The notes under the pieces were generated by a model, which was not told the origin of the DNA, ran no database searches, and was given only the letters and a program-made list of their open reading frames with translations. A stretch of 64,000 bases of DNA from NCBI GenBank assembly GCA_020543525.1, contig JAHYIO010000003.1, positions 3,534,001 through 3,598,000 on the forward strand. Reading direction: 5' to 3'. Both the position numbers and the translations under genes were made by a program. Each line of letters begins with the position of its first letter. The stretch's first letter is position 1. This DNA is from Coriolopsis trogii (Eukaryota; Basidiomycota; Agaricomycetes; Polyporales; Polyporaceae). Positions 1-64,000 of the stretch are shown piece by piece.

Positions 1-2306
1 GGGATCAAATTTCGGCATGAGACAAAGCGGGCATAAATGTCAGGGCAACGCCGGTACGTCTTCTCTGTCCTCCTGTCTTCGCGTGCTGTAGGTGAGAGAT
101 GGTCAGACCAGTCAACATACAAAGATCCGAAGCGCCTCGGCACTATATGTCATAATACCTGTCATCCCCACGCAATCAGCGGCTCTCCTTGTTCCTTCAT
201 TGTGCTGGACGTTCTCAGACTGTCGACAGAATCTGGGACGCGACACTATAGCCATAGACGGCATGCATGCATCCGCCCAAGACCCGCACCAGCCGCGCTG
301 TGCATAAGCAGTGACCTAATTGAATTCAACGAACGAAACATACCGAGCGCTGATCGATTTCAACAAAGTTCAACTGTCTATTGCAAGGCGGGCGCGCTGC
401 GGGCGGGGACTGCCTGCATACCGCCTGATCTACCCCTGTGACGTCTGGGGACCTCGTACCCTATTGTAGCCTTGCTCCGATAGCCTCCAGGTCTGAGACG
501 ATGTTCAGCGAGCAGCGACTCCGGATAAGACCAGCACGGCGGTGAGATAATCGAACAGTAACGACTACCAAATCCTCTTAGGACACTGCACCCGAGATGG
601 TCGAGTGAAGCAGAAGTTCGAAGTCACGCTCTCCGCGCCTTCGACTTCCGCCTCTCCGCGCCTTCGAATTCTTCCACCTGCGGCGCACCATCTACGTGCG
701 AGGCACAGAGAAGTGACAGGGAGTGGAGCAAGCTGGAGAGACTGACAGCAGTGGCGATTATACTATCCCAGGGATGCAGCGGACTGAAGCCAGACACGGA
801 CGTAGCACAAAGAGAAGTGGGCGAAGTTACGCTGAGAGATGCGACGCGCAGCGGCGTGCCAGGCCCGCCACCATTGAGCGACTCTGACGGAGGGCGTGAG
901 CGCACCAGCCCTTCGCTTCATCTCCCGCCTTCTCCTCGCCTCCGTGTATTTTACAATACCCGCATTATCCGACAGTTGCAGCCCCAGCATCGATAAATGG
1001 AAGCTCAGGAGATGTACCCGCCGTAGTTTTTGGAATAGACCACGCTTGTCTTCCAAGTCGTATGAGATATGCAGCAGCCTGGCCCACCGGGCGACTCACT
1101 CGAGGTGTTCTCCCGCAAGCTTTGCTAGTCTCCAACACCTTCAGCCGAATTTTTTTTCTTTTGCAAACTCTCTCGACTCTGGCGGTCACCAGGCGTGCAC
1201 CCGAGGCGCATTCGGCAATACATGATAGTACTACGCACCTCCGTCTGTGTTCCACTCTTGTCACATCATTGACATGAATGGTTACTAGTTGATCTCAGGC
1301 CTCCCGGAGGTACTTCACCATACGGCGATCGTTCCCGATAATGGCGGCGGCATCAGAAAGTCCCCCTTTCTCTGAATGTCTGGAGGCGCGCCACGCGCCT
1401 GTTCTTGGCCTCTCTAGGCTCGTTTCTGCATAACCTGTTACTTTTCCCCTGGGTACGCAGGAGAGCAAAGTATCCCACTCACCTGTTCAGCCATTCCCAC
1501 TACATGCACAGAAAGTCAGTTTTACGGTAGATATGCAGGAAAAGAGCTGCTCGTCGTCCGCGGCGGCGTCGTGCATATGTATTTGATCGGAGCTCGACCC
1601 CATCGGGGCATGGACAGCGGCGCGTAAGCCATCACATAGTGGGTAAATCGTCCGGGTCGACCGCCTCGCAATGTAGGGGAGCCAACAGGGGAATCCGTGA
1701 AAAGTCTGAGCTATCCAGTTTCGGAGGGAATCTGGGCTATATCGTCGACGATAGCTTGCACAATTGTGAGGCCTCATCTTCTCCAGTTTCCGGTGAGACG
1801 TCTCAGTGAGTAGAACGTGTTCAGCAATGTGGAGCAGTACCATAGGTGAGTAGTCCGCTCTTGAGTACGATCAGATCTTTGGAAGACGCCACCCGCGTTT
1901 AAGTATTATACTGTGCCGATCACCGTAGTTTGTCGGGGATCGAATCACCCCCTACGACTATTAGAACTCAGATATATCGGACCCTGGCGGAGACTAAAAG
2001 CTCGTCGCCTCTGGTCCAGCCAGTTTCTGCGCGTAAGGTCTTCCGTTGACCCTTAGTATCTACACCTCCATGATGCTTTCTCCACCGAGACTGAAAAACT
2101 GAAGGAAACGCTTGCTTTGTTCTTTGGTCTTACGAGGAATGTAGCGCGCGCAGAGGCGGTAGAGCAGGATACTCAGAACTTCAAGTTAGGGCCCTGAAAC
2201 CAAATCTCCACGAGCCTCATACTCATTCGAAAACAGCATAGGTGCAGCTTGATACTGACGACATGCCGTACGTACGCAATGGAGCATCATGACTGGTCCG
2301 GGTCTC
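1..2306. other. No supportable gene
   Basis: Both strands carry only short open frames without recognisable motifs, low-complexity bias or a spliceable series of exons. The last part (about 2100-2306) is the 3' flank of the dehydrogenase on the minus strand. I see no repeat family shared with the rest of the window. Confidence 0.5.
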
Positions 2307-3563
2307 TCAGAATCCTCCTCCATTCGTCCATCCTCCGTCAGCGACAAGAATCTAGGCCGTATTCACGCGAGTCACAACTCGTTTTGACGGGATTGTACAC
2401 TCACTTTGTTCGTCATGTACCCATTCGTAGTCAGCATCAGGACAATGGAGGCGATCTCGTCCGGTTTTCCGAGCCGACCAATGGGTATCTTGCTCTAGTG
2501 ATCGATGGGCAGAATGAAGTGAGTTTGACGGACGTGACATATACAAGACGCTGGATACTGACTCTGATAGCGTCGGATGGGTTGGCCATCATCTCCGTAT
2601 CTACGCCGGCGGAGAAGAACCTCAGTCAGCAAGACGCGTAACTCCGGAGTTTATCAAGCACCCGTCGTACCTTCAATAAGAGCCGGCGCAACCCCGTTGG
2701 TCAACTATGGGGAGGGTGAGCTGACTGACACTTAGATTTCGTGATGGCTAAGACACTCACGATGCCCTCCTTGCAGTAACGCAACGACAGCCAGTGGATA
2801 AGCCCGTGTAGTGCCGACTTTGATGACGCGTATTGGGGTCCGATCACCCCGCCGGTACCAGCAGCAACGCTGTTATGGCAAAGTGAGTGTCTAGAGTACC
2901 CTGCGTTATGCAACAGGTCCAATCACCTCGAGGTGAAGATAATCCGTCCCCATTGTTTCTGCTGCATATACGGCAGGCACTTCTGCGCAAGCTGTGCGGT
3001 ATGAGAACTGTCAGCCAAGCTCTTCTTCATCAGCCGTTCGCGCCCTATCCCAGCGCGCTACATACTACGAAGCCGGTGCCGGTGTTTGTGCGCCACGTCT
3101 CCTCGAAGGACTCCGGGCTGACGGCTTGTATGTCCCCTTCAGGTCCGATCCTTGGACCAGTCACGCCGTGGTTGCTGAACAAGATGTCCGGATGTCCGAG
3201 CTTCTCGACCACCTCGTCGCACAATCTGCGCGCGTTGTCGTACGTAGAAAGATTTGCCTCGAATGCTATAGCGCGAACCCCAGGTGCGAGCTTCGTTAAC
3301 TCCGCGACGAGCGCATCGGCTTTCCCCTTTGATTTGGGCGATGAGTGATGCACGGCTATGGAGCATCCGCTGCGTGCGAACGCTCGTGCGGTCGCTTGCC
3401 CAATGCCACCTCTAGGTGCAGCAGCAGTGCGTGTGCCCGTGGTGCATTCATCAGCGCATGCGCGATCGTTCGAACGATGGGACTTATTGACTTACGTGCA
3501 ACCCGTAATCAAGGCGAGTTTGCCTTGAAGAGGGTATTGCGTTTCTGCTGTTGTGCCGGTCAT
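2307..3563 (-). CDS. Short-chain dehydrogenase/reductase (FabG-like), eight exons
   Basis: Predicted NAD(P)-dependent oxidoreductase of the classical SDR family; the substrate cannot be told. Exons read 3563-3496, 3411-3069, 2991-2927, 2869-2761, 2704-2671, 2600-2563, 2494-2405 and 2351-2307. Together they give 792 nt in one frame (263 aa), the usual length for classical SDRs. The Rossmann glycine motif TGCTGGIG is created by splicing exon 1 to exon 2. SNHG stands where NNAG is usual. The catalytic set is TSS, then YASSK with Tyr and Lys, and the C-terminal end is ADGGWTNGGGF. All seven introns have GT..AG borders and are about 53-84 bases. The ATG at 3563 directly precedes a normal short N-terminus before the first beta strand (KLALITG). 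The gene appears intact. Exons 5 and 6 are only 34 and 38 nt, so automatic gene finders could easily break this model. Confidence 0.9.
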
Positions 3564-3813
3564 GAGGGTGAGCAGATGAACGTTCGTTAAGAGACTTCCC
3601 AAGAACATAGCTCTTAAGTACTATATGCTCAGCGGTGACGCACCGCGGAACATGTGCGAAGCGATCAGATTAGCTACTGAGCAGATGACGTCGCCTCGGT
3701 GTTCTATAAGTATCGTATTGACCCACCTTCCGGCCCGATATCGACCTATGCGGAACGGCCATGCCGCGTAGGAAGGAACGGTCGAGAGCATGGCTTGACG
3801 CTCACCTTGGACA
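3564..3813. other. Intergenic spacer before the transposon
   Basis: This 250-bp stretch separates the dehydrogenase start from the transposon target-site duplication. I see no gene in it. It would hold the promoter of the minus-strand dehydrogenase. Confidence 0.5.
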
Positions 3814-3822
3814 GACTTGAAC
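3814..3822. repeat. Left 9-bp target-site duplication
   Basis: The sequence GACTTGAAC lies immediately outside the left terminal inverted repeat. It recurs exactly at 9781-9789, immediately outside the right one. A perfect 9-bp duplication is expected of a cut-and-paste insertion. Confidence 0.93.
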
Positions 3823-4092
3823 CAGGCTCCTAACCAGCCAGCCTTGCGTCGTCGTTCAACTATATCCTAGTTGCGAGGGTCGAGAATTCGAGCGTAGCGT
3901 ATACAGGAACGTAGCAGTACGTAGCCCATGTGAATCTCAGCCACTTGTATTTGAAGGACCGATCAAGTCAGACTGATGGGTCCGGCTATATTTCGCGCTC
4001 CGATACACAGGCTTGAAACTCCTAAACCTTAGACTTTGAAGACGACGCAAGGCAGGCTGGCAAACTATGTCGTGTGAAAGCTTGGTCAGCTT
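3823..4092 (+). repeat. Left terminal inverted repeat of the transposon
   Basis: The outer block 3823-3886 matches the reverse complement of 9717-9780, and the inner block 3959-4092 matches the reverse complement of 9502-9635, with no mismatch that I can find. The 20-mer at 3834-3853 recurs inverted at 4041-4060 with one mismatch. Each repeat therefore contains a small inverted pair that could be a protein-binding site or fold as a hairpin. Confidence 0.92.
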
Positions 4093-4183
4093 CGCGTGCC
4101 ACAGTGCAATGCTCCCGAGCAGCAGTGAGCTTCGAAGTTCCCAGCACCTGATCTTCACGTCACGGCTGTCGCTTGTCAACTCT

Positions 4184-6723
4184 ATGCCTGCTTCGGTTCC
4201 CTGCACTCTTTCTGACGATGACATCCGCCGCGAGACAAGACGGGTCTTCAATAAAACCCCATGCCAATTCCAAATTCGTGTCTGTCGTGCCCAGTTGGAG
4301 AGACGAAACGTTATCAGTATCGCACCGACAGGTTCCGGGAAGACCTTGTCGTACTTCATGACACTTGCATTCGCTCAAGAATCGGTGATCATACTTGTGA
4401 CTGCCCTGAATGTCCTAGGCGAGCAGTTTGTGCGGGAGGCGAGGGGAGCAGGATTTCCGGCAGTCTTTGTTAATGCAGAGAATAATCACAATGCCACTTT
4501 TACCGTGCGTACTTGCTACTGTCTGAGCCACATTTGCCCAATGGTCGTTGCAAGCATAGGCAATCCAACAATTGAAGTACCGCGTTGTCGTTATCAATCC
4601 GGGCATTCTAGTGGAACGAAATGGGCGTTGTGCAAGATTTCTGTGGTCGAACAAGGTGTTCATGGCGGAACTCCAAAACATCATATTTGATGAAGCTCAT
4701 TGCATAGTGCAGTGGGGCAACACATTCCGCGTGGAATACAAGGAGGCTACAAATGTTCTCTGGCTGATACCTAATATCCCGATCTGCCTCTCGTCAGCTA
4801 CCATACCCGGTCCCATGCTAGTCGAACTTGTTGAGAAGTTTCGCTTTGGCTCGGACTACACGCTGTTCCACCGGTCCAATGACCGATACAACATCGCATA
4901 TGCTGTTGTCAAAATGAAACATGCTCAGAACTCCTATGAAGATCTCGCCTTCCTGGTGCCTCGGGACTGGAAGGAAGGTGATGCGCCACCGGCAAAGTTC
5001 ATGGTGTTTTTTGACAGCAAACGGGAGGCCGAGCAGGCTTCTAAATATCTCGCGGGAAGGGTATCTTTATTGCTCCGCATGAAGATACCCTGGTTCCATG
5101 CGAGTATGACAAAGTTTTTCTGTGTTGAGGAGGTGGCAAACTTCTCGGATGGAGGGACTTGGGGCCTGGCGGCTACAGATTGTGGCGGTATGGTAAGTAG
5201 AGTGGTTTCGATGCATGTTTGCTATATTAAATTAACCACGATATACAGGGACTGGACATAAGAGACATCATGATCATTGTCCAGTGGCGTGTTCCAAAGG
5301 ACATGAATACCATGATGCAGCGTTTCAGGCGCGCAGCACGGGATCCATCTATACAGGGTGTTGCAATTCTAATCGCCGAGCCACACTGGTTCTATGATGA
5401 ATTGGTCAAGAAGCAGGCACGCCAGACCAGAAAGAGGTTGCGTGAAGCTGAGAGGAGGAGCGCTGCAAAGCGGAGGAGATTGGGCAGACTAACCTGCGGT
5501 ACGTCTCAGGCTCCAGTATTTCAGCGTTCAAAGCCTGCATTCTAAAACTGATTATCTTGTAGCCTTGGGTGCTGCTCAGAATGCTGCCGTGCCAGAATTC
5601 GTATTCAGACCAGGACCAGTGGTCAGCGGAGGAGCGGGAGCGGAGGAGGTGCGTTCTGATGAAGATGCAAGCGCAAGCGAGGATGAAGATGGCGCAGGTC
5701 AAGACACTGAAGATCAGCCAGCTTCAAGAAGTGGACCTCTGAGCGAAAAGCAAGTGGAATCTGTTCTATTCGATGAGGACGGGCAGCCACGGGCACAGAG
5801 AGCAAGTACAGCGAAGGGCAAGACACGTAGCCGGCGCTCGAAGCCTGTTGAGCGCGAAGTCTGCCTTCTTACAAATGCTGACGTTCTTAGCGGTAGGAAG
5901 CGTTGCCGCCGCTATCATTTCAACGAGTTCTTCTCCAACGACAAGGCTGGTACGCTCACTCTCTACTTCATGCTCTCTGGACGAGCTTCTGACTATTCTC
6001 ATGCCTCAGTCCCTGATCCTGTTATCTGTTGCAACCGGTGCACTCCCAACAGGGCTGCAATCTGCTGCGACCTCTGCGACCCTACTACAGTTATGTTGAT
6101 GATTCCAGCTCACAACGACTCACCATCCACCCTTTCACGCACTGCAACTCAGACCAAGATCCCGCCTTATGAACCTACGTCAGGGGACAAGGCTTTACGT
6201 CAAGCCCTTCACCAATGGCGCGAGAACAAGGGTCGGTCTCTATACGGAGGGTTCGACTTGTACGGTCCGGATCTCTTCATGCACTTCTGGATTGTCAACC
6301 GCATCGTCGATCTTGCTCACAGCCATAAGCTGGAGAGCATAGACGATCTCGAGGCTCAGACAAAGTGGTGTTTTGCTCAAGACTACGGTGCGGAGATCGT
6401 TGAGCTTGTCCGCACCCATTGTCCCAAACCCTCCCTCCCTTTACCATTTATCACCACCCCATTGGCTGCTTGCTCCCGGGAGAACCAGTCAGGACTGCAA
6501 CAGCCAAACTCCCCCCTCGCAAACCGAACCCGGCGGGCATCACCAACATGCAGTGCTTGTGGACAAAAGGGTCATCGAAGTGAGTGATTTAGTACAGACA
6601 CATCCCCTCATTTTCTTATCTTTTCATTCCTCTGCAGAGAACAGCCCGCATTGTCAGAACAAACGGAACGACACAACTTGTGGCACGGAGAACCACCCAT
6701 CAGCTCCGGCAGCAGAGGCTTAG
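4184..6723 (+). CDS. RecQ-like SF2 DNA helicase with zinc-knuckle tail, transposon-encoded
   Basis: Five exons (4184-4504, 4560-5192, 5249-5498, 5563-6579, 6638-6723) join in frame to 768 aa. Visible helicase motifs, in order, are Walker A APTGSGKT (residues 47-54), the DEAH box (151-154), SSAT (185-188), ATDCGGMGLDI (motif V, across the third exon boundary) and motif VI read as QRFRRAARD (342-350). RecQ proteins usually have QxxGRAGRD in motif VI, so one or two glycines are replaced. Residues 400-480 are acidic and low-complexity. The C-terminus has C731, C734, H739 and C746, a CX2CX4HX6C zinc-knuckle-like motif completed only after the last splice. The ATG at 4184 lies just inside the left inverted repeat and precedes a family-typical N-terminus. 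No RQC or HRDC domain is visible. Inference: it assists excision, repair or copying of the element. Confidence 0.88.
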
Positions 6724-6754
6724 TGAGTTCATGAAATACAGGTTGATCTATGTC

Positions 6755-9433
6755 TCATGCATCAACGGCTTCTAGATCATCTAGCTCAACAACATCTCCG
6801 TCCACTTCATCTGCAGTCCCATCGATGCCCTCGCCCTCGGTGGTCTCTGTGCTGTTGCCGCCCTTTGTTGTAGTTTGTAGAATATATGCCCCATCTCGAA
6901 GATGATCGTCCAACAATACATCTGCAGCTCGTTGCGGTGTGAATGAATGACAACCATGTTTCTCTAACTGATCTCGAAGGATGTTGATCGTGTTTGTGAT
7001 GTTCGGAGGTGCGTGGCGGACAGAACGGTGCAGAAGATGAAAGCTGTCTTGAAATATCGTATGTACCTTCCTGAACAGTTCGATCAGCGGCGACTGTTTC
7101 AGTATGAGCTCGAATGTCCGGGTGTAGCCTGAGCTGCCGTACACAACTTTCGTAAACAGATTCATCAGTTCAACGAGCCAGTCTACAGCGCGAAAACCAT
7201 CAGGTCTGCCAGTCGGGTTGCACAGCCAATTCAGGCGTATGGCACGCCTATTCAGCGACGAAATGGTGAGTACATGGTACCAATTGAACACATGTTAAGA
7301 CAGAGTACTTACGCAAGCCGGGGAGGATAGACATGATTGAGGTCGTTCATGATGTGCACAAGCTCGGATGCGTACTTGTGTTTGCCGACCTTCTTGAACA
7401 CACAGACCCAATGGATGAACGTCCGCTCGACGCGTCCAATGTCTCCAAACTTCATGGCATCACAGAGTTCCAGATAGAATAGAAGACGGCCAAGGATTAG
7501 AGAGGAGTTACGGAACTCCCCGTCTGTTGACAACCGCTGGTCGACGTAGTTGGAGACAAGGCGGAGAGACATAGCCTCGAGGTCCTCCCAGGACGGATCG
7601 GATGCTGCGAACTCCTCCAGAGAGGTACATGTTCTGGTAGATTTCGCAGCTTCTACCCGCCATACGTCGAGCATCCGAGCAGCTGCGCATTGGTGGATGA
7701 TATCATGAACGAGGCGGTAACCGGGCTTGCTCCCAATCCGTCCAGAGTCGTGAGGTCGAATCTTGCATGCATGCTGATAGAGGCTGTTTGGGTCTGCGCG
7801 GAGGCTCTTCGGTTCGATGAACATCCTCCAGATAGCATCGGCGCATGCCATTTGAAGATGGAAAAGCCCGAGGACGAAAATGACAAACTGCAGTCGACGC
7901 CCCCCTGTAGACTCGATAGACCGTGACTGCTTGATACCCTGTATGCGCTCCCCGGTCCCAAGATCACCGTGGAAGAGCAGCACGCTATCGTCAAGGTCGT
8001 GGACACCGGGATAATCGGCTGGATCACCTAAACCGGCCTGCGACAATAACTCCTCGATGATTCGTGCCTGCCCATCGTGTGTAGACTGGTTGATATCCAT
8101 AGCGCGGCACGGGACATGCGTAGTTCGCTTGACTGGGATTTGTAGTACCGTCTCCGGTCGTCCGAGCTTGTCTCGATAGCGCTCGAAAGCCCCACAATGT
8201 GAGACAAGAGCGTTGCGGAAGTGCCATGCCAGAAGTCGCGTCTCGAGGTTCGGGCCGGACGTGCTTTCAGGCGGCGGTAAGCAGTCTATCCACGTTCTCC
8301 GGGGTCGGCGTTGGTGTTTAGGTATGAATGGATTGGAAGGGTCGCTACTCCACAGCTCAGCTGAGCACTGAAGATCGCTGGGTACAACACCATGCTCCAA
8401 AGGAAAGATAAGGGCGGACGTAGCGTGCTGTAAAGTTGATCCGGATCTCTCTACTGTCGGCAGCCAGGACTTGAAATCCATGTCGAAGTTGTCGTATGCG
8501 AATGCAGCTGCGAGAGTCTGCGCAAGCCGGCGTATAGCTTCGGAGGAGTTGCGGGAGAGGGAGTTGATCATGTCGTGTATGGCGGTCAAGGAAATCGACA
8601 GTCCAGCATGGGCAAGGACCTCTATCAAGAGCTCGGGCGCAGATGTAGAATGACAGAAGAGCCCAATGAGGCTCGGAATCGCATTACATTGCTGGTTCGT
8701 ACTAAACATGATGATTGAGATGATCATGACGAGTCTCTGCATCAGAGGCGATTAGTTCAGTCAATGCATGCGGAAAACGCACACTCACAATACGATGAAT
8801 AGCAGCGCCACGATTAGCTGCGCGTCGCTGCCGCTTGGAGGGACGATCCTCGGGATTTTCAGCACTCGAGCTGCGAGACTCGTCTCCGTCTTCCAGTCCA
8901 TCGGTGGTGTTCTCATTTTCCAACTGTGCCCAATACTCATCCTCGTCGTCCATGTTAGAGCCATGTCCAGGGTGACCGGCTTGCGATGCTCTAGAAGAGC
9001 GGTCCCGGTCGACATCTCCACCAGCGCGGCGCCGAGCGCGCCCCGGATCGCTCACCAGGAGTGTACTGAGAGCTCTCCATAGAGCGGGAGCCTCAGTCTC
9101 GAGCGTCTGTGCCATCCCCTCAAGTGAGAACGCGTGAACTTGATCGGCTTTGGCATGGCGTGCGCTGAAATGCCACCCGGTTTCTTTCTTGACAAGCTTG
9201 CGGACCTCTTCAGTGAGGGTCTTGACCGTGTACTCGAGGCAGAAAGAGGTGACTAGAGGACAAAGGCAAGCTAGTGATAGGAAGAAGCCAAGCAGCTCAG
9301 TGAACTCTGCGAGGAATTGGTGCCGGAGAGGAGCATCATGATAAGCAGGATCAGAGAGCAGAACAACTAAGAATTGGCCAATGCTGAATGTTCCGAAGGC
9401 AGCGACAACGCGATCCACAGCGGTCCGATCCAT
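6755..9433 (-). CDS. DUF6589-like protein, candidate transposase of the element
   Basis: Three exons (9433-8789, 8736-7313, 7247-6755) join in frame to 853 aa. From memory of the family, residues about 216-850 resemble DUF6589 proteins of Agaricomycetes: YDNFDMDF (296-303), HGDLGTGE (471-478), FHLQMACADAIW (507-518) and GDIGRVER..GKHKYASEL (646-674). I know of no assigned function. The position inside intact inverted repeats next to a helicase makes a transposase the natural reading. Conserved acidic residues D297/D300/D302, D473 and D647/E652 could form an RNase H-like catalytic set, but this is inference. The N-terminal 215 residues are basic and Ser/Arg-rich, perhaps DNA-binding. The ATG at 9433 is the first after the right inverted repeat; an in-frame ATG at 9520 lies within that repeat and is less likely. 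The tail is acidic (EVDGDVVELDDLEAVDA). Confidence 0.82.
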
Positions 9434-9501
9434 GTCGACGAGGAAGACGCGTCGGACGCGTCGACGTCGCTGTATACGCGAGACGCGTCCTACTTTGCAC
9501 C

Positions 9502-9780
9502 AAGCTGACCAAGCTTTCACACGACATAGTTTGCCAGCCTGCCTTGCGTCGTCTTCAAAGTCTAAGGTTTAGGAGTTTCAAGCCTGTGTATCGGAGCGCG
9601 AAATATAGCCGGACCCATCAGTCTGACTTGATCGGACATTGAGTACTAGTGGCTGATATTCTCGTACTACTAGTACAGATTCCACCGAAGTACTCTACTC
9701 CACCTCCACATCCCATTTCTCGACCCTCGCAACTAGGATATAGTTGAACGACGACGCAAGGCTGGCTGGTTAGGAGCCTG
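9502..9780 (-). repeat. Right terminal inverted repeat of the transposon
   Basis: This is the mirror of 3823-4092: inner block 9502-9635 (134 bp) and outer block 9717-9780 (64 bp), both identical to the left end. The 20-mers at 9534-9553 and 9750-9769 repeat the internal inverted pair seen in the left repeat. The intervening 81 bp have diverged from the left copy and differ in length. Confidence 0.92.
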
Positions 9781-9789
9781 GACTTGAAC
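9781..9789. repeat. Right 9-bp target-site duplication
   Basis: GACTTGAAC follows directly on the outermost base of the right inverted repeat, identical to 3814-3822. Confidence 0.93.
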
Positions 9790-9903
9790 GCGATATTCAC
9801 GAAATTTGGTAGACGCGAGATTCTTCTTTACATTCTTGTTCTGATCCTCGATCTATAAGATATAGTTACATACAGGTCGTCGAACCAACAGGGCACCACA
9901 GAA

Positions 9904-11181
9904 TCATTCCACTTCCTTGTCCCCTCCCACAAACGCTCGCAGCGTCTTCTCTGGCAAGTCCCAATGCGCCTGTGCCGATGGAGTTAGCTGCCATGCCGCA
10001 TCTGCAGCAGAGAAAGTGCTCACGAAGTGGTTCCCGCCCCGGAAGCGCACCCAGTTCACATCCCGCACTTTGCGACCCGCTCTGCGCTCCTCTTCAAGCT
10101 CGTTGGCCAGCGTCCACCGGGCCAAGGTCATCTCCCAGGTCGACCTGTCGCACCACAGGTATCGCAGCTCGACTTTCCGCCAGTCATCCGTGCCGTCTGG
10201 GAGGTCGTCGCCCAGGATGAAAGCTCCCCTCCTGAGCGAGGTGTAGGTCCCGTGTGCGATGCTTGCCTGGACAAGGAGCTGCTCGCTTCCTCCAACTTCT
10301 CCAGGTGGACCGTACGTGGATTCTGATAGCTCCTCCGGAGACATAGTCGCCGTCGTAGGCGGCGGGTGCTTGAGCCCGTTCCGCGACTCAAGTGCTGCGA
10401 TACCTCCCTCTGAAAGCTCCCCATGGGCATAATAGCTGGCTACCCACGTCGCGAAGCGGCCTATCCTTTCTTCTGGGGAAAGCAGTGGGTCGTGGAGAGG
10501 ATGGTACAGATCCTGCGGTATCTGGTACCCATGGCAGACGTAAGACGCATCTGTCATGTGATGATTAGCATCCTGGTTGGCTTGAATCGAGATGGCTGAC
10601 GCATACCGTAGAACACCAATCGTCGAATATATTCGCTCAGGCGAACATCGCCAACAGGAAACGAGGTCGCGTGCGCAAGGAGTGCGGAGATGAACACCGC
10701 TCCCAAGGACCATCCGACGACGACCAGGCCGCCCTTCTGCCCATCAGTGGAGGGCCGAACAACGTCGCCGTCCTTGATGAGTGCCACTAGGTAATCGTGC
10801 AATTCATGGGCCCGCTCCTTCATGAACTCCTCCGTGCCCTTGACCGCGTCCGGAGAGCCAGCAGGGGCAGTCGCAAGGGCAGCAAGTGTCGCTCGCTCCT
10901 CTTCAGAGAACGAGGCGGCCCCAGGGTAGTCGCGGCGATTCACGAGGACGATGCGCGTGTTGTACTTGGGTCCATAGGGGACAAGTTTCTTGAAGTTGCC
11001 TAGAAGGTGAGTTAGACGCGAGCAATGTCAAAATAGCGCCCTTGGGGAGAATATGTAGCGGGGCACTCTCACCAGCATGGAACCCGTAGCCGTGTATCAC
11101 GACCAACGTGGTGTAGTCGGTGCTGCCCTCAGGAACCCCCGAGTCGAGGTACGTGCCGAGCAGAGAGCTGGAATATGCCAT
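9904..11181 (-). CDS. Alpha/beta-hydrolase family protein
   Basis: Three exons (11181-11073, 10999-10607, 10550-9904) join in frame to 382 aa. The N-terminal strand ends in VVIHGYGFHAG, an oxyanion-hole HG motif. The nucleophile elbow is VVGWSLGAVF with the predicted catalytic Ser in GWSLG. A C-terminal RGGNHFVSTF contains a plausible catalytic His. No signal peptide is seen, so a cytosolic enzyme is likely; the substrate is unknown. A TATA-like box lies about 72 bp upstream of the ATG. A decayed relative lies upstream at about 12160-12600. This model joins frames that look like separate short genes if splicing is ignored. Confidence 0.87.
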
Positions 11182-11252
11182 ATATGGAACTGTAGACGCT
11201 GGATAGGCGGGAGTGTCTTGCGCTTGGCTTGACCGTCTTCTTTCCAGGCTGG

Positions 11253-11259
11253 TTTATAT
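11253..11259 (-). promoter_or_regulatory. TATA box of the hydrolase gene
   Basis: The minus strand reads ATATAAA about 72 bp before the hydrolase ATG at 11181, a normal distance for a fungal TATA box plus leader. Confidence 0.55.
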
Positions 11260-12150
11260 GTCTCTAGCTAGGGATGCTGACAGAGCAACATCCACAGGCG
11301 CTGCTGCGCTGCAATACACTTTCAACGCCATCCTCACGCCAACTTCAGGCTGAGTCAGCCAAGCCCGATACCAGTAGCCGATGGCCCGGCCTTTGCTGAC
11401 CGCTGAGGACTCAGGCTGCCCGCTAAGTGCTTTCATCAGTAAAGTTGTCGCACTACTCACCTGCAAATCAGCACAATGTAGCAGTCTCATCTACTCGCAG
11501 TTATATCTCGGAGTCATCCTAATGCGAGAGTGCCAACACCGCACTGTGCCGTAGAGTGCTGGCGGGAATCCCAGCAACAAGCAGTCACATGGAGTGACCC
11601 TTCTTCCAAGGAGGCGAGTGAATGAAACTTCAGGCTTCACAAGTGTCGTCTCCACTCACAGTCCCTAGGTGATACTATCCCGATCTTCACCAACAATTGC
11701 TTCAAACGCTGTCAGACACGTCCTATTCAACCGCAAGTGTGGACAGACTCACCATGTACTGCGCTCACAATATGATCTCAAATTGAAAGATGATGCGTGA
11801 TCAGTTCGCGCGGCGCAGGCACACCGTCCGGACTGCCTGACGCGGCTCCCTTTATACAGCGCTAGTGGTACACAGATCTATCGCAGCATACATACCGCAG
11901 CTCGACCGGCGACCAGACATCGATGCCAAGGAGCGATCAACGAGCATACCCGTATCCTTCCTGAGTGACGCACATACCTGTGCATAGTCAACCCCTACTC
12001 GAGGGACGCGTCCCACCAGTTTCCTGCCCGCCCTATGCCTCCACCGAGCTCTTCGGCGATCACATTCCCGACGCGGTTCGTGGGACTCAAGTCCCACGAG
12101 CCCTAATCCCTATACCTTCCCGGAAGGCACTCTTTAGCTCGCCACCCTCA
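11260..12150. other. Intergenic region, no supportable gene
   Basis: Short frames occur on both strands but none shows a domain, a membrane segment or a spliceable exon series. It holds distal promoter sequence of the hydrolase and possibly the eroded 3' part of the pseudogene next to it. Confidence 0.4.
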
Positions 12151-12159
12151 TGCTAATGG

Positions 12160-12600
12160 CGCTCCGTCGCTGCTTTGTCGAGATGGACCGATCGTGGAGC
12201 GGATCGCACAAGGCGTCCGGTTGGCGAGCCGTGCCAGTCGGACGTCCCTGCGTGGTCTTCTGTCGTCTGATGCGAGCCCGAAGGAGGGCACGCACCGTAG
12301 CACACGACGCGACGCGAGCGCGGAACATACCTGCTCAGACGCACATCCTCGACACTGGCAGGGAACAGCGCCAGCGCCACATGTGCGAGGAGAGCGGAGA
12401 CACAGATGCCACGATGCCCCGAGCGAGGGACCATCCGACGATGATGATGTGCCCATTCTTTCCCGTCCGTTGAGGGGGTTCTGTACGAGAACAACGGAGG
12501 AGTCCGCACGTCTCGCGCGCGCGAGCCGACCACTCCAGGGATCCCGCAGGCGCAGGCAGCAGCAGCATGAGTCGCGAAGGCCCTCAAGTTGTACGTACCT
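12160..12600 (-). pseudogene. Decayed duplicate of the neighbouring hydrolase
   Basis: Fragments on the minus strand match the hydrolase in several frames. FISALLAHATSFPVGDVRLSEYIRRLVFYG of the intact gene appears as CVSALLAHVALAL..VEDVRLSRYV..RRVVCYG, and DLYHPLHDPLLSPEER as DALCDPLHDRSISTKQR. At DNA level AGGGACCATCCGACGATGAT near 12423 matches the region coding the nucleophile elbow, but the GWSLG serine frame is lost. Frames shift repeatedly, so no product is expected. This is a local duplication followed by decay. Confidence 0.6.
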
Positions 12601-13430
12601 TCACAAGTCGGGCCCATAGCCACACTGGCCCGCCGCAGCGCACGGCATGCATGCGATTGCACGCGGAACCTCGCTCCCATACACGTAGGGAGGAGCCTCC
12701 TGAGAAAGTAGGACAAGTACTGCGAGGAGAAGTGCGAAGTTAGCCTCTGCCGCAAACCCAGCATCGATTCCGCAGGAGGGCTCACTGCGGTAGCACCTGG
12801 AGCTACGGACGAGGACGAGTGTGGTGCGGTCCGTCACGGCCTCCAGGAATCGAGGATTGTCCCAAGCGCAGTCGGCGAGTCCGAGTCGGCCTCGGGTGTC
12901 GTGTGAGTGGTCCCGCTGGACCACGAGATCGGGAAAAATGCCCCGAGGTTGTACGGCCCAGCGCCCTGCTAGCCTCTCTGAAGTCCAAGTCGAACTGGAT
13001 ACGGGCTCGTGAACGTGGCTTACGATGGAGGACAGTATTGTAAACATCAAATTCACGATGTTGTTGACGAACGAGGGCATGGTCCACGGACCAATTTCCC
13101 GCCGCTGGTAGGCGTCCTGCACTCCTCGAACGATACGCCACATGACATGGAATCCTGGATGAATGTGGACTGTTGCCGCATACCAGTCTCGGAGGAGCTG
13201 GAGCGCTGGGCCAGTCAGCATGTTGACCGGAGGAGAGACTTACGACCAAGTCGCGCACGCCACAACTACACTGTTCCAGCTTCTCAGCTTCGCACCCAAG
13301 AACGCACGTAACGTGTTATGGAAGACGCAACCCACCAATGTTACATGTCGGAGCACAATGCGATGCAGAGAAGGTAATAGCACAAATGAGGGTCGAATCG
13401 CCCAAGCCCCAAGAGACACGATGAGAGCGA
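12601..13430 (-). CDS. Possible membrane protein, uncertain model
   Basis: Minus-strand frames between about 13430 and 12601 contain hydrophobic stretches (VFLISFALIVSLGAWAI near 13420; VNNIVNLMFTILSSIV near 13050; FALLLAVLVLLS near 12720). They could be joined by a short intron with a GTAAGT donor at 13247. I recognise no family. The first stretch overlaps antisense-independent sequence right after the kinase stop codon, so it may be chance. Treat as a lead only. Confidence 0.25.
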
Positions 13431-13436
13431 AAGAGA

Positions 13437-15889
13437 TCAAGAAAACGCTCCAGGCGCTCGGTACTCGAACTGCTGCGTCTGTGCCGAGCCCCACACGGCA
13501 TGCGCCCCAATATGGTCCGCGCCCGGACCTCCGGCCGCCTGGTGTGTCAAGAAATCCAAGCACCGGCTCGCATCGCGCCTCTTCAGCAGGTCCAGCGTCG
13601 GAATCCACTCGTCTGCGAACATAGTCGCGTCAGCATGATGGGTCATAACTGTATTGACAGCCACTCACGTTGTGCGGTCCCGTTCCGGACGCTGGTCCAC
13701 GAGTTTGAGCTCGCGTACCTGCTGTCCAGCTCGCGAGCCGTGATGCGCTTCGCAGGGTCGACCTCGAGCATCTGCGATGAGAGCATGACGTCAGTCTCAT
13801 TGTGCATATGCATAACAGCATCGGCGACGCCGAGGGCAGACGTGGACGCACCGATCGCACGATATTGGCAAATACCGGGTCAAAGCCGCTAGGGACCTGG
13901 AACGCCACGGGGAGCTTCTTGCCGTGTTCCTGCTGGATCGCCTGCAGGCTCTCGGACGAGAAATACCGCGTGGAGGTGAACATGAGGATCTCGAGGAACA
14001 CGAGACCGAGGCTCCACACGTCGACGGCGGACCCGTAGGACTCGGTGCGGACCATCTCCGGCGCCATGTACGCATACGTGCCCGAGTAGGCCTCGCGTCG
14101 CCAAGTCTCGAACTCGTCGACCGGCACTTTTTGAGCCATGCCAAAGTCGGTGAGGACGGCCTGACCGCGAAAGTTGATGAGGATGTTCCCGGGTTTGATG
14201 TCACGGTGGACGATGCCGATGTCGCGCAGCGCGCAGAGGGCACAAATCTGCACACAGCATGGACGGAAATGGAGAAGGTTAGGTGGCCGCAGCAACGGGT
14301 ACGACAGTCGGACAACTCACGAGCTCCTGACAATACATGTAACGATCCTTTAGCGTCATGGGCTGACGTGTCTTGAGCGCATTGAACATGTCGATCGGAC
14401 ACACCGGCTAGAAGGGGTCATTCCGAATGTCAGCAGGCCGACCAAGCATCAACGGGGGAAATCGCGATCTCACCATGACGAAGAATATCCTTCCTGGGCT
14501 TCCGTAGCTCTCTTCCTCCCACGACATCAACAAGGGCACGAAGAACTGACGACTCGACCGGCTGTGCGAGGTGGCGACCATGAGATCCTTCTCGCGCAAG
14601 AAATTGTCGCGATGGGAATGGGCGCGCTTCGCGCGTCCTTGGTGGATGGCCTTGATAGCATACAGTCGGCCGGCGTGCTCGCCGAGCACGACGCGCCCTG
14701 CGGAGCCTTCTCCGAGTATATGCGTAATGTTGAAGATGATGCCATCGTGGTCAATCTGGTAAGGGCGGCGTGGAGCGGCGTTCGGATATGTGATTGCGTG
14801 CGGTAGGAAGGGATTCCGGCTGACGTACACGGGCGGTTGGGGTGGAAACTGGACAGCCGAGAGAGACGGATATCGGTGCTGGACGACAGCTTGGAGGCGT
14901 TGAGTAGGACGTGCGGAGGGGGCTGCGTACTCGCTCGGCGCTGCGTCAGCGAGCGAGACCGGGAAGGAAGCGAAGTGGCGGAAGAGAGGGTCCGTCTGCG
15001 CGGCTCGGCCGCTGTCCGCACGCCGACGGTCTTGGCCCGCAGCGCGTACTGCAGCCAACTGCTCCCGATTTGGAAATGGTCTCGGTCTATGCGTCGTCGG
15101 CCGTACACGGTGCACCGGCCGCGATGAGGCCTCGCATCGAGGCACGTTCCCGGGCTGGCCACTCATCGCGCGCCCGACCTCAATCCATGCGGGCGCTGGG
15201 ACAGCGTGCCTTGCGGATGGGGTGTAGATAGGTGCGTGGAGGTGAGATGGCCCAGGGAGTGACTGCTGCCATGTGCGCAGTGCTGTTGGATCGATGGTAG
15301 CGCCATTGAGCGATTCCTTGTAGTCGAGTATCGCGTTATTCGGGAGGCGGGGTTGGAGGTATGCATATGCAGCCGGCGGAAGTGCGTCCGACGGCCATTG
15401 AGGAGGTGGCCCGCGACACGATGTCGATTGTGCGGGTGGCTCGGGGTATCCGTATTGTGCATTCAGAAACGTACGGGGCGGAGCTGCTGGATCTGGATGA
15501 TTGGCGACGGCAGAGTCCTGGAACACCTCTCGAGGATATTGCGTGTTGTCGTACGGCGGGAGTGGGAGCCCTAGGAAGAAGTCCATGGGAGAGGGAGAGG
15601 GTGGTGGCAGAGGGGAAGATGGCGGCGGAGAGGAAGGAGGAGAGGGAGTATATGACAGGCTCGGTGGCGGGGCAGGGACATTGTGGCATCTCGGATGACG
15701 AGGAAGCGCGCCGGAGAGGGCGGTAGTCCAGTGGCGTGTGTGTGTTCTCAGTGACAAAGCGGGCAGCTGCAGTAATCGCGTCAAGTCCACATGTCGGTGG
15801 CCTGCATCATCTTCCCTTGTGTCTTCCGCACAAAGCAGATCCGCCTCGTTGCTGGGCCGTGGGCTGGCGTGAAGGCTGCTTGCCGACAT
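13437..15889 (-). CDS. Protein kinase, long disordered N-terminus (tandem copy 1)
   Basis: A Ser/Thr-type kinase with an intact catalytic core. Exon 1 ends at 14474; further exons are 14407-14321, 14247-about 13850, then two C-terminal exons ending at 13437. Motifs seen are the glycine loop LGEGSAGRVVLGE, the lysine in LYAIKAI, HRDIKPGN, TDFGMAQ and YMAPE. The N-terminal part is long, Pro/Ser-rich and probably disordered. Start choice is uncertain: the ATG at 15889 has a TATATAT stretch about 80 bp upstream (15967-15975), whereas the ATG at 15586 begins a less biased sequence. The C-terminus (DEWIP...FEYRAPGAFS) matches that of the next kinase (DEWKP...FEHRVPGIFT), so the two are paralogs. 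Substrate and pathway are unknown. Confidence 0.85.
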
Positions 15890-17182
15890 CGGAGCCTATA
15901 GGAGCCAAGCTGTTCGAACCTGGACAAGCGGGGGTCGAAATCCACGAGCGTGGCTGGGCCAAAGCGCATATATATGCGTGGTGTATGCGTATTCACTCGC
16001 GCGGCGCAGGCTGTCCGACACGCAGCCAGAGCACATACCGCATTCGCGAAGGTCTTTTTGGATTCACTGCAGTAGCTGCGGCGACAAGAAAAGACAATAA
16101 TAGGCTTCGATACGCACTAGACTGCCCGTTATACCCTTCTCCCGACTGCCGTCCCAGTCCGCCCCACTCCCAGCACTTCACCCCAAGGACAGATCCGACG
16201 GCCATTTGGAACGCCGTCACGGGCTCGCTTGCCGGCATGAGGGTCTGGAGGTAGATCGGCCTCGAGTCAGTCAGGGACAAAGACCGATAGCAGCGATGCA
16301 GGAGGAGGCGTCGCCGACGGCGGGGGATGTGTGTGTCCGGATGGGACGAAAGCACGAGCGATCGGAGATAGTCTTAGTTGGGGGGCAACGACCACCGCGC
16401 CGCCGAGGGCGCTGTCCCCAGCGCTGCGGCCACGCCTGTGGCAGTGCTCATATGACTCGCCCAATGTGGAAACTATCCTAGTTCCCTGCCGCAGCGGGCT
16501 CTGCAGCCCTGTGCTTTCCCCTACGCCACGAGTCACGAAATTGCCACGTATTCACCAGAGTACGCGCCTCTCTAAATGTCTAGTCCGGAGAGGCAGGTCA
16601 GCATTCTCTGACTAAGCACTGCCCTCTCCTCATCCCGAAAGCGCTCGTAGCGTCGGTCCGATAGCGGCATACACCCTCGTCTCAATACACACGGCCCCTC
16701 GGTCGTTATCGGTATCCGGCAAAACTACTCTAAGCAACACGGCAGGCTTTATTTGTGAACGCATGTCAAGGACTCGCAGTAAGCATCGCCCTCGGAACTC
16801 AACAAATCACGTTACAAACACCAGCGCTACAGATTACATTCAAATCGTACAGGTTTTTGTCCAACGATACACAACTTCGATATCCTACAAACTAAGCTAC
16901 GGGATCTGGGTGATTCCGATTACAAAACACAGCAGGTAGGAGGTAAATGGCATTGCCGCTCGGAAAGGAAAGCAGAACATGCCAGACACGGCGGACGAAA
17001 GAGGAGAGTGGAGTGTTGGATCAGTTGACTATGATTCGGAGACCAGGGTAGAGGAGAGCGGAACAACAGGAACACCAAAGCACGGATGAATCGGGAGAGC
17101 AGGATGGAGGGTAGAAGTAGACACGGAGTGCAGGGATACAGGGTCCAGGAGCAGTGAAGTACCTTGTCCGACAGGGTACACT
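15890..17182. other. Spacer between the tandem kinases
   Basis: It holds the promoter of kinase copy 1 (TATA-like sequence at 15967-15975) and the 3' flank of copy 2. Open frames here are short and show no domain. Confidence 0.45.
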
Positions 17183-19519
17183 TCAAGTGAAGATGCCCGG
17201 AACGCGGTGCTCGAACTCCTTCGGGTCTAACATCGCACCGCACTGCGGCTGCACCCTCTTGCAGCCGTCAAAGGCGAGGTAGTAGTGGCACCGCAGCGAA
17301 TCTTCTGGCTCGGCGGGTGCCAGGTTCGGCTTCCACTCGTCTGCGCAGCAAGACGTCCAGCATAAGCATACATACGATCAGACACCTTCATTGGATCACT
17401 CACGGCTCGTCGTTCCGCCCCGGACGCCCGCCCATTCTACCGATCGCACAAACCGGTCATCGAGCTCGCGCACCGTGATGCGCTTCTCCGGGTCGACCTC
17501 GAGCATCTGTCGGAACACATAGTCAGTCTCCACATCAGAGCAACGTTTCGGAGGAGATGCGACGCACATCAGTCAGCAGCTGGTACATCAGCTCCGAGCC
17601 CAGAGACTCGAAGACGGCCGGATTGAAGGGCAGTCTCTGTGCATGTTTCTGGCGCACGCTGTCCATGTCGAGGGCATGGAATAGGGATAATCCATCAAGG
17701 ATGAAACCCATAATGTCGCAGAAGACGACGCCCATGCTGAAGACGTCCGCGTTCGTCGTAAAGCCCTTCACCGACATGTCCACCGCAGCGACCTCGGGAG
17801 CAAGATAGCTGCACGTCCCGGAGCGCACGTAGAGCCTGCGGTCCTCGTACTCGTAGTACGGGACGGACTGCGCCGTGCCGAAGTCGGTGAGGACCGCACG
17901 TCCATTGGCGTCGACGAGGACATTGGCCGGTTTGAGGTCGCAGTGCATGATTCCGAGACGACGCAGCTCGGTTAGAGCGCAGACCTATCACAGTGGCGAT
18001 CAGTGAGCACACGTGTCTGGTGTCAGAACGGATGCGTACCAGTTCCTGGCACCAGAGAATGCGATCGGCCCTCGAGATCGGGAACTGGTCCTGGTTCCAG
18101 AGGATGGTCAAGAGGTCAGGACCGTGCTGGGGCTGCAGAATACACACGCCACAATGAGCGAAAACGCGACACATCTCATACAGTGAAGTCACCCACCATG
18201 AGGAAGTACACCTTGTCGTCGCTCACGTCCTCCCAGGACATGAGCAATCCCACCAGATGGCTCTTGACCTGCCCGTGGACCGCCGCCAGCATACCGATCG
18301 CGCCCATCGCCATCTTCTCCCCCAGAAAATGTGCACGCTTGTACCCATGGGCAGTAGCCACGCCCTTCTGAACGACCTTCAGGGCGAACACCTTCCCCGT
18401 CCGACTGTGGCGCACGCTCACGACCCGGCTTTCGCTCCCGCCCCCAAGGATATGCGTCGGGACGAACGCTTCGCCGGCGTGCACGATGGAGGTGGTGGAG
18501 GGGCGCGGACTGCCGATGGGAGAGTACCGGGGCGGAGGAGTGTCCGAGAGGGACTTGGAGATGCGTGGCGGGGTGTACACTTCGTCGTCCGGGTCGGCGA
18601 ACTCTGCGCGGCGAGAGACCCATGGCGTAGGCTGCTTCAGAGCATCGAATTTAGAGAGCGGATGGGTGACAGGGCCAGAGGCGAGTGGCGTGAGGGTCTT
18701 GGGGCCATTGAGGACGGGTAGGACCATGGAGGGCCAGCAGAGAGCGGGCATGGCAGACTTTGGGGCGGGTGAAGACCAGCCGTCCGTGACGGTAGTTGGC
18801 TCGACAAATGACGGGGAACGGGAACCGACGCCACACCGCAGAGAAAAGGACGACGCCACCGAGGGGTACAAACCCAGACCATACACCGACGACTGCGATG
18901 ATTGATTGTATCTGTAACCAGGTCGATGAATGGGAGTAGGAGCTTCGAGCTGAGGGCCAGTGTGGACGAGAGGAGACGAAAATCCGGACGAAGGGTCGAG
19001 TGGCGTGAGGGACTCGGAAGGGGAGGGAGACCGGAGGTCCGTAACCAACGTGCCTGTTCGGTTGACCTCCGACAACGGGTAATACCACCCTGACGGGGTC
19101 TTAACCAACCTTACATCTTTCAAGGCCTTGATGGTGCGCTCAACCTGCACAGGGCTCGGGATGGGGCTGACATCGGGGAGGGACAGCCAGGTACAGGCTG
19201 GCGAGGAGGCACGGAGCCCTACAGTGGTTGTGAGCCCGTAGGGAGTGGGAGGGAAAGAAGTGTTCGAGGTGGTGGACTCGCTGGTCGTCGAGCTCATCGC
19301 AGGAGACCAACCACGAGCGACGTGGCGAGAGTGGCTCACGCCACCGCCGGGAGCGCGAGCCCAGTGGCGTTCTTGGTCGTCGACCAGGAGTGACCCTCCA
19401 GCCATGGTAGCAGGGCCGCTGCGACACTTCAAAGGCCTATCAAATGGTAGGGGAGGGGTGTCGCGGCATGGAGAGGTGTCGCGTGAAAGGGACGAGTTGA
19501 GGAGGGTAAGCGCAGACAT
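17183..19519 (-). CDS. Protein kinase, non-RD type (tandem copy 2)
   Basis: Paralog of the downstream kinase, same strand. Exon 1 runs from 19519 to just inside FLM near 18198. Later exons carry PQHGPDLLTILWNQDQF, then VCALTELRRLGI, and the C-terminal end stops at 17183. The catalytic loop reads MHCDLKPANVLV, so the usual Arg of HRD is Cys. The glycine loop is LGGGSESRVV, lacking the third glycine. The ATP-binding Lys (FALKVV), TDFGTAQ and LAPEV are kept. It is therefore probably a non-RD kinase, either active without activation-loop phosphorylation or weakened. The N-terminal 300 residues are Ser/Pro-rich. A TATA box lies about 50 bp before the ATG. The tail matches copy 1. Confidence 0.86.
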
Positions 19520-19571
19520 GGAGGTGGTCCAAGTCTAGATTGCACAGAGAGTGTGAGTGGCGACGCGTTCC

Positions 19572-19579
19572 TTATATAT
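19572..19579 (-). promoter_or_regulatory. TATA box of kinase copy 2
   Basis: The minus strand reads ATATATAA about 52 bp upstream of the ATG at 19519, which supports that start codon. Confidence 0.55.
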
Positions 19580-21122
19580 GCTCTGTGCGAGAGAAGCAGC
19601 CACAGCACCACGTTTTGGCAAAAGCTGTGTTGTCAAGGGAGATTTGGCTTGTCGGTGGTCAAGGGGCTGGGTCCCCAACGTGATCAGGCGCGCGATACCA
19701 CGGGCCAAATCCGGACGAGAAGGAGAAAGCGTACGCGTACCGTCCCGGCGAGCGCACAGCCCACGCGGAGAATCAAGATGCAGGATCGATAGCACGCTCG
19801 CTACCTTCGTTGGAGTGAGCAGCGAGACGTGTTTATCGTACAAAAAGCCCGTTGCTTGGAAGAACAACGCGCCCATTGTTTTGTTTTCTGCATGGCTTGT
19901 GCCACTCGCTTAAATCGTTCGCGGCGACATTGGCAAACCCTCCTAAGCATTCAGCAGCGCGTCGTTGACCTTTTCTCGCATATTGACCGTTCCTAAATGC
20001 GAGGAGCGTCTCGGGAAGCAAATCTTGACGAAGTTCTGGGAGGCTGTGCTTTACTTGGTGTAAGCGCAGAGATGTATAGGTCCTTGAGAAGAGCCTGCCT
20101 CATGTCCGCCATCAATCCACATACCGCTATACCGCATATACGTACCTTGGGCGATTCTCTTCGGAAGTTCGAAACGAGCGGCCTCCTCATGGCTTCGGCA
20201 CCACTCGGAGGACTCTAGAAGCTGAGGGTTGTATTGAGCGATTGAGGGTATGATAGCAAGACAAGCAGAAATCCCGCTGATTGATAGAATGGAACCCAGA
20301 CCTCTGCTTTCCATGAGCAGGTAAGGTGGACAGAAGACAGGGGGAAAATCGTCGACGGTACCGTCGGCGCCGTCCTCAGGTCCGGAGACCGCCACAGTGC
20401 TTACATTACGTAACGATCCCGCCTCTATGAAGAAACCCACAAGTGGGCCAGGGTGGGACTAACTGATAACAAGCATAGTTCGTCTGTTGTTGGAGGACAC
20501 AGGGAGTGCAGACGCCTCAGAGAGAATGAGACAGAGTTGAACGGAGTCAATGGACATGTCGTCGGCAGCCGAGTCGGTACATTGACTCGAAGACAGAAGG
20601 ATAGGTCCATATTCCACCCAACACGTATTTACATGCTTCCAGAATCAGCAAGGCTGCGGCACCTGAGGGCCACGTCGAAAGAGACAGAACCTCATAAGGT
20701 ACGAGCAGCGAAAACGCGGGCGGGTATCAGGACATGATGTCGGTGGGAACAGTAGGGATACAGGTATGTACTATGGGGTGTGCAGTTATGTGCGATGCAG
20801 CGCGAGGGTTATGAATGACAATGAGGGTGATGCTTTGTTGTTGTTAATGCTGTGACGATGCGGATCCTAGAACGGAAGATAGAACCAAGACGAGTAGATG
20901 GCGGGCGAGATAGGGAGATTAGGTATTAACGACGATTACGCAGAGTAGGTAGTGGCGTTATCTAGACATGCGGGAGGTGAGGATCGTCCACCATGCTTTT
21001 TGTGAGGACTTACAATCGTTATGTGGCGGTGGGCGGATCCCAACGCGCCAGGTCATGAAAGGGTAAATTTGAGCGCCAGACTGAGCTGACTGAAATCCAG
21101 AGGCCGCCATCCAGGCGTCACC
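19580..21122. other. Intergenic region, no confident gene
   Basis: Minus-strand frames at 20051-20440 and 19993-20190 could be exons of a small gene (a possible intron with a GTACGT donor lies near 20145). I recognise nothing in them and cannot join them with confidence. The stretch 20740-21120 shows no coding signal. Confidence 0.35.
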
Positions 21123-22235
21123 TCAATTGCAAGGATCCGTCAATGGTAGAAATGTGGTGGAGAGCGGAGAGCGTGATGGTTTCGGACGTTTGTCCAGGGA
21201 CCGCCTCTTCGTGGCGGCGGATCGAGGACGCATCGAAGAGCGGTCACGGTGACGCATGATAAGATTCGCCACGAGTTGCGGGGCAGCCAACGTCCCAGAA
21301 GGAATATGAGGAAGCTCTTGAACACGGTCAAGACTGAAGGGAGCTGACGACAGAGCCATGGTCCGACGAGCGGCGCGCTCGGCGGCTTCGCGCGCAGCGT
21401 CAGCTTGCGCAGAGGGTGATGGGGAGGGAGTGGAGGCCGCGGGAGATGGTGAAGATGCATCCGCCATCGTCATATCCTCCACGAGGACCGGCTTGAAGCC
21501 CATGTCCACAAGCGAACGCCATATCCGCTCCACGAGAACAGCATCCTGGGCTGCACACTCGTCCTCTTGGCTTTGTGCGCCGTTGCTCAGACGTGTACGG
21601 ACATATGAGGCGATGCTACTATGCATAGATGCGAGGAACTGCGCATCGGCTTGGACGCGTTTCGTCCTGCGCACAGACTTTCCCATCGGATTCCCTGCGC
21701 TCATGCTCTCGCGACGCACTGCCCTCTTCTTCACCGGTTGCTGGGAGGTCGCGGTAGCAGCATGGGCCTTATCGGGCAGAGTGTGTGACCTGCGATGCGT
21801 GTGGGTAGCATCGCTATGGAAGTAGGATGTGGCCAGACAGGACTTGGAACGACGGCGAATAATGTCGATGTGGGAGATGCGGCGGTGGAATGGAAGCGCA
21901 CTTCCCTTTATGTCGCCCACATCCACATCCATAGACTCCTCCTGGTTAACGTTCATGTCCTCTAGACACTCGGATCCGTCTTCGCTGAGCGCACGTTTCC
22001 GCGAGGGGCATGGAATGGGAGAGGAGGGGAACGGGACGACACTCGGAGTCGACGACGAGACCTCGGAGACGGAAGGGAGGGAAGTAGCGGTGATGCCACG
22101 CGCTGCGTTCGTGTTGGTAACCGATACTGTGGGGGACGCCTTCTTGATTACAGGCAGCTTGAAGTGGACCTTGAGAGGGCGCGACGCCGAGCTTGAGGAG
22201 GGGTGGGGAGTGGAGGAGGGGAAGACGAGTTGCAT
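21123..22235 (-). CDS. Unrecognised Ser/Pro-rich, basic, probably nuclear protein
   Basis: A single open frame gives about 370 aa from the ATG at 22235. An in-frame ATG at 22481 would add a hydrophobic leader that looks like untranslated sequence. I do not recognise a domain. The protein begins MQLVFPSSTPHPSSSS, has several basic clusters that could be nuclear localisation signals (KKRAVRRES, RRTKRVQ, TKRRSLDKRPKPSR), an acidic patch (EESMDVDVGD) and an Ala-rich helix (AQADAAREAAERAARR). Length, steady amino-acid composition and lack of frame breaks argue that it is real. Confidence 0.7.
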   Translation of the reverse strand: MQLVFPSSTPHPSSSSASRPLKVHFKLPVIKKASPTVSVTNTNAARGITATSLPSVSEVSSSTPSVVPFPSSPIPCPSRKRALSEDGSECLEDMNVNQEESMDVDVGDIKGSALPFHRRISHIDIIRRRSKSCLATSYFHSDATHTHRRSHTLPDKAHAATATSQQPVKKRAVRRESMSAGNPMGKSVRRTKRVQADAQFLASMHSSIASYVRTRLSNGAQSQEDECAAQDAVLVERIWRSLVDMGFKPVLVEDMTMADASSPSPAASTPSPSPSAQADAAREAAERAARRTMALSSAPFSLDRVQELPHIPSGTLAAPQLVANLIMRHRDRSSMRPRSAATKRRSLDKRPKPSRSPLSTTFLPLTDPCN

Positions 22236-22239
22236 GTCG

Positions 22240-23700
22240 AGTAGGACGTGGCGAACGACGACCAGCGCAGCTCGTCTGGCGGAGGAAAGAGAGAGGAGTA
22301 AGGAGAGGAAGAGCCTTAAGTATGCGGGGCAGGCTGGTAGGTGTAGTGTGAAGGAAAGAGTCAACTCCGTCACCAACGCTCCCCACCGTTTCGTCCCGTT
22401 CGGATCACGGTCCTGTGACCGCGGCGACCTGGTTTTGTCTCGATATGGAAGCTGTTCTCTAACCTCTCCCTTGTATCTCATCCCTCACAAGTGTTTGTTA
22501 TTACCTTATAACCAAGGCTGACGGTGTTGTCGTGCTCTCGACCTAAGAGCACAAGTACAGGGCTGAATGCATCACCGTAGCAAGCGTGCCGCGGACAGGC
22601 TCCAGCATGCCCCGGAAGTATACACATTCGTCAACGTGTCCCTTACTGGCCTTCCCCGCACCTATCGTCTCGCTTCAACAGCACAACGTTACGGCGGCCT
22701 GGGGATGTCCTCATCTTGTACGTCTTATCACTGAAGGAGAAGCCGCGCACTATTCGTCACGGTGTACGTACGTCCATCGACGTGGCGCCTAAAGTCACTA
22801 TTCATTGCTGGCCAAGACCAAGACAATCGCAATGCTGAACACAACATCTTGGCTTAATGGCAAGACCGGTGTTGGTTTAACTGGTAAGGCACACTGTAGT
22901 CGCTGAAGCGGGAGGGCATGTTGTGGATCGAGAGAACTGAACTCGAAGGGGAGTGTGCAGTGTACTACTGTATCCCACCGTGACTCCGGATCCACTCACG
23001 CATATCCTCGTTCCTCTCAGCTTCCCGCCGATGCGACTGGAGTCCGCCAGAACTCTTTCTACCCCCGGCGTTGCCAGGTGTAGTCGCGGCTCTAGAGGCC
23101 ACCACCTGGCGCATCGTCGCCCGGACCGCCGGCGAGCCGTCCAGGATAGCACGGACGGCTCCGAGCCTGCGCTCTCCATCCGCCAACCACCCTCCGCCAT
23201 CGGCGACGCCGCCGCTTGTGGTGTTGGATTTGGAAGCAGGCAGCTACGGTGCGTGTTCTTGGGCACATAGTCTAAGGTTTTCAGTCGTCCGCGTGTGCTC
23301 ATATGGAGCGTCTCTGCGCTCTGGTTTGGAGACAGGTCTCTGAAGGGTGCATACATGGCACTCCATACCCTGTCAGAGGCTGCGATGCCGATATTGCAGG
23401 GATGATAGTGTGAGTACGCGTCAACTCTGCGTATATGCTGGTCGCATAACGCCGGTACACCGCGTTGGCCCTAAGTGGTCGGTCACGCTGACCGGCGAAC
23501 GTGAGAGCGTACTCACAACCTCACAAATCATCTGTGCAGAATTCTCAGCCCGCTCAGAACCGGGAGTCGCGCTGCGTTCGCATATGTCAACATTCATATA
23601 CATTTACTGGGATTCGGAGCGACATGGGCTTCTCAACACTCGACTGACATTCAACCTTCAATTTCTCAGCATATATCAACTCCAAACGACTGATTCTGGA
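22240..23700. other. Intergenic region with weak minus-strand coding signal
   Basis: A minus-strand frame near 23303-22877 starts with MSTRGRLKTLDYVPKNTH, and an overlapping frame ends in RREAERNEDMREWIRSHGG. Both are short and unrecognised, and no convincing splice joins them. The remainder has no signal. Confidence 0.3.
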
Positions 23701-23828
23701 ATACGCCCCCCTACTTAGCTCTGCTGCGCGTCGCAGCTTGACTCGGCGGCAACGAGGTAAGTCAAAGCGCCGCGCCGGGAACCTCCAAACTGGTCGGCAG
23801 GCAAAGGCCAGTCTATTCGGTGCTCAGG

Positions 23829-24104
23829 TCAGCTCTCAAATGCAGGACGACACGATTTGGGTATGCTTACGTCCAGCGGCGACTCCGGCAGCGATCCCAG
23901 AATAGGGTCCAGAATGTCAGACAAACCGGGCACGGCCTCGATGGCGGTCTCGATGGTAGCGAGAGACAGACAGGTCTCGTCTGCGGCGCAGTCGGCGGTC
24001 GTTGTGCAAGGAGCAAGCGGGGCGCGGCGGACGGCGCTGGCGGTGACGAAACCGACCTGCACGGCGGCAAGGACGATCATGGAGAAGGCGGTGGAGAAAC
24101 GCAT
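23829..24104 (-). CDS. Small secreted cysteine-containing protein
   Basis: Unspliced, this is 91 aa with a clear signal peptide (MRFSTAFSMIVLAAVQVGFV, cleavage probably after TASA at about residue 24) and four cysteines (33, 39, 45, 85). The mature part has the pattern CTTTADCAADETC and a hydrophobic ILDPILGSLP segment, typical of small secreted proteins of wood- and litter-decaying basidiomycetes. A good intron may interrupt the end: a GTAAGC donor follows PLD, with a CTGAC branch and CAG acceptor. Using it would swap the tail for FGGSRRGALTYLVAAESSC and end at 23715. A 5' untranslated intron (donor GTGAGTGACG) is also likely just before the ATG. Role unknown; extracellular. Confidence 0.75.
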   Translation of the reverse strand: MRFSTAFSMIVLAAVQVGFVTASAVRRAPLAPCTTTADCAADETCLSLATIETAIEAVPGLSDILDPILGSLPESPLDVSIPKSCRPAFES

Positions 24105-24263
24105 TGCGAAGACTGGACAACGACTGGGTCAGTTCAACGTGTTGCGCTGACGAGAGCGTCACTCACGTCTTTGTGGTTGAGTGCGGGAGAGCAAGTGGTT
24201 GAGCTGAGTAGAGCTGAGCGTTGAGGACGATCGGCTGCTGCTCAAACCCTCGAGTGCGTCCTG

Positions 24264-24270
24264 CTTATAT
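24264..24270 (-). promoter_or_regulatory. TATA box of the secreted-protein gene
   Basis: The minus strand reads ATATAAG about 160 bp before the ATG at 24104. The distance fits a leader containing the short 5' intron. Confidence 0.45.
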
Positions 24271-24745
24271 GTCGTGCCATGGCACGGATGGGAACGGAGT
24301 GTTCAAACTCGGTATGTTGCCTTTGTGTCTTACTGAGCTGAGAATAGTCTGACGAGCATTGTGTCATATCTTCAGGTGACTGATGTAGTCATGGCTTCGC
24401 TGCATGTTAGAATGACCTGCGATCGTCAGTTCTGGCCTTCTCCTCCACACGAGAACGAGCAGCAGAAGATACGACTAGTACTCGCGGTACAACGATGAGG
24501 TCATACCTCATGTGCTAGTTACTTCCATCGCCCGTTTCTCTCACCGTCCATAGAGTCTTTCGAGCGGTGGTATCCACTGCCTGTGCATCTGCGAGCCTTT
24601 TGGCTGCTGCCACCAACATGTCGGGACTGCTCCTCCGGTGCCGAGCCGCCTCCACAACACGTTCTGTATTCAGATGAACAGGCTTGACGTACGTCACATC
24701 TGCTGCGGACGAAGCCATCTCGCATGCGAGGTACGGTTCTACCTA

Positions 24746-24985
24746 CTAATAACCATCCTCATGGGAGGCTGATGCTTGACGTCGTCTCAGTAAACCTGAT
24801 AATTGCATGTCAAAGAACATGCGAGGGCGCACGGTTCCCCACCACCACGCCTGAATGTCAACGCAAGTGTTCAGACTACCCAGGTGCGCCACATAGATGA
24901 TGCCTACTGCTATGACCCAGTACGCTCGGTCACGTATACGCCAATACATGAAGAACGATGCGTGGTAAGCGGATGTTCGAGTTGC
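24746..24985 (-). pseudogene. Possible remnant of a multipass membrane protein gene
   Basis: A minus-strand frame contains FMYWRIRDRAYWVIAVGIIYVAHLG, one strong membrane segment preceded by a basic turn, as in mid-domain helices of fungal 7TM (DUF6534-like) proteins. Neither side can be extended into further helices. It may be a fragment or chance. Confidence 0.22.
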
Positions 24986-24999
24986 TCACGCGCTGTCGC

Positions 25000-26260
25000 G
25001 GACTGATCATCCTTCGCTTATGTGGCGGTAGCTTAAGTGATTGTACTCTGGACCACGGTGACGCCAGACAAACGGTTCTCTGCCGGCAGATACATCGAAC
25101 ACGACGCTAGCGCAGGAGCTCGATTGGCTGGAAATACCGCGCAACCGATATTGACATGCACCGTCGATACTTCCTGCGATGCCTTATGTGCTAACATATC
25201 CAACGTGGGCTCCCTGTGGTATGAGTACATCCCTTGCTGAACTTTCGACACCCATGCTCGAACCCCAAGGCGAACGTGAATAACTTTGACTGTGAAGCGC
25301 GTACAGGCGTATTGTGCGTAAGCAGTGACGTATATCCTTCTCTCGAATGGTCTTCTGAATTATCTTCCGAGTGTTCGCAGTGCAGATGCCACGCGGTGGT
25401 ATGCATCAACCATTCACGACCGGTCATTCCCGGTAGGGATTCTCCCGCATTCGCAGCGGTGGCATGGTTCTGTATATATCTAGCTTTCTTAAGCTCATAC
25501 AGGTTCCGCTTCTTCTGAGCATGCGAGACATTGCGACAGCGACACGCATGTACTCATTTTCGTATTGGGACTGGTTTTTACCGCTGCTTCAGACACGACA
25601 TACTGCAGGTCGCGAACCGTGTCTTTTTCCTTCGTATCATCCCATACTATGCGCCAAGCTCCTTCACGATCATACTCGTATGTTCATTGCTGGGAGGGCG
25701 CTGGGGCGTCATGGCACGACAACTACTAGTACCGAGCCTTCTCCAGAAGTACTCAACCGTCGAATCGGAACCTTCGCAACACCCACCCTGGTCACACAAG
25801 CTTCCTCGGCTCCCTTTTTACAGCACCTTCCCCTCAGCGGCCGCACAGCTGCGACAAACCTGGGCCGCAACGTTCGTGCGTTTTGATAATCAAGCTGACG
25901 CACGCCGGCTTCCAGGACCAGGTGTAGGAGATCCGAACGGCACCCGTGCGTCAGCCAATTTATCTGCCAGGAAGCTGTTGAAGAGAGCATGTGGCATTTT
26001 TGACGAACCTTGGTTAGGGTCAGCAGGGGCCAGCTCTTCAGCAAGCAGAGATGAATGTTCGTGTCTGGCCTGTGGTTGTTCCGGCGACATTACTCTGGCA
26101 GAGAGCGAAATATCCATGAGATTGTACACGCAGATCGTACAAACCGTCTTGGTAGATGGTGGTAGGGTACAGGACAGCAGTCGCACAAGCTCGATTGCAT
26201 ACACACAAGACAAGTCCACTAGAGTATCGTGTATTCATAGGAGTAAGCGTGTCTGATACA
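25000..26260. other. Intergenic region, no supportable gene
   Basis: Frames of up to about 240 codons occur (for example 25531-26256 +), but their composition is uneven. They show no domain and have equally long counterparts on the other strand. I see nothing to annotate. Confidence 0.4.
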
Positions 26261-26772
26261 AGAACAGCGGTATTGTAGGTAAGGCCTGAGGACCGAGTCC
26301 GTGAGTATGGTATACAGGACGCTGAGAGTCTCCTGCCCATCAGGAATCGCATGAGAGCACATACGCCAGTTCGCGAGGTGCGAGGGGAGCGGAGAATGGG
26401 CGAGCGGGTGCATCAAGCAGCGGCTCGGTTGCGATCCACGTGGACGTAGAGGTATAGCGCAGAGCGCGATATGGTGGACGCGGCAGTCGTACATGAGAGC
26501 CATGAATCGCGGGTGCAACTATGACACCCCAGGAATGACGTAGGTTGGCATGGGTATGTGTGGTAGGATTGTGTCGCTCGGGTACGGAGTCCCGCGTCTG
26601 CAGTCTGACGGGACCCGGCAGTCGCTCCATGTGAGCCAGCCGTCCTGGCGGGGGGGGGGGGGGGGGGGCGTAGCACGCCACAAATGTGAGCGGAGGCCGG
26701 AGGGATGCATCCGGATGGGTGGTAGGGTAGTGTCGCTCGGGTACGGAGTCTGCGAGCTCGCGAGTTCCGCAT

Positions 26773-26979
26773 TTACAGCCCGAAGATCTTCTTCAGGCCA
26801 GACTTGGTCGTCTTCCTCTGCGTCGTGCGGCCGTTCGTGGGGCGCAGCACCTGGCGTGCGTCCTCATACATGTGGTATGTCTCACGTGGAGACTGTGTGG
26901 AGGTGAAGAGCGCAAACGCATTCGGAGATGCAGGGCTGGCAGCGAAGAAGGTGGCGGGAGAGTTCGAGGAGTAAGACAT
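26773..26979 (-). CDS. 68-aa conserved microprotein, copy 1
   Basis: The frame starts MSYSSNSPATFFAASPASPN and ends KSGLKKIFGL. I recognise no family. The N-terminal two thirds are Ser/Pro/Ala/Phe-rich; the middle YHMYEDARQVL is a likely helix; the tail is basic with a hydrophobic end. There is no signal peptide, no CaaX box and no cysteine. Compared with the copy at 50318, most nucleotide differences are synonymous (about nine synonymous to four replacement by my count), so the peptide is under constraint. A TATA box lies about 115 bp upstream. An in-frame upstream ATG would extend it, but the extension is not conserved. Function unknown. Confidence 0.8.
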   Translation of the reverse strand: MSYSSNSPATFFAASPASPNAFALFTSTQSPRETYHMYEDARQVLRPTNGRTTQRKTTKSGLKKIFGL

Positions 26980-27088
26980 CGTGGATAGTAGTGCTCGGTG
27001 GTGCGACGAGAGTGGTAGGGCGAGCGAAAGATGTCTACAGGACGCTGAGAGACTCGAGGAGTGTTGAGGACTCCATGTCAAGGAAACA

Positions 27089-27096
27089 TGCGTTAT
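27089..27096 (-). promoter_or_regulatory. TATA box of microprotein copy 1
   Basis: The minus strand reads CTATATAACGC, about 115 bp before the ATG at 26979. The same sequence occurs at matching distance in the other two copies. Confidence 0.6.
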
Positions 27097-27449
27097 ATAG
27101 CGGCGTAAATAGCGTTGATTGCACCAGTAGCGAACTCAGACTGATGGGCGCAGGATGAGCGTGAAGGTGAAGTGTCCTTCGAGCAACCGGAGGGGCGAGA
27201 GCACACAGAAAGTTGCCATTCCAAGGAATTGTTGGTGTGCGCGCAAACATAAACACACAGTCGCACACATACAGCGGGCCGTTACCAAGATACGCGTCGC
27301 CCACAGAGACAGACAGAGGCCAGAAAGCGATCGAGGGACACGAACATGCAGCGATGTACATTGTAATGCATGGACAGGATGAGAGACGCCCGCAAAGATT
27401 GTTTGGCTTCCACCCGAGACCAAACAAACCCACGTGAGTACGGCGCTTC

Positions 27450-28330
27450 TCTGCCCCTCTTTCTTTTTTTTTTGGTTCCGTCGTTTAACAATTTGCGCAC
27501 CGCATATAGGCTTCCGCCTCATGCACATGTTTGTACATACACCATATGGCAGAGGTTGAACAAGTGGTATGATGTCTTCATGCACTCTACAGTATACACC
27601 CTGACATTCATAAACAGTAGGAGGTCGTTGAACCAACGAGGCTCACTACTTGTGTCGTGTAACTCCAGTACTATCGAGGCGCCCGAGCTCACCAAGTTGC
27701 GGACCCTAAGTTCGTTTATATGGCAATGCCAGTCGCGACCCCTAGATTATGATGTCCAAAACGTTTGCTTTCTTTTCTCATCTGCGTCGCTGCCCAGTGC
27801 CTCGAACGCAGTCGACGCCAGCTGACTTCTCGCGCAAGGCTCAAGCTTCAAAGCTTCAACGTCAACGCTTCAACGAGCAGCACTTCGCGAGGCTCACTTC
27901 TCCTGTCTTCGCACCGAAGTCTGATCAGATTGTTCGGTCTCACACTTTCTCAGCTCCCGTTTGTCGAGCTCCGCGTTCGCGATTGTCGCGACGTCGCCCT
28001 CAAATCCCTCGCTCCGAGCCAGAGGGCGGAGCTCGGGCTGGCTGCTTTCGCAAGTTCAAACGTGGTCTTGATTACGTCGATCACTAACGCTCGAACTGTT
28101 GTGAGTGCGGTCTAACTACGAGTTCAGTTTCCCCAATCCCACTCTGCCTAATGCCGCTCTGTGCCTAGGCCTTCTTCACTGTTCCGGACGTCAGCTTCAC
28201 ATCGTGTGCTCGTGCTTCTATCTCTGGCCCAGTGCGGAGGTTATCCTTGGCGTTCAACAAGACAGGCTGTGCTCTCCGGTCTTCCTCGGGTACCCCTCTG
28301 CGGCGAGAACTCGTCTTACTGTGGTCACCA
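27450..28330. other. Intergenic region upstream of the DUF6593-like gene
   Basis: No gene is supportable. The unresolved first exon and promoter of the following plus-strand gene probably lie here. Confidence 0.35.
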
Positions 28331-29109
28331 CCACTCACCATTGGATCACGACCACCGTGGACTCACAAGCCACACTCGTCAACCCCTTCGAGCTCTTGGG
28401 CCGTCAGGCTCACACGTTGTTCGTCTTCAGCCGCGACAGCATGACGCACACCGATCTCCGCGTGCGAGGAGGTCCCTCCGTCGTCTACACCATCAGGACT
28501 CCAGGAAGGTCGCTGTCTCGCACAGAACCACGCAACCGTACAAGTGGTGGCGATCCAATCATTGCTGCGCGCATCGACCGTAACGAGATCCTCCCCGATA
28601 CGATCAGCTTCAACGGCGGTGCACCGATGAGAATGACGAAGTGGCTGAAGCACAACTCCTTCTCTGTCTCGTGAGTCTGCTTCCTTGCCAGATTGACGAT
28701 GCGAATTGTATACAGTCCAACTCACGAACACTGATCAAGCTTTGCTGATACCGGCGATATCAGATACTTTGGAGGCCGATGAATGTCTACGAAGTTGCGG
28801 TCAGTTGTTTCATGATCTCTCCCTTGGATGTAGAACATCTGCTGACGGAGCATGGTTTTGTAGCTCTTTGACCAGCGCAACCCGCTCATCTCCCTTGCGT
28901 GGTATCGCACGGCACATCGGGACATCGTCGATGGAGTTGAAGTGATTCAAATGCCGACGCGTTCCCTACAGGCCGAGGTCAAACGGATCGAACTCCTAGT
29001 GATCGCGTTGATCTTAGTCGTTGAGCACAAGTACCGTATGCTAGGCCAACGTGTCGTGAGGCTGCCGAATGTCCTGCTTCCGGGCATGGCACAACTTCTC
29101 ACTTCTTGA
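28331..29109 (+). pseudogene. DUF6593-like gene, apparent frameshift, 5' end unresolved
   Basis: The first visible exon has LVNPFELLGRQAHTLFVFSR, then GGPSVVYTI, IIAARIDRNEILPDTISF and a helix MTKWLKHN. The last exon, reached by a clean intron (GTCAGT donor, TTTTGTAG acceptor at about 28860), reads LFDQRNPLISLAWYRT then a long hydrophobic strand ELLVIALILVVEHKYR and stops at 29109. This order of elements matches the DUF6593 family as I remember it, a beta-rich fold of unknown function common in Agaricomycetes. The middle exon (RYQILWRPMNVYEVA) does not join the first in any frame: each option meets a stop or a one-base shift near 28740-28770. Either the gene is recently broken, the sequence has an indel error, or I have missed a splice. 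No start codon was found for the first exon. Confidence 0.6.
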
Positions 29110-29367
29110 ATGGAGTAGTACCGCCTGTTAGTCGCTGACGGTTTGAGATCCATTGCGGTATGTTTCCAGTCACTTATCGCTGTAATTGGCGCTCGTTACT
29201 GCTCACCGGATAAGATCGGGACCCGGTCACACTCGACAGGCACCGGCACACATGACGTTGACAGAACCCTAGCATATCAGACGTATATGCTGCGCGCTGT
29301 GCGCGTACGATCTTGACCAGTAACTTCACGCCTGTTCTTCCCTTGTTCTCTCTGATCCTCCTCACCA

Positions 29368-30378
29368 ATGTCTTCTCACCAGGTCAGCGTCCCGCGCCAC
29401 GCACAGATTCTTGACCCAGTCGAAGGCAAGCTGGGAGATGGACTTCTCTTCCAGCATGACGCTTCTCAGCCTCACCGTACGGAGGTCCTGTCCACATATA
29501 CGAATCAAATCTACTACACGATCTTTTCGGACGCAAGTGCCTCGTACACTCGCATTCTGCGAGGCGCCTGCCCAACCTTCGAAGACTCTGCGGTCGTGGC
29601 AACTGTCTCTACCGCGCGTAAACACCGATTGTGGTCTGCAGCCTTCCCGCGGACGTCCGGAGAGATACTAGCTAGGAATGCTCTGACGCTCATCCGGGGT
29701 TCTCGAACAAGCACGAGCCATGCGAGCTTCCAATCAGGCGAGTACATTGGACAGACTGCGACACGAAGCTAACGCTGATGCCCAACCAATCTGAAGAAGA
29801 CAAGTCCATCGCTGCGGAGAAGACGGAGGACGTTGGGATGGAAAAAAAGAAGACGCAGTCGCTTTGCACGAATCTATCCACCGACCAGGAGATGCTGATG
29901 ATCACCTACGGGAAAGCTGCCCCTGCGTACGTGAAGGACTGTCTCAGGATGGAAAACAATGCGTGAGCGCGTAACTACCACTCAGGATGTCTAGATGAAG
30001 CCTCCTAACTGCTCACACCTCCATCTGCGGAGCAGAGTCTTCCTGTCGATGCCGGATGCGAGATATGAACTGACGGTCGACGGATCGAATCAATTCGCGG
30101 TAAGCCTTCCCCAGCGCAGCCATGTCCCGAGTCTATTCTGAGCAAGTCGATCTGCTTCTCGCTGCTGGCAGATGTTCGCAGTGGATAGGACGTCCGGGGA
30201 GCGTGCACAGCTCGTCTGGTCTCGGCCGGCTGGGGTTCGCGTGATAGGGAGGACCGCACATATCGCCTTCCCGGCGTCTCTGATCTTCTATCCGGAAGTC
30301 AGAGCTTGCCTCGACGCCGTCATCGTCGGTCTTGTGGCATCCCAGCACAAGATGCAAATGTTCGCAGCCGCTCTCTAA
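29368..30378 (+). CDS. Unrecognised protein, build similar to the DUF6593-like neighbour
   Basis: Exon 1 starts MSSHQVSVPRHAQILDPVEG at 29368. A middle exon carries TDQEMLMITYGKAAPAYVKD. Then come VFLSMPDARYELTVDGSNQF and a last exon from MFAVDRTSGERAQLVWSRP to the stop at 30378. The last two introns have good borders (GTGAGC..GCAG and GTAAGC..GCAG). The first intron near 29695-29795 is less certain because its best donor is GTTCTC. The pattern of short strands (YYTIFSDASASYTRIL, VVATVSTARKHRLW, LVWSRPAGVRVIG) ending in a hydrophobic segment (CLDAVIVGLVASQHKMQ) parallels the neighbour, so a diverged relative is plausible. Function unknown. Confidence 0.5.
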
Positions 30379-33300
30379 CACGATGCCGCCCCTCCGCCTC
30401 CTACTTCGCTTCCGGCGCTGCTACGATGCTACCCATCCGCTCGCACGCGTTCTATGTACCCCGCCAGGGTCTCTAGGGATCTGTCCATCTCGTCCAAACT
30501 CAAACAGACTCGAGTCGCGCGCGCAGCCTCCCGAACTCCGATTGCGTCGTGCGATTCCATACATTGCGGCCACGGCCACTCTCAGCCCGCATTGTCAGCC
30601 TCGCACCCCTGCCCGCGGTTGGGAGCTCTGAGGTACGCTACACCGTGGCGGCGGCGTGCGCTCACTACGCGCACTCATTCAGCCCCACGACGCTCTTCCT
30701 ACCGCCTGTCGGAAGCGGGCATGGGCGCACGCGCGACGCGCCCATCCATCACGCCCTTCTTCAGCAGTATCACAGTTTACGATTCGAAGTTCGAAGCGAG
30801 GCGCACCCGTCCCAGCGCCGGCAGCGTCGCGTCTGAGCTCTCGTCGCGCAAGATGACGTCGGACTCCTTCCACTGTGAGAAAAAGCGATCGGAGGGCAGA
30901 CGCTAGATCGTCGTCGAGGCAAGTTGGACCGTTGGACGTACGGCGCCCGCGACGGCGGTGGGTGCTGAACCCTCCGCATCCGAGTCTACAACATGCTTCG
31001 ACACCCGCTCCCCAGCCCCTTTCTCCTTCGCGTACGAGCATCGCGTTCTTCTTCCTTGCTTCCCTGCCCTGGCTCCTGACCTTGCGCCTGGCCGACATGT
31101 CCGCGGGCGGTGCAAGGGCCGTGGCCTAACACGAACGTCCAAGACTCGAAGCCCGTCGCGCACTGACACTGGCACTGGCACTGGCACTGGCACTGGAACT
31201 GGCAGCCGCGTCGGGAGGCGGTGCAGTGCACGGCACGTGTTTTGATTTTGCGTTTTCTGGTGCCTTGCGGTCTGTGTACGCCTTCCCGTGAGGATGAATA
31301 ATGTGGCGATCCGCACCCTCACGGGATGCTCGTACGAGTCGCCACGGGCAGGCGAGGCGGGCGGGCGGGCGGGCGGTTGTGCTCCATTGTGTTTGTAATG
31401 GTCGGCATAGTGGCTGAGTGGCAGTCTGAGTAAGGATGGGTAACGTCGGCGGGTTTCGTCTTCTCGTTATGGCATCGCTCGCCGGGCACGCGGGATAATG
31501 GCGTAGCTTCTTTGAGTTTTCATCACAAGATCGACACTGCATGCGAGAGCCTAACTGGTGCTGGCCTCAGAGCTTCCCGAGAGACATATCGGGCACCGAG
31601 ATCCCCTCCCGAGCGACGGAATATCTACCCCGTGCCGAGTGTAGGTGAGAACGAGGGTGGTGCTAGGGAATGATAGGGGCTCAAGGTTCGGTGAGCACGG
31701 TGATCATCCATACCAGAAGCATCCGCGAGTAGAGTATGCGTAGCGTAAAGGAGTTAGTCTGTGACCGCAGCAGGTCCAAATGAGGGAATCCCTCTCATAA
31801 ATGTCACCAGTGTTTGCACCAGCGATCATACGGGTTTCTCGGGGGACGCGCTCACTTCGTGCTATAGTGGGAGCCATCGGACTTTCATCCGTTCTGACAG
31901 GAACTTACCGTTCCCTATCTGCGAGGCCAACGTGTACTGCGACTGCGATGGGAGCTCTGCGGTCTGTCAATGTCTCAAGAAGGAAATGATAAATATGTGG
32001 TGAGGAAGTAGGAAGTACATCCGCGCAAGAAGCTCTGAGTGTTTACGAGAAGCAAGACGATTATGGTGTCATAAGATATGGTATCACAACGACTGCGGCA
32101 GTGTTCAAGATGCGATCCGGACACTCAGCGGCCCTTTGCACACGTCTGGCAGAAACCAGCTATCTGTGGGGCTGATGTCGCATATGGTCAGAGCCAGAAT
32201 AGGAATTCATCGTGCTGGAATGACTTACAGTATTGCTGCGGGTGTCCACGGCTGAAGTGAAGAGGTACTATGTCAGTCATTCTGCAGGAGCCCAGAGCGA
32301 AGTCAAACTCACAACTGCTTGCATGTTTGCTTGCAGGTTGCGCCATGACAGCTCTTGGGATGCATCGGGCTGAACTTGCAGCGCGGGCTGTCGCACGATA
32401 TCTGCAGATATGCATGCCGTCAGGCGGGCGCGTCATTTGTACACTGTGCAAGAGGGCGTACCTGCTGATCGGGCTGGAAGATGAATATAGCATGAGTGCC
32501 TGATCGAACGCATAGCGCTATGGTGATGACATACCATCGGAGCAACATGTCCGCAGCCCTCATAGACGTAGCATACTCTGTCAAAAAGATGGTCATGCCA
32601 ATGGAGCGTTTGTCTGCAGAGGTAGAACGCACTGGCGGAGGTAGCACATGGCGAGGCAGAAATGTGTTATTGAGCGGTGTTGAGAGTAAGCAGGGATGTG
32701 CGAGCGTTGAAGGGGATTGTTGGATCAGAGGAGTCAGAGGTGAGCACCTTTATACACTCACAGGAAGAGCGGTAACGACATACAGGAGTTGCGAAGATGT
32801 TGGTTGCATGCTGGGATCTTGGAGTCCGGCGGCGGTAAACACACTCGCCCACACATTCTCGAAGGAGAATTCATGATGTGAGCTCGTGATGGAAGGAGGA
32901 ATAGGGGTCACATCAGTGAACGCATGGAGGTCAATCCCCCTCGGTCACTATCTCAGCTGTGACCCATTAAACAGACGGAAACGCCCAGGCCGGACTATCT
33001 AGCCACTGTGGAGTAGCCTGATACAGCCGCTTGTCTGTTGAAGTTGTATGATGATATCTGATACTCTCTCGGACCATGAATCATCCACGACGAGAGCTCA
33101 TCGGAGATGTCGAGAGCTACACGACGGTCGATTCATAGCCAGCTACTTCCCTCTTCGGAGACCCTGCTAAGACACTGGAGGTCAAGAAGCACCAGAAGAA
33201 GATGCCCAGAGCGATTGTGTTGGCCTTCGGAACAGAGGGGTGAGGTCAGCCCGCTGGACGATGGGTCCGGAGGCGGAAGAGAGACAGTGAGCGTCTGTTG

Positions 33301-33466
33301 TCGGCGATGTGCCCGAATCGGGTGACTGCCACGTGGGTGAGCAGCGTACAGCCACCGCAAGCGGTGAGTCCTGCTTCGTTCCCGCTCGCCGTTGAGAACA
33401 ACGATGTCCTTTCCTAGCCCACGCTCCTGACGCACGTCTCAGCATCGGATATACTGACCCTGGAAT
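30379..33466. other. Long region without a confident gene
   Basis: The stretch contains a hexanucleotide tandem repeat at 31161-31202, a GCGG tetranucleotide run near 31358-31375 and scattered short frames. Around 32420-32650 (-) a hydrophobic frame (LLRWYVITIALCV) could belong to a membrane protein, but no full model can be made. The stretch 33160-33237 (+) encodes a lysine-rich segment (KTLEVKKHQKKMPRAIV) that might be a 5' exon of the next gene. Confidence 0.35.
31161..31202 (+). repeat. Hexanucleotide tandem repeat (CACTGG)n
   Basis: Seven units in register: CACTGA, five CACTGG, then AACTGG. It is a simple microsatellite and no gene is assigned across it. Confidence 0.85.
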
Positions 33467-34036
33467 ATGACAAAACGCAAGCAGAAGGTCTACGTGGACA
33501 GCAAGGTCGGTCTCGACATCACCGTCGCTGTCATCCGCGATGATGCTCAGGCTTAGTTAAAATTGCGTACTGGCAGGATGCGGCTGTTGAATTGGCTAAA
33601 TCTGTTGCTGGATCCGCAGAGGAGAAGGTTCATGCCAAAGTGAAGATGCAGCACCAGAAGGTCAGCATGCACCCACGCCGGGCGCAGTGGTAGCCGAAGT
33701 ATTCAATCTTCCTCGCAGGCATCTGCGCGCACAGTTCCACAGCAACAGCATGGGCGTGCCTCGTCGTCTAAAGAGCGACTCGTGCGTGGACAACTCCATA
33801 TGCTTGTCACGCCATGTGTGCTGATAGCTATGGCGTTTGAATGCTAGGAACGAGCCAAAGCCGTCGTGGCGGCTCAGGCTGCGCGAGCAAAGCGCGAAAA
33901 AGCCAAACAGCGCAAAAAGGCCCGGGCCCCTCCAGATCAGAACGTTCAAGGCCCAGGGACGCATCTCGCTACTACCGGCGGGAAGACTGGAACAGACAGT
34001 GATGGCAGACCGAAGAAACGAGTGGCCTTCAATTGA
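33467..34036 (+). CDS. Small lysine/alanine-rich basic protein
   Basis: Four exons (33467-33505, 33577-33660, 33719-33781, 33848-34036) keep one frame and give 124 aa. The sequence has MTKRKQKVYVDSK, a helix DAAVELAKSVAGSAEEKVHA, then a highly basic helical part KERLERAKAVVAAQAARAKR and KREKAKQRKKAR, ending KKRVAFN. All three introns have GT..AG borders. It looks nuclear or nucleolar by composition. A lysine-rich stretch 230 bp upstream (33160-33237) may be an earlier exon, in which case the true start lies further left. I do not recognise the family firmly. Confidence 0.55.
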
Positions 34037-35870
34037 GCCACCAGACGACTTCCGTCGTCCGTTGCTCCCTACCAGAAATGGACATGTGTCGCGCTCCAGC
34101 GGCATCGGCGGGTAGACACACGGTGATCGCTGTTTCGTCGTCGCTGACCCCGAGTGACCATGCCAATATCGTGTCTGCTCTCTTGCAGAGCTATCACACC
34201 GGTGATGGCGCGCCCGGCACAGCCTCGGGCGACCCGCGAACCGGTAGCTCTGCTTGCGGACCCACTCGCCTGCTCCGACACGAGAAGACGTCAATCTGTG
34301 GATTCCAGACTTCCAGAAGCATGCGTAGGAAGGGCGGTGGGGAGACCGACGGCAGTTCCGTGTGTCTGTAAGAGGATTGTATATCTTTTCTCTACGCCAC
34401 CCAATGTGATGGCCATCCGGGTCTTTCACTTCCTCCTTGGCATGTCATCAATCTCTTCGGAATTCTTATCTACCTTGAATATACAACATGAAACGTTCTC
34501 TCACAAAGGGGCATGGTAGGTACTATCCCCTCATGCGACCGTGCTGTCGAGCCGCAGTCCCCACTCTTTACCACACATTCATAGCATAGGTTCGCGCCAC
34601 AAAAACGAATATCCACACTCGCATCCGATGTTACAAGCATGCCCAGGCAATAGGAATTCTGTCATGCACGATGGAATCGCTGCCTTCTCCGGTAAGTAGA
34701 TACATAGCCGAGCCGACCTGGACGGTTCATACGTACCACGCCTCCTCACACAAACAACCACAGGTGACCACCAGGAGCCCACAGTGGCAGTCTTCGCTCT
34801 CGGATGCCCGCCATACGGAGATACATCCGGTACTAGTCGGGCGTGCCCCGCCCGACTTGGTTTCGGTGGGCAACTGCGGTGCGCAGCTCTACCAGCCGCG
34901 TCTGGGAGATGCCGGACACCGAGAGGAGATACGAATATCAAAATCAAAGCTTAACCTTCATGTGTGTGCGCCCGAGGCCGAGACACCCCATGAGACTGAA
35001 TATCGTCCGTGGTTCAGGCTCTCACATTTCGCGTGTGCTGGGTCAGCTTCCGATCTGACGGAGCAGTGGGAGTGGAAAGTTCATGCACGACGGCGTGCGG
35101 CGCCGTCCTCCTGACTCTCCCGTCGTTTCAGGAGCCGACTTTACTGCCATCGCACAGTGTTCAACCGAAACCATTCATCTGCCAGCATCTCCAACCTAGC
35201 TCATCGCGACAGGAGCATATGAATGCGATATAATTGCACATGTGGTTTGAATCGAGTCGCTGACGCGCCATATCATATCTGTCAGTGCGCCTCGTACCCA
35301 CCATGTTATCACCGGATCGCCATCCTAACCATCCCTATATGACCGCATCCCCCTTCATTGCGCCGGCGGGCTAAATGGGCATTACGGGCGCTAGTATCCG
35401 TCTCTACCCAGCGGCGAACTTCTCCTGTCCCACCAGAAAATGGGCGTCGCGAGTCTCCATTCTTCCGTCCGTTGGGATCCCGCAGTAAGTAACAGCCAGT
35501 CTATGTAGCGCGGGCTATAATCGCGGGGTGATGCATATGCACCGCAAGGGTCCTTCGGACACTCAGCGAAGTATTCCTGGTGTGGGCGCACCAAGCACAG
35601 CACGCGTCTGGTCCAGGGGTTCAGAAGATAGGGCGTCGGCTTGATGCGAGCCGCGATGGAAGCGCTCTCGCTGATATGACATATAGCATTCGGTATGTTC
35701 GGTATATACCCAGGGGGAGCAATCTGAACGCGCATACGTGCATGACACCATGGATCGTATAGATGTGAAAATCCAGTCTGCAGCGAAGCTCGACGTCATC
35801 CTGATAGTCCTTACAACATGAACTAGATTATGCAAGAGGAAACAGTGGCAGCCTAAAGATTACACCCACT
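34037..35870. other. Intergenic region, no supportable gene
   Basis: Frames of 70-150 codons are present on both strands without domains or splice logic. The last part is the 3' flank of the minus-strand gene that ends at 35871. Confidence 0.4.
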
Positions 35871-37994
35871 TCAAGAGAGCCCTCCCACACTGACAGCACC
35901 AGCGTCTTGACTTTGAGACGGCGTCGCCATCTCCTGGTCTTGGTCCCTATCTTCCTCAGCCTCTGGACCCAGGTCCCGCAACCAGCCGTTGAAGTCCACG
36001 TCTTTATCGAGCAGCTCGCTCACTTGCTCGACGTGGCCCTCCACGTCAAACTGTGAACTATAGCCCATCGCAAAGAAGCCGCTGCCCCCGCGCATGAGAC
36101 TGCCCTGGCTCTGGCTTTGCGACTGGCCGCCAAACGTGAACGGGACGTCTTCCACGCCGTTTCCCTGCTGCAGCTGCGTCGAGACGTACCGAGGAGCGAA
36201 CGCTCCAGGATTCTGCGTGTACAAGGGCGAGACGGGCGAGAGACGGCCGCGGATTGAGCCTGGGGAGTCCGACGAGCCTGATGCGGGCGACGAGAAGTAC
36301 GTCTTGGCCGGAGACGGCTCGGGCGTACGCTCCCGGGAAGAGGAATCACGTTCGTGGGCTTCAGGTACGGCCGGCAACTCGGAGTCCACTTCCGAGAACT
36401 TGTCGTGACCGACCGACCCAGCTTTGCTGTGAGGGGTGTTCTTCCGTGACGGGGGGCGGGGACGAGGCCTTGAGCGCCGCGAGGATGCAAGGAGATCGGT
36501 CAAGGTTGGCAAAGGGAGCGGATTCGGGGTCGTGGGAACCGGAAGGCCCTTCGCGTTCCCAAGAATCCTTGTCCTAGATACAGGCGTCACGGGAGCAGCG
36601 GGGGAGGATGGGGGAGGTGTCGAAGGCGGTACAGGCGCAGGTCCGCTCGAGATGGGCTCCTGCTCTGGACCTTGCGGATGCGACGACTCCACGCGGGCTT
36701 TCTTCGCGAACGGACTTCTTGTAGATGGAGAATGTGCTTCTGAGATGTCCATCCGGACGTCTTCGGAGGGAGAGTTGGGCGTCCGTGCGCGCTTCGTTCG
36801 CTTTCGTATTGGTGAGACCGCAGGCTCTGAAGACGCCTGCTGCGGCGCGCAACGTTTCGGGTGAGAAGGGTCGAACGATCGTATAGACTGTGGAGAAGAC
36901 GGCGGGAGAGAACATGGCGCAATAGGATGTGGTTTGTGACGTCGATCGTTCAGGGGAGGTGTTGATGTCTGCAACTGAGACGGGAAGGACGGAGGGAGGA
37001 ACGACTAAAATGATACATAAGATCTCATGATATTCGTTGGTATAGCATGTAGACCACGTACGCATTCTGGGACTTTTGCAATATGAGCGACCACGGCAGA
37101 CTCGGGTATCTCTGGAACACGTTCCAAATCGGATGCTGGACGAGGCTCCTGAGCCTTTTCCGATGGAGATGCGGCAGCTACATCGCTCGGAGGGGTAGGT
37201 GCGCCTGCAGCGGGCGAAACTCTGGGTTTGGAGGAGGCGCTGCTGCCTCCTTTACCGGAATTCACGCTAGCGCGCTTCATGACAGGGAAACCGAGAGAGG
37301 CTTGGACCTTTACACCATGAGCTCGTTCCTTGCCTTTCGCCTCAACAACCTGAGACGGCGCCGTGTCGCTAACCATGCTTTGCGACATAGGTTCGTCGGG
37401 GGCTAGAGCGACAGTCACCACCTGCGCCTGCCATCGCTGTACCTTCTCGCGGATAACCTCCGCCTTGCTGCTGGGAATACTGGCGGCGGGAGTGACCTCA
37501 GGCTCCTCAACAACGGCAGGCTTGAAGTGCTTAGAAGTCTTCAGAGCTTTCATCGTAGCCTTGTCCTTCCTCCTTTCCTCCTCAGCAACCACCGCTTCCT
37601 CCCACCGCTGCTCGTACGCCTGCCACTCCGCCTCTGCCTCCGCCTCCGGGACACCCCACTCGAACGACCTACCCAGACTAACCTTCTTCCCCTCTCCCAT
37701 CCTGATACCTGGCGCGACACTGATGTATCTCCTGCTTGTGGACCCGATTTGGGTCATGCGCGAGACGTAACCCCATTTCGGGTTCGTGGTATCCCCACCG
37801 GCCGTATTGACTGCGGTCGCGATGCATGCTCTGATAGCCAACACGCGTTCCTCTTCTATCGGCGAGCATGGTCGAGATGCTGGGGAGAGCTCTTCAGGCA
37901 GAGAGAGAATATTCGCATGTCTTCGCGTGACCAATTCGTTAAGAGTGATCTGTTCGAGGGCGGAGGTGTTCGAGGACGATGACAGCGAATCCAT
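35871..37994 (-). CDS. Unrecognised large Ser/Pro-rich protein, two exons
   Basis: Exon 1 (37994-37062) and exon 2 (37004-35871) are joined by a 57-bp intron (GTACGT..TTTTAG), giving 688 aa in one frame. The N-terminal region (residues 1-150) is the least biased part, with WGYVSRMTQIGSTSRRY and a charged helix EWQAYEQRWEEAVVAEEERR. The centre is Ser/Pro-rich with basic patches (KRTKRAR, RSRPRPRPPSRK). The C-terminus has a short ordered segment VEQVSELLDKDVDFNGWLRDL followed by an acidic tail. I know no domain for it. Composition and basic clusters suggest a nuclear, largely disordered protein. It lies tail-away from the shugoshin gene on the same strand. Confidence 0.72.
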
Positions 37995-38771
37995 CGGAGA
38001 GACGCAAAAGCATTAACCAAGATCACTATGTTGTGTGTTGTACGACCAGCATAAGACACAAGCCAAGATGTGGTTCAAGAGCAAGTCGCGGCTGCAGCGT
38101 TTTCCAACACTACCATTCTTGGTAGCGATTATTACGTAAGATACTGAAGGCCCTGCATGCATACATTCAACTTGCATTCACCCATTGTACACCAGACGCG
38201 AGGGATTCCTACTACACGACATCGAGAACAACAGTATATATCAGATGGGCTATGCGATGACCGATCGAGGTAGTTCATACCGCTGTCAGTACTATCGGCA
38301 AGGATGGGCAAGCCGAACTGGATACATAAGTATGCCATGATTGGGGGTAAGATGTGAAGGACGTTCGTGTCATGGGACAACAACATATCCTCAAGTGTAA
38401 AGATATAGTGTGCAGAAGGAGGCTCAGCTGGGTGCGTAGGAGCCGAATACAACCAACGCAGCATTCCGCAATATATTCACAGAAAAGGATGGGGGTTAAG
38501 TAGGGATACATATGGTACAGTAATACGTTGTGCTCGCTCGTTCGCAAACCTTCAAAAGCCGGTAAATTATGGGAATGCATGTGCGACACCGTAGATAGAT
38601 TGTTAAGTAATGAACCTTGGAGGGTCTCGCGGTCATCATAGGTATCATAGAGGTTCGTCACCATAATCATAGTTGCGCAACCGCGACGCGGGCGTTCAGG
38701 TGGGCGAGGCAGGCCAGCACCATGCCCAGTCAAAAAGGGCCGGTGTATGCAAACCCGGCCGAGCATCCGGG
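37995..38771. other. Intergenic spacer
   Basis: Contains the promoter of the 35871-37994 gene and the 3' flank of shugoshin. I see no gene or repeat. Confidence 0.45.
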
Positions 38772-41032
38772 CTATGTGGCCATACTGTGTCGCCGCAAGT
38801 CGTCGCCTTCAAACCGTCGCGTGCTTGAGACATGACCGCTCCGTCGTCGTCCGTCCACGTTGGCCCAGCTACCGGTACGGAGACCACCGAACTCAGCGTC
38901 AGCCTGGGTGCCCTCGCTCTCCTCTTCGTCGTCCGGCGGGGTATACGTCCGGGACTTCTTGCGCCTCAACCCAGTGCCACCCGAGACGGGATCAGGCTCT
39001 GCATCAGCGCCGTTTGAGGACGACGATCGCGACGAGATCGGTTGCGGATCATCTTGCGAGCTTGATACTGACGCGCGCTTCGATGTGGTTGTACCCGGCG
39101 GAGGATCGGGCTTGCGCATCTTCCTATGAGACACCATGAGTTCTCAGGAACGTCGCGGAGATATGTGTGGAACCTACGTGTTGAGCTTCGGCTCAGCGTA
39201 GTTGATGCTCTTGCGTACACGACGCTCACGTCCGCTGGGAAGAGCTTCCGATTCGGCTTGAGATGGAGGCTCAAGCGGGCTTGAGGACCGAGGAGGGAGA
39301 TGGGAAGCCAGCTTTGATGAAGGGGCTGGAGTGGTCGCCGGAGTGGACAGGAAGTTCCTCGTGGAATTGCTTGTCAAGCTCGTAGCAGAGGAAGGAGCAT
39401 CGACATCTGACGTCGGGCGTTGACGCTCGCGATCTATGTCATGAACAGAGATGAGACGGAGAAGTACCTCGAGTATTGGGGACTACGAACCTGACGTGGT
39501 ATTCAGAGGGGGCAACGTCGTGCGACACGTCGAGTTTGTGACATCCTTCAGCTTCGACTTGCTCCCTACCACGACTTCTTCGGAGTCTTCGCTGCCACGA
39601 TGCTTCTTGCGTTCGCGTGATCGAGGTGGCAAAGGTGTCTCACTTTCCGTGTCACGCGCACGGTCAGCCTCCCTCTCCTTCTTGGCCTTGCGCTCTCGCT
39701 TCGCAACTTTCTGGAGCAGAGCTTCAACCTCGTCCTCGTCAGGTTCCGCCAGTGCAAGCTCGTCTTCCTCAATCATATTGGGTGCAGGTGAACCGGCAAC
39801 AGGGCTTGGAGGGCGGTTGAGGCCGTCGGTGGCGACAGCGGTGATAGAAACACTAGTCAGAAGACCGCTCTGACGGCGAGTAGGGCGTCGCCTGCCAGAC
39901 TTGCCAAGCTCATCATCGAATTCGATTGAAATCACGTCTACGCCTGGAGGGGGTGATGACGGCTTGGACAGCGGAACAGGAAGGCGGCTCGAGCTCGACG
40001 TTCGTGGTTTGCTCTTGCGCTTCCGAGGTGGGCTGGGCTGAAGTTCTAGATCGTCAGGGTCCTCTGGCGAAGACATGTTGGGCTCGTCGTCTTCGATAAG
40101 AACGGGAATGGTCGGAGGCCGAGCAATACGGTTTGGTGGAGGTGATACATTGGGATCCGGGATAGGACGCCTGGCACGTGGTGGTTGTGGGTGGGATTCT
40201 GGTGTGGAAGAGCGGCCATGCGGTACAGCAAAAGATTTGCGGATGAAGCCCAGTTGTTTCATGAGGTTATGTGTCTGCGTAATAGAGATTCAGTATATTG
40301 ACTCCTTATTCTAGCTGAGGCAATGATCACGCGGCAACAGTCTGCGTTTCTTGTGCGTGGCGACACGAACTAGAATGGCATATACATGCACGTAACCTGG
40401 AAGAACCGTGATCCGGTTGATATTTCTCGAGAAGTGATGGGGCTGGTCAGCAAGGCTCTGCTCTGTGCTTGTTGGGATCTGAGAGGCCTAACAACGACCG
40501 CACGAGATGTCCAGCAAGCACATTGTGCAGACAGTGCTGCATACAGACGCTAGATGAATCCTCGGGGAGATGAAAACGACAACTCTCGGCAGAGGGGATA
40601 ATGTGGAGGAGGCAGTGTATCGAAGATGTGAATGCTCACCGCAGACTCCGTATCAGCCAGGATCTTCCTCGACTTCTCCCTCTCTTTCTTCAGTTGCGAG
40701 GTCAGAGCAATTTCGGAGGCCCGAAGACGCAGGTTCTCGACATATAGAGTAGAGATCTGTGCATTGAGTTCCTCTATGCGTGCGCTCAGGGTCGAGTTCA
40801 GCCTGATGCAGCCACAAGTCAATCTTCTCGTATGCAGCAAGACTGTAGCAGCCGTACGCACTTGGTTATATGCTTGTTGGCAAGGAGGAATTTCTTCTTG
40901 ACTGGGAAAGAAACAGAGTATGAGCGTGAGATATGAACGGAGCCTCGAGGGCGGGAACGCACAGTTCTCGAACTCGAGTAGGGTGTCATTCTGGCGTGCG
41001 TCGATGGATACGCGCGATTGTCGTCTGCTCAT
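38772..41032 (-). CDS. SGO1: Shugoshin, protector of centromeric cohesin
   Basis: Shugoshin guards centromeric cohesin from separase, usually with PP2A, and helps kinetochores sense tension. The N-terminal coiled-coil signature appears after splicing exons 1 (41032-40963) and 2 (40901-40862): FKKKFLLANKHITKLNSTL, continuing in exon 3 (40802-40640) as ARIEELNAQISTLYVENLRL. The C-terminal basic motif is RERRVRKSINYAEPKLNT joined by a splice to KMRKPD, which contains the signature NYAEP..L.TK. The middle is Ser/Pro-rich, acidic and disordered, as in other fungal shugoshins. Introns inside the coiled coil are 60 bp or so; the one after exon 3 is about 365 bp, the longest in this gene, and could hide a small exon. 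The gene diverges from PRP4 across 346 bp. One fungal shugoshin gene is usual. Confidence 0.9.
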
Positions 41033-41378
41033 CGCTATCTGGAACGAGCAGGGACTCCGGGATGTCGCGGGGCGGTCGTCGTCGTGTCGGGGTCGTGGAG
41101 GTGGCTCGGTGGTTGTTCGAATTCTCGCCGCGTGGTAAAGTTCGCGACCCGCACAATCGGCTTGGGACGTTCTGGTTCAGCTTACGTTGACGATTGGTTC
41201 AATTCCACAGACTCAGCCGAACCAATAGGCGCGGGCTATCCTCGGCGCCCTGACTCAGAGTCAAACGCGTCTGTCTTTGCTCGTTCACCACTGCCACCAC
41301 CATCACCATCCTCGTCGACAACGACCCTTTCTTGTCATCGTGCGGTGCCCCGTAAACCACAATCACTCGTTCAAAAAC
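41033..41378. promoter_or_regulatory. Shared divergent promoter of shugoshin and PRP4
   Basis: The two start codons are 346 bp apart and point away from each other, so all regulatory sequence near either start is shared. I see no clear TATA box. A His-coding CAC/ACC run just before the PRP4 ATG is an open-frame artefact. Confidence 0.6.
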
Positions 41379-44109
<2,731 letters not shown>

Positions 44110-44443
44110 ACACTCGCAATTTAGAGTAGTGGGCTTTTTGCTACGCTCGACCCGTCACAATTTCTAGGACCGCTCTACCGGACGCCGGGACGCTCGTTAT
44201 CACAATGTATTCCTATGTCGTGTATCCCGGGCATAGTCCTGTCCCTCCAGACAATCTAACGTACTCATATCAAAATGTATCGATCCTATCGATGCATGCG
44301 AGCCGCAAACGGGGCATCGGTCCTCCAAGAAAGTGGACACATGCACAGGTATCAAAGCTACGGATATAAGCGGTCTCTACCTACCATTCCGTCTAGCATA
44401 GCTCCTTCAAGGAACTTCAACTCTCTCGTATATCTCTAGAAGT
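44110..44443. other. Convergent 3' spacer between PRP4 and the MFS gene
   Basis: 334 bp between two stop codons facing each other. I see no gene; both transcription terminators should be here. Confidence 0.5.
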
Positions 44444-47417
44444 TCATCGTCTCGCCGACCCCCCTATCACCTCATCCTCCAAATCCATGCCCCCGTCCGA
44501 ACTCTCGTACGTCGACAGCCTGCGTCGGTGCTTGCGCCTGATAGGGATCGGAGGCACCGGATCGTCGTCTCCGTCCTCGTCCACCTCCACCTCCGTCGAT
44601 TCCGCGCTCAGCTCCTCGGACGAACCTGCTCCTGTCCCTGTCTCTTCGGCGAGTTCGGCGGGCGTCGGGTGGGGGTTCGGGAGCTCCCCGATGGAGCGTG
44701 CGCGCGGGCGGGGCTGGTCGAGAGGCTTGTCGGGGATCTGTCAAGGATGGGGAAGGACGAGAGTCAGGTACCCGGAGAAGCTGGAGAGCATGCGGGTGTG
44801 GGATGGGATACGCACCGGGAGCCGGACGATGTACGCGAGGAGCGTGGCCACGGCGGCCATGATGAAGACCGCGCGCAAGCTGATCGCGTACGAGTCGCGC
44901 GCCGCGCGCTGGAGGTCTGGTGGGAGCTTCGCAACGAGGGTCGAGGAGTGGCGGATCTTGCTGATCATCTGTTTGGTGCAGCGTGTACGAGTCGCGGTAA
45001 ACACGTGAGATGTGAGATGTGGATTTCAGGATTTAGTGTGGAAGGAGACGCGAACCTCTTCGGCATTTTCGCCGTGGATGCGTACGTGGAGCTCTCTGGT
45101 GAGGACCGTCTGGAAGAGCGCGGAGGAGATGGCGACTCCGCCGACTTGTCCGACGCCTCTGAAGAGCTGTCCGAATCCGGTGCCGACAGCCATAGCATCC
45201 TCTACAACTCGGGGTCAGCTAGTCATGCACTTGTAACTCTGCATGACACTTACGGGGGAGATGAGCCAGCAAGGCGACTATCAGGAGGTATCGTTAGTAA
45301 TAGACGTATCGTCCAAGCGGGGACCGTATCATACTAAGCATGGTCTGTAGTACGACTGCATTCCCGAAGCCCGCTGGGATCTGTACATCATCAGACTCAT
45401 CATTACGACAACAACGAGACGAGGAAAAGTCAGGCTTACAATGCTGAGCCAGAGCACGAGAGGATGGGAATCCTCGCGCATCAAGGATAACAGTATTGCC
45501 GCGACAAAAGGAAACAGCCCGAAGATCAAATTGAGGTTTCTGTATCTTCCGGTTCGGTGCATGACCCATCTGTAGCATAGTAGGCATTTGTGCGACACAG
45601 ATCTCACGGCAAAAGACTGGGGCGGACATACCCAGCAAAGAGAGACCCGCAGGAGATTGAGACACCGTTCGGTATCAGGTGAGCTCCTGCATCGAGACCC
45701 TATCAGCACGAGAGAAGTACATCATCCAAAAGACATACCGGCCTCGCTGGCACTAGTCAGAAGCACAGTTTGAAACCATGTTGGGAAGTTGTACATGATC
45801 GTGAAGTTGCAGGTCGCTACAAGGAAGTTGCTTATCCCCACCAGCACGGGGATCTTCTCTCTGAGGAGGAACGGAGCGAGGATGGGCTCCGGTGCTACCC
45901 AAAGTTCCACGTAGATGAATAGAAGCAAAAATACTCCCGCTAGCGTGACGGGCGCGTAGACGGTAGGCGAATCCCACTTAGAGGCAAAAGCAAAGATAAG
46001 CAGCGATACTGAGGGGGATAGACTGGGTGAAGACATACTGGGTGCTCTTCGCTGAACCGCATGCTGAGGAATACGAGCAGCGACAACACCTGAGAACGTC
46101 GTCAGATTAATTGACGTTGAGAAATAATTCACATACCGTGACGAGCAAGGTGAGGCTCCCTCCATAATCGATACGCTTCAGAACCTCTCTGGTACTCTTG
46201 CTTCCCCCCTACAGATGGCGTAGGGTCATATACCAGTCCGGTAGACATTTGTCTACGAGACATACCGGAGTTGAGTAGCGCAGATAGCCCGAGGTCAGCA
46301 GGAATGAGGCAACGAAAAGTGGTAGCTGAATGAGGAACGCCCATCGCCAACCCAGGCTAAATTATTGATGTCAGTATACCTGTGCCTGGTCCTGCGTCAA
46401 CTCTCGCGAGCGTGCGTACCAATCAGCAATGAACCCTCCAAGGGGGCCTCCCAAACCCATGCCCATCTGATTTCTGCATGAGTGACGGGAATCGTCCGCA
46501 TATATCCAAGTGACTCACACTATTGAAGACGGCTGCTACGCCCTGAGTCAAACCACGGTTCTGCGAGCGAGTGTCAGCGTGATGCCAGCGCAAGTCTGAC
46601 CTCCCTTACCCTCAATGAATACATATCGCTCGTGATGATCCTGCAAGAATCCGTGAGAATTGACTACGTCTCGACGGGCGTGGGAGGGACTCACGTCGCA
46701 GTCGTGAAAAGGCCACCTCCCCCGATGCCTGCAAGCTGTCATGCCTTTGGTGAGCTGATGACTTGAGATAGAGCGGGTGAACTCACAAATCGCGCAGCGA
46801 TGAGGGATTCCATGCTGGTAGAGAACCCGCATGCAATTGTCCCAATACCTGCGAAGAAGAGAGCGACCTGGTAGGCGCCTCGGCGGCCGAGGACGTTTGA
46901 CAATCGCCCATACAGCGGAGTAAACGTGCACGTAGCAAGCAGATATCTGTGCCAAACATCAGGCGCGGTGCATTGCAAAGTCACGAGCAACGTACGCGGT
47001 ACCGAGCCAGCTAGCCTGATGTGCCTTGTTAAAGTCGGAAGAGATGGACGGTAAGACTATGCGATGCAAGGTGTCATCGAGCGAAGTCTATGTATAGCAA
47101 ATACGCGGGAAGCTCACGAGTGGCGACCAAGGTCGCTATGGGAAAACATGCTTAGAAGCTGAGATGGTGCAATCAAATCTATTCGACGTACTGTTCAGGG
47201 ACTAGATACAATTTGACGACTTTGAGTGATCATGCGCGAAGTTGATAGCAAAGGAAAAGCTACATACAGATAGGAAAGTGCCAACCCAGATACCGGCGAG
47301 AATGCCATACCGTGTGTGAGGGGCTATCTCCATCGGTCCGAGCCTGCTGAGTCTCTTCGAGTTCTCTCGGACAGGCTCGCCCGCCCGCTGGAGGAGCGGG
47401 TCTCTTTCTGATGACAT
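44444..47417 (-). CDS. Major facilitator superfamily transporter, vacuolar-type (14 TM)
   Basis: A many-exon transporter gene. It starts MSSERDPLLQRAG at 47417; the ERDPLL acidic dileucine signal is typical of proteins sorted to the fungal vacuole. Exons then carry SSDFNKAHQASWLGTAYLLA, the MFS A-type loop YGRLSNVLGRRGAYQ, RGLTQGVAAVFNS, GLGGPLGGFIADW, GWRWAFLIQLPLFVASF, RIDYGGSLTLLVT, a long hydrophobic exon ending FPTWFQTVLL, WVMHRTGRYRNLN and FIMAAVATLLAYIV. The tail after the last helix is long, acidic and Ser-rich. The pattern fits the DHA2-like branch that includes vacuolar basic amino-acid transporters (Vba group); the substrate is inferred only. I count at least ten introns and could not place every one exactly. 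Confidence 0.83.
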
Positions 47418-47877
47418 TGCACTCGCCCAAGTACACAAGCTCGAATTCAGGTAAGATCAAGCTTTGCTGTGAGAAACACAAAAATTGGCAGAACGCGTCG
47501 TGGTAATGGTGTGGAAATCGGGACATGTTGTGAAAGCGTGGGCGGATGGTGTGATTTTGATTGCTTAGCACGTGCAGTGAATTTGACGTCGCAATCACAC
47601 TCACCGTCTACCGATCTCAGTAAAGGCAGCTGCAACACTACCGAGAGGGAAAAGCTCGGATATGCCTCGATCGTCCTGTGGGAGATGGTGGTGGTCGAGG
47701 AAAGAGTGTGTCCGTCACGGCTGAATCCTGGAGGAATTGCTATATTTGGATGCCGCCTCTGCCGGGAGCACAGCCATCCCGCCGATGTAGACCGCCGATC
47801 GCGCGCTTGAGGCCAGTCCGATGACATCATGCTACAGGTCCGCTACCTCTGCAGCGTACGCTGTGGTTGTATTGAAC
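47418..47877. other. Promoter region of the transporter
   Basis: No gene is seen between the transporter start and the inverted-repeat element that begins at 47878. Confidence 0.45.
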
Positions 47878-49274
47878 GTTAACCCCAGTCGGAAACCCAC
47901 ATATCTGTATCTGTCCGTAGATGTCCGAAAGTATCTGCATGCATCTGAAGGTGTCTGCGACTGTCTGAATGCGTCCCCTGCTGTCTCAGACGCTCACATA
48001 AGCGATCGGAACCGGATAAGCTTGCTCCCGATCGGCGCTTACTGGAGAATCGACTTCTCTCTTCGTATCCGCTCACTCACGCCCTCGCAGATCGACTACC
48101 AACTGGAACGACTTGACTAAGCAAAGTAGGAGTTCGCGAGGAACACCCGCTTGTTCCAACACATCGACATTAGGAAGGCCGAAGTCAACGTGAAGGCACG
48201 TGATCATGTGATGTAACATCACATCCGGATTTGGGCGCGACGCGTCACGTCTGTCAGGACGCCTTAGCCTGTCTCTCGCGTCTCCGAACCCCGCTCTTTC
48301 GTCTTGCTCTCGTACCACCACCATCCCTGCCCACTTCTCCGGAACAACTCCCCTGGGCTTGTTTTCTATACTCCTCTTGCTTGACCCACTCGTTCTCTCC
48401 TAGTGCCGTTCGCAGCAACTGCTAGACGACCTTGCAGCACCTAGGGCATGCATCAAACGCCCACCTATCACCCAAGTCTCGGCGCCGACGAGTCACGACT
48501 GGGGAGAGATGTGGAGAGCAAGGTGAGACTGATACTACTTTCTCACACCGCATATAGCCACCTCAAACACGCATACACCCGGGTTTTCATGCATACACCC
48601 ACCTCCCGGATGTCTATAGGCACTTCTATAGCATATGTGCTATGCCTTACTGACGCGTACGTGTATTCCTCACTATGTGGTACTGACTTGATTTACTTAC
48701 ACCTTTGCGCAGGTTGGGTGACGTCACTGGGCACCGGCAGTGGATGACAGGTAGCATATATGGTGGGATAGTGACAGCAGTGGGAATGGTGGCAGAGTGA
48801 AGGAATCCAACAGGTGCGTGACTTCCTGCTGGAGCGAAGAGCGGGAGAACATTGCAAGGCCGGGAAGCGAGGAAGAGTGCGCGCGCGAGAGCAAGAGCGA
48901 GAAGACTTATCAGGATGGGAGGCACTGGTGCAAAGTTGGATAGGACGTAGGCGCAGGATAGCATAGAGCTCCTGTACATCAGTAGACCTAATGCACGGTA
49001 TCAGTACGACCATATAGGAATGTGTTTGAATGAATGGGACGGTTTCAAACAACTGCAGATATTCTCAAACAGCCGCGGATGTTTTTCGAACAGTGTCAGA
49101 CAGATGCGGACGGATTGAAATCTGTCTAATGACCATAAAGGTGTCTACATCTGTCTGAAAGTATCTAATCTGCCGTTTTTTTTGGACAATTTTTGGATAG
49201 ATTTAGATAGATACAGACGGATACAGATATGTACGGACACATCCAGATATGCGGGTTTCGTACTGGGCGTTAAC
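47878..49274. mobile_element. Putative non-autonomous TIR element, 1.4 kb
   Basis: The left end reads GTTAACCCCAGTCGGAAACC and the right end, reverse-complemented, GTTAACGCCCAGTACGAAAC; both continue with CC(A/G)CATATCTG. Terminal similarity is about 30 bp with a few mismatches. Inside both ends are many scattered copies of a CTGTATC/TCTGTCTGA-like motif (47905-47990 and 49070-49230), as expected of subterminal transposase-binding repeats. The interior has no recognisable gene. I could not find an exact target duplication: TTGAA occurs next to each end but is offset by one base. It is probably an old internal-deletion element. Confidence 0.5.
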
Positions 49275-49290
49275 TTTGAAGGTTGGGAGT

Positions 49291-49298
49291 ATATAAGA
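49291..49298 (+). promoter_or_regulatory. TATA box of the 72-aa gene
   Basis: TATATAAG lies about 50 bp before the ATG at 49342 and only 17 bp outside the right end of the inverted-repeat element. Confidence 0.6.
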
Positions 49299-49341
49299 GG
49301 GCCTCTTCCTGAGACTGTGTAGTCTACCTCAAAGCATACCC

Positions 49342-49633
49342 ATGTCGCACTGTGTCATGCAACGCCAATCCACCATACCCCAGGCTCTGTCCACGGTGAA
49401 TGGTGCGCACGAGCCCTGAAGGCTCTCCTATCTCAGGCCGCCAATGTGAGAATGCGTCGCTAATAAATTATGCAGCGAATCCACCCACCCCTGGACAGAC
49501 AGCTTCCATCGCAAACTTGGCTTCACGTCTCGGCGTGCCATCGCCTACAACTACCGAGACCACCGAGCCTGAAGCCGCTCGTATCATCAAACTCTACCGC
49601 AATCTCGCCCGGCTGCAACATGTCGGACATTGA
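49342..49633 (+). CDS. Unrecognised 72-aa protein
   Basis: Two exons (49342-49402 and 49476-49633) join through an intron with GTGCGC donor, CTAAT branch and TGCAG acceptor. The product is 72 aa in one frame: a short basic N-terminus (MSHCVMQRQST), a Thr/Pro-rich linker and a C-terminal amphipathic helix (EAARIIKLYRNLARLQHVGH). No signal peptide or known domain is visible. A strong TATA box at normal distance supports transcription. It begins 67 bp from the end of the neighbouring mobile element, so the promoter may have been affected by that insertion. The unspliced frame stops after 26 codons. Confidence 0.5.
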
Positions 49634-50187
49634 TAGAGCCCCTCTCATACCATCAGAATCATGTCCATCTTGAAGTTGTATACCACTCATACATCATGCT
49701 ATTCTCCGCTCCGAATCGAACGCGAAGTTCAGAGACTCACAACCTGAGCTAAGGCTTGCAAGAGTTCACGGCTAAACAGTGCAAGAGAAACTGTTAGAAG
49801 TCGAAAGTGCTCGGGCATGGTCAGTCACAGAAGTGTACTTGGAGTTGCGTCCACGTGGATGTATTTGTCCTTCACGTGAGACACAAACAATCGTTACGGG
49901 CGTCTCTACACTGTCTGTGTGTTTCTGCATTGTCGTTGCATCTTCGTGGTCCCTCACTCGCTTTCTGGCCTGTCTGTCTCTGTGGGTGACGCGTATCTTG
50001 GCAACGGCTTGGGTTGAGTGTGTGACTGTGTAGCTATGTTTGCGCTAAAGCAACAATTCCTTCATATGGCAGCTTCCTGTGTGCTCTCGCCCCTCCGATT
50101 GCTCCAAGGACACTTCATCTCCACTCATCCTCCGCCCATCAGTCTGAGTTCGTTTCTGGTGCAATCGCCGCTATCTGTGCTCCTATA

Positions 50188-50195
50188 TAACGCAT
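50188..50195 (+). promoter_or_regulatory. TATA box of microprotein copy 2
   Basis: CTATATAACGC lies about 125 bp upstream of the ATG at 50318, as in the other copies. Confidence 0.6.
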
Positions 50196-50317
50196 GTGTT
50201 CTTGACATGGATTCCCCATCACTCATCGAGTCTCTCAGCGTCCTGTAGACATCCAGCTTTCGCTCGCCTTATAATATATTACCACTCTCGTCGCACAACC
50301 GAGCACTACTCTTCGCG

Positions 50318-50524
50318 ATGTCTTACTCCTCGAATTCTCCCACCACCTTCTTTGCTGCCGTCCCTGCATCTCCGAATGCGTTTGCGCTCTTCACCTCCAC
50401 GCAGTCTCCACGTGAGACATATCACATGTACGAGGACGCACGCCAGGTCCTGCGTCCCGCCAACGGCCGCACGGCGCAGAGGAAGACGACCAAGTCCGGC
50501 CTGAAGAAGATCTTTGGGCTGTAG
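50318..50524 (+). CDS. 68-aa conserved microprotein, copy 2
   Basis: Same length and frame as the copies at 26773 and 58155, differing from copy 1 at four residues (for example SPTTFFAAVP for SPATFFAASP, and RPANGRTAQ for RPTNGRTTQ). The block FALFTSTQSPRETYHMYEDA and the end KKIFGL are unchanged. It stands alone on the plus strand with its own TATA box. No homologous domain is known to me. Confidence 0.8.
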   Translation: MSYSSNSPTTFFAAVPASPNAFALFTSTQSPRETYHMYEDARQVLRPANGRTAQRKTTKSGLKKIFGL

Positions 50525-50860
50525 ATGCGCCAGTCCATGATTTGTGGACTCGAGCCGCACTACCCTCCCACCCTGCCGCTGCCGCCCTCAGCCCTACACT
50601 CACTTTGTGGTCGCTACGCAGTTGCGCTCTACGTCGATGCCTATGTCGACTTTTGCGCAGTCTCTAGGCCGTGATCCATCATCGCTTCGTGTCGTCCCGA
50701 TTCGGGTGACTGGATCGCACGGAGCAACAACCCTATCCACCATCTGAGCGGTGCATACGCCCTCGACCTTTCGCCGTTGCTTCATGCACCCGCTCGTTCA
50801 TCCGCCGTAGGGCTCGCATCGACCGAGCCGGCAGCTGGTCTCCTGTGATCCTGATGGATG

Positions 50861-51367
50861 GGAGTCATCCTGTCACCTGGAGAATCTCGGCGTAGATGGG
50901 TAGCCGCACTATATCACGATTGTTCAGGCCGTTCGCCGTTTTCGAATACGGTCTCCTTGACTCGATAACTGTTCTCGTCGCGAGTATGTACCTACTCCAT
51001 ACACGACTTGAATGTATACCGCACTTCATGGACCAATGTAGGATAGATCGCTCCACGCGTTCTGTGGGTGTTTACAGAATGACCTGCGAGTGTTTCGCGT
51101 GTTCCCAGCATGTTAGCATCAACAAACTTTATGGGTGGTTGTTTGACCGCCGAGCCGAAGCCACGTGGGCGCCCGATGGTAGCCATTTCCCGCGCCTGGC
51201 ACTGGCAGAACTGTACTCGGGTACAGCCCAGCTGAGTTCCATACCCTCATCTTCCCAAGTACGCTGCCTCAAATATTCGTTTGCTGAGAACTTGAGCACG
51301 CAAAAGCTGCTCTGAACCTCGGCTTCCTGGCCTAGAACTCGTACAAGGGGTCTCGGCGCTCCGAGCT
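50861..51367. other. Intergenic spacer before PP2C
   Basis: No supportable gene; it should contain the PP2C promoter. Confidence 0.45.
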
Positions 51368-53093
51368 ATGCGACTACGCCACATTGCATTTGCCAGGACC
51401 GTCGGAGCGACCAAGATCGGAAGTTCTCCCTCAACGTTACACCGTTCGAAACGACTCTGGGGCCTCTGTCCAATGTGCACAACTACCACATGCAAGGAGG
51501 ACACGTCCTTGCCAACACCCGCTCAAGGGGAATCAAAACACAAGTCCAGTGGAGGAGCAGGCTCGGAGGATCCGTCGACTCCAGTAGGCGGCAGTACTTT
51601 CTTTCTGACGCTCTTCGGAATATGGTCAGCAACTCTTAGCTGCCTCTCGAACGCTGCCGTGTCCCTCGAGGGCGACCTGGAACGTGCGTAGCAACCGCGT
51701 TCAGCCCTCTTGACGACTACTCATATTTTCTCCAGCACAACGAATTGATATCGACAGAATCCTCCGGAGGCATGAAAAGAGCTCGCACCCTCCACAGTCG
51801 TCGGGGATTCTTCGCTACGACTACTCACATATAGCAAGGTCAGATACGCTCAATGCAGTTGAATACAGCGGCATCAACCTACACTGACTAGCAACGAGCC
51901 TCCAGAGGATGAGCACAAGGAGGCAGTGCTCCCTGTTCCGTCCGGACACTGGTCCTTGTTCGGCATCTTCGACGGTCACAACGGTGGTGCTACCAGCAGA
52001 TGGCTTGCTGATAATCTCCTGCCGGCTGCAGCAGGTGCCCTCGCCGACCTCTACTCCAGCGTTGCGAGAACTGGTTCCGGGTCTACTCCCGAGCCAGCTC
52101 CATCGGATATCCACAGGGTGCTGATGGACACCTTCACCCGGCTCGACGACGATATCGTCAACGGTCCAGTGCAGACCGCTCTCTCCTCTCCCACCCGACA
52201 AGCCGGCCTGGAACTCCTCGCACCCGCATACGCAGGCTCATGCGCCCTCCTCGCCTTCTATGACTCCCATTCGCGGCGCGTCCACGTTGCGATCACCGGT
52301 GACTCACGCGCCATCCTCGGACGGCCAACGTACAGCGACGCGGGCGAGCTCCGGTACGACGTCTACATCCTCACCACCGAGCAGAACGGCGCGAACCCGG
52401 ACGAGCTCGCGCGCATCAAGGCGGCGCACCCGGGCGAGGACGTCGTGCAGAACGGGCGCGTGTTCGGCGTCGCCGTCTCGCGTGCGTTCGGAGACGCGCG
52501 ATACAAGTGGTCGCGCGACGTCCAGGAGAAGCTCAGGCGGCGGAACCTCGGGCGCGCGCCCCTCTCGGAAGTCAAGACCCCTCCGTACATCACTGCCGAG
52601 CCGGACGTGACGTCGATCGAGATCGAACCTGGCGATTTCCTGATCATGGCCACCGACGGTGTTTGGGAGAGCCTGACGAGCGAGGAGGCGGTTGGGCTTG
52701 TCGGGTTGTGGAAAGAGGGGCAGCGGCATGGGTTTACGAAGCGCGAGCCGGTGGGGGGTTACGCTCCCCACACGTTGCCTGTCTGCATGGCGGAACGCGA
52801 TGATACGGTCAGGTACCGGCAGTGGAATGCCGAGAAGCGTTTCGTTCGCTCGGATGCGAACGCCGCTACTCACCTGCTCAGGAATGCTATCGGAGGGGCG
52901 GACAAGGAACTTGCATCGTCGCTGTTGAGTATGAGGCAACCCAAAGCGAGGATGTACAGGTGAGTCTAATTGACAGTTCGACTGGAGAGGATTGGTCGCT
53001 GACGATTCGCTCTGCGACAGAGATGACATGACTGCGTTGGTCGTTTTCTTTTCCGAAGAAGGGAGAACGGCCCAGTCAGAGGGGAAGCCATGA
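51368..53093 (+). CDS. PP2C-type Ser/Thr phosphatase, membrane-anchored, probably mitochondrial
   Basis: Four exons: one ending in DLE.P at about 51688, then 51736-51838 (QRIDIDRILRRHEK..ILRYDYSHIAS), then about 51898-52961, then the last to 53093. PP2C motifs, in order, are FGIFDGHNGG (metal-binding Asp and Gly), GDSRAIL, VSRAFGDARYKW, IMATDGVWE and, across the last splice, RDDMTALVVFF, where DD replaces the usual DN. The N-terminus is basic (MRLRHIAFARTVGATKIG), consistent with a mitochondrial presequence, and is followed by one membrane segment TFFLTLFGIWSATLSCL. The layout matches the mitochondrial pyruvate-dehydrogenase-phosphatase-like PP2Cs of fungi; the substrate is inferred. The gene appears complete. 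Confidence 0.88.
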
Positions 53094-53651
53094 ATCGGGG
53101 CATCGCAGACGTAATTTATCGTATTTTGGTTCGTTTTCCATCCTTCACTTTATGAGCGTACTGTTCCTGACTCGCATCGCTCAACAAGGTTGGCATATGA
53201 CCTTTGTAGATCGTACAGTACTTATCCTGCTAGTCAATCGAGGTTCTTCCTGGTAATTCAATGTAAGAGGCCTCAAGCCAGCTCCCACACATCAACTCTT
53301 CATTCTCTGCCAGTGCCAGTATGGCTTAACTAACCTCCACGCATATGAGAACGCCTGTCCCGGATATTGTATGAGGGCTTCTCATCAAGGTCACCAGGAC
53401 TGCATCTGAACGGACCTTATACTGACACTGTGAACATACCCACACAGGGGCGGTGTTCAAGTATCCCCGGGATATGTATACTGTGGTACGTGGCTTCCAA
53501 GGTTGTAAGAGCAGTGATTTCAAACCCTACCCCCCCCCCCCCCTCGGGCTCTTTCAGTTTGCAGAAGGTTAGAATTTACGATACCTTGGAAGGTATCCTC
53601 CATGCTTCCTATGCAGCTCCAGCTCGTTACTGACGGACTCTATAGCAAACA
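53094..53651. other. Intergenic spacer with a C14 tract
   Basis: No gene seen. A run of 14 C bases lies at 53530-53543. Confidence 0.45.
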
Positions 53652-54022
53652 ATGACATCTCGGTCTCAGTCGACGAAGAGTCTGTATACTGCGGAACCTC
53701 GGCCGCAACCGAATGCCTCGGCATTCACTCAGATCTCGCTCAGGCGGCCGGATGGTAGGGATGCCTTCAAGTTCATGGTGCCCGTTGAGGACCTCGTGTA
53801 TGTAGCACCAGACTCCGTCTCTCCCATCGGTGAGTGTTCTGCATTGCCCGAGATGCCTCTTTCATCCTGACGACAAGGGAGCCCTATCATTCTGGAGCGG
53901 TCACACGTCCCGCTCCCGCAGAGGTCCCACCTGGTACCTATTGGCTCTATAACGGGCATCCGCGAGACCCCGCGTACCTGCGGCGTTTGCCCGAGAGCCT
54001 TCTTTGCATTCACTCGCCTTGA
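53652..54022 (+). CDS. Unrecognised 92-aa protein
   Basis: Two exons (53652-53829, 53922-54022) with a GTGAGT..CGCAG intron give 92 aa. It starts MTSRSQSTKSLYTAEPRPQP, has FKFMVPVEDLVYVAPDSVSP in the middle and ends EVPPGTYWLYNGHPRDPAYL plus a short tail. I recognise no domain and see no signal peptide. A later frame at 54122-54337 contains a loosely similar phrase (SGDLVYLG before another GTGAGT), so a longer gene or a degraded second copy is possible. Confidence 0.4.
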
Positions 54023-55232
54023 GAGCTGTGTATAAGGCGCGTCAGGTGAGGTACGTTCTGGCACACGCTCTTCCCTGGTCTTCAGCTGTCCGTACGGCAT
54101 TTCGTCCACTCTGCCCTGCCGGTGGCGGGCATTACAGCCCCATCGAGTCACGCTTGGGTCTGGCTCGGACTCAATGACTTTCAGTTACGTACTGCGTCGA
54201 TTGGGATCTCGACCATGTCCGCGAAGGCGAAGTGCGCCATACATATACGATCAATCTTTGTCGCTTCAGGGGATCTTGTATATCTCGGTGAGTGTGTGGT
54301 CGCTGATGGAACGCACAAGTTGACCATGATCAGATAGGCAAATGCTCAGAAATCCTGCGAAAAAGGCTGAGCCGTCCATCAGGCTCTCATTCCGGTGCTA
54401 GGCACTCGGAGTTCAAGTTACTTCGCACAGTATATCTGCTCGTGCTGTAGCAGTAAGGCTCCGTTGCCTCAGCGTTTGATCCGCGTGAAAAGGTCAGGTA
54501 CCTTCCCTGCCTTACTTTCATAGTGACGGCAACTATCGGCGTTCAATATCTCGCTTCCGCACTAGAACCATCCATGGGCTACAATATTCCCATACCATGC
54601 GTGGCGCGAGGTGCCGCGCGTTCCTGTTGCATCCCTCAAGTCCTGCCAGTCCCGACGGCACACGTCACATGTTCACCCTTGGAATTGCGGACCCGGAGCC
54701 TGAAGAGAATGCTATCACTCAGAAGTGCACACAGGACTCACGGCGACGAGAATACCTCTCTGCCAAGGTATAGTGCTGTATTTTTGCCCATGCGCACGCG
54801 AAGGCTAACGGAAATCGCCGCGCGGAGGTGTGTCATACGCGCTGCGTGCGTGCGGTTGCCGAGGTTCTTCCCCTTCGCGCTAGGTCTTCCTCAGCGCAAT
54901 ACAATACCTCGTGCCGTAGCGCGGGGAACGACAGCCTGACAGGTCCCGCAGGGCTGCCAGGTAGCTTCCCTTGGCTCGCTGAATGGGGCAATATTTAGTA
55001 TGGTCTTTCCCGCGCTGGTCATACTTCTGCTCTCTCCCCCACTACCTAAATATGCGTACGCTCCCGCCGCCTTCCCGCCTCCGAGTGCTTCAGGCTTCCC
55101 GGCCGTTCCTTGCATCCTCGCCTTGCTCCAGTCCTCAAGGTACGGTCAGGGCTGTCTACCGCACGCCGATTCTGCGGAGCTGGACGCTGATCTTTGCATC
55201 ATCTTTCGATCAGGCACGCCTGGTAGTCCGCG
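54023..55232. other. Intergenic region, no confident gene
   Basis: A plus-strand frame at 54523-54939 (about 139 codons) has no recognisable motif. The rest is likely promoter of the next membrane-protein gene. Confidence 0.35.
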
Positions 55233-57056
55233 ATGCCCCTCTCGCTGTCCAGCTTGGAGGCCCATCCGGGGTCGTACATTGGCCCTGCGCTGGTCAGCCT
55301 CACGCTCGAGTCGGTGCAGACGGGCATCCTCATCAACCAGTCGCTCACCTTTTGGGAGCGCGCGGAGCGGGAGCTTGCGCTCGTGCGCGCCGTCGTGTCG
55401 TTTGTCACGATCATCGCATTGTGAGTATCCTCTACTGTGTGTCCGCCTGGCCACTCCGATTCGGAGGCCGATCTGATGCGCGGATCCTCTGTGCTATAGC
55501 ATGCAGACGTGCCTCATCTTCTACACGTCATGGCGGTTGTTCGTGGATAATTTTGGGAACTGGGTTCGTTTGCGTTATTGGTCTTGACCGCTGTGCGAAG
55601 ATGTAAACAAGGGCTCCAGGTTAACAGTGTTAACTTTGTGTGGGCGGATAAGATACAATCCACGGTGGTATGTGATCGAACTCGCTCTACACGACACGTC
55701 TGATCTCCATGTGTTGCCTTTTAGACAGTCGCGATGGCAGCTCCAGTGCAAGCCTTCCTCATCTGGCGCTGCTGGACGGTGCGTACAAACAATGGCGGCC
55801 CATTCGTCACCGACTGACACGGTCTCTTGCTTCAGCTCATCCACAAGAGCCGTTGGGTCTTGGTCAGAAATGCTTCCTCGTCGAAGTTCACCATGGTCTT
55901 ACTCAAGTTTCATAGGTTATGCTCAGTTTGCTACTCCTGGCATCAGTCATCGCGAGCATCGTCGTCACCGTAGAGACATTCCAATTCCACTTCGGCGTCG
56001 TACCACAGACTGACGGTCCCCTACCAAAAGTCCCGGTACGTCTCCCACCCTCATCTCGGTCGAACCCCCACTTAATCCCTTCCGTGGCTTATAAGATTAA
56101 CGTGACATGTACGTTGCACATGCTTGTCCTTCAGTTCCTCGGAAGCGAGCTAATGCCGTGGTTCATCCAGTTGTGCTCAGCCTGACTAGCTCGGCAGGTA
56201 CGTGATGTCCGCCTGCTTCGACTGGCTCATCTCCGTCTTCCTCCACCCGATCTGCGCTCATCCTAATTATCCTCATTCAGTTCTTGACGTACTCGTAACT
56301 GGCATACGTGAGAACACGTCAGTTCCTCACCCCGCGAAGCGTAAGCTAACCTTTGTCCTTGTTAGTCCTCACGTTCCTTGCGAGGTCGAAGCAGCATGTC
56401 ACGTCCTCGCGGTTCCGACGAGTGAGATCTTGCGCAAGCGGATGATTTGCCCTACTAACGGCCCGCAGATCCTCCGCCGTCTCACCGTCATGATATGGGA
56501 AGCTGCCCTCCCCCCTTGCGTCTGCGCCGTCCTGACCGTGGTCATGTACCTAACGCTCGTAAGTAATTGACGTATGCCAAGGAGTCGGGGTTGACCACAT
56601 TTCCACAGGTCAACGAGAACTACTGGGATCTAACGTTCCAAGCGATTCTGGGGAAACTCTACGTCATCTCGCTCTTTGTGACCTTGTACGTAGGGACTGA
56701 CTCCTCCAGTGACGGACGGGTCTGGATCACTGACAACGCTCCTTGTTATCCTGTGTGTACCTGTAGGAATGGTCGCGCAGAGCTGCAGAACGGACCGGTC
56801 ATCGGGTACTCGTCGAATAGGATCTCGAACCTCGCATGGCGTCTGAGCACCCCGATACGAGTCGACGTGCGTCATATCCTCCTCCACTTCGAAACTGGGA
56901 GTACCTAGAACTGATCGCCGAGGGCAGATGAATACCGACTTGGAGAGCGGCAGCAACTCGTCGCAGAACACCGGTGCGAATGGGACGAGCGACACGGACG
57001 GTCCCACAGAACCCAGTGGAACAGCTGTCATGTCGGCGTCGGAAAAGCCCAGATGA
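55233..57056 (+). CDS. Multipass membrane protein, DUF6534-like
   Basis: A many-exon gene for an integral membrane protein of the DUF6534-like group that is expanded in Agaricomycetes. The ATG at 55233 gives MPLSLSSLEAHPGSYIGPAL. Later exons encode hydrophobic helices: SFVTIIALMQTCLIFYTSWRLF, TVAMAAPVQAFLIWRCW, LMLSLLLLASVIASIVVTVE, YVMSACFDWLISVFL, then ILRRLTVMIWEAALPPCV and AILGKLYVISLFVTLNGR, the conserved end of the domain. The last exon encodes a hydrophilic Ser/Thr tail and stops at 57056. I see about seven helices. The exon around 56200-56460 may contain an unrecognised intron. Function unknown; plasma or internal membrane. Confidence 0.75.
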
Positions 57057-57879
57057 AACTTCATCGTCCGTGTAGTGTGTATATTCTCGGGTGTAGTGCT
57101 ATATCTTTGGACTTCACTCTGCCTCTGCATGTCGCGCTCTGCATACCATTCCAACACGGTCCTCTGGTGCCGCTCTAATTTCTGCCCCTTGTTTGTAGGA
57201 CCGCACGTCACCTCGACGTCGCCATTGTTATTGCCCTCGTTCACGCTGTCCGGTCCACATATGCACACTGCTAATGGCTCACTCTGTATACTACGCAGTC
57301 CTCTCCACGCGCATCTTGGGATGGTCCCCTCGCTTGTACGAATACCCACTCTCCTTCGCCGCATGGGCATTATACATGTTCGAAAAGTCACGATCACCCA
57401 TGGGCAAGAAGGGTCGGTCGCAGGGACACGAAACATGCTGGTAACTGTCAAATCAAGCGCTGCCAGCGGTCTTTGAGCGGACAATGTCAAGGATATTGAG
57501 CGCAGCCGACATGAGTATATGTCGTCAATTCGATGAGACGTCCGCAGCGCTCGCTCCTTGTCACGACTTCGAAGTCTAGCGCGATCCTCAGTCAAAAGAG
57601 GGGAAGCGTCACACAGCCTTAGTCATGTGCGTGTCGACGATATTATTCGGGCTCGACTTGAACGTCTGCCTCTATGCCGTACCAGCACATGCTGTATAGG
57701 TACACGCGGAAGTGATTGGAATGTACAGAACACCAAGTGGGGGATCCGGATTGGTTGCGTGCTAGCGTGTACATGAGCGAAAGAGAGTATGTGGGGTTCG
57801 CAAGAATGAGTGTTTTCACTACAGGGCCGAGGCGTTGTAGATGAGGAACGCGTCCGTGGGTCCAGTACAGGACGATGCA
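57057..57879. other. Intergenic region
   Basis: No supportable gene. A long minus-strand frame that overlaps the 3' half of the DUF6534-like gene extends in here but has no features of its own. Confidence 0.4.
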
Positions 57880-58154
57880 AGTCTCCTATCCATCAGGATC
57901 TCTGGAGAGTGCGTAGGCCAGCTCGCGAGACGCGAGGGAGTTGGCGGATGGGCGAGCGGGTGCTTCAAGGAGCGGCTCGGTGGTGGTGGACGTAGATGTC
58001 GAGGGATAGCGCAGCGCGCAATGTGGTGGCGCGGCAGTCGCTACGTGCGAGCCAGTGGTTCTGGGTGCGACAGAGGCACCCTTCGGAATGACGTAGGGGC
58101 GCAACAGTGGGTGGCTGCTCGGGTACGGAGTCCGCGAGCTATGGGGTGGCGCGT

Positions 58155-58361
58155 CTACAGCCCGAAGATCTTCTTCAGGCTGGACTTGGTCGTCTTCTTC
58201 TGCGCCGTGCGGCCGTTGACGGGACGCAGGACCTGGCGTGCGTCCTCGTACATGTGGTGTGTCTCACGTGGAGACTGGGTGGAGGCGAAGAGCGCGAACG
58301 CGTTCGGAGATGCGGGGCCGGCAGCAAAGAAGGAGGCGGGAGAGTTCGAGGAGTAAGACAT
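58155..58361 (-). CDS. 68-aa conserved microprotein, copy 3
   Basis: Starts MSYSSNSPASFFAAGPASPN and ends KSSLKKIFGL. It has the same length and frame as the other two copies, with more replacements (FALFASTQ for FALFTSTQ, ETHHMYED for ETYHMYED, KKTTKSS for RKTTKSG). All are conservative or in low-complexity positions. A TATA box lies about 120 bp upstream. Confidence 0.8.
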   Translation of the reverse strand: MSYSSNSPASFFAAGPASPNAFALFASTQSPRETHHMYEDARQVLRPVNGRTAQKKTTKSSLKKIFGL

Positions 58362-58481
58362 CGTAGATAGTGCTACTCGGTTGTAGGACGAGAGTGGTAA
58401 GGCGAGCGAAAGCTGGATGTCCACGGGACGCTGAGAGACTCGATGAGTGATGGGGAATCCATGTCAAGGACACATGCGTTA

Positions 58482-58489
58482 TATAGGAG
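58482..58489 (-). promoter_or_regulatory. TATA box of microprotein copy 3
   Basis: The minus strand reads CTATATAACGC about 120 bp before the ATG at 58361. Confidence 0.6.
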
Positions 58490-59060
58490 CACAGATAGCG
58501 TCGATTGCACCAGTAGCGAACTCAGAGTGATGGGCGCAGGATGAGCGTGGAGGTGGAGTGTCCTTGGAGGAATCGGAGGGGCGAGAGCACACAGAAAGCT
58601 GCCATTCCAAGGAATTGTTGATGTGCGCGCAAACATAACCGCACAATCGCACACATACAGCGAGCCGTTGCCAAGATACGCGTCACCCACAGAGACAGAC
58701 AGGCCAGAAAGCGAGGACAGTGGACACGATCCAAAATGCGGCGACAATGCAGAAACACAGACAGTGTAGAGACGCCCGTAGACGATTGTTTGTCTTCCGC
58801 TAAGGACCAAACAAACCCACGTGAGCCCAGCGCTCTAGTCTGCACGCAATTGAGCGTTCGAACCGTAACTTAGGGTGGCAATTCTAAGTTTGTAAGCAGA
58901 AGTTTGATCTCCGACCACGCGTCGAGATCTGTACGCGCCTACGCGTCGACGCGTCGCGCGTGCGCTTAGCTTGCGTTCTTCCTGCGATACCCTCGTACTC
59001 GACTGCTCACGCGTCAGGCTACGCTATGTGCCCCTAATACTAGACTACACACTTAATAAA

Positions 59061-59453
59061 ATGGCAACACAAACTATCCACATGTTCTCTTCCCCCCAAG
59101 GCTATGCTCTCTGCCGGAAACTGATTGCTGAGAAGCTGGGTTATGTCCCGCATGACTACCAAGTCGAAGGCGTATGCAAGGCACTCGACCACAACGACGT
59201 GTTGGCTATCACGCCGACTGGCTCCGGCAAGACCGGTTTTCTCACAATGTACCTGCTGGTCATGCACGCTATCATGGAGACACCCTCTCTTTGGCCCAAC
59301 CCTCCGGCACACTTCAGGAAGGATGCAGCGATGGTGGTTGTATGTCCGACAAAGTCGTTGGAAATTGACATGGTATGCATACATTATTGTGAGCCATATT
59401 CCAGTGCTCATATATGTGGGTGCTCCCTTGGCCACTCCTCGACGGACTCGTAG
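59061..59453 (+). pseudogene. Truncated RecQ-like helicase, N-terminal fragment
   Basis: The frame starts MATQTIHMFSSPQGYALCRK and reaches the Q-motif region PHDYQVEGV, Walker A ITPTGSGKTG and motif Ia CPTKSLEIDM. A normal GTATGC donor follows at that point, but no later exon (DEAH, SAT, motifs IV-VI) can be found within the next 2 kb on either strand. Unspliced, the frame stops at 59453. It resembles the N-termini of transposon-linked helicases in basidiomycetes but is not a close copy of the helicase at 4184. Most likely it is a remnant of a second, different helicase-bearing element. Confidence 0.65.
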
Positions 59454-61876
59454 CCCACAGCAGATGTACTTGATAAGAACGTTGTTGCTTTGGATGAGGG
59501 CGATGGAGAGGGGTGTGCTGAGAAGGATGGACCGTAATAGCGCAGATTTCCGAGGATTCTCGTGGTCCCAGCGCAGAGGAGTCGTAGTGCCCCCAGCTAA
59601 CGATGTTGAGGACGGCGGAGGCATGCTACAGAGAAGATGATGGTGCGGAGAAACGACGAGTACGCGGAAGTAGCGCTCCAATGGGCCGGTGGCAGCAGCC
59701 TTCCTGAACGAGTAGTAAACCTTTTTTGGATTTTGCGCTAGTCTATAGAAAGGCAGAGACTATATATGGATGCCCGGATCACTCGGCATAATTCAAACTC
59801 AGCACAATTGCCACCCTACGGTTCCAGGGGCGCGTTTGAGAGCAGACCTTACTGGACCGTCAATCCCGCCCGTCAAAGAGGTCCGTAAGGTCTGCCTACG
59901 GGAGACAACCAGCGCTCCTGCTCCGCCTCCCAGTATGTGACGAACAACGTAACCGACTACTACCTCCTCTGTTCGAGGAGCTGTGCCAGATGCCTGGGTT
60001 GACTGAGCCCGGCTCGCCCCTACCTGGCAAAGGCTCGCTGGGGTGACTTCACATACGTGATTCTCGCTGTGTATCACCACTGCATGCACTCCACCAACAC
60101 AACGCTGCATCTCCAGTTAGCCATCCACACTTGCTATCCTTGCACACTCTCATATGTTGATTGCTCGACCGCATTGTGCATACAACTACTCGTACTACGT
60201 CCCGTTGAGCGAAGTCAAACATCTGCATCAACTACTATCGCTGTTGCTTGTCTATACTGCGTGGCATAATGGCCGCTAAGCTGGCTTCTCATCTCAGTAC
60301 TCCCGCTGGCTCTGACTTGAGTCAGACCTGTATCTCGCTTGTCTCGTAAGGTGGAAGAGTGAACCGTATCCATTCTCTAGAGTCCTCGCCGACAATGACC
60401 ACGGTGCGTGCATATAGCGAGCATTCATCGCCAATCTCGTTGCACGCTCCCAATGCCTCCCATTACCGTTTCCACTCACTCGCTTCGCGATCAATTACCC
60501 GAGCATGCAAGCTGTTGTGGTCCTGGGCGCAGCGGCTGTGTTATACCCCAGCCTGAGCCTCTTGCGCCATTGCTTCGTACGACTCCATGAGACGATCTCA
60601 CCCGTCCAACTTCGGATTCCATCTTGCTAGGTACGTGGTACGGTACGATGCCCCTCGTCACATATAGCTGATGTATTTTTGCAAAATGAGGCAATCTGCA
60701 GCAAATGTCGGAACACTGGGTTGAACAGGAACATCGCAGACTGCGGCGACCTGTTGCAAAATCTCCCACCATCCTAGGCGTACGTCTAACAGTTCTTATC
60801 GTTATTCGGGATGTGATCTGACATTGTGTGGTTGCATGTTGACGACACGAAAGCCAGCACCACATCTTCCACAAGGACCAGAACGCATACTTGAGGGGCG
60901 CCCAATCTAGAAGGTATGCAACCGTTCACATCTCTCTCCCTCTACCGTGAAGACCATGGGCTAACGTGATCCACACATACAGAGCCGGTATGATGCTTCT
61001 CGGCCCTGGTCTCCTGTCAACAACGGGAGAGACGCATCAGCGGTAATGCAATGTCTTATCCACCACGCATATGCTCAATCACAGACTCATCTTCCATGAC
61101 GTCGCAGACAAGGTGCTTGTCCTCGTCATCGCATCTCGCGATATGATCAATCGAACGTCGAGCAGCTACGGACTGCGATGGAGGTACGCGTACTAGACAA
61201 TTCTGAAGAGCTCGGTATGCTGAGCTTCGCAGAGCATCCAGACGCACAACAGAAAATGCGCGGAGAGATTCGTGAAGCACAGGAGCGCTACACCTGGCAC
61301 GAGATCTTATCTGACGAGCTCCCAGCTCCCTTGACTCGACGCAGTCTGCTGCGAGACGATGATCTTTGGTAGAGGAGGGAAGAGCTGCATGTACATATGT
61401 GTATGCGTGCATGACAGTGGGCGACTCAACTCGCGCCCGGTCAGAGGTCGCCCTGTTGACGCTCATATCTTCCTCCCTGTCGACCCAGCTACTGGTGTTT
61501 TACTGAATCTACCTATCCTGCGGCAGCAAGGAAGCCGGTGGATATGGAAGTGAAAGTCAGCTTGGCAGGTCGTTCGGCGGGGGGATAGGCTGTCAATGGG
61601 TGTACCGCTGTGATGGGCGGGCAACGGAGGGGCCATCGTCGCAGCGACTGCGAGCGCGAGGGTTACACATGTGTCGCAGTGTATGACTGGTGTCGCGAAG
61701 AAAGGGAGGGGCAGGGATTGTCATACGCGGTGGGAACTCGGGCCGGTATCCCGAAGAGGCCCTTGTTCCCAGGATGTATATCGCTTGCACTCGTTGCTTG
61801 CTACCTTCCACTACTCACCGCAGCAACTACTTGTCCCGCAGCCGGCCCAACAGGACTGGATCCAGCTAGCAGCACC
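59454..61876. other. Region without confident genes
   Basis: Only short frames are present. A small hairpin-forming pair, GCAGACCTTAC and its complement with GTCC, lies around 59842-59898. The minus-strand frame 61056-61466 (136 codons) has no recognisable motif. The right end holds the promoter of the BTB gene. Confidence 0.35.
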
Positions 61877-62897
61877 ATGGAATCCCAACTAGTGCCCACA
61901 TCTCCCTCATCATCCCGCAGGTCTTCGTCGTCCACAGATTCTGACACGATCCTCGTCAGCCCGCCCACCTCTCCGAGGCGAGACAACGAGTTTTATTGCC
62001 GCGATGTCATCTTCCAGGCCAGTCTCTCTCTCCCTCTCTTGCACGACGCATCCTCACTACAAGCCAATCTCAGGTTCAAGACATCCTTTTCAAGGTCCCC
62101 CGCCGTCCGTTCGAGGAAGAGTCGGACGCGTTCAAGACCATGTTCACCCTACCTCCTTCGGACCACTCGTCTGGAATCGAGGGTGCCAGCGACGACAATC
62201 CCATCGTTCTGACGGGTATACTGGCCGAAGAGTTCCGCGCCTTGCTCTGGGTCATGTTTCGTCCGTGAGTCCCCTCTCAGCTGCCACCGTTCCTCCCCAC
62301 GCCTTTGCAAGTCGCGTCGCTTCCCATCGGCGTCGCTCTACAACTCCGATTGCGCGCGTCGTCCAGCAATCGTCTCGCATCGGACGGTCCTGGGGCTGCT
62401 CGCTGACGCGCGCACCCGTGCACAGTGCCTACGGGTCGAGCCGCACCCTCACCAAGGACCAGTGGACGCACGTCCTCAAGCTCTCCACCATGTGGGACTT
62501 TGACACGATCCGCGACAAGTCGATCACCGAGCTCGGCCGGCTCGTGCGCGAGCCGGTCACGCGCGTCGTCCTCGCCCGCTCGTTCAGCATCGCAGGCTGG
62601 ATGGAGCCCGCGCTCATCTCGCTCGCCCAGCAGGACACGCTCAGCGCGGACGAGCTCGAGCACCTCGGCTGGGCGACGGCCGCGAAGCTCATGCAGGTCC
62701 GGGAGAGCGTCGTGTTCAGCGGGCATTGCGCGTGCGGGTGCAATTATTGCACGGTGTCCCATGGGCCGGTCGCTGCGCCCCATAATGCGCTGCATGGAGG
62801 GGGCTCGAGGCCCGCGGTGGTGAGCCCCGCGACGTTGAGGAAGACGTATGATTTCTCGGACAAGATCAGGGAGCTGTTTGGCACGGAGCTGTACTGA
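61877..62897 (+). CDS. BTB/POZ-domain protein
   Basis: Three exons (61877-62017, 62074-62264, 62426-62897) join in frame to 267 aa. A Ser-rich N-terminus (SSSRRSSSSTDSDTILV) is followed by a BTB fold: DNEFYCRDVIFQ, VQDILFKVPRRPFEEESDAF, the strand NPIVLTGILAEEFRALLWVM, and a helical part LTKDQWTHVLKLSTMWDFD..IRDKSI. After the BTB come GHCACGCNYC, a cysteine/histidine cluster, and a C-terminal end KTYDFSDKIRELFG. Fungal proteins of this layout form lineage-specific families; partners are unknown. Intron 1 has a GC donor (CAG|GCCAGT) with a normal AG acceptor, because no GT donor keeps the frame. Intron 2 is 161 bp, long for this window. Confidence 0.82.
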
Positions 62898-63518
62898 CGT
62901 GCGTGCGCGCGCGCGTGGTCGGTCGTTGTTTCTTTTGGTTGTTGTCTGTATACTAGTCGTCGCTCGTCCGTCTCTGCTCTACCTTGTCTTGCTGTCTTGC
63001 TGTTCTCTTTTCTTGTCGTCTACCCGCCAAAGTTGTATGTTATCTGATTGATCGTGCGCTGTGGGGACTGTCTCAATACAGAGCCAGTCCGACGTCTCTG
63101 CACTTTACTGGTCACCCACGAACCTAAGCCGTTGGAGGAATACAGGAAGACGCAGGTGTTCTCAAGGTGACAATTGTGTCTTTCGTCTTCTCACTGGACC
63201 GCATGCTTTCTGCGCATCGTGCCCGTCGAGCCTCGATCGAACCTTATCACTCACATGTGCTCTACGTAGAACGTCTCCAGTATGGATGGAGTACAAAGTG
63301 TTGACAGACATACGGCTCGGCTCGTACGTAGGACCACATGTGCTCAGACGCAGAACTCTTCGACGACACTCGGCGGAACATCAAGAACGGGGGACTAGCA
63401 AGACGGACATCACGACGTGGGTCTAAGTAACATCTTCATACGCGTACTTACCGGCCTGAGAGATACACTTCGGGAGGGACTTGACCTCCGAGTGGATAGT
63501 TTGCGCGCATTCAAGCGA
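62898..63518. other. Intergenic spacer
   Basis: 3' flanks of the BTB gene and of the minus-strand gene at the edge. No gene seen. Confidence 0.4.
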
Positions 63519-64000
63519 TCACCGGACCGTGTAGGTACCCGCATTTGCGGGCTCTGATTCACGGGCTGGGGCTGCGACCAGTGGTGGGTTGCGGCCGCGG
63601 CGGCCTGTCGGCGAGGATTGGTCGTATGCGCTGTGCACTGGCAAAGGTGCGCGTTGAGGGTGGGGCACGGTATACGTCGGAGCTGCCAGTGCCGTGGGAT
63701 GACCAGGAGGGGGAGGAACCGTTGGAGAGCCTTGCGGCATGGTGTAAGGCGGCGGGAAGGGATGCACGGGATAACCGTGCGGTGGAGGGAAGCCTCCGCC
63801 CGGCGGGACGGGGATGGGGTAGTCGTACGGCGGAGGACCGCAACACGGGTAGTACATATTCGTGCCGGACCCGGACCAGTCATACCACGGTGCGGGGATG
63901 AAGCTTGAGGCGCAGGGGTGTGGATAGGCATAGTATGGCATCAGTGGGAACAGACCACTGTACCCGGAGTAGTACGGTGCGTCACGGTAGCCAGCAGCTT
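63519..64000 (-). CDS. Pro/Tyr/Gly-rich protein, 5' part beyond the window
   Basis: An open minus-strand frame enters from the right edge and reads through the ATG at 63941 without a stop (GYRDAPYYSGYSGLFPLMPY), so the true start lies outside. The sequence is rich in Pro, Tyr and Gly (PPPYDYPIPVPPGGGFPPPH), a disordered composition seen in RNA-binding and scaffold proteins. It stops at 63519, or continues through a possible intron to a short exon near 63450. No domain is visible, so I assign no function. Confidence 0.5.
   Translation of the reverse strand, partial: AAGYRDAPYYSGYSGLFPLMPYYAYPHPCASSFIPAPWYDWSGSGTNMYYPCCGPPPYDYPIPVPPGGGFPPPHGYPVHPFPPPYTMPQGSPTVPPPPGHPTALAAPTYTVPHPQRAPLPVHSAYDQSSPTGRRGRNPPLVAAPARESEPANAGTYTVR

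What the first reader, a model, noticed from the sequence alone, without database searches (positions are those of the whole stretch)
3814..9789. Intact two-gene DNA transposon pairing a RecQ-like helicase with a DUF6589-like protein
Seen: identical inverted terminal blocks (64 and 134 bp), a perfect 9-bp target duplication GACTTGAAC and two complete spliced genes that face each other. Known: 9-bp duplications and long inverted repeats are Mutator-like traits. I know of no described superfamily whose own genes are a RecQ-type helicase and a DUF6589 protein. Inference: this is an autonomous, recently active member of an undescribed transposon group that brings its own helicase.
Basis: partly seen in the sequence, partly recalled or inferred. 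Interest (0 to 1): 0.92.

Follow-up and report, generated by a model that had tools for sequence, protein, structure and literature searches.

The report
Jumping gene carrying a RecQ-type helicase
This stretch of a fungal genome is a nearly complete cut-and-paste transposon carrying a probable cutting enzyme and a DNA helicase; it fits a kind already described (AcademH), and it suggests that the protein family catalogued as 'DUF6589, unknown function' is its transposase.

Summary
A 5,958-bp element (3823-9780) lies between perfect 9-bp duplications, with long inverted ends and two convergent spliced genes: a 768-aa RecQ-type helicase and an 853-aa DUF6589 protein. In the same genome a 14-base end motif has 49 hits (5 in the control); 38 form 19 inverted pairs, all examined: 15 perfect 9-bp duplications, 2 with one mismatch, 1 with two, 1 none. 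Six helicase+DUF6589 elements (five of one lineage, one of a second, deep lineage) have both ends located; all six have perfect, different 9-bp duplications. The predicted fold of a DUF6589 relative matches DDE transposases (Hermes, P element, ISCth4, RAG1, Tn5), and a D-D-E triad is nearly invariant. So this is one transposon with its own helicase. The claim of an undescribed group is not supported: DDE transposons with a helicase and 9-10 bp duplications are known as AcademH (Kojima 2020). No Academ transposase sequence could be compared, so the name rests on architecture. 'Intact' is qualified: helicase motif VI has R where 27 of 27 alignable relatives have G. Extras: most first-lineage ends hold an inverted second copy of their terminal motif; one gene-less relative carries a P450 segment.

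The parts
3814..3822 (.). left 9-bp target site duplication GACTTGAAC
3823..4092 (+). left terminal inverted repeat (270 bp; 64 + 134 bp identical to the right end, about 70 bp divergent between)
3834..3859 (+). outer terminal motif (positions 12-37 of the end), candidate transposase binding site (inferred)
4036..4060 (-). inner, inverted copy of the terminal motif (positions 214-238 of the left end)
   Evidence: 0 of 1000 shuffles score as high
4184..6723 (+). RecQ-type SF2 helicase gene, 5 exons, 768 aa; motif VI QRFRRAARD; a C-terminal CxxCx4H zinc-knuckle-like stretch that is variable or gapped in relatives
6755..9433 (-). DUF6589 protein gene, 3 exons, 853 aa: inferred DDE transposase (triad D297, D473, E716)
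9502..9780 (-). right terminal inverted repeat (279 bp) with its own inner inverted motif (positions 223-247 of the end)
9781..9789 (.). right 9-bp target site duplication GACTTGAAC

Best explanation
A two-gene cut-and-paste DNA transposon that works like, and most probably is, an AcademH element. Shown: the 9-bp duplication rule, the linkage of the two genes in this genome, the DDE-like predicted fold and the conserved triad. Inferred: the DUF6589 protein binds the terminal motif and its inverted inner copy at each end, pairs the ends, cuts them with its D-D-E centre and joins them to target strands 9 bp apart; host repair makes the duplication. The RecQ-type helicase probably opens or remodels DNA at the ends or at the gap during excision or repair. 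It is more likely part of the machinery than cargo, because two lineages whose transposases are only about 25% identical both have it. This copy may depend on other copies for helicase function.
Confidence: 0.85

Rival explanations
1. A separate, undescribed DDE superfamily defined by DUF6589 plus RecQ helicase, merely similar to AcademH in duplication length and helicase.
For: Neither DUF6589 (0 papers) nor PF20231 (1 irrelevant paper) turns up in the searched library as a transposase; no Academ sequence was compared.
Against: Trait match with AcademH: helicase, 9-10 bp TSD, Basidiomycota.
Confidence: 0.1
2. A Mutator-like element, as the 9-bp duplication and long TIRs would suggest.
For: 9-bp TSD and long TIRs.
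Against: Pfam scan of the two proteins and of 47 relatives: DUF6589 in 47 of 47, no MULE or other transposase family.
Confidence: 0.03
3. KolobokH, the other fungal transposon lineage with a RecQ helicase.
For: RecQ helicase, fungi (PMC9587614 passages).
Against: [quoted passage not shown] here two convergent genes. Kolobok TTAA duplications (recalled) are not seen.
Confidence: 0.02
4. The helicase is captured cargo, not part of the transposition machinery.
For: An element with related ends seems to have taken up host DNA (P450 segment in L034).
Confidence: 0.1

Closest known systems
AcademH (Academ superfamily; Kojima 2020, Mob DNA 11:15; seen here only through citing papers)
   Same: DDD/E transposase superfamily with a helicase; 9-10 bp TSD; reported from Basidiomycota
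   Different: Nothing shown to differ; transposase homology and terminal sequence not compared because the paper and Repbase are not held
KolobokH
   Same: fungal DNA transposon with a RecQ helicase
   [quoted passage not shown] here separate convergent genes
hAT (Hermes) and P element
   Different: 8-bp TSD (recalled) instead of 9; no helicase (recalled); 10-12% identity in the structural alignments
Mutator/MULE
   Same: 9-bp TSD and long TIR (MULE traits recalled)
   Different: no MULE domain

Membership tests
AcademH | 9 or 10 bp target site duplication | tested here: met
   15 of 19 end pairs perfect 9 bp, 18 of 19 with at most two mismatches; criterion from PMC10045372
AcademH | encodes a helicase | tested here: met
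   DEAD and Helicase_C domains, RecQ-type; criterion from PMC10045372 and PMC10799480
AcademH | DDD/E transposase | tested here: met
   fold of a relative 59% identical to the window's main exon and conserved triad; activity not shown
AcademH | transposase homologous in sequence to Academ transposases | not testable with these tools
   no Academ sequence or profile available; original paper not held
AcademH | terminal sequence and TIR as described for AcademH | not testable with these tools
   original description not held
Mutator/MULE | MULE-type transposase domain | tested here: not met
   Pfam at E up to 1 (window proteins) and 0.1 (47 relatives): DUF6589 is the only match shared by more than 2 of the 47
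[quoted passage not shown]
   two separate convergent genes; criterion from PMC9587614
KolobokH | TTAA target duplication (recalled) | tested here: not met
   9-bp duplications of differing sequence
Helitron | Rep/HUH plus PIF1 helicase, no TIR or TSD (partly recalled) | tested here: not met
   RecQ-type helicase, TIR and TSD present; no Helitron domain in the Pfam scan

The most novel reading that the evidence does not exclude
DUF6589 transposons with a RecQ helicase form their own superfamily outside Academ, in which each end carries a paired outer and inner inverted transposase site that the helicase helps to open or extrude.
Probability: 0.1. Interest if true: 0.7.

Novelty: new member of a known kind. 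Interest (0 to 1): 0.42.

Why it matters
It gives a testable function to a large family of unknown function: DUF6589 proteins, of which two searches gave 641 and 283 matches with all named listed ones from mushroom-forming fungi, are very probably DDE transposases. Many 'hypothetical proteins' beside 'P-loop' helicases in these genomes would then be transposons. It also points to two-gene copies and short copies in one genome, on which the role of a transposon-borne RecQ helicase could be tested.

Tried and rejected
Mutator, KolobokH and Helitron (see membership test). First guesses for the third catalytic residue were dropped: E in GDIGRVE is kept in 50 of 51 first-lineage but 0 of 80 second-lineage proteins, and E in YASEL is not in the consensus. 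A search for related loci in viral contigs gave 43 pattern matches and no confirmed relative. The viral structure library gave no match at E 0.001. An empty site or second haplotype was sought with both flanks: none. A looser end pattern was too unspecific to use (107 hits, 61 in the control). The inner inverted motif was not clearly found in the second lineage: for its 4 ends, 8, 26, 769 and 871 of 1000 shuffles scored as high. Literature searches beyond those cited (listings only, except the papers named) and passages of PMC12730594, PMC12210899, PMC10294476, PMC9674265 and PMC10817607 gave nothing that links DUF6589 to Academ.

Full report
What is there. The window (contig C3 of a 38.8-Mb genome) belongs to an unnamed fungus; the closest named relatives of its two proteins include Cerioporus, Lentinus and Polyporus. 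It holds an element at 3823-9780, 5,958 bp, between two copies of GACTTGAAC (3814-3822, 9781-9789). Its ends are inverted copies: 64 identical bp, about 70 divergent bp, then 134 identical bp. Two convergent genes fill it, with their ends 31 bp apart: a RecQ-type helicase (768 aa, 5 exons) and a DUF6589 protein (853 aa, 3 exons). In the PDB the helicase part (residues 1-377) is closest by sequence to WRN and BLM (best E 5e-19), with motifs TGSGKT, DEAH and SAT.

It is one of a family in the same genome. The 321-bp left end finds 15 matches, itself included, at E up to 0.001 (best candidates only). The end pattern CAGGCTCCTNMCCA has 49 hits against 5 for the reversed control. 38 of the 49 form 19 inverted pairs; I examined all 19: 15 have a perfect 9-bp duplication, 2 one mismatch (L063, L065), 1 two mismatches (L057) and 1 none (L059) (that of the C25 copy was read by eye from the flanks printed). 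The other 11 hits are single ends and were left out of that count; two of them belong to L033 and L046. Four further copies with variant ends: L034 (7 of 9), L033 (none), L036+L074 (9 of 9), L045 (9 of 9). So 17 of 23 copies with both ends examined are perfect. The duplications differ from copy to copy.

Linkage of the two genes. The DUF6589 profile has 21 matched stretches (exon pieces) in the genome, which fall into 12 loci: the window and L036-L046. Besides the window, 9 of these 11 have a helicase match in the same 10-kb stretch: L036, L037, L038, L039, L040, L041, L042, L043, L046; L044 and L045 do not. L045 is a shortened copy with a perfect TSD. For six two-gene elements both ends were located, all with perfect TSDs: window GACTTGAAC, L036+L074 TACCTGGGA, L040 ACACCGGTC, L041 AGGTCACGC, L042+L048 GTCTACTCC, L043 GATTATTCA. 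L036, with its relatives L038 and L045, belongs to a second lineage (about 23-26% identity to the window's DUF6589 protein over the main aligned stretches, ends TAGGCTCG/TAGACTCG); its end pattern has 13 hits against 1 in the control, not followed further. Against: no ends were found for L037 and L044, and only one each for L038, L039 and L046. Whether the genes of the other copies are intact was not assessed. In other fungi, 4 of the 28 best helicase hits share species and contig length with a listed DUF6589 protein (compared by eye): Hygrophoropsis aurantiaca (P0241/P0018), Cytidiella melzeri (P0244/P0027), Lyophyllum shimeji (P0248/P0021) and Gymnopilus dilepis (P0251/P0049, locus tags 001802 and 001805). 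Contig length is only an indirect sign of linkage, and only 120 hits per search are listed.

Ends. In the first lineage most ends have a second, inverted copy of their own terminal motif (positions about 12-37) further in: at about 200-247 in the window, L029 and L030, 140-166 in L039, 116-152 in L040-L043. For 16 of 18 ends tested at most 5 of 1000 dinucleotide shuffles score as high; L034L (555) and L031L (908; its end is interrupted by about 1.5 kb) fail. The 18 ends are not independent: they come from about four related groups. Motif sequences differ between groups while the inverted match is kept, which suggests a paired binding site (inference). In the second lineage 4 ends were tested and the pattern is not clear.

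Activity and integrity. L042 and L043 are 98.3% identical over 4.7 kb, and L029 and L030 97-99%, at different sites with different TSDs: recent movement in this genome (inference). For the window copy no second full-length copy of its own sequence family was found; the nearest other ends are 82-84% identical. Its helicase has R at 345 where 27 of 27 alignable relatives have G (motif VI, mostly QRFGRAAR or QRLGRAAR); otherwise it is not unusually degenerate, with 2 of 37 conserved columns changed against 0-6 in the 28 relatives. So this copy may lack helicase function; 'autonomous' is not shown.

What is known. AcademH is described by Kojima 2020 (Mob DNA 11:15), which I could not read. I saw passages of papers citing it or treating Academ: PMC10045372 states that AcademH makes 9 or 10 bp TSDs and AcademX 3 or 4, a difference that seems related to the helicase and nuclease they encode; PMC10799480 lists DEAD, Helicase_C, PIF1 and Helitron_like_N as domains from AcademH, KolobokH or Helitron, and AcademH as low-copy in Basidiomycota, Ascomycota and Mucoromycota; PMC6416283 says 81% (1,568 of 1,938) of fungal Academ copies hold recognisable domains, for example PF00270; [quoted passage not shown] PMC9587614 lists Academ among superfamilies with a DDD/E transposase. 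The architecture here fits. What I could not find in the searched library is DUF6589 or PF20231 named as a transposase (0 papers for DUF6589; 1 irrelevant paper for PF20231). I therefore file it as a probable AcademH member, new member of a known kind, with the transposase-homology test open.

Mechanism. Shown: insertion with 9-bp duplications, conserved ends, a protein with a DDE-like predicted fold and conserved triad, a linked helicase. Inferred: cut-and-paste by the DUF6589 protein on paired end motifs; helicase assistance in opening DNA or in repair. The tie between helicase and longer duplications (AcademH against AcademX) is a suggestion in PMC10045372, not tested here.

Noticed in passing
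L034:2669-6840 (C5:1522669-1526840): A 4.2-kb copy with related ends and a 7-of-9 duplication shows no similarity to either gene but carries a 2.95-kb stretch with cytochrome P450 pieces (PF00067, E 1.2e-11 and 0.0064), 89% identical to C20 from 797711 on, where the strict end pattern has no hit: possible capture of host DNA; direction not shown.
   Followed up: partly
C25:282404-292691 (L031, L032): A 10.3-kb copy with a perfect AGGCGCAGG duplication is enlarged by a 640-bp direct repeat pair (99%) about 6.9 kb apart next to its right end, as from a nested LTR retrotransposon.
   Followed up: partly
window 26346-27316, 49957-50551 (inverted), 57898-58715: Three copies of a stretch of about 0.6-1 kb, 77-95% alike, in the rest of the window: a repeated gene or dispersed repeat.
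   Followed up: no
window 14408-15889 and 18176-19519 (-): Two proline/serine-rich ORFs end in protein-kinase-like glycine-loop stretches (HILGEGSAGRVVLGEHAGRLYAIKAI; HILGGGSESRVVSVRHSRTGKVFALKVV); named by eye, no profile run.
   Followed up: no
C7:996415-996505: A 91-bp inverted pair of the family's ends with a 7-of-9 duplication: almost nothing but the ends.
   Followed up: no
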